This document shows positions 1 to 51,598 of a DNA stretch of 51,598 nucleotides, piece by piece (positions within the stretch are counted from its first letter, which is position 1; the number at the start of each line of letters is the position of its first letter). A program made the translations under genes and the position numbers. The notes below the pieces were generated by a model. It did no database searches. It was not told the DNA's origin and was given only the letters and a program-made list of their open reading frames with translations. The stretch covers positions 1-51,598 of the forward strand of contig CALVVR010000006.1 of the NCBI GenBank assembly GCA_944363915.1, written 5' to 3'. The stretch is from an uncultured Bacilli bacterium. GTDB taxonomy: Bacteria; Bacillota_I; Bacilli_A; RF39; UBA660.

Positions 1-77
<77 letters not shown>

Positions 78-143
78 AAAATCAAAATGCTCTTTAAGTA
101 TACCTTATTTTTTAGCTTTTGACAAGTACTTTTGACAAATTTT

Positions 144-746
144 TTAATTTTTTTGATATTTTGCACTAGAAAAGAAGTTATTAAAAAGTAAAATACTGCT
201 TTCATCCATTAAAGTTTCAGGGTGCCATTGAACCCCAATAAAGAAATATTTGTCAGTATCTTCAATTGCTTCAATAATATTAGCTTTGCCACTTACTTTT
301 AAATCAGTATTTATAATATATGATTTATGACGACTATTGACCATTATGTTATCCTTTTTAATAATATTATATAATTTTGAATTTTTATCTATATTGACTT
401 CATGAACATATAATTTATCACTTTTATGATTGTCGATATCAGCCATAATTCCGTTAAATGCCATCGCCATCGTCTGCATACCTAAACAGATTCCTAAAGT
501 AGGGATGTTTTTTTGATGTAAATATTTAGTAATTTCTATGTCAATATCATAATAATCAGATCCACCTTGTAAAATAAAGCAACTACATAAATCAATTAAT
601 GGTTTAACTTTTATAAACTCGTTTTCTTTTTCAAAGTCGACAATTATTCCTAAAGGTGTAAAACCGTATTTTTTAATTACATCGATGATTTCTTTATTAA
701 AAGTTATTTTATCGTCATTTTTTCTTCCTATTATGCCTATATACAT
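144..746 (-). CDS. Class I glutamine amidotransferase / gamma-glutamyl hydrolase-like protein (peptidase C26 family)
   Basis: This 200-residue cytoplasmic enzyme has the class I amidotransferase fold. The nucleophile elbow GICLGMQ places Cys at residue 87, and VQWHPETL near residues 172-179 supplies the catalytic His and Glu. An oxyanion-type FILQGGSDYY segment lies near residue 58. The family (PuuD-like) hydrolyses gamma-glutamyl amides. The physiological substrate cannot be read from the sequence. At 200 residues it is shorter than typical PuuD proteins (about 230-250). The start is supported by an AAGGTGA ribosome binding site 5 nt upstream. It is monocistronic and divergent from the symporter gene; no amino-acid biosynthetic partner is adjacent, so a role in glutamine-dependent synthesis is unlikely. 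Confidence 0.85.
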   Translation of the reverse strand: MYIGIIGRKNDDKITFNKEIIDVIKKYGFTPLGIIVDFEKENEFIKVKPLIDLCSCFILQGGSDYYDIDIEITKYLHQKNIPTLGICLGMQTMAMAFNGIMADIDNHKSDKLYVHEVNIDKNSKLYNIIKKDNIMVNSRHKSYIINTDLKVSGKANIIEAIEDTDKYFFIGVQWHPETLMDESSILLFNNFFSSAKYQKN

Positions 747-821
747 TAAATCACCTTGTTATATTATATGTTTTAGGAAATATTTATACATTAAAAAAAT
801 ATAATTTAATGGGAGGTTAAA

Positions 822-2039
822 ATGAAAAAAAGTTTTTGGGAAAATTATCGATTTCCAATTATCCTATTATGTGCCATTATTATTGGTTGTGTATTAGGAG
901 TTTGCTTAAAAGAAAATGCAGTTATTTTAAAACCATTTGGCAATGTTTTCTTAAATTTAATGTATACCATTGTTGTACCATTAGTTTTCTTTACAATATC
1001 AAGTAGTATTGCTAATATGGTGAATTTAAAAAGACTAGGTAAAATTTTAAAGTATGTCTTTTTAATCTTTATCATAACAAGTGCGATAGCCGCTGTTTTA
1101 ATGTTAGTTGCAATTAAAGTTATCGATCCAGTAGGTGGAGCAAATATTGTTTTAGAAGCTGGAGAACAAACTAGCATTAGTATAGGTGAACAGATTGTTG
1201 CTGCCATTACTGTTACTGACTTTACTGAACTGTTGTCACGAGAACACATGTTACCTTTAATTATATTTTCGATTCTTTTTGGAATAGGCATTGCATTAGT
1301 AGGAGATAAAGCTAAAAATGTAGCAAGAAGTTTAGAAGTTATTTCAGAAGTAATGATGAAGATAGTAAAAATTATAATGTATTATGCACCAATTGGCTTA
1401 TGTGCTTATTTTGCATCTTTAATTGGTGAGTTTGGTCCACAATTAATTGGCAGTTATGCGAAAAGTATGATTTTATACTATATAATGTGTGTCGTTTACT
1501 TTGTGGTATTTTATACATTATATAGTTATTTATCTGATAAGAAGAAAGGAATTAAATTATTTTATAAAAATATATTACCAGTAACAGCTACATCTTTAGC
1601 TACTCAATCATCTTTAGCTTCGCTTCCAACTAATTTAGAGACAGCTCGCGATATTGGTGTCCCTAAAGATATAAGAGAAGTAACTTTACCAATTGGTGCG
1701 ACTATGCATATGGAAGGCTCTAGTATGGGAGCTATATTAAAAATAGCTTTCTTATTTGGTATATTTAATATGTCATTTACCGGCATTGATACTTATTTAA
1801 TAGCTATATTAATAGCTGTTTTATCAGCAGTTGTTATGTCTGGTATTCCTGGTGGTGGTTTAATCGGTGAAATGTTAATTGTATCATTATATGGGTTCCC
1901 GTTAGAAGCTTTCCCAATTATTGCAACAATTGGTTGGTTAATTGATCCGCCAGCAACTTGTTTAAATGTAGTAGGTGATACTTCTAGTTCGATGATGGTA
2001 ACAAGAATTATCGAAGGAAAAAATTGGACACAAAAATAG
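822..2039 (+). CDS. Dicarboxylate/amino acid:cation symporter (SDF/DAACS family)
   Basis: This 405-residue polytopic membrane protein imports a dicarboxylate or an acidic or neutral amino acid by Na+ or H+ symport. The SDF-family landmarks occur in order: about six hydrophobic N-terminal segments, a serine-rich hairpin region (ATSLATQSSLASLP, around residues 263-276), the TM7 motif LPIGATMHMEGSS (family usual: NMDGT), the second hairpin SGIPGGGLIGEM, and the TM8 motif DPPATCLNVVGDTSS. The NMDGT position reads HMEGS, and the family-typical TM8 Arg and Asp are not obvious, so the substrate is uncertain. A GGGAGG ribosome binding site precedes the ATG. The stop codon lies inside a terminator hairpin shared with the convergent slipin gene. 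Confidence 0.9.
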   Translation: MKKSFWENYRFPIILLCAIIIGCVLGVCLKENAVILKPFGNVFLNLMYTIVVPLVFFTISSSIANMVNLKRLGKILKYVFLIFIITSAIAAVLMLVAIKVIDPVGGANIVLEAGEQTSISIGEQIVAAITVTDFTELLSREHMLPLIIFSILFGIGIALVGDKAKNVARSLEVISEVMMKIVKIIMYYAPIGLCAYFASLIGEFGPQLIGSYAKSMILYYIMCVVYFVVFYTLYSYLSDKKKGIKLFYKNILPVTATSLATQSSLASLPTNLETARDIGVPKDIREVTLPIGATMHMEGSSMGAILKIAFLFGIFNMSFTGIDTYLIAILIAVLSAVVMSGIPGGGLIGEMLIVSLYGFPLEAFPIIATIGWLIDPPATCLNVVGDTSSSMMVTRIIEGKNWTQK

Positions 2040-2058
2040 GCATTTAAGCCTATTTTTT
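2032..2058. terminator. Bidirectional terminator containing both stop codons
   Basis: A perfect 10-bp stem (AAAAATAGGC / GCCTATTTTT) closes a 6-nt loop. The symporter's TAG stop (2037-2039) and the slipin's TAG stop (2050-2052, minus strand) are both in the stem. The A/T arms give a U-run in either direction. Confidence 0.85.
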
Positions 2059-2802
2059 AATTACTTTAGTTATATCATTATTTTCAAAAGCTCTTAATAC
2101 TTCAAGTGGAATAGCAAAGACAATGGTATTTGATTGATCTGAACTAATATCATTTAATGTTGATAATGTTCTTAAGTGTAATGCTCCTGGAGTTGTTGCC
2201 ATTATTTCGGCAGCTTTAGCTAAATTTTTAGAAGCTTCAACTTCACCAGAAGCTTTAGTGATGACAGCTAATTTTTCTCTTTCAGCTTCCGCCGCTTTAG
2301 CTAAAACACGTTTCATTTCTTCTGGCAAAGAAATATCTTTTAATTCAACATTTTCTACTTTAATTCCCCATGGATCAGTAGCTTGATCAATTAAATTGCA
2401 AATTTCAGTTGAAATTTTTTCTCTTTCACCTAATAATTCATCTAATGATACAGCTCCAACTGCATTACGCATTGTCGTTTGAGCTAGTTGACTAACAGCA
2501 TATCTAAAGTTTTCAACAGCCAATATTGCTTTAGAAGCATCGAATACTTTATAGTAAATAACGGCATTGATTTTTACTGAAACGTTATCTCTTGTAATAG
2601 CTTCTTGTTCTGGAACATCGACAGCTTTAGTTCTGATATCGACTTTTTTGTAAGATTGAAATATTGGAATTACCAATCGCCAACCTGGCTCCATTATTTT
2701 AGTAAATTTTCCGGTTGTAAATTTAACTCCTCTTTCATATTCGTCGATTTGTTTAATTGAAATTAGAACAATAAATGCAATAATTATAACAAATACCCAC
2801 AT
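2050..2802 (-). CDS. Slipin / stomatin-like SPFH (band 7) membrane protein
   Basis: This 250-residue protein has one N-terminal membrane segment (residues 1-17) and then an SPFH domain (roughly 18-190) with the characteristic YERGVKFTTGKF, PGWRLVIPIFQ and VDVPEQEAITRDNV stretches. A charged, Ala/Glu-rich helix (AAEAEREKL, about 165-200) follows. Slipins form large membrane-bound oligomers that organise membrane microdomains. Many bacterial slipins are paired with an NfeD protein, but no nfeD gene is adjacent here. It is the last gene of a leftward unit, 16 nt after the lipoprotein gene, and is preceded by an AGGAGG site. Confidence 0.9.
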   Translation of the reverse strand: MWVFVIIIAFIVLISIKQIDEYERGVKFTTGKFTKIMEPGWRLVIPIFQSYKKVDIRTKAVDVPEQEAITRDNVSVKINAVIYYKVFDASKAILAVENFRYAVSQLAQTTMRNAVGAVSLDELLGEREKISTEICNLIDQATDPWGIKVENVELKDISLPEEMKRVLAKAAEAEREKLAVITKASGEVEASKNLAKAAEIMATTPGALHLRTLSTLNDISSDQSNTIVFAIPLEVLRAFENNDITKVIKK

Positions 2803-2818
2803 ATATAAACCTCCTTAA

Positions 2819-3721
2819 TTAATTATATAAATTTTTTCGTAATAATTCAATATTTTCGCGCATTAATGTAAAATAATCTTGTTTGTTACTAATTTCTGTT
2901 TCCGTTAAATTGGTTAACATATGTAATTTAACTATTTCTACATCAGTTCCTTCAATTAAATTATTAATTGTTTCATTTGGTTCGTCATATTGTCCTATAT
3001 AAATATATTTAATTGTACCATCGTTAATTAAAGATTTAACGTCGCTGATTGTCTTTTGAGATAGATTTTCATTTTCTTCTAATGAATAAACGGTTAAACC
3101 AAATTTATCACGGGATAAAAAGTTAAACATATCGTTATTAGTTACAATAATTTTATTATCTGCATTTTTAGTTGTGTCTGATAATTCTGATCCCAATTTA
3201 TCTAATTGTTCTTTTAATTGTTCAAAGTTGTTTTCTATTTCTTGTTTTAAATAATAATTATCAATATATTCGTCAAAACCATTTTTAATATTGCGAGCTA
3301 AAGTTAATAGGCGAGAAGGGTCCCACCACATTTCTTCTAAACCATAAAATTCATCATTGGTTAAATTGTCAGCTGCATTGATTATTTTTAAATTTCTATT
3401 ATTTTCTAACATTGATTTAACATAATCTCCTTCATATAATAGAGAATTAAAAATAAATAAATCAGTTTGACTAGCGTCGGTAATTTGTTTTTCAGTTAAA
3501 GTATATAATAAATCATCACAATTTTCTTCACATTTTTCTAATTGGATATTAACGCCATTTGGATAAATACTAGTAATTTCACCGTAATCGCCATACAATG
3601 TTTCAGTTACAAATTGAATGGGATAGATAGTAGTATAAATATTAATACCTTCCATACTATCTCTTTTAAAACATCCTGTTAAACATAAAACGCTTAATAA
3701 AACCAAAATAATTTTTTTCAT
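2819..3721 (-). CDS. ZnuA/AdcA-like (cluster A-I) solute-binding lipoprotein lacking the usual metal-binding histidines
   Basis: This 300-residue protein has a lipoprotein signal peptide (lipobox LTGC, lipidated Cys at 17). The body follows the metal-receptor fold of ZnuA/AdcA/Tro[14 protein letters not shown] at the start, a [13 protein letters not shown]-like end, and a long central helix around residues 150-185. The histidines that normally bind Zn or Mn are gone. The EPHDYEP position is replaced by an insertion with two cysteines (KCEENC). DPHxWLDP reads EEMWWDP, and the third His position reads VTNNDMFNF. No ABC ATPase or permease is adjacent. It may bind a different ligand, use the Cys pair, or have a non-transport role. 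Its ATG overlaps the yidD stop (ATGA), and the slipin gene follows. Confidence 0.75.
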
Positions 3722-3945
3722 TTTTTAACCTCTTTCTTTGGTGGTACAGGGTCATACCCAAAAGTACCGAAAGGATTACATCTAATAATCCTTTTAATTG
3801 TCAAAATACTTCCTTTTAAACTACCGTGAGTCATAATAGCTTCGATTCCATAGTTTGAACAAGTCGGCGTGTGTCTACACATATTATGCCATGGTCCAGG
3901 TAGCATTTGATATGCTTTTATGAATCCTAATAAAAAATATTTCAT
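3718..3945 (-). CDS. yidD: YidD, membrane protein insertion efficiency factor
   Basis: This 75-residue protein is the usual size for YidD, which assists insertion of membrane proteins near the YidC/Sec machinery. The conserved core is clear: [15 protein letters not shown] (residues about 27-41), a [16 protein letters not shown] segment, and the C-terminal GYDPVPPKK. An amphipathic helix forms the N-terminus. An in-frame extension of 57 codons upstream is rejected because homology begins at MKYFLLGF and a consensus -10 (TATAAT) lies inside the extension. No rnpA or yidC gene is nearby, unlike the common rpmH-rnpA-yidD order. Its TGA overlaps the ATG of the lipoprotein gene. Confidence 0.93.
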
Positions 3946-3951
3946 AAAATA

Positions 3952-3980
3952 ATTATACCTTAAAACCAATAAAAAGTAAA
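3952..3980 (-). promoter_or_regulatory. Promoter of the yidD unit, predicted to give a leaderless mRNA
   Basis: On the minus strand TTTACT (-35), a 17-nt spacer and TATAAT (3957-3952) are followed after 6 nt by the yidD ATG. The expected start of transcription is therefore at the A of the ATG. The only AAGG that could act as a ribosome binding site lies upstream of the -10. Confidence 0.6.
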
Positions 3981-3999
3981 TTTTATTTTTTAAATATGA

Positions 4000-4017
4000 T
4001 ATAATTGGTATGGTGAT
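4000..4017 (+). promoter_or_regulatory. rnc -10 box with abutting ribosome binding site
   Basis: TATAAT at 4000-4005 is followed after 6 nt by GGTGAT (4012-4017) and then TTG at 4022. This implies a leader of about 10 nt and decides the rnc start codon. No good -35 is evident. Confidence 0.55.
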
Positions 4018-4021
4018 TGAT

Positions 4022-4687
4022 TTGAAAAAACTATTAGATGACTTGAATATAAAATATAACAATGAAAAACTATATTTGACAGCTTTAACACATAGTTCAT
4101 ATGCTAATGAAAACAATATTGAAAGTTATGAGAGATTAGAATATTTAGGTGACGCTGTTTTAGAAGTTATTATGAGTGAATATTTATATAAGAATACATC
4201 TTATGAAGAAGGTGTAATGACTAAAATGCGAGCTAAATATGTCTGTGAAGATGCCAATTTTGAATATGCTACCAGGTTACATTTGAATGATTATTTAAGA
4301 TTAGGTCATGGAGAAGAAGAAAATGGCGGAAGAAAAAGAAAAGCAATTGTTGCCGATGTTTTTGAAGCTTTTATTGGAGCTATTTATTTAGATTGTGGAT
4401 TTGAAAGGGTAAAAAAATTCGTTTATGATAATGTTATTTCCTTGATCGAAAATAAAGAAATTGATTTTGATAACGATTACAAATCAATTTTACAGGAATT
4501 AGTGCAAACAGATAAAAGATCTTTAGAATATGTTGTTGTTAATGAAACCGGTCCTGCCCATAATAAAACATTTACTGTTGTTGTTAAAATAGACGACATT
4601 ATTTATGGTGAAGGTGTTGCTCATAGTAAAAAATTAGCTGAACAAAATGCTGCCTGTGATGCTTTAAAGAAGGCGCAAAATGGATAA
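4022..4687 (+). CDS. rnc: Ribonuclease III
   Basis: RNase III cleaves double-stranded RNA in rRNA processing and mRNA turnover. The protein (221 residues from the chosen start) has the endonuclease signature [12 protein letters not shown] around residues 37-48, the second acidic motif [14 protein letters not shown] near 106-119, and a C-terminal double-stranded RNA binding domain (from about 155) ending in a [13 protein letters not shown] helix. An in-frame ATG at 4010 would lie at or before the predicted transcription start, because the -10 TATAAT is at 4000-4005. The TTG at 4022, placed 4 nt after GGTGAT, fits both the promoter and this genome's usual ribosome-binding spacing. The gene runs into the next gene with an 8-nt overlap. 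Confidence 0.93.
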
Positions 4688-5717
4688 ATTAATTGATTTG
4701 TTTTTTAAGCAATGTGAAACCGGGCGAGTTCAAATAGATGATTTTTTTTACAATATTCATTTTACCATTAATCATAGTTTAAATGATAATGTTCCCGTCA
4801 TAACGGTTAAAAATAAAGAATTGTTTTATAGTTATATTAAACAATTTATTAGTTTATTTAATTTATCTCAAGAAGAAGATATTTTAAAAAAGTTGGTTTA
4901 TTTATTTTCTAATTTAAGTTTTTCTGATTTTAATAATATTGAATCATATGTTAAAAGAAACATTGATTTTGTTCAAAATCGATTATTTGAAAATAAAAAT
5001 ATTCCTTTTTTTGTTTTTTTTATAGAAATTTCAACAAAAGAATATTATCAGGAAAGTCCTTATTGTTTTACACTTAATATAACTAACTGTGTTGATAAAT
5101 ATGAACTGCCAATTATTAGTTATGGAATAAGTAATAATATTTGTTATATATTTGCGATTCAAGATAAAAATTTAGATAAAAATAATAGTTACAATAAAAA
5201 AATAAAAAGATTATTATATAAGATAAATAGTGGTGTATATGCTGTTGAAAGTGTAGAATATAAAGATTACAAAGAAAAAGATTCTAGTTATTATCCTGAA
5301 AATATCAGTGATGTTTCACCAAGCGCAATATTAAGTTTGTCTATTTTTTTAAAACAATTATCTGATTTAGGTATTACTAAAGTAAAAGTTGTTCCGTTTT
5401 TACCAATTAGATATAACGCAAAAAAAGAAGCTTATAAACGTAAAATAAATTATCTTATTAAAAAAGATAATTTGAGCACAACTGAACAAGAAGAAATTGA
5501 ACAAAAATATTTAAATGAACACTTAAGAATCCAAAATAATTTAACTCAAAAATTTTTACGTAATTTTTTTAGAATTAATTATCACTTTCCTAATGTTGAA
5601 ATTTATTCTACTCCTTTTGAAATGGATGAATATTTAAATATTAATTTATCTGGTTTTACTAAAAATGATGATATTTTAAATGAAATGGTTTTAGGTGTTG
5701 AAAAAAAATTAAAATAA
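4680..5717 (+). CDS. Hypothetical protein, cotranscribed with rnc
   Basis: I do not recognise this 345-residue protein. It starts with ATG inside the end of rnc (8-nt overlap, other frame), so it is translationally coupled. It has no signal peptide or membrane segment. It is acidic/aromatic at the N-terminus (residues 1-120), has a middle segment of likely beta strands (FFVFFIEIST, CFTLNITNC, ISYGISNNICYIFAIQ), and a Lys/Glu-rich helical region at about 230-300 including RYNAKKEAYKRKINYLIKK. The C-terminus (STPFEMDEYLNINLSG) looks conserved in character. Its place between rnc and a YebC gene suggests an RNA or translation-linked role, but that is only context. Confidence 0.8.
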   Translation: MDKLIDLFFKQCETGRVQIDDFFYNIHFTINHSLNDNVPVITVKNKELFYSYIKQFISLFNLSQEEDILKKLVYLFSNLSFSDFNNIESYVKRNIDFVQNRLFENKNIPFFVFFIEISTKEYYQESPYCFTLNITNCVDKYELPIISYGISNNICYIFAIQDKNLDKNNSYNKKIKRLLYKINSGVYAVESVEYKDYKEKDSSYYPENISDVSPSAILSLSIFLKQLSDLGITKVKVVPFLPIRYNAKKEAYKRKINYLIKKDNLSTTEQEEIEQKYLNEHLRIQNNLTQKFLRNFFRINYHFPNVEIYSTPFEMDEYLNINLSGFTKNDDILNEMVLGVEKKLK

Positions 5718-5744
5718 ATGTAAAATATTAAGAGGTGATTTTTA

Positions 5745-6464
5745 ATGGGAAGAGCTTATGAAGTAAGAAAAGCAAGTATTCAAAAAACGGGAGCAGCACG
5801 TGGTAAAATTTATAGTATGTATGCTAAAGAAATATATCAAGCTGCTAAAAATGGTGGAACTAATTTAGAAAGTAATTCAGCTTTAAAAAGATTAGTTGAA
5901 CGAGCTAAAAAAGAACAAGTTCCTCAAGATATTATTAAAAGAGCTATCGATAAAGTAAATAGTGGTGTCGATGAGAATTATACTAAAAATACTTATGAGA
6001 TGTTTGGTCCGGCTGGTTCAACTTTAATTATCGAATGTCTAACTGATAATGTTAATCGAACAGTTAGCGATTTAAGAGCAGTTGTTAATAAATGTCATGT
6101 TAAATTAGGTAATGTTGGTAGTGTATCCTATAATTATGATAATTTATGTGTAGTTAGTTTTAAAGGTTTATCTTTAGAAGATACTTTAAACACTTTAATT
6201 GAAAATGATATTGATGTTAAAGATATTGAAGAAGATGCTGAAGAAATTATTATTTATGGTGATCCCCAAGATTTGTTTAAAATTAAGGAAGCTATTACTA
6301 ATGTATTGCTAAATGTTACTTTTGATATGGATGAAATAATTATGTTACCAAAAGAAAAAGTTGAACTTAATGGTGATGATTTAGAATTATTTAATAAGTT
6401 ACTAAATATGTTAGATGAAGTAGAAGATGTTTCTAATGTTTATCATAATGTAGCTAATATTTAA
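5745..6464 (+). CDS. YebC/PmpR/TACO1 family protein
   Basis: This 239-residue protein belongs to the YebC family, long annotated as a transcriptional regulator and more recently linked to translation of difficult sequences. The conserved N-terminus MGRAYEVRKASIQKTG (the YeeI-like variant), the KEIYQAAKNGGTN block, and the KRAIDKVNSG and VNRTVSDLRAVVNKC segments are visible. The acidic C-terminal part (EVEDVSNVYHNV) is the usual family ending. Length is typical (about 240). AGAGGTGAT lies 7 nt before the ATG. It follows the hypothetical gene by 27 nt and is closed by a terminator, making it the last gene of the rnc unit. Confidence 0.92.
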   Translation: MGRAYEVRKASIQKTGAARGKIYSMYAKEIYQAAKNGGTNLESNSALKRLVERAKKEQVPQDIIKRAIDKVNSGVDENYTKNTYEMFGPAGSTLIIECLTDNVNRTVSDLRAVVNKCHVKLGNVGSVSYNYDNLCVVSFKGLSLEDTLNTLIENDIDVKDIEEDAEEIIIYGDPQDLFKIKEAITNVLLNVTFDMDEIIMLPKEKVELNGDDLELFNKLLNMLDEVEDVSNVYHNVANI

Positions 6465-6488
6465 TTGTACACTTTTGTACAATTTTTT
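6463..6488 (+). terminator. Rho-independent terminator after the YebC-family gene
   Basis: An 8-bp perfect stem (AATTGTAC / GTACAATT) closes a 6-nt loop and is followed by a T-run. It begins inside the TAA stop codon. Confidence 0.85.
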
Positions 6489-6601
6489 ATAATAATATTT
6501 AAATTAAAATATAATTGTTAAATTTGATTGTTAATCAGTTAGTTTTAATAACTTCTTTTATTTTTAGATAAAATATAGTATAATTTATAAAGGTGATATA
6601 T

Positions 6602-7906
6602 ATGTTTGAAAGTTTAGGAGATAGATTAACTAGTGTAGTAAACAAAATAAAAGGATATGGAAAAATAACTGAAGAAAACATTAGTGATATAACAAGAGAA
6701 TTAAGATTAGCATTACTTGAAGCTGATGTTAATTACCAAGTTGTTAAAGAATTTATTAACAACGTTAAAGAGAAAGCTTTAGGAGAAGAGGTTAGTAATA
6801 GTTTAAAACCTAGTGAATTATTTATTAAAATAGTCAAAGATGAATTAGTTGAATTACTAGGTGGTGAAAAAAAAGATTTAGTTACTAACAAAAATTTAAA
6901 TATTTTAATGTTAGTTGGTTTACAAGGTAGTGGTAAAACTACCACTATTGGTAAATTAGCTCTATTGCTAAGAAAAAAATATAACAAAAAACCACTATTG
7001 GTAGCTTGTGATGTATATCGACCAGCAGCCATTGACCAATTAAGGCAAATTGGTAAAGAATTAAATATCGAAGTTTATGAAGAGGGTAAAAAAGATCCAA
7101 GAGAAATAGTTACTAATGCAATAAAATATGCTAAAGAAAATGGACTTAACTATATTTTAATCGATACAGCTGGAAGATTACATATCGACGAAGGATTAAT
7201 GAATGAGTTAAATGATATTAAAAACATTGCTAATCCAGATGAAATATTATTAGTAGTTGATGGTATGACAGGACAAGATGCAATTAATGTTATAAAAGGA
7301 TTCAATGAAAAATTAGATTTAACGGGAGCTATTTTAACTAAATTAGATGGTGATACTAAAGGTGGTGTAGCTTTATCTGTAAGACATCTAACTAATGTAC
7401 CAATTAAATTTGTCGGTACTTCAGAAAAAATGGATGGATTAGAAGAATTTTATCCAGAAAGAATGGCCACTCGTATTTTAGATATGGGTGACATTATGAG
7501 CATGATTGAAAAAGCAGAAGGCATTATGGATGATGAAGCGATTAATGCAGCTAAGAAAATGCAAAAGGGTAAGTTCGATTTAGAAGATTTTTTAGTTCAA
7601 TTAAAGCAGATAAAAAAGTTAGGGCCATTAGAAAATATTATTAAAATGTTACCAGGAGCAAAAAAAATGGGATTGAATAATGTTCAAATCAATCCTAAGG
7701 ATATGGCACACATTGAAGCAATTATTTTATCAATGACAGTTTATGAAAGAAGACATCCAGAAGTATTAAAAGCTACTCGTAAACAAAGAATTGCTAAAGG
7801 TAGTGGTAGAAGTGTTGAAGAAGTAAATAGATTATTAAAACAATTTGAACAAATGAAATTAATGATGAAACAATTTAATAATGGTAATTTAAAAATGCCT
7901 TTTTAA
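6602..7906 (+). CDS. ffh: Signal recognition particle protein Ffh (SRP54)
   Basis: Ffh binds 4.5S/scRNA and targets nascent membrane and secreted proteins to FtsY. The 434-residue protein has the N domain (1-90), the G domain with GLQGSGKTTT near residue 105, DVYRPAAIDQL, DTAGRLHIDE and TKLDGDTKGG, and an M domain from about 300 (GPLENIIKMLPG) ending in a Met-rich tail (MKLMMKQF...LKMPF). An in-frame GTG at 6593 overlaps the ribosome binding site AAAGGTGA and is rejected in favour of the ATG 5 nt downstream of it. A -10 TATAAT at 6579-6584 gives a very short leader. ylxM and the SRP RNA gene are not adjacent. Confidence 0.97.
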   Translation: MFESLGDRLTSVVNKIKGYGKITEENISDITRELRLALLEADVNYQVVKEFINNVKEKALGEEVSNSLKPSELFIKIVKDELVELLGGEKKDLVTNKNLNILMLVGLQGSGKTTTIGKLALLLRKKYNKKPLLVACDVYRPAAIDQLRQIGKELNIEVYEEGKKDPREIVTNAIKYAKENGLNYILIDTAGRLHIDEGLMNELNDIKNIANPDEILLVVDGMTGQDAINVIKGFNEKLDLTGAILTKLDGDTKGGVALSVRHLTNVPIKFVGTSEKMDGLEEFYPERMATRILDMGDIMSMIEKAEGIMDDEAINAAKKMQKGKFDLEDFLVQLKQIKKLGPLENIIKMLPGAKKMGLNNVQINPKDMAHIEAIILSMTVYERRHPEVLKATRKQRIAKGSGRSVEEVNRLLKQFEQMKLMMKQFNNGNLKMPF

Positions 7907-7907
7907 G

Positions 7908-7940
7908 AAAATCAAAGAATTAATATTTTTTGATTTTTTT
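7908..7940 (+). terminator. AT-rich terminator after ffh
   Basis: A 9-bp stem (AAAATCAAA / TTTGATTTT) with a 12-nt loop is followed by TTT. It has only one G-C pair and is weak in isolation, but it sits directly after the stop. Confidence 0.5.
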
Positions 7941-7953
7941 CATATGAAAATGG

Positions 7954-8003
7954 TTGACAATTATTTTTTAATATCATATAATGTATAGCATGCTATATAT
8001 TTA
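7954..8003 (+). promoter_or_regulatory. marR-exporter promoter with perfect palindromic operator
   Basis: TTGACA at 7954-7959 and TATAAT at 7977-7982 are separated by exactly 17 nt, the strongest promoter in the window. The perfect palindrome TATAGCATGCTATA occupies 7984-7997, directly downstream of the -10 and across the expected transcription start. It is the natural candidate operator for the MarR protein encoded next. Confidence 0.8.
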
Positions 8004-8019
8004 TAATTGAGGTGATTCC

Positions 8020-8448
8020 ATGGATAGAGAAATAGGTTTTTATTTAAAAAAACTTTTTCAGACAATGGAAAAAAAATTAAATAAAGACTTAGAAAATATT
8101 GATTTAACTAGTATGCAAGCACAGGTTTTAATATATTTATATAAAAATAAGAATAATATAATAAATCAAAGAGATATCGAAAGAAAATTTGCACTTACTA
8201 ATCCAACTGTTAATGGAATTTTAAATCGTTTAGAGAAAAAAGGATTCGTTAAAAGATTAGTAAGTCATATTGATGCTAGAAATAAAGAAATTAGTTTAAC
8301 TGATAAAAGTATTTCTTTAATCAATGATATGAAAAAAAGTGCGATAAAACTAGAAAATAAAATGACTTTAGGAATAGAAAAAGATGAATTAGATATTTTC
8401 TATAGAGTCATAAAAAAAATGTTTAATAATGTAGAAGGAGGAGTTTAA
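8020..8448 (+). CDS. MarR-family transcriptional regulator
   Basis: This 142-residue winged-helix repressor has the MarR layout: an N-terminal dimerisation helix (1-30), a DNA-binding helix-turn-helix (INQRDIERKFALTNPTVN, about 48-66), a recognition/wing segment (LEKKGFVKRLVSHIDARNKEI, 71-91) containing the family's conserved D-x-R, and a C-terminal dimer helix. Such proteins usually repress their own operon until a toxic small molecule binds. The palindrome 22-36 nt upstream of the ATG fits autoregulation. The stop codon overlaps the ATG of the ABC exporter gene by 1 nt (TAATG). The start follows GAGGTGAT. Confidence 0.93.
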   Translation: MDREIGFYLKKLFQTMEKKLNKDLENIDLTSMQAQVLIYLYKNKNNIINQRDIERKFALTNPTVNGILNRLEKKGFVKRLVSHIDARNKEISLTDKSISLINDMKKSAIKLENKMTLGIEKDELDIFYRVIKKMFNNVEGGV

Positions 8449-10649
8449 TGAAACATATTTTAAAAATTTTAATGAAGTATAGTTTTTATATAATTTTAGT
8501 CTTTATTTTATTATTTATGCAGGCTAATTGTGATTTAACTTTGCCAGAATATACTTCTAATATTGTTAATGTTGGAATTCAACAAAATGGAATCGAATCA
8601 CCTGTCCCTGAAGTTATAAGGGAGGAAGAGTATAATAAATTGCTATTGTTTATGAATAGTGAAAGTAAAGATAAAGTAAATGATAGTTATACTTTAATTA
8701 CTAAAGATAATAGTGAATATTTAAGTTATTATCCATTGTTAAGTGAAGAAAATTTATATGTTTTAAATGATGAATTAAAGGAAGATTCTTCTGATTTAAG
8801 AAGTATTATGACTTTACCAATGATTATGGTTTATAGTATTTCTCAAGAAGGTTTTGATCCTAGTAGCTTAGAAATGCAAATTCCAGAAGGAATGAGTATT
8901 TATGATGCGTTGAAAATGATGGATGAAACTAAGCATGAGGAATTTATTAGTAAAATAAATCAAGTTTATTCAGAAGATACCGTTAGTTTGTTAGAGCAAA
9001 CAGCAATTGTCTATTTAAAAGATGAATATACTAAAATTGGAATAGACGTCGAAGGAATGCAGCTTACTTATATTGCTATTACTGGTTTAAAAATGCTTGG
9101 TTTAGCTTTGCTTTCAATGGCTTTGACGATTGCTACAGTTTTTTTGTCAAGTCGTATTGCAGCGTTTTTTAGTCGTGATTTAAGAAGTAAAGTTGTTAAT
9201 AAGGTAATGACTTATTCTAATACGGAATTTGAAAGTTTTTCCACAGCTTCTTTAATTACGAGAAGTACTAATGATATCCAACAAATACAAATTTTAATCG
9301 TTATGTTACTTAGAATTGTCTTCTTTGCTCCGATTATGGGAATTGGAGCTTTAGCTAAAGTAAGTGGTAATGATATGGGATGGATTATTGCTTTAGCAGT
9401 TGTAACTATTATTGGTTTTGTTATTATTCTATTTGGTTTAGCTATGCCTAAATTTAACGTTGTTCAAAAATTAATAGATAAAGTTAATCTAGTATCACGA
9501 GAGATTTTAACTGGTATTCCTGTTATTAGAGCTTTTGGTACTGAAAAATATGAAGAAAAAAGATTTGACGATGCCAATAAAAATTTAATGAAAGTAAATT
9601 TGTTTGTCAATCGCGTTATGACAATTATGATGCCATCGATGATGTTTATCATGAATGGCGTAAGTGTTTTAATTGTTTGGGTAGGAGCAAGCAAAATTGA
9701 TGCTGGAACTATTCAAGTAGGTACTTTAATTGCTTTTATTACCTATACTATGCAAATAATTATGTCGTTTTTAATGATTTCAATGGTGTCAATTATGGTA
9801 CCAAGAGCATTTGTTTCTTTGAAAAGAATTGGTGAAGTGTTAGATAAAGACACTTCAATTAAGCAAATAGATAAGCCACAAAAATTTAATGAAGAATTAA
9901 AAGGTATTGTTGAATTTAAGGATGTTTATTTTAGATACCCTGATGCCGAAGAAGATGTACTTCAAGATATTAGTTTTAAAGCTAATCCAGGAACGACAAC
10001 TGCCTTTATTGGTTCGACTGGATCTGGCAAATCAACTTTAATTAATTTGATTCCACGATTTTTTGATGTAACGGGTGGTAAAATATTAATTGATGGAGTT
10101 GATATTAAAAAAGCTAATATTGAAAAATTAAGAAGTAAAATTGGTTATGTACCGCAAAAAGGAATTTTATTTTCTGGAACTATTGAATCTAATATTGCTT
10201 TTGGTTTAAATAAAATAGATAAAGCAAAAATAGAAAAGGCTGCTAAAATAAGTCAATCATTAGAATTTATTGATAATAAAAAAGATAAATTCAAAAGTGA
10301 AATTTCACAAGGTGGAACTAATGTTTCCGGTGGTCAAAGACAAAGACTTGCTATTGCAAGAGCTATAGCTATTGATCCGGAAATTTATATTTTCGATGAT
10401 AGCTTTTCTGCTTTAGATTATAAAACTGATGCAAAGTTAAGAAAAGAATTAGCTAAAACAACTAAAAATTCAACTATTTTTATTGTTGCCCAAAGAATAA
10501 GTACTGTTATGCAAGCAGATCAAATTGTTGTCTTAGATAAAGGGCATATAGTTGGTATTGGTACACATAAAGAACTATTAAAATCTTGTGACATATATCG
10601 AGAAATCGCTTATTCACAGTTATCAAGAGAGGAGTTAGAAAATGAATAG
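8448..10649 (+). CDS. Heterodimeric ABC exporter, subunit with degenerate ATP site and large extracytoplasmic insert
   Basis: This 733-residue ABC-B type half-transporter probably works as a drug or lipid exporter with the next gene product. TM1 (about 12-28) is followed by a ~165-residue extracytoplasmic insert before TM2 (about 208), explaining the length (family usual ~580). The nucleotide-binding domain (from about 480) has Walker A GSTGSGKST near 523 and signature NVSGGQRQR. The Walker B end reads FDDSFSALD, with Asp where the catalytic Glu should be, and the switch reads VAQRIS, with Gln instead of His. Those two changes mark the non-catalytic site of heterodimeric exporters such as TM287/288 and BmrCD. 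It overlaps the next gene by 8 nt. Confidence 0.93.
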   Translation: MKHILKILMKYSFYIILVFILLFMQANCDLTLPEYTSNIVNVGIQQNGIESPVPEVIREEEYNKLLLFMNSESKDKVNDSYTLITKDNSEYLSYYPLLSEENLYVLNDELKEDSSDLRSIMTLPMIMVYSISQEGFDPSSLEMQIPEGMSIYDALKMMDETKHEEFISKINQVYSEDTVSLLEQTAIVYLKDEYTKIGIDVEGMQLTYIAITGLKMLGLALLSMALTIATVFLSSRIAAFFSRDLRSKVVNKVMTYSNTEFESFSTASLITRSTNDIQQIQILIVMLLRIVFFAPIMGIGALAKVSGNDMGWIIALAVVTIIGFVIILFGLAMPKFNVVQKLIDKVNLVSREILTGIPVIRAFGTEKYEEKRFDDANKNLMKVNLFVNRVMTIMMPSMMFIMNGVSVLIVWVGASKIDAGTIQVGTLIAFITYTMQIIMSFLMISMVSIMVPRAFVSLKRIGEVLDKDTSIKQIDKPQKFNEELKGIVEFKDVYFRYPDAEEDVLQDISFKANPGTTTAFIGSTGSGKSTLINLIPRFFDVTGGKILIDGVDIKKANIEKLRSKIGYVPQKGILFSGTIESNIAFGLNKIDKAKIEKAAKISQSLEFIDNKKDKFKSEISQGGTNVSGGQRQRLAIARAIAIDPEIYIFDDSFSALDYKTDAKLRKELAKTTKNSTIFIVAQRISTVMQADQIVVLDKGHIVGIGTHKELLKSCDIYREIAYSQLSREELENE

Positions 10650-12453
10650 AGGTCCTAAAGGTCCTGGTGCAATGGCAACCGAGAAAGCCAAAGATTTCAA
10701 TGGGACAGTCAAAAAATTATTCAAGAGCATTCAAAAATATAAAGTACATTTAATTATTATTATTATTTTTGCTATTGCTAGTACAATTTTCTCAATTATT
10801 GGGCCTAAAATATTAGGTAATGCAACAACTGAATTATTTAATGGCTTAATTAGCAAATTAAGTGGCGGTGCTGGTATTGATTTTGGCAAAATAGCTTCAA
10901 TTTTAACTTTTCTTTTAGGTTTATATATCATTAGTGCCTTATTTTCTTATATTCAAGGTTTTATAATGACGGGTATTAGTCAAAAATATACTTATGAATT
11001 AAGAAAAAAAGTTTCGATTAAAATTAATAAATTACCAATGAATTATTTTGATAAAAAAACTCATGGTGAAGTTTTATCCATTATTACTAATGATATTGAT
11101 ACAATGAGTCAAAGTTTAAACCAAAGTGCGACTCAATTAATAACTTCGATCGCAACTATTGTTGGTATTTTAATAATTATGTTAACAATTAATGTAGTAA
11201 TGACGATTGTTGCTTTATTGATTTTACCAATAGCATCATTTATTACTATGTTTATTGTTAAACATAGTCAAAAGTATTTTACTAATCAACAAGAATATTT
11301 AGGTCATGTTAATGGTCAAATTGAAGAAATGTATTCTGGTCAAAATGTTATTAAAGTATTTAATGCTGAAGATAAAGTAATTAAAAATTTTGAAAAAGAT
11401 AATGAAGAGTTATGTCAATCAGGTTGGAAAAGTCAATTCTTTTCTGGAATGATGCATCCAATTATGAACTTTATTGGTAATTTAGGTTATGTTGTTGTTG
11501 CAATATTAGGTGGATATTATGCAATAAAAGGTAAAATTACTGTGGGAAATATTCAATCATTTATTTCTTATACTAAAAATTTTACTAATCCGATTGCCCA
11601 ATTAGCACAAGTTTCAAATATGATTCAATCAATGATTGCAGCTAGTGAAAGAGTTTTTGAATTTTTGGAAGAAAAGGAAGAAGTAGAAACTAAGAATCCA
11701 CTTACAGTTGGTAATATTGAAGGAAATGTTACATTTGATCATGTTAAATTCGGATATAATGAAGATCAAATTATTATTCATGATTTTAGTGTTGAAGTTA
11801 AAAAAGGACAAAAAATTGCAATAGTTGGTCCAACTGGTGCTGGGAAAACAACAATGGTAAAGTTGTTGATGCGTTTTTATAACGTAACTGATGGCAGAAT
11901 ATTAATTGATGGTAATAATATTAATGATTATCGCCGTAGTGATTTAAGACATATATTTGGAATGGTTTTACAAGATACTTGGTTATTTTCTGGTACTATT
12001 ATGGAAAATTTAAGATATGGAAAGTTAGATGCTACTGATGATGAAGTAATTGAAGCTGCTAAAAAAGCCCATGTTCATCATTTTATTCAAACTTTACCAG
12101 ATAGTTATAATATGAAATTAAATGAGGAAACTAATAATATTTCACAAGGACAAAAACAATTATTAACAATTGCTCGTGCTATTTTAGCTAATCCTAAAGT
12201 TTTGATATTAGATGAAGCTACTAGTAGTGTTGATACAAGAACTGAAATATTAATTCAAAAAGCGATGGATGAATTGATGAAAGGAAGAACATCTTTCATT
12301 ATTGCTCATCGTTTGTCAACGATTAGAGATGCAGATTTAATTTTAGTGATGAATAATGGGGATATTGTTGAACAAGGTAATCATGAAGAATTATTAGCTA
12401 AAGGCGGATTTTATGCTAATTTATATAATTCTCAGTTTGAACAACTATCTTAA
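10642..12453 (+). CDS. Heterodimeric ABC exporter, catalytic-site subunit
   Basis: This 603-residue partner half-transporter has six membrane segments (about 35-310) and a nucleotide-binding domain from about 365. Walker A is GPTGAGKTT near 394. Walker B is canonical (LILDEATSSVD, catalytic Glu present) and the switch His is present (IIAHRLST). Its signature reads NISQGQKQ rather than LSGGQ. That degenerate signature completes the inactive site formed with the first subunit's D/Q variants, so the pair has one hydrolytic and one silent ATP site. The N-terminus (NRGPKGPGAMATEKAKDFNG) is a short cytoplasmic Gly/Pro stretch found in many subunits of this type. It is the third gene of the MarR-controlled operon. 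Confidence 0.94.
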   Translation: MNRGPKGPGAMATEKAKDFNGTVKKLFKSIQKYKVHLIIIIIFAIASTIFSIIGPKILGNATTELFNGLISKLSGGAGIDFGKIASILTFLLGLYIISALFSYIQGFIMTGISQKYTYELRKKVSIKINKLPMNYFDKKTHGEVLSIITNDIDTMSQSLNQSATQLITSIATIVGILIIMLTINVVMTIVALLILPIASFITMFIVKHSQKYFTNQQEYLGHVNGQIEEMYSGQNVIKVFNAEDKVIKNFEKDNEELCQSGWKSQFFSGMMHPIMNFIGNLGYVVVAILGGYYAIKGKITVGNIQSFISYTKNFTNPIAQLAQVSNMIQSMIAASERVFEFLEEKEEVETKNPLTVGNIEGNVTFDHVKFGYNEDQIIIHDFSVEVKKGQKIAIVGPTGAGKTTMVKLLMRFYNVTDGRILIDGNNINDYRRSDLRHIFGMVLQDTWLFSGTIMENLRYGKLDATDDEVIEAAKKAHVHHFIQTLPDSYNMKLNEETNNISQGQKQLLTIARAILANPKVLILDEATSSVDTRTEILIQKAMDELMKGRTSFIIAHRLSTIRDADLILVMNNGDIVEQGNHEELLAKGGFYANLYNSQFEQLS

Positions 12454-12487
12454 AAGCGTTAAGTGTAACTTAAGGCTTTTTTGTTTT
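12452..12487 (+). terminator. Terminator of the MarR-ABC operon
   Basis: A 13-bp stem with one mismatch (AAAAGCGTTAAGT / ACTTAAGGCTTTT) and a 3-nt loop is followed by T-rich sequence. It starts in the stop codon. Confidence 0.85.
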
Positions 12488-12582
12488 TTTATGATAATTT
12501 TTTTATTGTAAAATATGAGTGGTAATTATTGCTAAAAACTAAAAAATAAGATATAATGTTTTATAGAATATGAGGGATGAAT

Positions 12583-13974
12583 ATGAAAAAAACAGTCTTA
12601 TTTTTAATGAATGGATTTGGTGTAGAACAATTAGATTCTTATAGTATTTATAATGCAAAATTAATGCCTAATTTAGATAGCTATACTAAAAAGTATTTGT
12701 TTTCTCAAATAGCAACACCTAGTTATAATTTGGTTAGTGGCTATCGTTTTTTTAGTACTGGTTCAAAATATCCTTTATCCAGTTCTTTAATAGATAGTTA
12801 TATTGACAAATTTGATGCTAACAAAAATTTACTTTTTTATTTAAACAATATTAAACCGGAAAGTAAAATTCATTTATTCTTATTTTTAGAAAATGATAAA
12901 AGCATCGAGCATTTAAAGGCATTTTTAAAATTTATTAAATCTAAGAAAGAAAATAAAGTTTTTCTTCACTTGGTTTTAACTGGTGATAATATTGACAACT
13001 ACAAAGAAATAGAGCGATTAATTGGTAAAATAGTTTATGAAATTGTCGATTGTAAAATTGGTATGGTCGTTGGTATTAATTCATTAACTGCTATGAATTT
13101 AATTGGATTAATGAATATGTTCCAAAAAGAAATTGGTGAAAAATGGCGCGAACTTAGCAAAAAGATTAGTTCGTTAGTTTCGTTGAAAATAGAACCAAAG
13201 AATGTTAAAGAATTCTTTATGAATGAAGGTTTTAAATTTGATGTTAATGATAGTATTTTCTTTTTTAATTATGAATTTGCTGATGTTACTAATTTTATTA
13301 CCAATATAACTAAATTAGCTAATCATGATAACTATTTTTCAATGTTCCCGTTAAAAGGAATTAAATATCCAATGTTTGCATATCCAAAATCTGGAATATC
13401 AATGGCTAATTATTTAACTAAAATAAATGCCAAGGCCCTAATTTTAGCTAATAGTGCTTATATTAAAGCGATTAATTATTATTGTTGTGGTTTACAAAAT
13501 ATAGTTTCACCACAAATATCATTTTCTAAAACGGATAATGATTTATTATTAAATCAAGAAAATATTAAGGCAATTATTAGAGATTCAGAATATGAATTAA
13601 TTATTATTAATTTTCAAATTGATGATATTAAAAATGTTGCTGAGTTAAATAATAAATTAAGTAAATTAGATGGTATTTTGGGATATATTCATGATTTTTG
13701 TGTTGAGAATAAAATTAGTTTATTTATTTCTTCACTTTATGGAATTCAAAGAGAAATACCTGTTGATAATTTTACAAAAGCTTTTGTAAATTTTGCTGGT
13801 AAAGTTCCATTTATTGTTATTGACCCAGTTTTTAATAAAACTAATTTTATTTTAGGTTTGGGTGATATTTATAATTTAGCTCATACTGTTTACACAAATA
13901 TTAATAATAAATATGATGGTGGCGAAGTATTGATAAAAAAGAAAAGTCCATTGCTTAAAATGTTAAAAAAATAG
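12583..13974 (+). CDS. iPGM-derived alkaline phosphatase superfamily protein with eroded active site (probable pseudoenzyme)
   Basis: This 463-residue protein follows cofactor-independent phosphoglycerate mutase (iPGM) from end to end. LFLMNGFG matches the N-terminal LDGWG; IHLFLFLE...SIEHLKAFLKF matches the domain-B HLMGL...SHIDHL block; FFFNYEFADV matches FFNFRADR; YELIIINFQIDDI matches YELIIVNFANPDM; and KVPFIVIDP matches PVPFI. The catalytic and metal positions are changed. The first Asp is Asn, DGRD is TGDN, the RYYAMDRD block is gone, the DMVGHTG His is Val, TADHGN reads SSLYGI, and the last His is Asn. Catalysis is therefore not expected. It is monocistronic. The ATG at 12583, 6 nt after GAGGG, is preferred to the ATG at 12577, which abuts the site. 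Confidence 0.8.
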   Translation: MKKTVLFLMNGFGVEQLDSYSIYNAKLMPNLDSYTKKYLFSQIATPSYNLVSGYRFFSTGSKYPLSSSLIDSYIDKFDANKNLLFYLNNIKPESKIHLFLFLENDKSIEHLKAFLKFIKSKKENKVFLHLVLTGDNIDNYKEIERLIGKIVYEIVDCKIGMVVGINSLTAMNLIGLMNMFQKEIGEKWRELSKKISSLVSLKIEPKNVKEFFMNEGFKFDVNDSIFFFNYEFADVTNFITNITKLANHDNYFSMFPLKGIKYPMFAYPKSGISMANYLTKINAKALILANSAYIKAINYYCCGLQNIVSPQISFSKTDNDLLLNQENIKAIIRDSEYELIIINFQIDDIKNVAELNNKLSKLDGILGYIHDFCVENKISLFISSLYGIQREIPVDNFTKAFVNFAGKVPFIVIDPVFNKTNFILGLGDIYNLAHTVYTNINNKYDGGEVLIKKKSPLLKMLKK

Positions 13975-13983
13975 TTAATGATT

Positions 13984-14016
13984 AACCTCGTTTCTATATC
14001 TATAAACGAGGTTTTT
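13984..14016 (+). terminator. Terminator after the iPGM-like gene
   Basis: A perfect 10-bp stem (AACCTCGTTT / AAACGAGGTT) with a 10-nt loop is followed by TTT. Confidence 0.88.
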
Positions 14017-14036
14017 ATATTGGTAAATTAAGTGCT

Positions 14037-14072
14037 AAAAAAGAAAAGTAACCTATAAATTACAGGTACTTT
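14037..14072 (-). terminator. Terminator of the leftward GT-C gene
   Basis: On the minus strand, AAAGTACCT pairs with AGGTTACTTT (one bulged base) and is followed by TCTTTTTT. It lies about 50 nt past the stop of the GT-C gene and faces the iPGM-like gene's terminator. Confidence 0.65.
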
Positions 14073-14120
14073 CCTTTAATTGATAAATATTTTGTAAATT
14101 GTTCAACGTTTGAATTTTAA

Positions 14121-15809
14121 CTATTTTGTTATTTTATAATATGTTGATTCAACGTCACTATTTAATTCTAATAGTATTTCATAATTAGTGTATCCAGAAT
14201 TTTCTAAAACTAAATTTAGTATTTCTTCTTTGTTTAACCAATTTTTAATGCATAGAATAAATTCATTTTCATTATTTAATATTTCGTTATCTAACAAATT
14301 GAAATCATGGATATTTTTATTTAAAATTAATGAGGCTTTGTAAGTAGCAAATTCTGGCATAGAATTTAAATGGGTAAAATAGTTATCAAAAACATAAACA
14401 AAATATTTGTCTTTATTTTCTTGGGCTAAATCCATAACTTGACTATAGTCTTTATATAAATAAATTGGTGTATTGTTAAATAAACCATTACAACTTAAGA
14501 GAATACTAATTGTTAAAGTAACAATAAAAATTGTTTTTTTATTGCTGAAAATAAATGATAAAGTATAAAAAGTAGCAATAGCAATAATGGGGAATAGTAA
14601 CATTATATATCTTGAAGTATAGTTTTCCCCAAGAAAAGGAGCAATTTTAGAGACTATAACAATGAAAAAAATAATTGGTAAAATGATAACAATAAGGTTA
14701 AGTTTATCTTGTTTTTGTATTTTTGGTAATTGTTTTTTTATAATTTTATAAATCAAAGTAATAAGTAAAGCTAAAATTAAAATGATGATAATATTTTGTA
14801 AACTAAATAAATTAATAATTTGTTTGCCATAATATTGCAGATTTTCTAAAAATGTATTAGTTTTATTATCAATGCTTCCAATACCACGATAAGAGAAAAA
14901 TATATCTCCAATACAAAATGGATAAAAAATAATGCCAATAATAGCAGATAAAACATGTGGTTTAAAAAAATCAAACCATTTTTTAAAATGTTTTTTAAAT
15001 AATAAATAGAGTGATAGAATAAGAAAAATTAAAATGACATAAATACAAAAATAATATTGAGTTAGAAAGCCACAAATAATAGTTAATATGAAGAAAAAAT
15101 TATCTTTTATTTTAAAATCATCTTTAATGAATTTAATTATATAATATAAATATAAAATACTAAAGAAAGTAAGCATCATATACATTCTTTGAAACATAAC
15201 AGTACTAATAGCACCCATACTAGCGCCGTATAAAATCATGGTTGGTATAGTTAATTCTTTATGATTTAGTTGATCCATTATTTTTTTTATGGTAAATAAA
15301 GTTCCAATAAAGAAAATTAAATTAATAATAAAAATAATATATTTGGAAAACTGATTGTAAAAGAAAGTCGATGTAAAGTGAACTAAAAAATAAAATAATG
15401 GTGGATGAACATCTCTACTTTGATTGTAGTAAACAGAAAAGTAATTAAAAATATCTTCTTTTTGAATTGCTAAATATTCTAAAGCGTCTTCTTTAGTCCT
15501 AAAAGTTGGAATTTCTTGTGCTAATACCTCATCTTTAGGAAACTGGTTAGGATCTTTAATATATTTGATTATATTATTGATTCTATCGATGAAGTTACCT
15601 TTTAAGACTTGACTATATAATACATCTTGGTTGGCTTCAGCATATCCAAACCATCTGAAAACATTATCGTATTTATAATTACTTGAACCATAAGAAAATA
15701 TTTCATCTTCATGAAAACCTTGTTTTTGGTTAATAAAGAAAAACATCAATCCACATAAGATAATGATTGTTAAAATGATGAATTTATTTTCTTTTAGATA
15801 TTTTTTCAT
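14121..15809 (-). CDS. GT-C fold membrane glycosyltransferase (ArnT/PMT-like, family GT39/GT83 type)
   Basis: This 562-residue protein has an N-terminal membrane segment ending at FFINQKQGFHEDEIFSYGSS. The acidic pair (DE at about 35-36) just outside the first membrane helix is the hallmark of lipid-phosphate-sugar-dependent GT-C enzymes. A soluble extracytoplasmic loop (about 40-130) containing RDVHPPLFYFLVH, a typical second acidic/HP motif, precedes about ten more membrane helices. A C-terminal extracytoplasmic domain follows from about residue 450. It likely transfers a sugar from a polyprenyl-phosphate donor to a surface acceptor; donor and acceptor are unknown. It lies 28 nt after a VanY-type carboxypeptidase gene in a leftward unit. 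GGTGAT precedes the ATG. Confidence 0.85.
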   Translation of the reverse strand: MKKYLKENKFIILTIIILCGLMFFFINQKQGFHEDEIFSYGSSNYKYDNVFRWFGYAEANQDVLYSQVLKGNFIDRINNIIKYIKDPNQFPKDEVLAQEIPTFRTKEDALEYLAIQKEDIFNYFSVYYNQSRDVHPPLFYFLVHFTSTFFYNQFSKYIIFIINLIFFIGTLFTIKKIMDQLNHKELTIPTMILYGASMGAISTVMFQRMYMMLTFFSILYLYYIIKFIKDDFKIKDNFFFILTIICGFLTQYYFCIYVILIFLILSLYLLFKKHFKKWFDFFKPHVLSAIIGIIFYPFCIGDIFFSYRGIGSIDNKTNTFLENLQYYGKQIINLFSLQNIIIILILALLITLIYKIIKKQLPKIQKQDKLNLIVIILPIIFFIVIVSKIAPFLGENYTSRYIMLLFPIIAIATFYTLSFIFSNKKTIFIVTLTISILLSCNGLFNNTPIYLYKDYSQVMDLAQENKDKYFVYVFDNYFTHLNSMPEFATYKASLILNKNIHDFNLLDNEILNNENEFILCIKNWLNKEEILNLVLENSGYTNYEILLELNSDVESTYYKITK

Positions 15810-15837
15810 AACATCACCAACTTCATTATATCATAAG

Positions 15838-16500
15838 TTAGTGATTTAAGTATTCTTCTAAGGTAATATTTTTTTCATAAATTTCGGTAGCTATATTGAT
15901 TCCAACGTAACGGTAATGCCATGGCTCATATTTAAATCCGGTTATATGTTCTTTTCCTTTTGGATATCTTAGAATAAATCCAAAGCGGTGAGCATTATCT
16001 TTCATCCAACTAAATTCTTTAGTATCTTCAAAATTATCATAATCTTTATTTTCTCCTTCAACATCGACGGCAAGCCCTGTTTGATGTTCAGAGTGTCCTG
16101 GTTTGGCTGAACAATCTAAGGCATATTCTAAACCTTTTTCTTCAACATAATAATTAAATAATTCATTTTGATAATTATAATCACGATAAGCTGATACGGC
16201 AACTATCCGATAACCTAAAGCAGCAGCTTCACTACTTAGTTTTTCAAATGCATCCTTGGCTTCTTTCCTTAAATATTTGTCTTTATTAGCATATCTTAAG
16301 GAAATACTTTCTAAATTCTTTGGTATATAATCATTTGATAATTGATTATTTTTGTTAACTAAAACTAACAATTCATCAGGATTTTCAACCCATTTTATAT
16401 TTTTATAAAATTCTTCTTTAACATTAACATCTTTAGTAAAAAATAATAAAATTAAAATTCCTAGAACAATATAATAGGCTTTTTTTAAATTGTTTTCCAT
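15838..16500 (-). CDS. VanY-type D-alanyl-D-alanine carboxypeptidase (peptidase M15B)
   Basis: This 220-residue zinc enzyme probably trims the terminal D-Ala from peptidoglycan stem peptides. An N-terminal membrane anchor (about 9-22) leaves the catalytic domain outside. The LAS motifs are intact: VSAYRDYNYQ (Arg of the substrate pocket), SEHQTGLAVDV (SxHxxGxAxD, zinc His and Asp), and EPWHYRYVG (catalytic Glu and third zinc His). The ATG at 16500 is chosen over an in-frame GTG at 16509 because the GTG is part of the AGGTGA ribosome binding site. TATAAT lies a few bases upstream. It is divergent from the PTPS-related membrane protein gene. A second paralogue is at 21014-21919. Confidence 0.92.
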   Translation of the reverse strand: MENNLKKAYYIVLGILILLFFTKDVNVKEEFYKNIKWVENPDELLVLVNKNNQLSNDYIPKNLESISLRYANKDKYLRKEAKDAFEKLSSEAAALGYRIVAVSAYRDYNYQNELFNYYVEEKGLEYALDCSAKPGHSEHQTGLAVDVEGENKDYDNFEDTKEFSWMKDNAHRFGFILRYPKGKEHITGFKYEPWHYRYVGINIATEIYEKNITLEEYLNH

Positions 16501-16597
16501 AAGTTTCACCTAATTAATTATATGCGATAAATATAAATTGGGTTATAATTATTGCTTGAAAATATTTAACTATGATATAATATTTTTGGTGAAAACA

Positions 16598-18181
16598 ATG
16601 AAAAAAGATATAAAATATTTTGGCGTCATATTATTAGTTGCTTTAATTACAATGCTACCGATGTTTACAAGTAATTATAAATCTAGCCATGATACTAAAT
16701 TTCATTTAGCTAATATCGATAGTTTAACTGAACAAATTAAAGATAATTTTTTCTTTCCTAGCAAAATAGTAGGGAAGATTGGCAATGATTTTGGTTATGG
16801 TACAGAGTTATTTTATCCACCGCTTGGTCATTATTCAGCAGCTTATATTAATGTTGTTGTGAATAATCCAGTGATTAGTCTTGAAATAGTTCATTTTATA
16901 GGCTTACTATTATCAGGAATAACTATGTATTATTTATCTAAAACAATTTCTAAAAACAAATTTATTGGATTATTATCAGCGATTATTTATATGCTTTTTC
17001 CTTATCATTTATCCAATATTTATATAAGAGATGCATTAGGTGAAAGTTTAGTTTTTATTTTTATTCCGTTAGTATTTTTAGGTCTTTATCATTTATTTCA
17101 CGATGATATTAAGAAATTTTATCTATTTTTTATTATTGGTTATGTTGGGGGAATGCTATCACATTTGATTATAATGTGTTATCTGACTGTACTAATATTA
17201 GTTTTTTTAATTTTTAAATATAAAACAACTTTAAAATACTTGAAGCAGTTTATTATTGCATCATTATTTATTTTAGGTATAACATCACCATTTTGGATTG
17301 GCTTATTACAACAAAAATTATTAGGAAATTATAATGTTTTTGTTGATGGAGTTATGGTTCAGGGGACTTGGGGAAATGCTTTAAATCCATTAGAATATTT
17401 ATTAGTCTTTAAAAATATGGGAACAGGCGAAATAAAGTATTATATTGATTTAATTGTCCTAGTATTGTTGATTATAACTTTGAAAAATTATAAAGATAAT
17501 AAAAATAAATTTTATAAATACATATTAATTTTTGGTATTGTTTGTTTGATTTTATCTAGTAAACTATTCCCTTGGGATATTTTTCCTAAATCATTTAGAT
17601 TAATTCAATTCCCATGGCGATTTGAGACATTTGTAGCATTAGCAGTTAGTTTAATCGCACCTCTTTGTATTAGTAAAATTAATGATAAAAAAGCTTTAAC
17701 TTTAATTTTAATTATTGTAATGGTCTTACTTTCTCAGCCTAATTTGAAACAAGCAACTAACGAAGTGATTAATCCTGATAATTTAGAATATTGGTATGGG
17801 GTTGGTGTTCAAAGAGAATATACACCAGTTAATACTGTTAATCACCTAGATTATTATAACACTCGAAATCATGATATAATAGTTGTAGATGGGACTGGTA
17901 ATGTTGAATTAATAAATAATGATATACCTTATTTAGAATTTAGTGTTACTGGTAATATCACAGTTGAATTACCAAGGCTTTATTATATTGGTTATACATT
18001 AATTGATGAAGATGATAATAAGATAAATTTTTACGAAAATGAAAATGGTTTTATTGAAGCTAAAGTAGATGATGGAAATTATAAATTAGATTTCACAGGA
18101 ACAAGTTATGATAAGTTAGCTAATGTAGTGTCAATTGTGAGTATTTTAGGATTAGTTTTATTTGTATGGAGGCAAAAATGA
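16598..18181 (+). CDS. Polytopic membrane protein, PTPS-related/YfhO-like GT-C candidate
   Basis: This 527-residue protein has a signal-anchor, an extracytoplasmic stretch with SSHDTKFHLANIDSL (about 29-44) and YPPLGHYSAAYI, then about ten membrane helices, a C-terminal extracytoplasmic domain (about 395-505) and a last membrane helix. This matches the '6-pyruvoyl-tetrahydropterin synthase-related' membrane family, which has no pterin activity and resembles GT-C glycosyltransferases (HD pair after TM1). It is the first gene of a GT-C/GtrB/GtrA unit, which suggests that it uses the lipid-linked sugar made and flipped by the next two genes. The ATG at 16598 follows GGTGAAAACA. The longer upstream reading is rejected because TATAAT at 16576-16581 lies inside it. 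Confidence 0.82.
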   Translation: MKKDIKYFGVILLVALITMLPMFTSNYKSSHDTKFHLANIDSLTEQIKDNFFFPSKIVGKIGNDFGYGTELFYPPLGHYSAAYINVVVNNPVISLEIVHFIGLLLSGITMYYLSKTISKNKFIGLLSAIIYMLFPYHLSNIYIRDALGESLVFIFIPLVFLGLYHLFHDDIKKFYLFFIIGYVGGMLSHLIIMCYLTVLILVFLIFKYKTTLKYLKQFIIASLFILGITSPFWIGLLQQKLLGNYNVFVDGVMVQGTWGNALNPLEYLLVFKNMGTGEIKYYIDLIVLVLLIITLKNYKDNKNKFYKYILIFGIVCLILSSKLFPWDIFPKSFRLIQFPWRFETFVALAVSLIAPLCISKINDKKALTLILIIVMVLLSQPNLKQATNEVINPDNLEYWYGVGVQREYTPVNTVNHLDYYNTRNHDIIVVDGTGNVELINNDIPYLEFSVTGNITVELPRLYYIGYTLIDEDDNKINFYENENGFIEAKVDDGNYKLDFTGTSYDKLANVVSIVSILGLVLFVWRQK

Positions 18182-19113
18182 AAATAAGTGTTGTTGTACC
18201 TTGTTATAACGAGGAAGAATCTTTACCAATTTTTTATGAAGAAATTAATAAAGTAATGAAAAAAATGAAAAAAGTTAAGTTTGAATTAATTTTTATCAAC
18301 GATGGTTCTAAGGATCAAACTTTAGATATTTTAAGAAATTTAGCTAGTAATGATAAAAATGTAAGATATATTTCTTTTTCAAGGAACTTTGGAAAAGAAG
18401 CGGGTATTTTGGCAGGATTAGAAGCTTCGTGTGGTGACTATGTTTGCATGATGGATGTTGATTTACAAGATCCACCTCATTTATTAATTGAAATGTATGA
18501 TACTTTGCAAAATACCGATTATGATTGTGTAGCGACTCGTAGTGTTTCTAGAAATGGTTATTCATTTTTTAGAAAATTATTTACTAAATGGTATTATAAA
18601 ATTATTAATAAAATTTCTAAGACAGAAATTGTTGATGGTGCTCGTGATTTTAGATTGATGACTAGACAAATGGTTGATGCAATTTTATCTTTAAAAGAAT
18701 ACAATCGCTATTCTAAAGGAATATTTAGTTGGGTTGGATTTAATACTAAATGGATAACATTTGAAAATAAAGAAAGAGTAGCTGGAACTACTAAATGGAA
18801 TTTTTGGAAATTGTTTGCTTATTCAATGGAAAGTATTGTTGGTTTTTCAACTATTCCTTTACTCATTTCTTCAATTGCGGGAATATTATTTTGTATTATA
18901 TCTTTTATAATGATTATTGTTATTATTTGTAAAACTTTAATTTTTGGTGATCCAGTTTCAGGTTGGCCAAGTACTGTCTGTATCATTTTCTTTGTTAGTG
19001 GGATTCAATTATTTTGTTTAGGAATCATGGGACAATATTTAGCTAAAACTTATTTAGAGGTTAAAAATCGTCCTGTTTATATCATTAAGGAGACCGAAAA
19101 AGATGTTAGGTAG
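18178..19113 (+). CDS. GtrB/DPM1-like polyprenyl-phosphate glycosyltransferase (GT2)
   Basis: This 311-residue membrane-bound glycosyltransferase makes a polyprenyl-phosphate sugar from a nucleotide sugar on the cytoplasmic side. It has the GT-A motifs VVVPCYNEEESLP (1-16), FINDGSKDQT (about 38-47), MDVDLQDPPH (the DxD-type metal site, about 95-105) and DGARDFRLM (about 155-163), then two C-terminal membrane helices (about 220-290) as in GtrB and CsbB. It overlaps the preceding gene by 4 nt (ATGA), with GGAGG 5 nt before the ATG. An in-frame ATG at 18166 would precede the ribosome binding site and is rejected. It is coupled to gtrA-like downstream. Confidence 0.93.
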   Translation: MKISVVVPCYNEEESLPIFYEEINKVMKKMKKVKFELIFINDGSKDQTLDILRNLASNDKNVRYISFSRNFGKEAGILAGLEASCGDYVCMMDVDLQDPPHLLIEMYDTLQNTDYDCVATRSVSRNGYSFFRKLFTKWYYKIINKISKTEIVDGARDFRLMTRQMVDAILSLKEYNRYSKGIFSWVGFNTKWITFENKERVAGTTKWNFWKLFAYSMESIVGFSTIPLLISSIAGILFCIISFIMIIVIICKTLIFGDPVSGWPSTVCIIFFVSGIQLFCLGIMGQYLAKTYLEVKNRPVYIIKETEKDVR

Positions 19114-19513
19114 TTTGTATAAAAAATATAAAGAAATAATAAATTATTTAATTTTTGGTGGCTTAACTACTTTAGTGTCAATTGTAACTTATGCTTTATT
19201 TACTAAACTATTTTTAATAAATTATTTAATTAGTAATGTTTTATCTTGGATAATTGCGGTTTTATTTGCTTTTATAACTAATAAATTATTTGTTTTTGAA
19301 AGTAAAAGTAAAGATAAAAAATTAGTTACTAAAGAAATGACTAATTTCTTTTTCTTTAGAATTGTTTCTTTAGGAATTGAAATGGTTATTATGTATATAT
19401 TTGTTGATTTGTTATCAATTAATGATTTAATAACTAAAGTAATTGCTCAAGTTATTGTTATTTTATCTAACTATATTTTTAGTAAAGTATTTGTCTTTAA
19501 AAAATCGAATTAA
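19103..19513 (+). CDS. GtrA-family membrane protein (lipid-linked sugar flippase)
   Basis: This 136-residue protein has four membrane helices and the GtrA signature: IINYLIFGGLTTLVSIVTYAL at the N-terminus, VLFAFITNKLFVF, and the C-terminal NYIFSKVFVFKK. GtrA proteins are thought to flip undecaprenyl-phosphate-linked sugars made by the neighbouring GtrB. The gene overlaps the GT2 gene by 11 nt. Together with the preceding GT-C protein it makes a complete three-part surface glycosylation set of make, flip and transfer. The acceptor (teichoic acid, lipid or protein) is not determinable here. Confidence 0.93.
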   Translation: MLGSLYKKYKEIINYLIFGGLTTLVSIVTYALFTKLFLINYLISNVLSWIIAVLFAFITNKLFVFESKSKDKKLVTKEMTNFFFFRIVSLGIEMVIMYIFVDLLSINDLITKVIAQVIVILSNYIFSKVFVFKKSN

Positions 19514-19543
19514 AACTATTTTTGTTACAAAATAGTTTTTTTT
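19512..19543 (+). terminator. Terminator after gtrA-like gene, abutting the next promoter
   Basis: A perfect 11-bp stem (AAAACTATTTT / AAAATAGTTTT) with a 6-nt loop is followed by a T-run to 19543. The TATAAT of the next gene starts at 19546, so any -35 would lie inside this hairpin. Confidence 0.85.
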
Positions 19544-19545
19544 GC

Positions 19546-19551
19546 TATAAT
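19546..19551 (+). promoter_or_regulatory. -10 box of the amidase-domain gene
   Basis: TATAAT starts 2 nt after the upstream terminator's T-run. AGGTG follows after 6 nt and the ATG is at 19569, giving a leader of about 11 nt. Confidence 0.55.
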
Positions 19552-19568
19552 AGTATTAGGTGTTGTAT

Positions 19569-20855
19569 ATGAAGAAAAATAAAAAGATTATAATTGGTAA
19601 ATTAATATTATTTGTTATTTTAGTATGTTTAGTTATTTTTTTGTTTTTATTTTTTAAAGATAAAAATGATACTTTAGAACCTAGTGAACCTGGTGTTGAA
19701 GAACCAAATAATTCAGATGAAGAAGGAGAGTCAACTCCTCAACCTGATCCAGTTGGAACTAATTATTTAAATAACGTTAGTGGTGAGGTTGATGAAGAAG
19801 TTAAAGATGTAGTTGTTGAGTTTTTAAATGTCTATTATAATTCAATTAAAAATTTAGAAGAAAACGATATGACTTATTTGTTTTTGGATCCTACTTCAGA
19901 AGATGCTTTAATTAATCAAACCGCTTTATCACTTTTAATTGAAACAAGGAAGCTAAAGCCGAACGATTTAAGTTTAGCTAAAGCTAAATATGACCTAGAG
20001 TTTATTAATGTTAGTACTTTAGATGATACAGTTACTTTAACTGTTTTAGAAGACAATTATCTTAATTTTAATTTTATGAAAAATATTGAGTCAAGAGTTT
20101 ATAATATTAAAAATGAATTTACCTTAAAAAAAGTTGATGATACTTATAAAATAGTTGAATATAATAAAGTTCAAGATTTTTATGTTATGATAACAGATGT
20201 TTATGATGGTGGTGGAGCATCTAGATTAAAAGAGATCGAGGGAGAATATTTAGATTTAATTAATGAAAAATTGGAAGATGATCGTGAAGATTATCAACAA
20301 TTTTTAAATGGAACAGGTATTGAAACTAAAACTTGTGATCATTCTTATGACCGTGATAAAGCTTTAGAACATGCTTTAAAGTGGGTTGATGATCGCGATC
20401 CAGATTGGCTAGAATTTAGTTCTAATTGTCAAAATTTTGCTTCCCAAGTTTTATATAGTGGTGGGATACCAATGGATTATTATGGAAGTGCTAGTGAATA
20501 TTTACAGTGGAAATTATATAGTGGTAGTTATAATGAGAATCAAGTAGCTCAAGGATATGTTTATACTTGGACTTACGTCCCTTACTTTTATACATATGCT
20601 AAAGATAATACCGGTTATGGATTGTGTGCTGATGTCGATGTTAATCTTTATTATGCTGAGGCTGGTGATGTTATTCATGTCGGAACAACTGGACCGACAC
20701 GTCATGCTTTAGTTGTAATAGGTGATTATAAAGTCGATGGGAAAACAGTTGATATATTAGTTAATTCTAATACTGTTGATTTAGAAAATTATCCTATTTC
20801 TGCTTATTCTTATCCTTATCTTAGTTTAATTAAAGTATATGGATGGAACGAATGA
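19569..20855 (+). CDS. Membrane-anchored protein with C-terminal amidase domain (Amidase_6-like)
   Basis: This 428-residue protein has an N-terminal membrane anchor (about 8-28), an acidic, Pro-rich linker (EPSEPGVEEPNNSDEEGEST, about 38-58), a middle alpha/beta domain (about 75-215), and a C-terminal domain starting at YDRDKALEHALKWV. The C-terminal domain has SSNCQNFASQVLYSGG, with the probable catalytic Cys near residue 287, and the later AGDVIHVGTTGPTRHALVV, with the probable catalytic His. This resembles the putative amidase domain family related to NlpC/P60-type cysteine hydrolases, suggesting cell-wall or peptide hydrolysis outside the membrane. An in-frame GTG at 19560 overlaps the ribosome binding site and is rejected. 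Its stop overlaps a 44-codon gene. Confidence 0.82.
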   Translation: MKKNKKIIIGKLILFVILVCLVIFLFLFFKDKNDTLEPSEPGVEEPNNSDEEGESTPQPDPVGTNYLNNVSGEVDEEVKDVVVEFLNVYYNSIKNLEENDMTYLFLDPTSEDALINQTALSLLIETRKLKPNDLSLAKAKYDLEFINVSTLDDTVTLTVLEDNYLNFNFMKNIESRVYNIKNEFTLKKVDDTYKIVEYNKVQDFYVMITDVYDGGGASRLKEIEGEYLDLINEKLEDDREDYQQFLNGTGIETKTCDHSYDRDKALEHALKWVDDRDPDWLEFSSNCQNFASQVLYSGGIPMDYYGSASEYLQWKLYSGSYNENQVAQGYVYTWTYVPYFYTYAKDNTGYGLCADVDVNLYYAEAGDVIHVGTTGPTRHALVVIGDYKVDGKTVDILVNSNTVDLENYPISAYSYPYLSLIKVYGWNE

Positions 20856-20986
20856 AAGAAAAAATAAAAACTATAATAATTATTTTATTGATAATTATTT
20901 GTGTCTTTATTTATAAGCAAATTGATGAGGAAGAGAATATCGAAATAGCTAATCAGTCTATTCAAAATACTTATAATTTTATTTAA
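20852..20986 (+). CDS. Small single-pass membrane peptide (44 residues), coupled to the amidase gene
   Basis: The ATG overlaps the TGA stop of the amidase-domain gene (ATGA at 20852-20855), the same coupling used by other operon pairs in this window. The peptide has a short basic N-terminus (MKEKIK), one Ile-rich membrane segment (about 7-20), then an acidic tail (KQIDEEENIEIANQ). It ends exactly at a terminator hairpin. I recognise no family. It may be an accessory or anchoring peptide for the amidase protein. The overlap and the transmembrane character support it being real, but it is short. Confidence 0.6.
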   Translation: MKEKIKTIIIILLIIICVFIYKQIDEEENIEIANQSIQNTYNFI

Positions 20987-21013
20987 AAACTCTCATTTTA
21001 AATGAGAGTTTTC
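20986..21013. terminator. Bidirectional terminator between convergent genes
   Basis: A perfect 12-bp stem (AAAACTCTCATT / AATGAGAGTTTT) with a 3-nt loop fills the whole gap between the small membrane peptide gene and the leftward VanY-type gene. Confidence 0.88.
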
Positions 21014-21919
21014 TTAACAAGCTTTTTTGTATTCGCAATAATAAGCATAGTATTCATCATAAGTTAAACCACTTTCTTTAACTTTAGCAGCTAACTCTTT
21101 ACCAACGTAACGATAATGCCATGATTCATAGTTATATCCAGTAATATGTTCTTTACCTTTAGGGTATCTTAAAATAAAACCATATTTGTAAGCGTTTTCT
21201 TGTAACCATTTAAATTCATCGGTATTTTCAAATTCGTTACCTTGAACGCCATCAGCGACAATGTCTAAAGCTAAACCAGTTTGATGCTCAGAAAAACCAG
21301 GTCTTGAAGCGTAATCGTCATTTGACATGTCATATTGTTCTTGTTGTTCTTCAAAAGTACGATAAGAAGAGTTTACTAATAAAACTAGGCCTAGTTCATT
21401 AGCGTCATTCCACATAGAAATATAATGATCATAAACTTCTTTTTTAGTCGAATGACCTTCATATGCATACCAGTTACTAATAGGTACGATATCGTCTGGA
21501 GAATAATCTTCTTTTAAGTAATGAAATTTATTAACTAACATTTTTATACCATCATCTAAATTAGTTTCTTCTGTGTTTGTATACCACTCACTATCTGCAC
21601 CTACATTGACAATACTAATAATATCATCAATGTTATCTGTTTTAGGAGAATAAGCTAAATATCTATCTAAATTATCAGGAATATAATATTTGGCATTTAT
21701 AATACTAGCCAGTTTTTGATTATATTCCATATTTAATATTTTTTCGATATCAGTCTCACTTAGTTTTTCAACAATAACTGTTATATCTTCTTCTGAATAT
21801 CCTAATTCTTTTAAAGCTTTTTCGGTTTTATTAGTATTTTGGATAATTAAAATAACGGCTACTACTATTACCACAAATATTATTACAAAAATTAATCTTT
21901 TAAATGTATTTTTATCCAT
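21014..21919 (-). CDS. VanY-type D-alanyl-D-alanine carboxypeptidase (peptidase M15B), second copy
   Basis: This 301-residue extracytoplasmic zinc carboxypeptidase has an N-terminal membrane anchor (about 7-24) and a helical stalk domain (about 30-110) that the paralogue at 15838-16500 lacks. The M15 domain then follows, with NSSYRTFEEQQ, SEHQTGLALDI (SxHxxGxAxD) and ESWHYRYVG. The last catalytic segment has S where the paralogue has P, a common variation. The C-terminus carries two cysteines (YYCEYKKAC). The ATG at 21919 is chosen over a GTG at 21925 that overlaps AGGTG. The stalk may set the distance from the membrane to the wall. Confidence 0.93.
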   Translation of the reverse strand: MDKNTFKRLIFVIIFVVIVVAVILIIQNTNKTEKALKELGYSEEDITVIVEKLSETDIEKILNMEYNQKLASIINAKYYIPDNLDRYLAYSPKTDNIDDIISIVNVGADSEWYTNTEETNLDDGIKMLVNKFHYLKEDYSPDDIVPISNWYAYEGHSTKKEVYDHYISMWNDANELGLVLLVNSSYRTFEEQQEQYDMSNDDYASRPGFSEHQTGLALDIVADGVQGNEFENTDEFKWLQENAYKYGFILRYPKGKEHITGYNYESWHYRYVGKELAAKVKESGLTYDEYYAYYCEYKKAC

Positions 21920-21944
21920 ATCCACACCTATCTTTCTTAATTAA

Positions 21945-21973
21945 ATTATACTATATTCAAAACTTATTGTCTA
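21945..21973 (-). promoter_or_regulatory. Promoter of the second VanY-type gene
   Basis: On the minus strand, TAGACA (21973-21968), a 17-nt spacer and TATAAT (21950-21945) lie about 25 nt before the ATG. Confidence 0.65.
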
Positions 21974-22116
21974 TAAATTATTAAAAAATGACAATTTTTT
22001 CACAAATTAAAATGTTAAATAAAAAAAATTAATTTTTTAAATTTAAACCAGTTTTAAATTGATTGACATATAACTTTCATATTTCAAACAGCTATTAAGT
22101 TGTTTCAGACGTAAAA

Positions 22117-22145
22117 TTGACAACAATATTGATTTATGATAGAAT
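22117..22145 (+). promoter_or_regulatory. Promoter of the AMP-forming ligase gene
   Basis: TTGACA (22117-22122), a 17-nt spacer and TAGAAT (22140-22145) give a leader of about 20 nt. An imperfect inverted repeat (AAACAGC TATTAA GTTGTTT, 22087-22106) lies just upstream of the -35 and could be an operator. Confidence 0.7.
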
Positions 22146-22172
22146 AACGGCGAAATGAGGGGATTGTATAAT

Positions 22173-23996
22173 ATGGAAAAAGAAATTTTAAAAACTGGAA
22201 AACCAAGTATTGATAAACCATGGTTAAAATGGTATTCTGATAAAGCTTTAAATGTTGAAATTGCTGATATGAAGTTTTATGATTATATGAAATTACGTAA
22301 TTTAGGCAACTTAAATGGAACAGCTTTAAATTATTTTAATCGTAAAATAACATATGGCGAAACGATTAAAGAAATTGAAAAAACAGCTGCAGCTTTTGAA
22401 AAATTAGGTGTTAAACCAGGAGAAATTGTAACTTTTTGTACGCCAACATTACCTGAGACGATTTATGCTATTTATGCTTTGAATAAAATAGGAGCAATAG
22501 CAGCTTTAATTGATCCAACAACCAATTCTGAAAGAATAGAAAGTTTTATTAATTTGTTTGATTCTAAACATTTAGTGATGGTTGATGTCGCATATCCTAA
22601 ATTTGAAAAATTTTTAGCTAAAACCAATTTAACAGATACAATTGTTATCTCACCAGCTGATTCTTTATCACCTTTGATGAAATTAGGATATAATGTTAAA
22701 AAAATGGTTACTGACATAAAAAAAGAAACTACAAAATTAGATATTCCTTATGGGGATTATTATATTAATTGGCATCAATTTATGGAATTAGGAAATAATT
22801 ATGAAGCAACTGATGCTCCATTTAAACCTAATTCACCAGCGGCAATTGTTCTTACTAGTGGGACAACTGGTGTTCCAAAAGGCGCTGTTATGTCGAATGA
22901 AAATCTTAATGCTATTGCTTTAGAGCAAGGTTATTGTACTAATATGGAAAAAAATGATACATTTTTAAATATAATGCCACCATTTATAGCATATGGTCTT
23001 GTTTGTGGTGTTAATAATGTTTTATGTAACGGTTTAGAAATGATTATAATTCCTAAATTTGAAAAAGGTGAGAAAAAAGCACCAGTTAATGGTAAAATAC
23101 CAAAGATAGATAAAGCTAATACTTTTGATACTTTATTGATGAAACATAATCCACAACATGTTTTAGGTGTTCCTAATTTTTATACTAAATTAGCTGAAAG
23201 TGATAAAGCAGATAAACTTGATTTATCTTTCTTGAAATGTTGTATAGCTGGGGGAGACACATTTCATTCTAAAAAAGAAGAATTAGTAAACAGTTTTTTA
23301 AAAGCACATCACAGTGAAGTATTAATTAATAAAGGTTATGGTATGACTGAATTATGTTCAGTAGCTACTTATACAACTGATGCTAATACTAATAAATTAG
23401 GAAGTGTTGGAATTCCTGTAATGTTAAATAATGTTAAAATCCTTGATTTGGAAACTGGCGAAGAGTTAGGGTATAATCAAGTTGGAGAATTATATGTTAG
23501 TGGTCCAGGGGTTATTTTAGGTTATTTTGGTAATGATAAAGAAAATAAAAAAACTTTTATTACTGATGAAAATGGCACTAAATGGGTAAAAACTGATGAT
23601 TTATTTAGTATCGATGAAGATGGGGTTTTATTCTTCCACGGTCGTATTAAAAGAATGATGGTTAGACCTGATGGCCATAATGTTTTCAACGAACCAATTG
23701 AAGAAGTATTATTGTCACATGTAGCTGTTGAAGACTGCGCTGTTATTGGTGTTGAGGATAAAAATGCAACTGGTGAAATTCCTTCAGCTGTTGTTGTTTT
23801 AAAAGAACAATATCGTGATTTAAAAGATGAAGTTGAAAAACAACTAAGAGCTTTATCTTTAGAAAAATTACCAGAACGAGATGTGGCGTTAGATTATTAT
23901 TATCGTGATAGTTTACCATATACTTTAGTTAGTAAAGTTGATTATCAAAAATTAAAAAAAGAAATAAAAGATAAAGTTTTAATTAAAAATAAATAA
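22173..23996 (+). CDS. AMP-forming acyl-CoA synthetase / acid ligase (ANL superfamily)
   Basis: This 607-residue adenylate-forming enzyme activates a carboxylic acid with ATP. The core motifs are intact: LTSGTTGVPKGAV (A3, around 228-240), KGYGMTELC (A5), VKTDDLF (A7), GRIKRMMVRPDGHNVF (A8 hinge) and TLVSKVDYQKL (A10, with the catalytic Lys). The substrate (fatty acid, aromatic acid or amino acid) cannot be read. No carrier protein, thioesterase or NRPS module is adjacent. An N-terminal GKPSIDKPWLKWY segment and long insertions around 160-200 are unusual. The ATG at 22173 is preferred to the ATG at 22155, because the GAGGGG site lies between them. The gene stands alone between its own promoter and a terminator. 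Confidence 0.9.
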   Translation: MEKEILKTGKPSIDKPWLKWYSDKALNVEIADMKFYDYMKLRNLGNLNGTALNYFNRKITYGETIKEIEKTAAAFEKLGVKPGEIVTFCTPTLPETIYAIYALNKIGAIAALIDPTTNSERIESFINLFDSKHLVMVDVAYPKFEKFLAKTNLTDTIVISPADSLSPLMKLGYNVKKMVTDIKKETTKLDIPYGDYYINWHQFMELGNNYEATDAPFKPNSPAAIVLTSGTTGVPKGAVMSNENLNAIALEQGYCTNMEKNDTFLNIMPPFIAYGLVCGVNNVLCNGLEMIIIPKFEKGEKKAPVNGKIPKIDKANTFDTLLMKHNPQHVLGVPNFYTKLAESDKADKLDLSFLKCCIAGGDTFHSKKEELVNSFLKAHHSEVLINKGYGMTELCSVATYTTDANTNKLGSVGIPVMLNNVKILDLETGEELGYNQVGELYVSGPGVILGYFGNDKENKKTFITDENGTKWVKTDDLFSIDEDGVLFFHGRIKRMMVRPDGHNVFNEPIEEVLLSHVAVEDCAVIGVEDKNATGEIPSAVVVLKEQYRDLKDEVEKQLRALSLEKLPERDVALDYYYRDSLPYTLVSKVDYQKLKKEIKDKVLIKNK

Positions 23997-24000
23997 AATT

Positions 24001-24023
24001 AAAGAGATTTTTCTCTTTTTTTA
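24001..24023 (+). terminator. Terminator after the AMP-forming ligase
   Basis: A perfect 7-bp stem (AAAGAGA / TCTCTTT) with a T4 loop is followed by a T-run. Confidence 0.8.
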
Positions 24024-24082
24024 TTGTATTTTATTTGCTTTTTATTTAGTAAGATGTATAATTATAATAGGATGGTGGATAT

Positions 24083-26740
24083 ATGAATAACTTTTTTACA
24101 ATTTGTAGTGTATTTTATAGTATCTTATTAACAATTTTATATTTTAAAAAACCTAGAGTTGTTACTCTAGAAACTAAAATATATTCCTGGTTAGTTTTAT
24201 TTAATTTATTAACTACCATTATTGCCACAAGTTGTTATTATACAATTATGTATCGTGAATATGTTCCGATTTTAAATTTTATTATTTCCAAAACTTTAAT
24301 TGTTTTATATTTTGTTTGGACAACAATGTTTACTGTTTATGTATATATTATAAGTAGTAAAAAAGAAATAAATCTTCAAAGCGTTAAAGGTAAAGAAAAG
24401 ATTGGTAGTTTAATTTTATTAATTTATAATTTTATAATTATTACTTTGATTTATATTCTTCCGCTTTATTATCCTGATTCTAATGTAATATATTCATATG
24501 GACCAAGCGCTAATATCGTTTATATAATTTGTGGAATTTATATGTTTTTTTGGGCAATTAGACTTATCTATAATTATAAAAATTTAAAAAACAAAAAGAA
24601 TTTACCGGTCATTATTTTTATGTTGTTTATGCTTGTATCGATGATTGTTCAAAAATTAATTCCTGGATTATTACTAATAACAGCCACGGAAACTTTTGTT
24701 ACTTTCCTTATGTATTTTACAATTGAAAATCCGGATGTGAAAATGATAAATTCTTTGAATTTAGCTAAAGATACAGCGGAAAAAGCTAATCGTGCTAAAT
24801 CAGATTTCTTATCTAGTATGTCACATGAAATTCGAACCCCACTAAATGCGATAGTTGGTTTTTCTGAATGTATTATTAATGCCGATAGTTTGGAAGAAGC
24901 GAAGGAAAATGCTAGTGATATCGTCAGTGCTTCTAAAACTTTATTAGAAATAGTTAATGGTATTTTAGATATTTCCAAAATTGAAGCTGGTAAATTAGAA
25001 TTAGTTGAATCAGATTATAGTTCTAAAAAATTATTTACCGATGTTATAAAATTAATTCAAGCAAGAATTGGTGATAAACCATTGGAATTTAAAGTTAGTA
25101 TTGCGGAAGATTTACCACCCGTTTTATATGGTGACCAGATGAATGTTAAAAAAATATTGATTAATTTACTTACTAATGCTGTTAAATATACTGATCAAGG
25201 GTTTGTTAGTTTGGATGTTAAATGTGTTCAAACGGATAATGTTTGTCGTTTGATTATATCAGTAAAAGATAGTGGAAGAGGAATTAAACAAGAAGATATC
25301 GGGAAATTATTTACTAAATTTCAAAGAGTTGATGAAGATCGTAACACTACTGTTGAGGGAACTGGTTTAGGTTTAGCAATCACTAAACAATTAGTCGATA
25401 TGATGAATGGTAAAATAATTGTTAATAGTGTGTATAATGAGGGATCAGAATTTAAAGTGGCAATTGATCAAAGATTATCTAAAGAAAAAATTGAAGAAGA
25501 AAAAGAAGAAGTAGATGATTTTAATTTAGATTTAACTAATAAGAAAATATTAATAGTAGATGATAATAAATTAAATTTAAAAGTTGCTCAAAAATTGTTA
25601 GTTAAATATAATCCTATTATCACCACTGCCGAAAGTGGGATGGAATGTTTAAATTTAATTAATAGTGGGCATCGATATGATTTGATTTTATTAGATGATA
25701 TGATGCCGAAAATGCGGGGAACAGAAGTATTAATACGATTAAAGAAAATAGAATGTTTTAATACTCCAGTTGTTGCTTTAACAGCTAATGCGATAAATGG
25801 AATGAAAGAGCAATATTTAAAAGATGGTTTTGATGATTATTTAGCAAAACCAATTGAAAAACCAGAATTATATCGAATTTTAAGAAAATATATTACTAGT
25901 GATAAAGTAGTCAATGAAGAATCACCAAAAGAAGCTCAAAATACCGTATTTCAAAATACAATACTACAAAATGAAATTAAAGAAATTGGTATTAGTTTTA
26001 AAGATTATCACGATAAAAAAGTTTTGATTGTCGATGATAATAAAGTTAACATTACTATTGCTATTAATTTTTTAAAACCATATAATTTTATAATTGAATC
26101 TTGTTTAAGTGGAATGGAATGTTTAAATTTAATTAATAGTGGTAAAACATATGATTTAATGTTTGTCGATATCATGATGCCTGAAATGGATGGAGTTGCA
26201 TTATTAAATAAATTAAAGTTATTTCCTAATTTTAAAACACCTGTTATCGCTTTAACAGCTGATGCCGTCGAAGGCGCTAAAGAGAAATATTTAAGTTGTG
26301 GTTTTGATGGTTATATTGCTAAACCAATCGATAAAAACGAATTAAATAATCTTATCAATAAATTTTTAAATACGAATACTAATAAAAGAAATGTTGATTA
26401 TTTAAAAGCCAATGAGGTTGACATTGATAAGTCTTTAGAATTGTTAGGAGATATTAATACTTATAATGATTTAGTTAAAGAATTTATAAGAACAATTAAA
26501 GATAAAATTAATGATTTGAACCGTTATAAAAATCAAAACGATCTAGCAAATTATGCTATTTTAGTTCATTCATTAAAAAGTGATAGTAGATATTTAGGTT
26601 TTAATAGGTTAGCGGATATTGCTTTACAGCACGAATTAAAAAGTAAAGAAAATGATATAACTTATATTCAAAATAATTTTAATTTATTATTAAATGAAGT
26701 AAAAAAAATTATCGATATAATGAATCAATATATGAATTGA
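24083..26740 (+). CDS. Hybrid sensor histidine kinase with two receiver domains and HPt domain
   Basis: This 885-residue kinase has about seven N-terminal membrane helices (1-215) forming a membrane sensor. A coiled linker (NLAKDTAEKANRAKSDF) leads to the dimerisation domain with phospho-His248 (SMSHEIRTPLN). An ATPase domain follows (NLLTNAVKYT, DSGRGI, GTGLGLAI; about 355-470). Receiver 1 (about 488-605) has Asp538 in LLDDMMP. Receiver 2 (about 645-765) has Asp696 in FVDIMMPEMDG. A C-terminal HPt domain carries His829 in VHSLKSDSRYLG. All phospho-relay residues are present. No response regulator with an output domain is nearby, so the partner is encoded elsewhere. The ATG follows GGTGGA with a -10 TATAAT at 24063-24068. 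Confidence 0.92.
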   Translation: MNNFFTICSVFYSILLTILYFKKPRVVTLETKIYSWLVLFNLLTTIIATSCYYTIMYREYVPILNFIISKTLIVLYFVWTTMFTVYVYIISSKKEINLQSVKGKEKIGSLILLIYNFIIITLIYILPLYYPDSNVIYSYGPSANIVYIICGIYMFFWAIRLIYNYKNLKNKKNLPVIIFMLFMLVSMIVQKLIPGLLLITATETFVTFLMYFTIENPDVKMINSLNLAKDTAEKANRAKSDFLSSMSHEIRTPLNAIVGFSECIINADSLEEAKENASDIVSASKTLLEIVNGILDISKIEAGKLELVESDYSSKKLFTDVIKLIQARIGDKPLEFKVSIAEDLPPVLYGDQMNVKKILINLLTNAVKYTDQGFVSLDVKCVQTDNVCRLIISVKDSGRGIKQEDIGKLFTKFQRVDEDRNTTVEGTGLGLAITKQLVDMMNGKIIVNSVYNEGSEFKVAIDQRLSKEKIEEEKEEVDDFNLDLTNKKILIVDDNKLNLKVAQKLLVKYNPIITTAESGMECLNLINSGHRYDLILLDDMMPKMRGTEVLIRLKKIECFNTPVVALTANAINGMKEQYLKDGFDDYLAKPIEKPELYRILRKYITSDKVVNEESPKEAQNTVFQNTILQNEIKEIGISFKDYHDKKVLIVDDNKVNITIAINFLKPYNFIIESCLSGMECLNLINSGKTYDLMFVDIMMPEMDGVALLNKLKLFPNFKTPVIALTADAVEGAKEKYLSCGFDGYIAKPIDKNELNNLINKFLNTNTNKRNVDYLKANEVDIDKSLELLGDINTYNDLVKEFIRTIKDKINDLNRYKNQNDLANYAILVHSLKSDSRYLGFNRLADIALQHELKSKENDITYIQNNFNLLLNEVKKIIDIMNQYMN

Positions 26741-26764
26741 GTCTTAATGGCTTAATTTTTTTAA

Positions 26765-26809
26765 CTGACTTAATAAGTCAGAACATTTTTAATTATTTTA
26801 TGTTATGAT
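26765..26809 (+). promoter_or_regulatory. Putative operator and promoter of the HTH-ABC gene
   Basis: A perfect 7-bp dyad (CTGACTT AAT AAGTCAG, 26765-26781) lies against the expected -35 position of a TATGAT -10 (26804-26809). It is a candidate binding site for the XRE domain of the next gene product. It could alternatively be part of the kinase gene's 3' end, but no T-run follows. Confidence 0.5.
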
Positions 26810-26827
26810 TTAGTTAAGGAGGAATTT

Positions 26828-27805
26828 ATGGATCAGATTAAAATGGGAAAATTTATTAAAGAATTACGTCAAGAAAAAGGTCTTACCCAAAAAGAAATCG
26901 GCGATAAATTAAATATAACAGATAACTCTATTTCTAAATGGGAAAGAGGAATAAATGCACCTGATATTTATCTTTTAGCGCCGTTATCGAAAATATTAGG
27001 AGTAAGTATTAATGAATTATTAAATGGCAAGAGAAATTATAAAAAAAAGAGTAAAAAAAACAATCGTAATAAAATTTTAGAAGTTGAAAATTTAAATAAA
27101 AATTTTAGTAAAAATAAAATATTAAATGATATTAATTTAACGATTTATGAAGGAGATATTGTCGGTTTAATTGGTCCTAATGGGGCTGGTAAAACGACTT
27201 TAATTAAAACGATTTTGAATCTTTATTATCCTAGTAGTGGTGAGATTAAAATATGTGGTTTTAATCTAAAAAATGATTTTGAATTAATAATGGCTAAAAT
27301 TGGTTCTTTAGTTGAAACACCTGATTTTTATCAACATTTATCAGGATTACAAAATTTAAAAATGACAATGATGATGAATAATATAAAAGATTATGAATAT
27401 ATGGAAAAAATAATTAAATTATTAAAATTAAATACGCGAATAAATGATAAAGTAAAAAAATATTCTCTAGGAATGAAACAACGTTTAGCTTTGGCTAATG
27501 CCCTTATTAAAAAACCACAATTTTTAATTTTAGATGAACCAACTAATGGTTTAGATCCTTTAGGAATTAAAGAATTAAGAGATATAATTAAATTTGTTAA
27601 CGAAAAATTTAATACGACAATTTTAATTAGTAGTCATATTTTGCCAGAAATCGAAAATATTTGTGATGAAATTATTATTATTGATAACGGTTATATTATC
27701 GAACAATTAGATATTAGTGATATTAAATATCAGAATATTTCTTTAGAAAAAGAATTTTTAAACAAAACTAGTGGTTCAAAAAGTCAAATTGGTGGTGAAT
27801 TATGA
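26828..27805 (+). CDS. XRE-family HTH domain fused to an ABC transporter ATPase
   Basis: This 325-residue protein joins two domains usually made separately. Residues 1-68 are a Cro/CI-type helix-turn-helix (FIKELRQEKGLTQKEIGDKL, then SISKWERG and ISINELLNG-type ending). A Lys/Asn-rich linker (about 67-80) leads to a complete ABC ATPase: Walker A GPNGAGKTT near 113-121, signature YSLGMKQRL near 216, Walker B FLILDEPTNGLD, and switch His in ISSHI. The ATPase resembles bacitracin- or lantibiotic-type (BcrA/LanF) subunits. The next gene is its ABC-2 permease, overlapping by 4 nt. The fusion suggests that the transporter ATPase also regulates transcription, perhaps of its own operon. AAGGAGG precedes the ATG. 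Confidence 0.93.
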   Translation: MDQIKMGKFIKELRQEKGLTQKEIGDKLNITDNSISKWERGINAPDIYLLAPLSKILGVSINELLNGKRNYKKKSKKNNRNKILEVENLNKNFSKNKILNDINLTIYEGDIVGLIGPNGAGKTTLIKTILNLYYPSSGEIKICGFNLKNDFELIMAKIGSLVETPDFYQHLSGLQNLKMTMMMNNIKDYEYMEKIIKLLKLNTRINDKVKKYSLGMKQRLALANALIKKPQFLILDEPTNGLDPLGIKELRDIIKFVNEKFNTTILISSHILPEIENICDEIIIIDNGYIIEQLDISDIKYQNISLEKEFLNKTSGSKSQIGGEL

Positions 27806-29406
27806 AAATAATAAATTTGATTAAATGTGAATTTATTAAAAATTATAATTTAAAAAATTTACTAATTATTTTAATCACTTTGTTAATATCTACTGTTGCT
27901 ATTAGCAGTTTATGGTTTTTATTTTATGAAGGTTTAGATGATTTTGAAAGTCGTTTTAATGATGGAATAGCATATTCGCAAAATAAATATGAAAGTTATG
28001 AAGTTTTGGATGATTCATTTGAAAAAGAATTTTATTTAAATTATTATCAACAAAGAATTGAAATGTTAGAAAAAAAGAAAACAATCACTAATTATTTTCA
28101 AGAATGTTTTCAAGATAAAGTTTTAAGTGAAATTAATTATTTAGAAAATGAGATATTTGTTTTAGAGCAAATGATTGATAATTTTAATAATCCATATTTT
28201 AAAGAAATAGATGAATATGAAATCGGTATCGATGGCGATGTTTATAATGAATATCAAAGTATTATAAGATCTAATTATTCTGATGATATCGATGAAATGA
28301 AGAAAGTAAAAGAAGAAAAAGAAAAAGTGAAAATTGCATATGAAAATATTTTTAAAGAAAATAAATATTATAAATATATTGAATATTTATTAAAAACTGA
28401 AAGTTTTTCTTCTGAATATCAAACATTTTATGAAAATGTCGTTTCCCAAAAAATAGCTGATGAAAGAGATTATAGGATAATTAGTTTTGAACAACTACAA
28501 CAATTAGAATCATATGTTATTTATAATCAAACAGTAACCAATGATGAATTTAATCAGGATTCATATTTAAAAAATCAATTTTCTAATTATGATAATTATG
28601 TTAAATTTAATGAAAAATATTTAAGTATTATTAAGGAAAAAATAGCAATAATCGATTATAGTATCGAGAATAATATCAAACATGATATTAGTTTTACTAA
28701 CCTAGATTTTTTTGAAATAGAAGAAAAAGAATTAAATTCTAAAATAATTGTTAATCAAATTGGCTATTTATCAATAATTGTTATTATTTTGGTAGTTTTG
28801 ACAAGTGGTAATATCATTACTGGTGAACATTCTAAAAAAACTGAGAAAATACTGTTTACTTATCCGGTCAAAAAGTGGAAAATCCTTTTAAGTAAGTTTT
28901 TATATTTAATTATTCATAGTTATATAATTTGGTTTATAGCTTTAATATTATTGTTGTTATTATCGGGAATAAATTATGGTTTTATTGATTTGTTTACTCC
29001 TAAATTAATTTATAGTTCTAGTGGGGTATTAGAAGTAAATTATCTACTTTATATTATTAAAGAAATATTTATCTGTAGTATTCCGGTAATTAGTTTTTTA
29101 GCTATTCTTTTACTTATTTCAGTTATTTCATTAAATACTACTTTAACAATTGGGATAAGTATCATTTTAGCAATTATCTCACCACTTTTATGGTTATTAA
29201 TTAAATTTAAAATGGAATTTTTGATTTATACACCATTTCCTTATTTTGATTATGGCATTATTTTAAATAATTCTTCATTATTTTTAGGTGCTTTAAAATA
29301 TGTTGATTTTAATAATTATCTTGGCTTAATTATTTCGATAATAACAATTATAATTTGTTATATACTTTCTAATATATTATATATAAAAAGAGATATTAAA
29401 AATTAG
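27802..29406 (+). CDS. ABC-2 type permease with large extracytoplasmic domain
   Basis: This 534-residue membrane protein has TM1 (about 18-40), a ~270-residue extracytoplasmic region (about 41-315) rich in Glu, Lys and Tyr and predicted mainly helical/coiled-coil, and five more membrane helices from about 317. A GNIITGEHSKKTEKILFTYPVKKW segment between TM2 and TM3 is the cytoplasmic coupling region typical of ABC-2 permeases. It is translationally coupled to the HTH-ATPase and is its obvious partner. The architecture resembles export or self-immunity transporters for peptides or membrane-active compounds; the substrate is unknown. No peptide precursor or modification genes are nearby. Confidence 0.88.
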   Translation: MKIINLIKCEFIKNYNLKNLLIILITLLISTVAISSLWFLFYEGLDDFESRFNDGIAYSQNKYESYEVLDDSFEKEFYLNYYQQRIEMLEKKKTITNYFQECFQDKVLSEINYLENEIFVLEQMIDNFNNPYFKEIDEYEIGIDGDVYNEYQSIIRSNYSDDIDEMKKVKEEKEKVKIAYENIFKENKYYKYIEYLLKTESFSSEYQTFYENVVSQKIADERDYRIISFEQLQQLESYVIYNQTVTNDEFNQDSYLKNQFSNYDNYVKFNEKYLSIIKEKIAIIDYSIENNIKHDISFTNLDFFEIEEKELNSKIIVNQIGYLSIIVIILVVLTSGNIITGEHSKKTEKILFTYPVKKWKILLSKFLYLIIHSYIIWFIALILLLLLSGINYGFIDLFTPKLIYSSSGVLEVNYLLYIIKEIFICSIPVISFLAILLLISVISLNTTLTIGISIILAIISPLLWLLIKFKMEFLIYTPFPYFDYGIILNNSSLFLGALKYVDFNNYLGLIISIITIIICYILSNILYIKRDIKN

Positions 29407-29772
29407 AATATAAAGATAATAATATTTTATAAAAAAATAATAGTAGAACTTTATCATTCTTTCATTTAAATTTTATAAGTTTTTAGAGATTATTCTTAAA
29501 TAGATTTATTAGAAATTTAATCAATTAGCAAAACATAAAATAAATCACAAGTAGCAGAGCAAACCTTTATTAAGAAAACATTCTGTTATTTTTTGCTCTA
29601 AAATAAATTTTGAATTGATTTGTGGAATTCTATATAAAAAGGAATAAAAATAATGAAATTAAATAAAAGATTTGAATTAAGTATTAAAAAAATCAATATA
29701 AAAAAATTAGACATTATAAAAGTAAAGAAAATCAAATAGTTTATGCTATAATTAATACGAGGTGATATTAAA
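29407..29772. other. Long AT-rich intergenic region before the Nudix cassette
   Basis: This 366-nt stretch has no supported gene apart from the downstream promoter elements. It contains an 8-bp inverted repeat (AGAGCAAA 29556-29563 / TTTGCTCT 29592-29599) enclosing 28 nt. It also contains a 28-codon Lys-rich reading frame (29653-29739) that I do not accept as a gene. An extended -10 (TGCTATAAT, 29744-29752) lies 7 nt before the GAGG ribosome binding site of the first Nudix gene. No clear terminator for the permease gene was found. Confidence 0.6.
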
Positions 29773-30291
29773 ATGAAAGAAACAATATATAATTATGATT
29801 ATTTAAAAGATGAAGATATAACTGAAACAGTTATAAGAATGAAAGCCTTAATAATTAATAATAAAAATATAATTTTAGGTAACGAGAATAATATATATCA
29901 ATTTCCTGGAGGACATTTGGAAGAAAATGAAACTTTTGAAGAATGTTTAAAAAGAGAAGTATTGGAAGAAACAGGTATAGAGATTGATAATAATGAAATA
30001 AAAAGACCATTTATGAAAGTTACATATTTAAATAAAGATTGGCCAGAAATCGGGAAAAATAGAAAAGCTGAAATATATTATTATTTAATTGAAACTACTA
30101 AAAATCCTGATATGAGTAAAGTTAACTACACTGAACATGAAAAGCAAGGTAACTTTAAAATTGAATCTATCCCTTTAAATGAATCAATAAAAATTATTGA
30201 AGTTAATATTCCAAAAAATGAAAAAAATAAGGTTATAGCACCAGATATGATAATGGCTATAACAGAATATCTACATCAATGTGAAGAGTAA
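29773..30291 (+). CDS. Nudix hydrolase (first of tandem pair)
   Basis: This 172-residue cytoplasmic hydrolase cleaves a nucleoside diphosphate linked to another group. The Nudix box is intact from residue about 43 (GGHLEENETF, then REVLEETGIEI), giving the metal-binding REXXEE. The N-terminal TIYNYDYLKDEDITETVIRMKALIIN block resembles a known Bacilli Nudix subgroup whose substrate is not established. The protein is about 40% alike by eye to the next gene product, so the pair arose by duplication. GAGGTGAT and an extended -10 precede the ATG. It heads a three-gene unit with the next two genes. Confidence 0.92.
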   Translation: MKETIYNYDYLKDEDITETVIRMKALIINNKNIILGNENNIYQFPGGHLEENETFEECLKREVLEETGIEIDNNEIKRPFMKVTYLNKDWPEIGKNRKAEIYYYLIETTKNPDMSKVNYTEHEKQGNFKIESIPLNESIKIIEVNIPKNEKNKVIAPDMIMAITEYLHQCEE

Positions 30292-30293
30292 AA

Positions 30294-30830
30294 ATGAAGT
30301 TTAAAGAAAAAATATATAACAATGACAATTTAGATAATCAAGATATTGATGAAAAAACAACACGTGCAAGAGCTATTATTATTAACTTTAATAAAAAAAT
30401 ATTGATGTGTTATTCAAATGGCCGTAATCATTATGTATTTCCTGGAGGACATTTAGAAAATGATGAAAACTTAATTGATGGGTTAAAAAGAGAAGTATTA
30501 GAAGAAACTGGAATAGAAATAGAAGAAAAAAACATTATACCTTTTTATTCTATAAAATATTATTGTAAAAATTATCATGGTAGTGGTAAAAATAGATTGG
30601 TTGAAATATATTATTTTTTGGTTTATACTGATTTATTTTATGATGTTTCTAATATAACACTAGATGAAAATGAAAAAAACGAGAAATATGAATGTAGATA
30701 CATCGAAATTAGCAATTTGATGGATGTTTTATTACAAAATAAGCAAGTTACAAAAGAATCAAATAGTTCATTAGATGATACGATTTTAGTATATAAAGAA
30801 TTTTTATTTAAGAACAATTACGGAGAATAA
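30294..30830 (+). CDS. Nudix hydrolase (second of tandem pair)
   Basis: This 178-residue paralogue of the preceding gene product has the Nudix box FPGGHLEND followed by REVLEETGIEI, all metal ligands present. The N-terminus (KEKIYNNDNLDNQDIDE) parallels the first copy, but the region after the box (YYCKNYHGSGKNRLVEIYYF) and the C-terminal 50 residues differ. Retention of two active copies side by side suggests different substrates or a hetero-oligomer. It starts 2 nt after the previous stop, so translation is coupled. Confidence 0.92.
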   Translation: MKFKEKIYNNDNLDNQDIDEKTTRARAIIINFNKKILMCYSNGRNHYVFPGGHLENDENLIDGLKREVLEETGIEIEEKNIIPFYSIKYYCKNYHGSGKNRLVEIYYFLVYTDLFYDVSNITLDENEKNEKYECRYIEISNLMDVLLQNKQVTKESNSSLDDTILVYKEFLFKNNYGE

Positions 30831-30832
30831 AT

Positions 30833-32008
30833 ATGGAAGATTATGATGCTTTTAATGAGATGCAAAATATAAAAAGTAAAAAGTCAATAGCTATTATTGA
30901 AGATGATGAAAATTTTGTGATAGAAAATTTGCTTGATTCAACTTTTGAAATAATGCTAATTAGATTAAGTTATGATTTATCTTGTTTTTCAGATAATTAT
31001 ATAGATAAAACAAAAGCGTTGTTTACATTTTATTATAATGAAAAAAATAGTTATGAAAATGAATTGTTACGCTTGAAGAAACACTTTATTCATTATCAAA
31101 GGAAACCTAGTATTGCATATATACCACATAATAACAAATATTCAAAATTAGAGAAAATGCTAATTGAAATTGGTATAAAATGTGTTTCTAATAAACAGCA
31201 ATTTATTAAAATAATTAATAGTAATAAGCTAATATTTATAGATAGTGATGCGACACTAAAAAAAACAAATGGAACAATTTCTGAAAGAGTAAAAAAAGCT
31301 ATTCAAAAAAATAGAGAAATTGGTAATAAGATTGTTATTAGCACTGCTAGGCCTCGTTATCAAACCCTTGAAGTTATGAGAGAATCTGGAGCTGATAGTA
31401 TTATTGTTTCGTCTAACGGTTCAGAAATTTATGACAGTAATAATAAAAATATTATATTTAATTCATTTGTCGATAATGATGAGATAATTAAATTAGTAGA
31501 ATATGCATATTCATTAGACATTAGATTAATACTGGTTATGGAAGATTATGAGTATGTTACTAAAAATATAAGAAATCCAAATCAAAAATTATTAGACAAA
31601 AATAATTATAAAAATGAATTAGCTAAATGTAATGTTAAACAATGTATGTTTATTGATAAAAAGAGTAACGAAATTTATAAAATGAAAGATATATTATTTC
31701 AAAATGATAAGTTACATATAGTAGATGAAATTAATGAAAATAGTTCATACGAAGAAAAATGGTTTAGTGTAGCTAATTCAAATTGCTCTAAAGGGAATGC
31801 ACTAAGAATTTTGTCGAAATACTTGAATATACCTATCGAAGATACAATAGCAATTGGAAATGACAAAAATGATATTTCTATGTTTGAAGTAGCGGGATTA
31901 AGTGTTGCAGTAGCTAATGCATCTGACAATATAAAAAATAAAGTTGATCATGTTACTTTATCAAATGATGAAGATGGTGTGGCTGTTTTTCTTGAAACAT
32001 TGTTATAA
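30833..32008 (+). CDS. HAD-IIB (Cof-type) phosphatase with unknown N-terminal domain
   Basis: This 391-residue protein ends the Nudix cassette, starting 2 nt after the second Nudix gene. The C-terminal 250 residues are a Cof-like HAD phosphatase: IFIDSDATLK (DxD nucleophile pair, about 139-148), VISTAR (motif II), NCSKGNALRIL (motif III Lys) and AIGNDKNDISMF (motif IV). In motif I the usual DGT Gly is replaced by Ala (DSDAT). The N-terminal ~130 residues, with RKPSIAYIPHNNKYSKLEKMLIEIGIKC, are a separate domain that I cannot assign; the ending faintly resembles a GNAT-type half. It probably dephosphorylates the product of one of the Nudix enzymes, an inference from order only. Confidence 0.85.
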   Translation: MEDYDAFNEMQNIKSKKSIAIIEDDENFVIENLLDSTFEIMLIRLSYDLSCFSDNYIDKTKALFTFYYNEKNSYENELLRLKKHFIHYQRKPSIAYIPHNNKYSKLEKMLIEIGIKCVSNKQQFIKIINSNKLIFIDSDATLKKTNGTISERVKKAIQKNREIGNKIVISTARPRYQTLEVMRESGADSIIVSSNGSEIYDSNNKNIIFNSFVDNDEIIKLVEYAYSLDIRLILVMEDYEYVTKNIRNPNQKLLDKNNYKNELAKCNVKQCMFIDKKSNEIYKMKDILFQNDKLHIVDEINENSSYEEKWFSVANSNCSKGNALRILSKYLNIPIEDTIAIGNDKNDISMFEVAGLSVAVANASDNIKNKVDHVTLSNDEDGVAVFLETLL

Positions 32009-32050
32009 CTCGAGTTTTTCAATTGTAAATATCAAGAAACTTATTATAGA

Positions 32051-32079
32051 AAAAAATGTCAATTTGTGACATTTTTTTT
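32051..32079 (+). terminator. Terminator of the Nudix-HAD unit
   Basis: A perfect 11-bp stem (AAAAAATGTCA / TGACATTTTTT) with a 5-nt loop ends in T's. It lies about 40 nt past the HAD stop. Confidence 0.8.
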
Positions 32080-32112
32080 AATTTACAACATATTTTTAAA
32101 TAGGTGAGTAAT

Positions 32113-33246
32113 ATGAAAAAAGTATTTGGTATTTTAATGATTTTATTAGTTTTATTTCCATTTTCGGTAAAAGCAGCTGATCTAGCTCCTAATGCCAGTA
32201 GTGTTATTGTACTAGAACCGACTACAGGTGAAATTATTTATGAACGAAACTCTCATGAACGAAGACATCCAGCTAGTATGACTAAGATAATGACGATGTT
32301 ATTAGTAATGGAATCAATTGAAAAAGGAATAATAAAATGGGATGATATGATAACTGTTTCTGAAAATGCTTCAAGTATGGGGGGTAGTCAAATTTTATTA
32401 GAAACCGGAGAACAGATGAGTGTTTACGATATGTTTAAAGGATTAGCTGTAGCAAGTGGTAATGATGCAGCTGTAGCTTTAGCAGAGAAGATTGCAGGAA
32501 CAGAAGAAATGTTTGTTAAAATGATGAACGATAGAGCAAAAGAATTAGGACTACAAGATACTAATTTTAAAAATAGCCACGGATTAGATGAAGCTAATCA
32601 TTATTCAACTGCTTATGATATGGCAATGATGGCTAAAGAATTAGTTAAACACGAAAAAGTTTTTGAATTTACTTCTATTTATGAAGATTATTTAAGAAAA
32701 GGAACTGATCGGGCATTTTGGTTAGTTAATACTAATAAATTAGTTAGGTTTTATAACGGAGTAGATGGATTAAAAACGGGGTACACCGCTGAAGCGGGAT
32801 TTTGTATAACAGCCACCGCTAATATCAATGATATGCGGATTATCACTGTCGTTATGGGTGAACCAGATAGTGACACAAGAAATAAAGATGTCTCTAGTGT
32901 ATTCGATTATGTTTATGCCCAGTATGGATTACAGAAAATAGTGGATACTGATACTGTTTTAGAAGAAGTAGCTGTGGAAAAGGGGAAAAATGAATATGTG
33001 GGAATAGTAGCAAAAGAAGATATTACCGATTTATATAATAAAAATGATGGAGTAGGTGATTTTACTTATGATGTTGATATCGATAAAATAAAAGCACCAA
33101 TATCTAAAGGGGATGTGGTTGGTAAACTCACTTTAAAAGAAAATGGAAACATCATAAAAACAGTTGATTTAACTGTTCAACAAGATGTTGAAAAAGCTAA
33201 TATATTTGAATTATATTTAAGATATTTAAAACAAATTTTTGATTAA
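32113..33246 (+). CDS. Serine-type D-alanyl-D-alanine carboxypeptidase (PBP5/6, DacF-like; peptidase S11)
   Basis: This 377-residue secreted penicillin-binding protein trims D-Ala from wall stem peptides. A signal peptide ends at VKAADL (about residue 22). The three active-site motifs are SMTK (nucleophile Ser, about 57-60), SGN (about 114-116) and KTG (about 221-223). A C-terminal beta domain follows, and the protein ends in an amphipathic helix (FELYLRYLKQIF) that anchors it to the membrane surface. The ATG at 32113 is used rather than the GTG at 32104, which is part of the TAGGTGAG ribosome binding site. It is the third D,D-carboxypeptidase in the window, from an unrelated fold to the two VanY-type ones. 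Confidence 0.95.
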   Translation: MKKVFGILMILLVLFPFSVKAADLAPNASSVIVLEPTTGEIIYERNSHERRHPASMTKIMTMLLVMESIEKGIIKWDDMITVSENASSMGGSQILLETGEQMSVYDMFKGLAVASGNDAAVALAEKIAGTEEMFVKMMNDRAKELGLQDTNFKNSHGLDEANHYSTAYDMAMMAKELVKHEKVFEFTSIYEDYLRKGTDRAFWLVNTNKLVRFYNGVDGLKTGYTAEAGFCITATANINDMRIITVVMGEPDSDTRNKDVSSVFDYVYAQYGLQKIVDTDTVLEEVAVEKGKNEYVGIVAKEDITDLYNKNDGVGDFTYDVDIDKIKAPISKGDVVGKLTLKENGNIIKTVDLTVQQDVEKANIFELYLRYLKQIFD

Positions 33247-33272
33247 GAAATTAGTTAATTAATTTCTTTTTT
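33245..33272 (+). terminator. Terminator after the PBP5-like gene
   Basis: A perfect 9-bp stem (AAGAAATTA / TAATTTCTT) with a 6-nt loop is followed by TTTT. It starts in the TAA stop. Confidence 0.78.
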
Positions 33273-33309
33273 ATTAATATTAATGATATAATTAGATTGG
33301 TGAAATTAA

Positions 33310-33948
33310 ATGAAACAAATAATTGAAGATTATTGTTCGAAGTTTAAAAGCAAATCATTATATATTTTTAATATTATTGTATCTGGTATTTTTTTGATAC
33401 TTTTATTTGTTGGAGCTAGATGCCTTGATAGTGCAGATTATATTATATATTTTATATGTTTGGCTTTTGTCAATTATTTGCCTGCTTTTGCTTTTAAATT
33501 GAAATATGTGAATAATTTAAAGAAAATTAAAATAAGTGAAATAATTAAAATAAATGACATTTATGATTCAATGATTGAAAAGGAAAAGATTGATTATATT
33601 CAGAAAAACATATTGAATAATAAAAGCTACGATATACCTTGCTTAATTAACTATTTAAAAATAACTAATAAAAAAATAGATAAATTCACTATTAAAGATA
33701 TTATAATCATTTTAATAGGTCTTATATATGGAGCAAGTCTAAATAGTGGTCAATTAGATTTAAAAAGTTTTGCTGAAGCTTTAAAAAGTAGTTATGTTTT
33801 ATTTTTGACTAGTTTTATGATATATATTTTTTGCATTAGAATAATTAAGAATGCTGTATTATTTAAAGAAGATTATCATAAAGAAGAATTATTAAAGTAT
33901 ATTTTAGAATTACAATTTGATAATCATAATAAAAAAATAATCTTTTAA
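33310..33948 (+). CDS. Hypothetical membrane protein
   Basis: I do not recognise this 212-residue protein. It has four hydrophobic segments in two hairpins (about 19-37, 43-60, 127-145 and 160-178) separated by a 60-residue cytoplasmic-type region rich in Ile and Lys (KKIKISEIIKINDIYDSMIEKEK). The C-terminus is charged. GGTGAAATTAA precedes the ATG. It sits between a wall carboxypeptidase gene with its own terminator and addB. It has no obvious functional link to either. Confidence 0.75.
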   Translation: MKQIIEDYCSKFKSKSLYIFNIIVSGIFLILLFVGARCLDSADYIIYFICLAFVNYLPAFAFKLKYVNNLKKIKISEIIKINDIYDSMIEKEKIDYIQKNILNNKSYDIPCLINYLKITNKKIDKFTIKDIIIILIGLIYGASLNSGQLDLKSFAEALKSSYVLFLTSFMIYIFCIRIIKNAVLFKEDYHKEELLKYILELQFDNHNKKIIF

Positions 33949-33995
33949 TAATGAAAAGACATTAATGATATAATTATTTAAGAAGTAGGTGATAT

Positions 33996-36302
33996 ATGCA
34001 ATATTTAGATTACTTAACTGATCATACATTATTATTAATACCTAATGATATAAAAGAAGATATTATTTTAGAAGTAACAAAAGAAAAACCATTAATCGAT
34101 ATTAAATATAGCTCATTAGAAAATTTAAGAAAATCTTTTTTTAATTATGATGAAAAAGCTATTTATTATTTAATGAAAAAATATAATTTAAAATATGAAG
34201 TAGCTATAACTTATTTAGATAATATGCTATATCTTAAAAAGAAAAGTTATGATAGTGAAAAGATAAATAATTTATTAAAATTAAAAAACGAAGTTAAAGA
34301 TTTAGTTAAAACTAAAAAAATTAATTTTAATAATGTTGTTGTTTATGGCTATAATTTAAGTGATTTTGATTTTAATTTATTAAAAGATAAAAATATTACA
34401 ATAGTTAAGGATGAAAAAAGTTATCCACATGATTATGTTTATGAATTTAATACGATCAATGAAGAAGTGGAATTTGTTTTTGACAAAATAGCTGAATTGA
34501 TAAAAAAAGGAATTGATATTAATAAAATAAAATTAATGGGTGTTACTAAAAATTATTATTCTATTTTAAAAAGAATTGGATATTTTTATAATATTCCAAT
34601 TGATATACCTAATGATATTAATATTTATCAAACAACAATTGGTAAATATTTTATTGATAATTTAAGCGATGCAGTAATCGATGAAATTAAAGCTAAATTT
34701 GATAATCAAGATATCATAAACAAAGTAATCGATATTTATAACAAGTACATCGAATATGATATAAATGATGTTAAAGATTTGATAGTTTATGATTTAAAAC
34801 ATACTAAAATAAAAGATAAAGAATTAAAAAATAGTGTCAAGTTAATATCGTTTGATAGTAAAGTAAATGATAATGATTATATTTTTATTTTAGGCTTTAA
34901 TTATGGCAGTATTCCTGTTATTTATAAAGATGAAGATTTTTTTAGTGATGATGAAAAGAAAAAATTAGGTTTATTTACTTCACAAGAGTTAAACAAATTA
35001 GAAAAAATAAAAATAGTTGATAAAATTAGTAGTATTAAAAATTTATATATAACCTATAAATTACAAGATAATAAAGAAAAGTACTTAATATCTAATTTAA
35101 ATGAAGATTTAAATTTAAAAATAGTTAAAGATTATAAATCTAGTTTTAATCATTCAGATTTTTATAATAAAATAGTTTTAAGTAGCTCTTTAGATAAATT
35201 AATTAAATATGGAATAAAAGATGAAAATTTAGTTTATTTAAATAATTATGATTTAGCTTATCGAAAATATGATAATAAATATAACAAAGTTGATAAAGAA
35301 GATTTACTTAAATATTTAAATAGTAACTTGTTATTGTCTTATTCAAGTATTGATAATTATTATAAATGTGGTTTTAGATATTATTTAAACAATATTTTAA
35401 AAGTTAACAAATTTGAAGAAACATATCAAACAGTTTTAGGTAATTTATTTCATTATGTTTTATCGAAAGCTTTTACTGATGACTTTAATTTTGAAAAAGA
35501 ATATCAAACATTTTTAAATAATCAAAAATATCAATTTAATAATAAAGAGAAGTTTTTTATCGAAAAGTTAAAAAATGAATTAAAGTTTATTATTGAAACA
35601 ATAAAAAAACAATATCAAAGTTTGAATTTAAACCATGCTTTATATGAACAAAAAATATTTATCGACAAAAGTACTAGTATTAAAGTTACTTTTATGGGAA
35701 TCATCGATAAAATCTTATATAAAGAAGAAGATAATCAGACAATATTGTGTATTATTGATTATAAGACTGGTAATCCTATTTTAGATATTGATAATACTAA
35801 ATATGGATTAGAAATGCAGTTACCAATTTATCTATATTTATCAAAAGAATTAAAATTTAAAAATATTAAAATAGCTGGTTTTTATTTACAAAAAATATTA
35901 AATAATGAAATTAATAAAGATAATAATCATACTTATTTAGAGTTAAAAGAAAATAATTTGAAATTACAAGGTTATACTAATGATAATTTAGATATATTAG
36001 AAAAATTTGATAAAACTTATGAAAATAGTCAAGTGATTAAATCTTTAAAAACTACTAGTAATGGATTTAGTCATTATTCGAAAATGATTAATGATGGAAA
36101 AATTGAGGAATTAATTGAAACCGTTGATGAAAAAATAAATATTGCCTGCGATAATATTTTAAATGGCTTATTTGATATTAACCCTAAACGATTAGATGGT
36201 GAGAATGTTGGCTGTTTATATTGCCCATTTATAGATATTTGCTATAGACAAGAAAAAGATATTGTCGATATTGGAGGTGATAAAGATGCCAGTGTGGACT
36301 AA
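33996..36302 (+). CDS. addB: AddB-like subunit of the AddAB helicase-nuclease, short form without Walker A
   Basis: This 768-residue protein is the AddB partner of the following AddA in double-strand break end processing. The C-terminal RecB-type nuclease is clear: LGNLFHYVLSKAF, a MGIIDKI...CIIDYKTGN (GhxD...DYK) active site, and four cysteines for a 4Fe-4S staple (C in YKCGFRYYL, then CLYCPFIDIC). B. subtilis AddB is about 1,160 residues with an N-terminal Walker A; here the N-terminus (MQYLDYLTDHTLLLIPND) has none and much of the helicase-like half is missing. It overlaps addA by 17 nt. TATAAT at 33969-33974 and AGGTGAT precede the ATG. Confidence 0.85.
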   Translation: MQYLDYLTDHTLLLIPNDIKEDIILEVTKEKPLIDIKYSSLENLRKSFFNYDEKAIYYLMKKYNLKYEVAITYLDNMLYLKKKSYDSEKINNLLKLKNEVKDLVKTKKINFNNVVVYGYNLSDFDFNLLKDKNITIVKDEKSYPHDYVYEFNTINEEVEFVFDKIAELIKKGIDINKIKLMGVTKNYYSILKRIGYFYNIPIDIPNDINIYQTTIGKYFIDNLSDAVIDEIKAKFDNQDIINKVIDIYNKYIEYDINDVKDLIVYDLKHTKIKDKELKNSVKLISFDSKVNDNDYIFILGFNYGSIPVIYKDEDFFSDDEKKKLGLFTSQELNKLEKIKIVDKISSIKNLYITYKLQDNKEKYLISNLNEDLNLKIVKDYKSSFNHSDFYNKIVLSSSLDKLIKYGIKDENLVYLNNYDLAYRKYDNKYNKVDKEDLLKYLNSNLLLSYSSIDNYYKCGFRYYLNNILKVNKFEETYQTVLGNLFHYVLSKAFTDDFNFEKEYQTFLNNQKYQFNNKEKFFIEKLKNELKFIIETIKKQYQSLNLNHALYEQKIFIDKSTSIKVTFMGIIDKILYKEEDNQTILCIIDYKTGNPILDIDNTKYGLEMQLPIYLYLSKELKFKNIKIAGFYLQKILNNEINKDNNHTYLELKENNLKLQGYTNDNLDILEKFDKTYENSQVIKSLKTTSNGFSHYSKMINDGKIEELIETVDEKINIACDNILNGLFDINPKRLDGENVGCLYCPFIDICYRQEKDIVDIGGDKDASVD

Positions 36303-39300
36303 AGAACAAAATGATGCTATTTATAAAAGTGGAACTAACATTATTGTCAGTGCGGGTGCCGGAAGTGGTAAGACAGCTGTTTTAAGTGAAAGGGTTTTAG
36401 AAAAACTAAAACAAAGAATTCATATTAATGAACTACTTATTTTAACTTTTACAAAAGCTGCAGCTAGTGAAATGAAAGAGCGAATTAGAAAGAAAATAAA
36501 AAAAGAAAATTTAAACCAGGAATTAGACATGATCGATGCGGCTTATATTACGACATTTGATAGTTTTGCTTTATCGATTGTTAAGAAATATCATTATTTA
36601 ATTAATGTATCAAAAGATGTCAATATTATTGAAGAATCTCTTATAAAGATAAAAAAAGAAGAATTTTTAGATGAAATATTTGAAGATAAATATCAAAATG
36701 ATGCTAATTTTAAAGAATTAATTAATGATTTTTGCGTTAAAGATGATAAAGAAATTAGAAACCAAATTTTAAATATAAATGATAAGTTAGATATGTTAAT
36801 TGATAAGATTGCATATTTAGAAAATTATCAATTTGGTGATATTGATAAAGATATTAATTCTTATTTAATTTATATAAAAAGACAAATTCTATCGCTTGAA
36901 GATATAATAAGCGAATTAAGTAACTATACGGATAGTGAATATTTAAATAAGTTATATGAATCAATAAATCCACTTTTAAATAGCAATACTTATGATGAAA
37001 TCAAAATAAATTCTAATTTAAAACTACCACCTTTACCTCGAGGTTCACAAGAAGAAACTAAAAAAATTAAAGATAAACTTAATAAAAAAATTAAAAGTAT
37101 TAATGAATTATGTAGTTATGAAAATATTGATAATATAAAAGATACAATTTTAAAAACAAAAGATTATATTAAAGTAATAATTGAGGTTATTTTGAATTTA
37201 ACTAAAAAAATTAACTATTATAAATATCAAAACGATATGTATGAATTTAATGATATTGCGTTACTTGCAATTAAAATAGTTAAAGAAAATCCTGATATTG
37301 CTTTAGAACTAAAAAATAGTTTTAAAGAAATTATGATTGATGAATACCAAGATACTAATGATTTACAAGAAGAATTTATTAGGTATATTTCTTCTAATAA
37401 TGTTTATATGGTTGGTGATATTAAACAATCGATATATCGCTTTAGAAATGCTAATCCTAATATTTTTAAAAATAAATATGATAATTATTCTAAAGAAATT
37501 GGGGGAATTAAAATTGATTTAAATAAAAATTTTCGTTCAAGAAAAGAAGTTTTGGATGATATTAATTTGATTTTTAATTTAATTATGAATGATGATATTG
37601 GTGGCGCTGATTATTTAAAAACTCATCAGATGGTATTTGGAAATAATGCCTATTTCAATGAAGGAGCTACTAAACAAGATTATGATCTTGAAATACTAGA
37701 GTATGAAAACAGTAATAATAATTTTAGTAAAGATGAAGTAGAATGTTTCTTAATTGCTAATGATATAAAAAATAAAATAAATAGTAACTATCAAGTGTTT
37801 GATAAAGATGAATTAGTATTAAGGCGTGCACGTTATAGTGATTTTGTTATTTTGTTAGATCGTTCAACTAATTTTGATTTGTTTAAAAAGATTTTTGAAT
37901 ATTATCAAATTCCTTTAAACATTTTAAAAGAAGAAAAAATGAATAATGATCAAGATATTTATGTTTTAAATAATTTAATTAAGTTTGTTATAAAAGTTAA
38001 CAAAAAAGAATATGATAGTGATTTTAGATATTTATTTATAAGTATTATGCGAAGTTTTATTTATAATGAAAAAGATGATGTTATTTTTAAGTATTTTTTA
38101 AATAAAAATTATTATGATAGTGATCTATTTAAAAAAGCTAAAGAAATATCTCTTGATTTTAACTCTTCTTACATAATTAATGAAATTTTAGAAAAGTTTA
38201 GTTTTTATGAAAAATTAATTACAATCGGTAATATTGAAGCAAGTTTAATCAAAATAGATCAAATAATTGATATGGCTAATAATTTAAACGATTATGACAT
38301 TAATTTATTTTCTAATCACCTAGATAAAATGATTAGTGAGAATTATCAAATGAAATATCAAATTAATAATGATTTAGGCGATGCGGTTAAAATAATGACG
38401 ATTCATAAATCTAAAGGTTTAGAATATCATATTTGTTATTTTGCGAATATGTACAAAAGCTTTAATATTAGTGAGTTAAATGAAAAATTTTTATACAGTA
38501 ACAAATATGGAATAGTTACGCCATATTTTGATGAAGGAATAGGCAATACTATATATAAAACATTAATTAAAGAAGACTATATTAAAGAAGAAATATCAGA
38601 AAAAATAAGATTATTTTATGTTGCTTTGACTCGTGCTAAAGAAAAAATGATTATGGTTATGCCATATAGTGAAATAAATAGTTTTAATAATGAGTTAGTA
38701 TTAAAAAATGATATTAAAGAACAGTATCGTAGTTTTTTAGATATCATTAATTCAATAAAAAATCGGTTAGAAAAATATTTAATCAAAGTAGATGTTCCTA
38801 ATTTAACTAAAGATTATAACTTAATCAAAGAAAATAATTATGATATTTCTGAATTTAAAAAATTAAATGTCGAAAATATTAATATTGCAAATGAAGAAAT
38901 TAAAGAAAATAGTTTTTCTAAAAAAATAAATGAAGTAATCACTAAAGATAAGAAAAAATTATTAGAGTTTGGAACAGAATTTCATGAATTGTTAGAAAAT
39001 TTAGATTTTAGTAAAGAAATAAATTTAGAAAATAAATTTTATCAAGAAAAAATCAATAATTTTTTAAACAGTGATATTTTAAAAAATTATAGAAATGCTA
39101 AAATATTTAAAGAGTATGAATTTATGTATATTAAAGATGATACAAAATATCATGGTATTATCGATTTAATGCTAGAGTATGATGAATATATTGATATAAT
39201 TGATTATAAGTTAAAAAATATCGACGATAAAAAATATATTGAGCAGTTAACTGGTTATAAAAATTTTATTGAAAGTAAATCTAATAAAAAAGTTAATTTA

Positions 39301-39345
39301 TATTTATATTCGATAATTGATTCTAAATTTTCTAGTATTTATTAA
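36286..39345 (+). CDS. addA: AddA subunit, UvrD-type helicase and nuclease
   Basis: This 1,019-residue superfamily 1 helicase unwinds and degrades DNA ends for recombination. Its motifs are TKEQNDAIY (Q motif), SAGAGSGKT (Walker A, about 22-30), LTFTKAAASEM (Ia), IMIDEYQDTND (Walker B), GDIKQSIYRFRNA (III), KNFRSR (IV), IMTIHKSKGLEY (V) and LFYVALTRAK (VI). The C-terminal nuclease domain has GTEFHELLE and HGIIDLMLEY...IDIIDYKLKN. The length is somewhat short of B. subtilis AddA (about 1,230). GGAGGTGAT lies before the ATG at 36286; the upstream in-frame TTG is rejected. Overlap with addB implies coupled translation and 1:1 production. Confidence 0.95.
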   Translation: MPVWTKEQNDAIYKSGTNIIVSAGAGSGKTAVLSERVLEKLKQRIHINELLILTFTKAAASEMKERIRKKIKKENLNQELDMIDAAYITTFDSFALSIVKKYHYLINVSKDVNIIEESLIKIKKEEFLDEIFEDKYQNDANFKELINDFCVKDDKEIRNQILNINDKLDMLIDKIAYLENYQFGDIDKDINSYLIYIKRQILSLEDIISELSNYTDSEYLNKLYESINPLLNSNTYDEIKINSNLKLPPLPRGSQEETKKIKDKLNKKIKSINELCSYENIDNIKDTILKTKDYIKVIIEVILNLTKKINYYKYQNDMYEFNDIALLAIKIVKENPDIALELKNSFKEIMIDEYQDTNDLQEEFIRYISSNNVYMVGDIKQSIYRFRNANPNIFKNKYDNYSKEIGGIKIDLNKNFRSRKEVLDDINLIFNLIMNDDIGGADYLKTHQMVFGNNAYFNEGATKQDYDLEILEYENSNNNFSKDEVECFLIANDIKNKINSNYQVFDKDELVLRRARYSDFVILLDRSTNFDLFKKIFEYYQIPLNILKEEKMNNDQDIYVLNNLIKFVIKVNKKEYDSDFRYLFISIMRSFIYNEKDDVIFKYFLNKNYYDSDLFKKAKEISLDFNSSYIINEILEKFSFYEKLITIGNIEASLIKIDQIIDMANNLNDYDINLFSNHLDKMISENYQMKYQINNDLGDAVKIMTIHKSKGLEYHICYFANMYKSFNISELNEKFLYSNKYGIVTPYFDEGIGNTIYKTLIKEDYIKEEISEKIRLFYVALTRAKEKMIMVMPYSEINSFNNELVLKNDIKEQYRSFLDIINSIKNRLEKYLIKVDVPNLTKDYNLIKENNYDISEFKKLNVENINIANEEIKENSFSKKINEVITKDKKKLLEFGTEFHELLENLDFSKEINLENKFYQEKINNFLNSDILKNYRNAKIFKEYEFMYIKDDTKYHGIIDLMLEYDEYIDIIDYKLKNIDDKKYIEQLTGYKNFIESKSNKKVNLYLYSIIDSKFSSIY

Positions 39346-39361
39346 ATATTTAAGTATTAAT

Positions 39362-39397
39362 AAAACGATTTTCATAATAAAGAGAATCGTTTTTTTG
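39362..39397. terminator. Terminator between convergent addA and FkbM gene
   Basis: A 9-bp stem (AAAACGATT / AATCGTTTT), extendable with one mismatch, is followed by T's on the plus strand. It fills the gap to the leftward gene. Confidence 0.75.
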
Positions 39398-39403
39398 ATT
39401 AAT

Positions 39404-40336
39404 TTAATAATTTTTTGGTGTACAAATCAAAACTATTTCTGTAGGATAGATGTTATTACCGTAATATCTTAAGTAATAATTATAGTTCTTATTATACTTA
39501 TCAATTAATTTAGGAATACGCCATAAATCATCATTATTGTGATAAACTGAAATTAATAATTTGGGATTATCATTTATAATATGATTTTTAGCTCCAATTA
39601 ATGCTTGATATTCAGAGCCTTCGATATCCATTTTCAAAATATCGATTCTTTCTAACAAATCATTATCTAAAGAGACAACTTCTACTTCAACAGTACCAAC
39701 ATCACCAATTTGATTAGCTGATGCATTTACAGGACTTTCTTTTAAATACAAAGTATCATTTTTGTCTAATACTGCTTTATTTTTATAGACAATATTATCA
39801 AAATTACTTAACGTGTTTTTTAAAATCGCTATTGTCTCTTTAGTTATTTCATAGCAATATATTTTTTTATAGTTATTATAAGTATTAATAAAATCTAATG
39901 TTGTATCACCAGTATAAGCTCCTAAATCAACAAATATTTCAAAATTGCTATTAGGAATAAGATCTAAATCAAAATAATGTTTAAAATTATTATTCATACA
40001 TTCTTTTAAAGTATTAAAATCGAATTGATACCAATTGTTTAAAATAGCAAATAATATTTTTCTAGAAGTATAGTCATTTAATTTATTATAAAACCAAATA
40101 AAATCATCGATGTGTTCTTTTAAAGTTTCAGCTTTATAATAAAGAGCAGCGTAATTATTATTTGCTGAATCTAAAATTTCCCAATAGCCAAATTTATTAA
40201 GATAATTCTCTAAAGATTTTTGAATATCAGAATGGATATGATGAAATCCATTTTGCATATTAACAAATATTTCATCAGTTGTCATGTTTTTAATTTTACT
40301 AACTAATTCATTGAATTTTTTATCTACAATGTTCAT
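39404..40336 (-). CDS. FkbM-family methyltransferase
   Basis: This 310-residue protein has an N-terminal helical region (1-125) and an S-adenosylmethionine-dependent methyltransferase domain. The domain shows FVDLGAYTGDTT (motif I, about 136-147), YCYEITKET (motif II acidic residue), and the FkbM hallmark VEVVSLDNDL...IDILKMDIEGSE (about 206-232), followed by LLISVYHNNDDLW. FkbM enzymes O-methylate sugars or small molecules; the acceptor is unknown. It is a single gene facing addA. GAGGTTGATAAT precedes the ATG. Confidence 0.92.
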   Translation of the reverse strand: MNIVDKKFNELVSKIKNMTTDEIFVNMQNGFHHIHSDIQKSLENYLNKFGYWEILDSANNNYAALYYKAETLKEHIDDFIWFYNKLNDYTSRKILFAILNNWYQFDFNTLKECMNNNFKHYFDLDLIPNSNFEIFVDLGAYTGDTTLDFINTYNNYKKIYCYEITKETIAILKNTLSNFDNIVYKNKAVLDKNDTLYLKESPVNASANQIGDVGTVEVEVVSLDNDLLERIDILKMDIEGSEYQALIGAKNHIINDNPKLLISVYHNNDDLWRIPKLIDKYNKNYNYYLRYYGNNIYPTEIVLICTPKNY

Positions 40337-40530
40337 ATTATCAACCTCATAAAAATATATGTAAAAATTATTTGTTATATAATTAAAAAAATAGAATATT
40401 AGGAAAATTAATTGAATTTATTTTATAAAGAAGATTTATTGGACGATTGTTCTAAATTTTAATTTAATAGTTATTTATCTAAGTTAAATTATTAGATTAT
40501 ATAATCAATTTAAAATATTTAAAAAATTGT
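40337..40530. other. AT-rich spacer between FkbM gene and the T-box promoter
   Basis: No gene was found. It holds the leftward FkbM gene's ribosome binding site, and it contains a 12-bp palindrome GATTATATAATC (40495-40506) that could be chance in such AT-rich DNA. Confidence 0.5.
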
Positions 40531-40559
40531 TTGACAATAATAAAAAAATGTGCTATTAT
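40531..40559 (+). promoter_or_regulatory. Promoter of the T-box/gatCAB-aspS operon
   Basis: TTGACA (40531-40536), a 17-nt spacer and TATTAT (40554-40559) place the transcription start near 40566, just before the T-box leader. Confidence 0.82.
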
Positions 40560-40565
40560 TTCTTT

Positions 40566-40846
40566 ATCGACATTGACTGAGAGAAGTAATAATAATGATT
40601 TATCAAGCGAGTTAGGTATGGTGGAAGCTAACATAATTAGTTATTATGAATAACACTCACGAGTTAGTTATGCGAACAATATTTAGTAGTGTAACTCGGA
40701 AGTAATCCGTTATCTTATTACACATTTTGTTAGAAATGAGAAAGTGATCATATAATCTATTTAGATTTTAAATATATGATAAAATGGGTGGTACCGCGGA
40801 TCTTACAGCATTCGTCCCAATTATGGGATGAGTGCTGTTTTTATTT
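40566..40846 (+). promoter_or_regulatory. T-box riboswitch, asparagine specifier (AAC)
   Basis: This tRNA-sensing leader controls gatCAB-aspS. Stem I starts at GAGAGAAGTAA (40580-40590), and the distal bulge/loop block is AGCGAGTTAGG...GGTGGAAGCTAAC (about 40605-40632). The specifier loop reads GAAT-AAC-ACTCACGAG with AAC (Asn) at 40652-40654, the same frame as GAAT-GGC-ACC in glyQS leaders. The T-box core GGGTGGTACCGCG is at 40786-40798. The terminator (ACAGCA / TGCTGT outer stem, about 15 bp, then a T-rich run) spans 40805-40846. Uncharged tRNA-Asn should favour the antiterminator and raise expression. The tRNA-end bulge is TGGT, which pairs best with a discriminator A. Confidence 0.93.
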
Positions 40847-40864
40847 TGTGAAAGGGTGAATAAA

Positions 40865-41158
40865 ATGATTGAAAAAGAAAAACTAAAACAATATGCTAAT
40901 AAGTTAATGTTTGATATGGATGATAATGAATATCAAACATTGCAAGAAGAGTTTGATATTATTTTAAAACAAATGGATTTAATTAGTAAAATTAAAGATA
41001 TTGCTTCAGTTCAACCAACGACATTCCCTTTTGTTAAAGATACTGATTTAAGGGAAGATATAAGTGAGGATAATGATGTATTGACAGTATCTGAAGTTTT
41101 AGAAAATGCTAAACAAGTAGCAAAAGATCAAGTTAAAGTACCAAAGGTGGTGGAATAA
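40865..41158 (+). CDS. gatC: Asp-tRNA(Asn)/Glu-tRNA(Gln) amidotransferase subunit C
   Basis: This 97-residue subunit stabilises the GatA-GatB complex. It has the GatC pattern: an N-terminal helix with EKLKQYANKLMFDM, a middle EFDIILKQMDLISKI helix, and the C-terminal segment with DLREDISEDNDVLTVSEVLENA (family usual LREDEV...). The ATG at 40865 follows AAGGGTGA; an upstream reading frame start at 40832 lies in the riboswitch terminator and is rejected. The stop overlaps the gatA ATG by 1 nt (TAATG). Confidence 0.93.
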   Translation: MIEKEKLKQYANKLMFDMDDNEYQTLQEEFDIILKQMDLISKIKDIASVQPTTFPFVKDTDLREDISEDNDVLTVSEVLENAKQVAKDQVKVPKVVE

Positions 41159-42579
41159 TGAAATCAGAAATATTAAAGTTAAGAAAATTATTAGATGAAA
41201 ATAAAACAACCGGTGAAGAATTATTTAAACAAGCAATTGCCAAAAATGATAAAGAAATTAATGCCTTTGTGACTATTTTAGATAAATATATGCATCGTGG
41301 TGGTAAAACTTTGATCGATAATATTCCTTATGCTTTAAAAGATAATATTTCAACTCGTGGTATTTTAACTACTGCTTGTTCAAATATTTTAAAAGATTAT
41401 GTTCCAGTTTATGATGCTACAGTTTATAAAAAATTAAAAGAAGCTGGTGCTATTTTAGTTGGTAAAACTTCGATGGATGAATTAGCGATGGGTGGTACTG
41501 GCACAACTGGTAATAATGGTGTTGTAAGAAATCCATGGGATAAAAAAAGACTAATTGGTGGTTCTTCCGCAGGAAGTGCTGCAAGTGTCGCAATGAATCT
41601 AGTTCCATTTAGTATTGGCTCTGATACTGGTGATTCAATTAGAAAACCAGCCGCTTATGGTGGAGTAGTTGGCTTTAAACCAACATATGGTAGAATTTCA
41701 AGATATGGCTTATTTGCTTTCGCATCTAGCTTAGATCATGTTGGGTGTTTTACTAAATATGTAGCGGATGCAGCAATCGTTACCGATATTATTAAAGGGT
41801 ACGATCCTCATGATATGACTTCCTTAAAAGATGAAGATGAATGCTATTTTGATATGTTAAATAATTCTGTTAAAGGAAAAAAACTATTTTACTTTAAAGA
41901 TATTTGTGACCCTAAAAACTATGAAGATGATGAAGAACTAATAGAAATTTTAACTAAATTTAAAGCGACTATTGAAAAGGTAAAGAGTCTTGGAATTGAA
42001 GTAGAAGAAGTAGAATTTCCTAAAGAGTTGTTATTAGCTTTGTATCCTACTTATATGACAATTTCATGTGCTGAAGCAACGAGCAATAACTCTAACTTAA
42101 CTGGTATTCAATTTGGACCAAGAGGTGAAGGTACTTCGATTGAAGAAATTATGTTTGATGCTAGAACAAAAGGCTTTTCCGAACTGATCAAAAGAAGATT
42201 TATTTTAGGTAGTTATATTTTACAAAAAGAAAACCAAGAAAAATTATTTAAAAATGCTCAAAGAGTAAGAAGATTAGTTGTTTCAAAAATGGAAGAATTA
42301 TTTAAAAAATACGATGGGTTAATTATGCCATCTAGTGGTAGTATTGCTCCATTATTTGAAGAATCAAGTGATAAATTATCTGATAAATATTTAATTTTAG
42401 AAAACCATTTAGTTATCGGAAATTTTGGTGGGTTCCCTAGTATTAGTATTCCTAGTGGCATCGTTAATAAAATGCCGATTAGTATTAATATCACAGGAAG
42501 AGTAAAAGAAGACGGCTTAGTTTTAAACTTAGCTTATAAAATTGAAGAAGTTTTAAATTTTGAAAAGGTAGGTGAATAA
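41158..42579 (+). CDS. gatA: Asp-tRNA(Asn)/Glu-tRNA(Gln) amidotransferase subunit A
   Basis: This 473-residue amidase releases ammonia from glutamine for GatB. The Ser-cisSer-Lys triad is present: Lys in YALKDN (about 61), the cis-Ser in GGSSAGSAAS (about 138-143), and the nucleophile Ser in GSDTGDSIRKPA (about 160). Most GatA proteins have GGSIRQP there; the Asp before the nucleophile (GDSIRKP) is a variant that I recall in Mollicutes-type GatA but cannot verify here. The gene overlaps gatC by 1 nt and is followed by gatB after 1 nt. Confidence 0.96.
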   Translation: MKSEILKLRKLLDENKTTGEELFKQAIAKNDKEINAFVTILDKYMHRGGKTLIDNIPYALKDNISTRGILTTACSNILKDYVPVYDATVYKKLKEAGAILVGKTSMDELAMGGTGTTGNNGVVRNPWDKKRLIGGSSAGSAASVAMNLVPFSIGSDTGDSIRKPAAYGGVVGFKPTYGRISRYGLFAFASSLDHVGCFTKYVADAAIVTDIIKGYDPHDMTSLKDEDECYFDMLNNSVKGKKLFYFKDICDPKNYEDDEELIEILTKFKATIEKVKSLGIEVEEVEFPKELLLALYPTYMTISCAEATSNNSNLTGIQFGPRGEGTSIEEIMFDARTKGFSELIKRRFILGSYILQKENQEKLFKNAQRVRRLVVSKMEELFKKYDGLIMPSSGSIAPLFEESSDKLSDKYLILENHLVIGNFGGFPSISIPSGIVNKMPISINITGRVKEDGLVLNLAYKIEEVLNFEKVGE

Positions 42580-42580
42580 A

Positions 42581-43999
42581 ATGCGCAAAGTTGTTATTGG
42601 GTTAGAAGTTCATTGTGAATTAAAAACTATTACCAAAAACTTTTCAGCATCAAAAAATGAATATACTAATATTCCTAATATTCATGTAACTCCAGTCGAT
42701 TTAGGACTTCCAGGTATTTTACCAGTTGTTAATATGGAAGCAGTTAAAAAAGCTTTAAAAACAGCGATGGCTTTAAACTGTACTAACCCAGATGAAGTTT
42801 TATTCGACCGGAAAAATTATTATTATCCTGATTTACCAAAGGGTTATCAAATAACTCAAGTTACTAAACCAATGGGTAAAAATGGTTATTTAAAAATTGT
42901 CATGCCAGATTATGAAAAAGATGTTTTAATTCATCAATTGCACTTAGAAGAAGATACAGCATCTTTAGATCATTACTCAACTTATTCATTAATTGATTAT
43001 AATAGATCTGGTATTCCTTTAATTGAAATTGTAACCGAACCTTGTATATCTACATCTGATGAAGCCGTTAAATTTTTAGAAACTTTAAGAGAAGTATTCA
43101 TTTACTGTGGGGTATCAGAGGCGGATTCAAAAAAAGGACAAATGCGTTGTGATGTTAACATTTCTTTAACAGATAGTGATCAACTAGGAACTAAAGTAGA
43201 AATGAAAAACATCAACTCATTTTCAAGTGTTAAAGCAGCTATTGAGTATGAAATAAAAAGACAAAATGAAGTTTTAGATAAAGGAGAAAAAGTTATTCAA
43301 GAAACAAGAAGATTCGATGAAGAAACTTTAAAAACTTATTCCATGCGTGAAAAAGTTGATGCGGTTGATTATAAATATTTTATTGAACCTAATATACCAC
43401 CAGTTAAGTTAACTAAAGAGTTTTTAGATAACATAAGAAAAGAAATTCCTAAATTACAATACGAAAGATATCATCAATATATTAATGAATATGAACTATC
43501 AGAATATGATGCTAATGTTTTGGTTAAAGATAAAGAAATAGCTGATTATTTTGAAGAATTAATTAGTTATGATATAAAACCTAAAGAAGCTTGTAGTTGG
43601 GTTACAACAGTTATTTTGGGTTCTTTAAACAAACTAAATACCGATTTAAAAGGATTGTTTATAACTTCTAAAATGTTAAGTGAAGTCATAAAATTAATTT
43701 TAGATAACAAAATATCAGTTGGTAATGCGAAAAAAGTATTATATCGAGCAATGGATGAAAAAGTTGATCCAATTAAAATTATTGAAAAAGAACATTTAAG
43801 ACAAATTGATGATGAAAGTGTTTTAATTAAATTAGTTAATGAAGCTTTAGATGAACATGAAGATATTGTCTTACAATTTAAAGAAGGAAAAGACTATGTA
43901 GCTAACTACTTTGTCGGTCAAGTTATGAAAAAAACGAAAGGACAAGCAAGTCCTGTTAAAACATTAGAAATAATCAAAGAAGAAATTAAAAAGAGGTGA
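42581..43999 (+). CDS. gatB: Asp-tRNA(Asn)/Glu-tRNA(Gln) amidotransferase subunit B
   Basis: This 472-residue subunit phosphorylates the Asp or Glu on misacylated tRNA and adds ammonia. It has the N-terminal GLEVHCELKT (1-15), RKNYYYPDLPKGYQI (about 72-86), HLEEDTASLDH, and NRSGIPLIEIVTEP, all in the catalytic cradle. The C-terminal helical and YqeY-like tail (about 310-470, ending VGQVMKKTKGQASP) binds the tRNA elbow. The ATG at 42581 follows AGGTGA. An in-frame GTG at 42572 overlaps that site and is rejected. It ends in TGA, 5 nt before the aspS ATG. Confidence 0.96.
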   Translation: MRKVVIGLEVHCELKTITKNFSASKNEYTNIPNIHVTPVDLGLPGILPVVNMEAVKKALKTAMALNCTNPDEVLFDRKNYYYPDLPKGYQITQVTKPMGKNGYLKIVMPDYEKDVLIHQLHLEEDTASLDHYSTYSLIDYNRSGIPLIEIVTEPCISTSDEAVKFLETLREVFIYCGVSEADSKKGQMRCDVNISLTDSDQLGTKVEMKNINSFSSVKAAIEYEIKRQNEVLDKGEKVIQETRRFDEETLKTYSMREKVDAVDYKYFIEPNIPPVKLTKEFLDNIRKEIPKLQYERYHQYINEYELSEYDANVLVKDKEIADYFEELISYDIKPKEACSWVTTVILGSLNKLNTDLKGLFITSKMLSEVIKLILDNKISVGNAKKVLYRAMDEKVDPIKIIEKEHLRQIDDESVLIKLVNEALDEHEDIVLQFKEGKDYVANYFVGQVMKKTKGQASPVKTLEIIKEEIKKR

Positions 44000-44004
44000 T
44001 TACA

Positions 44005-45735
44005 ATGTATCGAGATATTTATTGTGGATTAATAAGTGAAAAAGATATTGATAAAAAAGTTAAAATAGCTGGTTGGGTAGAAAACATTCGTGACCATGGT
44101 GGGGTTATATTTGTCGATATTAGAGATGAAAAAGGAACTATTCAAGTAGTAAGTAATGACGATAGTATTTTTAATGGCTTAACTAAAGAAAGTACAGTTA
44201 CAATTGAAGGTGTAGTTAGAAAAAGAGATGAAGATGATTTCAACTTAAAAATAGCAACCGGAACAGTTGAAATATTAATTAGTTCTTTAACTATTTTAGG
44301 TAAATCAAAAAATGTTTTACCATTTGAAATAATCACTTCTAAGGAGGTTTCAGAAGAGGTTAGATTAAAATATCGTTATCTAGATTTAAGGAACCCTAAA
44401 GTACATGATAATGTGGTATTTAGATCACAAGTTATTAAATTTTTAAGAGAAAAAATGGAAAAATTAGGATTTTTAGAAATTCAAACTCCGATTTTAACCG
44501 CTTCCTCACCAGAAGGAGCTCGAGATTTCATCGTTCCTTCAAGAAAATTTAAAGGTAAATTTTATGCTTTACCGCAAGCTCCTCAAATCTTTAAACAATT
44601 ATTAATGTGTTCAGGATTTGATAAATATTTTCAAATAGCTCCTTGTTTTAGAGATGAAGATGCAAGAAGTGATCGAGTATATGGCGAATTTTATCAATTA
44701 GATTTTGAAATGAGTTTTGTTACTGAAGAAGATGTTTTAAAAATCGGTGAAGAAATATTTTATGATGTTTTTAAAAAGTTTGGTCATAAAGAAATATCTA
44801 ATGAACCATTTAGAAGATTAACTTATAAAGAAGCGATTGCTAAATATGGAACTGATAAACCAGATTTAAGAAACCCCTTAGAAATTATCGATGTAACAAG
44901 TGTATTTGTCGATACTGATTTTAAACCATTTCGCAGTGTTCCAGTAAAAGCAATTAAAGTTTTAGATATTGCTAGTAAATCAAACTCTTGGTTTAACGAA
45001 TTAGTCGATTATGCAAAAACAATCGGTATGCCAGGAATCGGTTATTTTAAAATATTAGAAGATATGAGTTTTGCAGGACCTATCGATAAATTTTTAACTG
45101 ATTTTGAAAGAGAAGAATTAATAAAATTAGCCGATTTAAAACCAAATAGTGTTATATTTTTTATCGCTGATAGAAAAAATGCTAGTAAATTAGCGGGATT
45201 AATTAGAGATGAATTAGGAAGAAAATTAGATTTAATTGATGAAAGTAAATATGAATTTTGTATTGTCAAAGATTTCCCAATGTATGAATGGAATGAAGAA
45301 CTAGATAAATATGATTTTTCCCATAACCCATTTAGTATGCCACAAGGTGGAATAGAAGCTTTAAATAGTCAAGATATAGAAAATATTGTCGCTTATCAAT
45401 ATGATTTTGTTTGTAATGGAATAGAAATGGCTAGTGGTGCTGTTCGTAACCACGATATTGAAATAATGAAAAAAGCTTTTGCCTTAGCCGGATATAGCGA
45501 GGATACAGTAAAAGAAAAATTTAAATCTTTATATACAGCATTTCAATATGGTGCTCCTCCTCATGCGGGAATGGCTCCAGGAATCGACCGAATGATAATG
45601 TTACTTAAAGAAGAAAAATCAATTAGAGAAACAATTGCTTTTCCAATGAGTGCATCAGGTCAAGATTTGATGATGGGATCTCCTGGTGATGTTAGTGAAC
45701 TACAACTAAGAGAAACCCATATAAAAATTAGATAA
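44005..45735 (+). CDS. aspS: Aspartyl-tRNA synthetase, probably non-discriminating
   Basis: This 576-residue bacterial-type class II synthetase has an N-terminal OB-fold anticodon domain (1-105; GDxxx KKVKIAGWVENIRDHGGVIF), motif 2 FRDEDARSDRVYGEFYQLDFEM (about 210-231), the GAD insertion domain (about 275-410), and motif 3 APGIDRMIMLL near the end. Its place behind gatCAB and an Asn-specifier T-box implies that it charges both tRNA-Asp and tRNA-Asn with aspartate, so GatCAB can make Asn-tRNA. Whether a separate asnS exists cannot be seen here. The ATG at 44005 follows AGAGGTGATTACA. Confidence 0.95.
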   Translation: MYRDIYCGLISEKDIDKKVKIAGWVENIRDHGGVIFVDIRDEKGTIQVVSNDDSIFNGLTKESTVTIEGVVRKRDEDDFNLKIATGTVEILISSLTILGKSKNVLPFEIITSKEVSEEVRLKYRYLDLRNPKVHDNVVFRSQVIKFLREKMEKLGFLEIQTPILTASSPEGARDFIVPSRKFKGKFYALPQAPQIFKQLLMCSGFDKYFQIAPCFRDEDARSDRVYGEFYQLDFEMSFVTEEDVLKIGEEIFYDVFKKFGHKEISNEPFRRLTYKEAIAKYGTDKPDLRNPLEIIDVTSVFVDTDFKPFRSVPVKAIKVLDIASKSNSWFNELVDYAKTIGMPGIGYFKILEDMSFAGPIDKFLTDFEREELIKLADLKPNSVIFFIADRKNASKLAGLIRDELGRKLDLIDESKYEFCIVKDFPMYEWNEELDKYDFSHNPFSMPQGGIEALNSQDIENIVAYQYDFVCNGIEMASGAVRNHDIEIMKKAFALAGYSEDTVKEKFKSLYTAFQYGAPPHAGMAPGIDRMIMLLKEEKSIRETIAFPMSASGQDLMMGSPGDVSELQLRETHIKIR

Positions 45736-45742
45736 TTTAATA

Positions 45743-45774
45743 AAAAAATAAAATTTAACTATTTTATTTTTTTT
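45743..45774 (+). terminator. AT-only terminator after aspS
   Basis: An 11-bp stem of A-T pairs (AAAAAATAAAA / TTTTATTTTTT) with an 8-nt loop ends in a T-run. It is the only candidate end of the gat-aspS operon. Confidence 0.5.
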
Positions 45775-45809
45775 AGACATGATATAATTATTGTTAGGAG
45801 ATGTTTGAT

Positions 45810-46331
45810 ATGGAGAAATATATACCAGATATTTATCAAAAAAGTATTTATACAATCAATTACGATATCTTATATAATCGTGGTATAAGATGTTTACTTA
45901 TAGATTTAGATAATACAATTGTTCCTATTACAATGAAAAAACCTAATAAAAAAATTAAAGAATTATTTGATGATTTGAAAACTAAAGGATTTAAGATAAT
46001 CATTTTTTCTAATAGCCCTAAAAAAAGAGTTAAACCATTTAAAGATGAATTAGATGTTGATTGCTGTGCTATAGCTATGAAACCATTTAAAAGAAAATAT
46101 ATGAAAATATTAAATGAATATAAGTTAAATATTGCTTCAGTTGCCTGTATTGGCGATCAATTATTAACTGATATTAAAGGCGGTAATAATGTCGGCATTA
46201 CAACAATTTTAGTTAATCCAATTGGAACTAAAGAAAGACTAACCACAAGAATAAATCGTTATTTTGAAAGAAAAATACTGAAGAAATTACGGGATAATGA
46301 TTTATTTACCAAAGGAAAATATTATGAATAA
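45810..46331 (+). CDS. yqeG: YqeG-family HAD-IIIA phosphatase
   Basis: This 173-residue protein is a HAD phosphatase of the YqeG family, which is nearly always next to yqeH in Bacillota. Motif I is LIDLDNTIVP (about 35-44), motif II IIFSNSP (about 69-75), motif III Lys in AMKPFKRKY, and motif IV IGDQLLTDIKGG (about 117-128). Its substrate is not established. The ATG at 45810 lies 9 nt after GGAG. The ATG at 45801 abuts that site and is rejected. TATAAT at 45783-45788 lies only about 8 nt before the ribosome binding site. It overlaps yqeH by 8 nt. Confidence 0.93.
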   Translation: MEKYIPDIYQKSIYTINYDILYNRGIRCLLIDLDNTIVPITMKKPNKKIKELFDDLKTKGFKIIIFSNSPKKRVKPFKDELDVDCCAIAMKPFKRKYMKILNEYKLNIASVACIGDQLLTDIKGGNNVGITTILVNPIGTKERLTTRINRYFERKILKKLRDNDLFTKGKYYE

Positions 46332-47247
46332 ATGCCAAGGATGCGGAGTTTTATGCGAAAATACTTTGTGTGAAAGATGTTTTCGGATAAAACATTATAA
46401 TGATTATAAAGTAGTTGCTAAAACTAACAATGATTTTATTCCTATTTTGGAAAATATTTCAAAAAGTAATGACTTAGTACTTTTAGTAGTTGATTTGTTT
46501 AATATTGGTGATTTATCTTTAATTAAGAAATATTTAAAAAATGATATCTTGTTAGTTTTAACTAAACGTGATTTATTACCTAAAAGTGTTTCTTTTGATA
46601 AATTATATAATTATGATTATCAAATAGATTATATTGATAAAATAATTATCAGTAGTAATAAAAACTATAATTTTGATGAATTGCTAGATAAAATAAATAA
46701 ATATAAAAAATCTAATAACGTCTATGTAGTAGGTTTTACTAATGCTGGCAAATCAACTATGATTAATAAATTAATTTATAATTATTCCGATAATAAAACG
46801 GAAATAACTACTAGTCCACTTCCTAGTACAACCTTAAATACAATTGAAATAAATTTGGGTGATTTAACTTTAATCGATACTCCTGGCTTATTAAGCGAAG
46901 GAGATATTGCCAATTATGTTAGTGGTGAGGAATTAAAAAAAATAATTCCCAAAAAGGAAATAAAACCTATAACTTATCAAATAAAAGGCTTTCAAACTAT
47001 AGTTGTCGATGATTATTTATTAATTGAAGCAAATGATATCGATTTAACTTTTTATGTATCTAATAATTTAAAAATAGAAAGATACTATAAAAAAAATAAT
47101 ACCAATTTGAAAAAACATGTTATTGAAGTTAATCATAATGATATTGTTGTTAAAGGCTTATGTTTTATTAAAACTAATAAAAAAAGCACTTTAAATGTAT
47201 ATACTTTGGATAAAGTTTCTGTGTTTACACGTAGAAGTATAATTTAG
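46324..47247 (+). CDS. yqeH: YqeH, circularly permuted ribosome-biogenesis GTPase
   Basis: This 307-residue GTPase acts in assembly of the 30S subunit. An N-terminal treble-clef zinc finger (CQGCG...CERC) precedes a GTPase domain in permuted order: G4 LTKRDLLPK (about 80-88), G5-like ISSNKNY, G1 GFTNAGKST (about 137-145), G2 SPLPSTTL and G3 DTPGLL (about 183-188). A C-terminal beta-rich RNA-binding domain follows. At 307 residues it is shorter than B. subtilis YqeH (about 366). The ATG at 46324 follows AAAGGA and overlaps the end of yqeG. Tandem hairpins follow the stop. Confidence 0.94.
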   Translation: MNKCQGCGVLCENTLCERCFRIKHYNDYKVVAKTNNDFIPILENISKSNDLVLLVVDLFNIGDLSLIKKYLKNDILLVLTKRDLLPKSVSFDKLYNYDYQIDYIDKIIISSNKNYNFDELLDKINKYKKSNNVYVVGFTNAGKSTMINKLIYNYSDNKTEITTSPLPSTTLNTIEINLGDLTLIDTPGLLSEGDIANYVSGEELKKIIPKKEIKPITYQIKGFQTIVVDDYLLIEANDIDLTFYVSNNLKIERYYKKNNTNLKKHVIEVNHNDIVVKGLCFIKTNKKSTLNVYTLDKVSVFTRRSII

Positions 47248-47259
47248 TATATTTGATAA

Positions 47260-47328
47260 AAAAATTTCTTGTTGAAATTTTTGTTATAATATTTTTAGGA
47301 TTCAATATAAAAATGAATCCTATTTTTT
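47260..47328 (+). terminator. Tandem terminator hairpins after yqeH with an intervening TATAAT
   Basis: The first hairpin AAAAATTTC / GAAATTTTT (47260-47282) has a 5-nt loop. The second hairpin AGGATTCA / TGAATCCT (47297-47321) has a 9-nt loop and ends in ATTTTTT. A perfect TATAAT (47285-47290) lies between them, 6 nt before the second stem. Confidence 0.65.
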
Positions 47329-47357
47329 AACAAGTTTATTGATGCCATTATAAAAAG

Positions 47358-47383
47358 AAAAAAGCTTTAAAAGCTTTTTTTCT
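47358..47383. terminator. Terminator of the collagen-like gene
   Basis: A 10-bp near-palindrome (AAAAAAGCTT / AAGCTTTTTT) with a 3-nt loop begins at the collagen gene's stop. On the minus strand it is followed by a C and a T5 run. Confidence 0.75.
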
Positions 47384-48404
47384 ATGGTCCAGTAGGTCCA
47401 GTAGGCCCAGTTGGTCCGGTTGGTCCAGTAGGTCCGGTAGGTCCAGTAGCACCTTCAGGTCCAGTAGGTCCAGTAGCACCTTCAGGTCCGGTTGGTCCAG
47501 TAGGTCCAGTAGGTCCAGTAGCGCCTTCAGGTCCAGTAGGTCCAGTAGCACCTTCAGGTCCGGTAGGTCCAGTAGCGCCTTCAGGTCCAGTAGGTCCAGT
47601 AGCGCCTTCAGGTCCAGTAGGTCCAGTAGCACCTTCAGGTCCGGTAGGTCCAGTAGCGCCTTCAGGTCCAGTAGGTCCGGTAGCTCCAGTAAGTCCAGTA
47701 GCACCAGTAGGCCCAGTAGGTCCAGTAGCTCCGGTTGGCCCAGAAGGGATTGTAAGATTAATGAAGAAATTAGGAGAAGTTCCTGTTATCGAAGCTGATG
47801 CAGTAGGTCCAGTAGTTACTGTTCCAATTGTTAAAGTTGGAGTTGCAGCGGGCCCAGTAGGTCCGGTAGGACCGGTAGGTCCAGTAGCACCACTTGCTCC
47901 AGTACCAGATGGCCCAGTAGGACCTGTAGGTCCAGTTGGTCCTTGAATACCAGGATTTCCTTGAATTCCTTGAACACCTTGAGGTCCAGTAGCTCCGGTG
48001 GCTCCTTGAGGTCCAGTAGCTCCTGGGTTACCTTGGATACCTTGAACACCTTGTGGTCCAGTAGGTCCTTGAGGACCTGTTGACCCTGTAACCCCTGCAG
48101 GCCCAGTAGGTCCAGTGGCACCTTGAGGTCCGGTAGGTCCGGTAGCACCAGTAGCACCAGTAGCTCCTGCCGGTATTGAAAAATCAAGGACTGCATTTGT
48201 ATTAGTTCCAATATTTGTAACACTTGCCGCACTACCAGGAATGCCAGTTGTTGTTAAACCTATTGCAACAGTAGTAGGCCCAGCTGGGCCGGTTGGACCA
48301 GTAGGTCCGGTGGCACCTACACAAGTTACACAAGCTGGTTTACATTTTTGATCTTGTTCGATTTTGCACATAGCGTTTTGATATATATCGTTAATAGTAA
48401 TCAC
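47382..48404 (-). CDS. Collagen-like triple-helix repeat protein, no C-terminal domain
   Basis: This protein of up to 340 residues is dominated by Gly-X-Y triplets ([12 protein letters not shown]). A short N-terminal domain (about 1-30) has four cysteines ([17 protein letters not shown]) and no signal peptide or anchor. Two ~35-residue non-collagen modules (about 44-80 and 185-222) share the pattern TTG...SAS(V/I)T..GT..N..L...IP(A/S)G. Triplets run right up to the stop, with no BclA-type C-terminal trimerisation domain. Similar proteins coat spores or cell surfaces. The start is uncertain: GTG at 48404 lies in the GAGGTGAT site; AUU at 48395 has the right spacing; ATG at 48371 has no site. 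Confidence 0.85.
47391..47700 (-). repeat. 27-bp tandem repeats encoding GPTGPEGAT units
   Basis: Inside the collagen-like gene, a 27-nt unit coding for GPTGPEGAT recurs about eight times (recognised by CCTTCAGG on the plus strand), interrupted by extra GPT triplets. Units differ by only a few synonymous changes (A/G, C/G at third positions), indicating recent expansion. Confidence 0.88.
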
Positions 48405-48409
48405 CTCGT

Positions 48410-48423
48410 TTCTATATATAGAA
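48410..48423. promoter_or_regulatory. 14-bp palindrome over the collagen-gene promoter region
   Basis: TTCTATATATAGAA is a perfect palindrome 2 nt upstream of the ACGAGGTGAT ribosome-binding region of the collagen-like gene. It covers the expected -10. Overlapping it on the minus strand is CATATTCTA, which resembles a SigK-type -10 (CATAnnnTA). Both readings are tentative in AT-rich DNA. Confidence 0.4.
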
Positions 48424-48489
48424 TATGTAAGTATTTAATAAAATTGAATATTATAGTCTAAATATTATCTAAAAATAATATGTTTTTGC

Positions 48490-48519
48490 TTGACCAAATC
48501 AAAAGTTGAATGTTAAAAT
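48490..48519 (+). promoter_or_regulatory. priA promoter
   Basis: TTGACC (48490-48495), an 18-nt spacer and TAAAAT (48514-48519) are followed after 5 nt by the AGGTGA ribosome binding site, giving a leader of about 9-10 nt. Confidence 0.65.
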
Positions 48520-48534
48520 GAAATAGGTGAGATG

Positions 48535-50676
48535 ATGGTTGCAGAAGTGTTAGTAGAAATAGAAAAACTTGATAAAACTTTTACCTATCTAATCCCTTCT
48601 AATCTAAATATCCAAATAGGAATTCGTGTTTTAGTTCCTTTTGGTAAACAAAGGTTAGAAGGTTTTGTCGTGGCTATTAAAGATGAAATTCCAAGTGAAT
48701 ATAAGTTAAAAGAAATTATAGAAGTAATTGATGATAATCCTATTTTGAACAATGAATTATTGAAATTAGGTAAATATCTTAGTAAAAAAACATTATGTAC
48801 TTTAACTAGTGCTTATCAAACGATGTTACCATCAGCATTAAAAGCTAAAGTGAATACTAAAATAAATAAAAAAACAGTTTTATATATAAAAAAAATAAAA
48901 GAGTATACTCCGGTAACGGAAAAAGAAGAAATTATTTTAAATTTATTAAGTAATAAAGATATTTCTTTAAAAGAAGCTAATAGTATTTCTTCCTATGTAG
49001 TAAATAAGTTAATCGATAAAGGAATAATTGAAAAATATGAAAAAGAAGTATATCGTTTAGAAGAAGATATAGAAAAACAAGATGAAGGAAAAAAATTAAC
49101 AGAAGAACAAAAAATGGTGATTTCTAAAATAAATTTAAATAATTTTAAACCGTATTTATTACATGGTGTGACTGGATCTGGTAAAACAGAAGTTTATATG
49201 CAATTAATAAAAAAAGTAATAAATAATAAAAAACAAGCTTTAGTATTAGTTCCAGAAATTAGTTTAACGCCACAACTAGTAGATACTTTTAAAAAAAGAT
49301 TTGGTAATGATATTGCAATATTACATAGTCATTTAAGTAATGGTGAAAAATATGATGAATGGCGAAAAATTGTAAGAAACGAAGTAGATATTGTCATAGG
49401 AGCAAGGAGTGCTGTATTTGCTCCATTAACTAATATAGGTATCATTATTATTGATGAAGAACATTCTAATACTTATAAACAAGAAAATAATCCACGATAT
49501 AATGCTATCGATGTCGGATTATATCGTTCTAAATTTTACAACTGTCCAATAGTTTTAGGAAGTGCAACTCCATCAATTGAAAGTTATACTAGAGCTAAAA
49601 CGAATATATATGAATTATTAGAAATGAAAAATAGAGTTAATAAAAATTTACCGAAGGTTACATTAGTTGATATGAAAGAAGAAATAAGAAATAAAAATCC
49701 TATTTTTTCTCAATTTTTAAAAGATAAAATAAACGAAAAATTAAATAATAATGAACAAGTGATTATATTATTAAATAGAAGAGGGTATACAACTATTACA
49801 ACTTGTAATAATTGTGGTTTTACTCATAGGTGTCCTAATTGTGATATTCCTTTAACTTATCATTTAAAATCAAAAAAAATGGTTTGTCATTATTGTAATT
49901 ATGAAACAAATAAATTATTTAAATGTCCTAATTGTGGTAGTACTGATATTAAAGAAAGAGGTATGGGGACAGAAAAGTTAGAAGAGGAAGTAATAAAAGA
50001 ATTTGATAATGCAAAAGTAGTTAGAATGGATGTAGATACTACTAGAACTAAACAAGCACATAAAAAAATAATAACTGGTTTTGAAAATGAAAAATATAAT
50101 GTTTTAATTGGTACTCAAATGATTGCTAAAGGTTTAGATTTCCCTAAAGTTACTTTGGTTGGAGTTATTAATGGTGATGCATCATTAAATATTCCTGATT
50201 TTAGAAGTGGCGAAAGAACATTTCAATTATTAAATCAAGTAGCAGGAAGAGCTGGTAGGAGTGATTTGCAAGGAGAGGTTATTATTCAAGGATTTAATAT
50301 TGACCATTATAGTTTGATATGTGCGAAAAATCACGACTATTTAAGTTTTTATAATGAAGAAATGAAAATTAGAAAAATATTAAAATATCCTCCTTTTTAT
50401 AATTTATGTTTAATTAAAATTCAAGGATTAAATGATAAAAAATGTGAGGAAGAAAGTAATAAAATTATTGCCTATTTAAAAAATAATTTAAAAGAAGAAA
50501 TCATTTTAGGCCCAACACCAGCAATGATACCAAAAGTAAATAATATTTATCACTATCAAATAATTATTAAATATAAAGATACTAAAAAGATTTATCAATA
50601 TTTAAAATTTATTAATGATAAATATATAAATAGTAAAATAACGGTTGGAATTGATTTTAATCCTAATAAAATATAG
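48535..50676 (+). CDS. priA: Primosomal protein N' (replication restart helicase PriA)
   Basis: This 713-residue superfamily 2 helicase reloads the replisome at stalled forks. It has an N-terminal 3'-end DNA-binding domain (1-100; VLVPFGKQRLEGFV), Walker A GVTGSGKTEVY (about 208-218), Walker B IIIDEEHSNTYKQ (DEEH), and GSATPSIES (motif III). Eight zinc-binding cysteines lie in four CxxC pairs (CNNC, CPNC, CHYC, CPNC; about 422-465), followed by MGTEKLEEEV and the motif VI QVAGRAGR. Two ATGs (48532 and 48535) are adjacent; the second has better spacing from AGGTGA. It is one of few genes here without a close neighbour on the same strand. Confidence 0.96.
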   Translation: MVAEVLVEIEKLDKTFTYLIPSNLNIQIGIRVLVPFGKQRLEGFVVAIKDEIPSEYKLKEIIEVIDDNPILNNELLKLGKYLSKKTLCTLTSAYQTMLPSALKAKVNTKINKKTVLYIKKIKEYTPVTEKEEIILNLLSNKDISLKEANSISSYVVNKLIDKGIIEKYEKEVYRLEEDIEKQDEGKKLTEEQKMVISKINLNNFKPYLLHGVTGSGKTEVYMQLIKKVINNKKQALVLVPEISLTPQLVDTFKKRFGNDIAILHSHLSNGEKYDEWRKIVRNEVDIVIGARSAVFAPLTNIGIIIIDEEHSNTYKQENNPRYNAIDVGLYRSKFYNCPIVLGSATPSIESYTRAKTNIYELLEMKNRVNKNLPKVTLVDMKEEIRNKNPIFSQFLKDKINEKLNNNEQVIILLNRRGYTTITTCNNCGFTHRCPNCDIPLTYHLKSKKMVCHYCNYETNKLFKCPNCGSTDIKERGMGTEKLEEEVIKEFDNAKVVRMDVDTTRTKQAHKKIITGFENEKYNVLIGTQMIAKGLDFPKVTLVGVINGDASLNIPDFRSGERTFQLLNQVAGRAGRSDLQGEVIIQGFNIDHYSLICAKNHDYLSFYNEEMKIRKILKYPPFYNLCLIKIQGLNDKKCEEESNKIIAYLKNNLKEEIILGPTPAMIPKVNNIYHYQIIIKYKDTKKIYQYLKFINDKYINSKITVGIDFNPNKI

Positions 50677-50753
50677 TAAATTAGTTGCAAGAATTAATCA
50701 TAAGGCAAATAAAAATAATGAAAATGTGTTATAATAATATTATGGTGATTTAA

Positions 50754-51350
50754 ATGTGGATATTGATTGTGATTATAATTATTTTAATAGTTTGTTATTT
50801 ATATGTTACTTATAATAGGTTAATTTATTTAAACAAAAAAACTGATAAAGAATTTTTAGAATTAGATATGTTTTTTAAAAGAAGAATAAGTTTATTGCCT
50901 AATTTAATTAATATTTTTAGTCGATATAATTTGGAAAAAGATACGTTAAATAGAATTATATTTTTGATAAAAGATGATTATGAAAAGATGACAATTAAAG
51001 ATAAAATTGATACAAATATAGAATTAAATAATTTGATTGATAAATTATGGGAAGTGGCTGATACTAATATAATATTAAAACAAAACCCTGTGTTTTTAAA
51101 CACTATTAAACAGTTTAATTTAGCTGAAGAAGAAATAATTTTTAACAAAAAATATTATAATGAAATAATTAATAAATACAATAAAAAAGTTAATCACTTT
51201 CCTAGTAATATAATTGCTAAATTATTAAAATTAAAACCTAAATATCCTTATGATATTGATGAGACCAAAAGAAGAATCATTAAATTTGATACAAATAATC
51301 GTGAAGTAATAAAACTTGAAGATAAAGCAAAGAAAGAAGATGAATTTTAA
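50754..51350 (+). CDS. LemA-family membrane protein
   Basis: This 198-residue protein has an N-terminal membrane helix (2-19) followed by the LemA helical domain. The conserved segments are YNRLIYLNKKTDKEFLELD (about 21-39), FKRRISLLPNLINIF (about 42-56), a variable helix, and YYNEIINKYNKKVNHFPSNIIAKLL (about 139-163) with the family's YN..V..FP pattern. LemA proteins are widespread and of uncertain function; some are linked to surface proteins or a partner peptidase. No htpX or TPM-domain gene is visible, although the window ends soon after. GGTGAT lies 4 nt before the ATG. Confidence 0.88.
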   Translation: MWILIVIIIILIVCYLYVTYNRLIYLNKKTDKEFLELDMFFKRRISLLPNLINIFSRYNLEKDTLNRIIFLIKDDYEKMTIKDKIDTNIELNNLIDKLWEVADTNIILKQNPVFLNTIKQFNLAEEEIIFNKKYYNEIINKYNKKVNHFPSNIIAKLLKLKPKYPYDIDETKRRIIKFDTNNREVIKLEDKAKKEDEF

Positions 51351-51385
51351 ATGGTGGTAATACTTTTTAATGTCAATAATTTTTG

Positions 51386-51588
51386 ATTAATTCCTAAAAA
51401 AGAATTAAAATAATTTCTTGATTAGTTCCTTTTTCTTTTGAAAAATTATTATTTGCTCGCCCGCTCGATTTTACGCATTTCTAAATTCATAAAATCGAGC
51501 GGGTGGGCAATCATTTTTTAATAAGCAAAAGAAAAGGAAAAAAATGAAAAAATTTGTAGTATTATTTTAATTGAATTTTTAAATTAAT
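51386..51588. repeat. Long imperfect inverted repeat with GC-rich 21-bp core hairpin
   Basis: Core arms 51453-51473 and 51490-51510 pair over 21 positions with 19 Watson-Crick pairs and two G-U wobbles, enclosing a 16-nt loop. The core (GCTCGCCCGCTCG / CGAGCGGGTGGGC) is strikingly GC-rich for this genome. Similarity between the arms extends outward: CCTTTTTCTTTTG against CAAAAGAAAAGG, then AATTAAAATAAT against its complement, to about 51386 and 51588. It could be a MITE-like element, a structured RNA or a strong terminator for lemA. The rest of the stretch after lemA holds no supported gene. Confidence 0.75.
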
Positions 51589-51598
51589 AATGTTATGA

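Follow-up and report, generated by a model that had tools for sequence, protein, structure and literature searches.

An uncultured Bacilli bacterium encodes a Cro/CI-type helix-turn-helix (HTH) and an ABC exporter ATPase as a single protein, in a two-gene operon which is preceded by a putative operator. With a probability of roughly 80%, the exporter operon would regulate itself, its ATPase subunit serving as a local and dedicated transcription factor. Comparison across 26 related genomes indicates that the HTH domain would recognise a site of matching sequence ahead of the operon that encodes it, hence the pump probably governs its own synthesis. The same comparison supports the fusion as a conserved unit, the upstream dyad as its likely cognate operator and local autoregulation as the probable circuit. 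The window is the whole stretch of 51,598 nucleotides that was analysed, and all coordinates are window positions (Table 1).

Table 1. Coordinates of the fusion gene, its domains, the permease gene and the upstream elements.
Feature	Position	Strand	Basis
Predicted operator dyad, CTGACTT-AAT-AAGTCAG	26765..26781	.	Read directly; in-register dyads in 26/26 loci; one site in the window's genome
Extended -10, TGT-TATGAT	26801..26809	+	Sequence; predicted promoter
Ribosome binding site, AAGGAGG	26816..26822	+	Sequence
XRE HTH-ABC ATPase fusion gene	26828..27805	+	Single intact ORF, 325 aa; Pfam; 26 genomes
HTH_3 domain, residues 10-64	26855..27019	+	Pfam, model, alignment
Recognition helix, ~residues 32-39 (DNSISKWE)	Within HTH_3 domain	+	Model, alignment
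Linker, residues 67-82, short and lysine-rich	27026..27073	+	Model confidence low at residues 72-75
ABC ATPase domain, BcrA/lantibiotic-exporter type, residues 84-302	27077..27733	+	Pfam, NCBIfam, motifs
ABC-2 permease gene, 534 aa, six predicted transmembrane helices	27802..29406	+	Pfam ABC2_membrane_2, model, fold
Large helical domain between TM1 and TM2, ~residues 44-312, predicted outer	27931..28737	+	Model; predicted topology

A helix-turn-helix and an ABC ATPase in one polypeptide

The earlier note had described one polypeptide with a complete Cro/CI HTH and a complete ABC ATPase, and both Pfam profiles are matched at full length within the open reading frame. The HTH_3 profile is covered from position 1 to 55 of 55 (E = 5.9e-16, 58.7 bits, the cut-off being 23), which identifies an XRE/Cro-CI HTH, and ABC_tran is matched over residues 99-240 (E = 2.5e-32). 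The ATPase carries Walker A (GPNGAGKTT), the signature (LGMKQR), Walker B with the catalytic glutamate (LILDEP) and the H-loop (SSH); these motifs are nearly invariant in an alignment of 13 members, as expected of an ABC transporter ATPase, and the Q-loop position is an invariant glutamate in the same 13 proteins. The best NCBIfam match is TIGR03740, the lantibiotic protection ABC ATPase, with 210.1 bits, below the curated cut-off of 309.75, and the fused ATPase is a relative of this family and not a member as defined.

In the HTH core, T20, Q21, S36-K37-W38-E39, P45 and D46 are invariant or nearly so in the 13 aligned proteins. A loss of the recognition residues across homologues, which the earlier note had named as a ground for abandoning its reading, is thus not seen, and a degenerate HTH was rejected because these residues are conserved like the ATPase motifs. 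The same holds for a separate ATPase produced from an internal start: there is no in-frame ATG, GTG or TTG between residues 7 and 129, hence such a product is not expected.

An AlphaFold2 model of the fusion, built with 13 homologues, consists of two well-predicted domains, the HTH having five helices, which are joined by a short linker of low confidence that appears flexible. Three lysines of the linker are nearly invariant in the 13 aligned members and its length is almost constant. The fusion protein contains no membrane segment.

Distribution and origin of the fusion

In the GTDB family to which the window belongs, 15 of 193 genomes, the window's own included, gave matches covering both the HTH and the ATPase. 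A profile of the HTH-linker-Walker A stretch, searched in 385 genomes of the order, added 11 more, none of them outside this family. The total is thus 26 genomes in 15 genera, which all belong to this one family. The distribution is patchy, since two genomes of the window's own genus gave no fusion match at the thresholds used. On plasmids, no match covered 80% of the query.

In the ATPase-domain tree, the 26 fused proteins form a single clade (support 93/93), which adjoins unfused ATPases encoded beside the same kind of permease (in G192, in the second copy of G110 and in G090), and this position points to a single fusion event. Because the same two-gene operon recurs in 26 genomes and its fused ATPases form one clade, the fusion is not an assembly error; the accidental joining of two genes, a further objection raised in advance, does not apply to a frame that is joined in 26 separate genomes. 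The retention of this frame in 15 genera, with the catalytic motifs intact, suggests that the joining itself may matter.

The patchy distribution, including the two genomes of the same genus without a match at the thresholds used, and the interrupted ATPase frame of two homologues would suit a reading in which an ordinary exporter ATPase carries an HTH that has lost its function or arose through faulty assembly. However, the HTH residues match the ATPase motifs in conservation, changes in the operator accompany those in the recognition helix (see below) and the joined frame is present in 26 separate genomes, making a dead or artefactual HTH extremely improbable. The interruptions are an in-frame TGA in G176 (L096) and an apparent frameshift in G042 (L102). 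Operator and permease persist at both loci, which are either pseudogenes or assembly errors.

The upstream dyad and the promoter

The earlier note had pointed to a perfect dyad as a candidate operator of the fusion gene. Considered at a single locus the dyad is not significant, since about 15% of 150-bp upstream regions, once shuffled, contain one that is equally good. An in-register dyad nevertheless occurs in 26 of 26 fusion loci, centred 53-57 nt before the start codon, a count which is not blind, as the 26 dyads were located with patterns written after the upstream regions had been read. In 22 of the 26 loci the dyad lies 30-31 bp upstream of the -10 hexamer. A less tuned check, in which palindromicity was averaged over all fused loci, gave a peak of 0.62 at offset 31 and roughly 0.2-0.4 elsewhere. 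Hence the dyad, though at chance level alone, is meaningful because its position and sequence are conserved across genera. In the window, its centre (26773) is 31 bp from the first base of the -10 hexamer and at about -43 from the predicted transcription start. This conserved position, together with a sequence that follows the HTH, supports the dyad as the putative operator of the same gene, and does so more strongly than could be judged from the window alone.

A T run follows the dyad in several loci (G142, G085 and G138), as it would if the dyad were the intrinsic terminator of the upstream gene rather than an operator. However, 9 of the 26 loci have a divergently oriented gene as the nearest one upstream, which the dyad therefore cannot terminate, and the T run is absent after the dyad in G025, G088 and G110. 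In addition, the dyad holds a fixed position relative to the downstream -10 and its sequence tracks the HTH of the downstream gene. On the divergent loci, the fixed offset and this tracking, a terminator was rejected as highly unlikely. The missing -35 was also considered as a sign of activation, and was rejected because the fusion genes do not differ in this respect from other genes in the same loci.

Correspondence between the recognition helix and the operator

In 26 of 26 fusion proteins, the operator sequence tracks residue 33, at the start of the recognition helix. With Asn33 (15 proteins), the right half-site ends in GTCA, most sites being TGAC..AATAAGTCA, and the left half is more variable. 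Sites of the form TAGC..AATAAGC.A accompany Thr33 (five proteins), a TGGC..AATAAGCC site accompanies Ser33 (one protein), and Lys33 (five proteins) is found with TATACC..GTATA (TATACC..GGTATA-type) or related CTCTAC sites. On the tree, this covariation corresponds to about three independent pairs, one of them on well-supported branches, and cannot reach significance; hence it has the value of a pattern, short of a significant phylogenetic test. Upstream of two XRE genes whose proteins have a Lys33-type helix and no ABC domain (L129 and L130), an operator of the Lys33 type stands at an identical offset, and this argues for the HTH as the part that determines the site. A fixed operator offset was not seen among XRE paralogues in general, and is limited to some with a Lys33-type helix.

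A single site of the window's type is present in its 1.14-Mb genome. A search of other Asn33 genomes found the AAT-centred site before the fusion gene only, and the few extra matches in other genomes have no AAT centre. The Lys33-type pattern is confined to the fusion locus in G008 and G109, and G042 has one further, looser match. A regulon extending beyond the operon was rejected on the single site in the window's genome and on the few extras elsewhere, which lack the AAT centre.

The permease and its possible cargo

The stop codon of the fusion gene overlaps the permease start as ATGA (27802-27805), and the permease gene is directly 3′ of the fusion gene in 25 of the 26 loci, which bears out the coupling of the two genes that the earlier note had proposed; in G242, the permease was not detected by the motif used. 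The window's permease scores 51.1 bits against ABC2_membrane_2 (curated score 27.2), which identifies it as an ABC-2 permease, and the profile is matched by 16 of 16 permease homologues.

A permease model based on a 16-member alignment has a mean pLDDT of 84. In a fold search with the whole chain, which is dominated by the transmembrane part, it matched NosY (Z 18.9, 246 residues, rmsd 3.5) and PmtD (Z 17.2). The operon thus resembles the PmtCD and NosFY exporters in the transmembrane fold of the permease and in the sequence family of the ATPase, with the difference that the PmtCD and NosFY ATPases have no HTH. In addition, the aligned chains of NosY and PmtD are about half as long as the permease described here, and hence have no counterpart of the large domain that follows its TM1. 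In the model, TM1 and TM2 are separated by a helical domain of approximately 270 residues, which is predicted to lie outside the cell, in keeping with the external domain of this size that had been noticed from the sequence.

By analogy with relatives, the cargo may be a peptide or a lipid-like compound. A search for a cargo peptide gene adjoining the operon gave very short ORFs only, none convincing, and defence-system models returned only generic ATPase and HTH matches.

Neighbouring genes

Upstream of the operon, a single chain of 885 aa (24083-26740) combines HisKA, HATPase, two receiver domains and a C-terminal Hpt, according to Pfam, and constitutes a hybrid histidine kinase. Its gene ends 87 bp upstream of the fusion gene on the same strand, a proximity which the earlier note had pointed out and which could suggest a signalling module similar to the Bce-type transporter-kinase modules. 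However, a conserved promoter separates the two genes, and no such hybrid kinase was seen beside the other fusion loci examined, as a conserved kinase of a Bce-type module would be. The link is not supported, since the kinase is a neighbour in the window only; a joint module is most improbable and the kinase is, judged from gene order, an accidental neighbour.

The conserved unit comprises the two genes and the operator, and the downstream NUDIX and HAD genes are not conserved at the other loci. In the window, these genes form an apparent operon (29773-32008) with two tandem NUDIX hydrolase genes followed, 2 bp on, by a HAD phosphatase gene. The HAD phosphatase has an N-terminal extension of about 130 residues without a Pfam match.

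Related fusions and known systems

Across the class, the XRE module (MNQEKIGKFI...SKWE) recurs in combination with many unrelated C-terminal parts, often membrane segments. Examples are L176 (G000:C13:1-7000; 436 and 4619), L129, L130, L138 and L139, some of which also have an upstream dyad.

Six proteins of about 630-650 aa (L133, L146, L147, L149, L150 and L151), from two other families of the class, combine an XRE HTH with a MacB-type ATPase and an FtsX-like membrane part, and have a short upstream dyad (e.g., TCTACGCTCCGTAGA). Like the fusion described here, they unite an XRE HTH and an ABC ATPase in one chain with a dyad upstream. They differ in that the ATPase is of the MacB type and the FtsX-type membrane part belongs to the same chain and, because the ABC type is different, they represent a separate fusion event. 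These proteins are apparently uncharacterised too.

Regulation linked to a transporter normally involves at least two proteins, and one such regulator, BcrR, is of the XRE type. In the bacitracin resistance system BcrR-BcrAB of Enterococcus faecalis, this one-component regulator locally controls the operon of a BcrA-type ABC exporter; BcrR is a separate, membrane-bound protein, encoded in an independent transcription unit, which senses bacitracin itself (PMC3968067). The operon described here would similarly place a BcrA-type exporter under local control. Unlike BcrR, its HTH is part of the ATPase, there is no membrane segment and the gene would control its own operon. In E. coli, the ABC ATPase subunit MalK takes part in transcription control according to the state of transport, although it has no DNA-binding domain and instead holds a separate activator, MalT, at the membrane (PMC10427625). 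In the fusion, by analogy, such a coupling would lie within one chain. The general logic of transporter-linked control has thus been shown to exist with separate proteins (PMC3968067, PMC10427625). No published account of an XRE HTH-ABC transporter fusion was found in the open-access literature searched, which is weak evidence of absence. The operon would be a variation on a known theme, a locally regulated ABC-2 exporter operon, with the ATPase itself as the putative regulator.

Autoregulation and coupling to transport

Two XRE domains, paired through the ATPase dimer or on the DNA, would bind the single dyad at about -43, and the bound fusion protein would set the expression of both the ATPase and the permease. 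Lambda CI activates PRM with a Cro/CI-type HTH bound near -42/-43 of its own promoter. The predicted site here occupies a similar place on the promoter of its own gene, with the difference that CI is not part of a transporter. By this analogy, a protein at about -43 could activate as CI does at PRM, or could equally block the polymerase. A contact with RNA polymerase is mildly favoured, since the distance of the dyad to the -10 is steadier than its distance to the start codon.

The fusion protein would also assemble with the permease, and this assembly, ATP or the state of the substrate may in turn alter DNA binding. It is plausible that ATP or the state of transport would gate DNA binding. 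In its strongest form, the exporter ATPase dimer would be the DNA-binding dimer, and ATP cycling or permease occupancy would directly switch transcription of the pump without a separate regulator, a tentative proposal to which we give somewhat less than an even chance. The odds stand at about even for a plainer autorepressor or autoactivator, whose DNA binding would be independent of ATP, transport and the permease, the fusion serving only to fix the ratio of regulator to ATPase. The use of a common XRE module of the class, which is joined to many unrelated C-terminal domains, and the apparent flexibility of the linker in the model are consistent with such independence. On the other hand, 15 genera retain the product of one fusion event, its catalytic motifs intact and its linker hardly varying in length, which suggests that the joining may have a role of its own.

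In either case, the motor subunit of a pump carries a DNA-binding domain, and a putative operator can be named in 15 genera. The fusions would offer a naturally occurring set in which HTH and operator specificities are matched, and the question whether ATP hydrolysis or transport acts directly on transcription may become approachable with two genes and one site of 15 bp.
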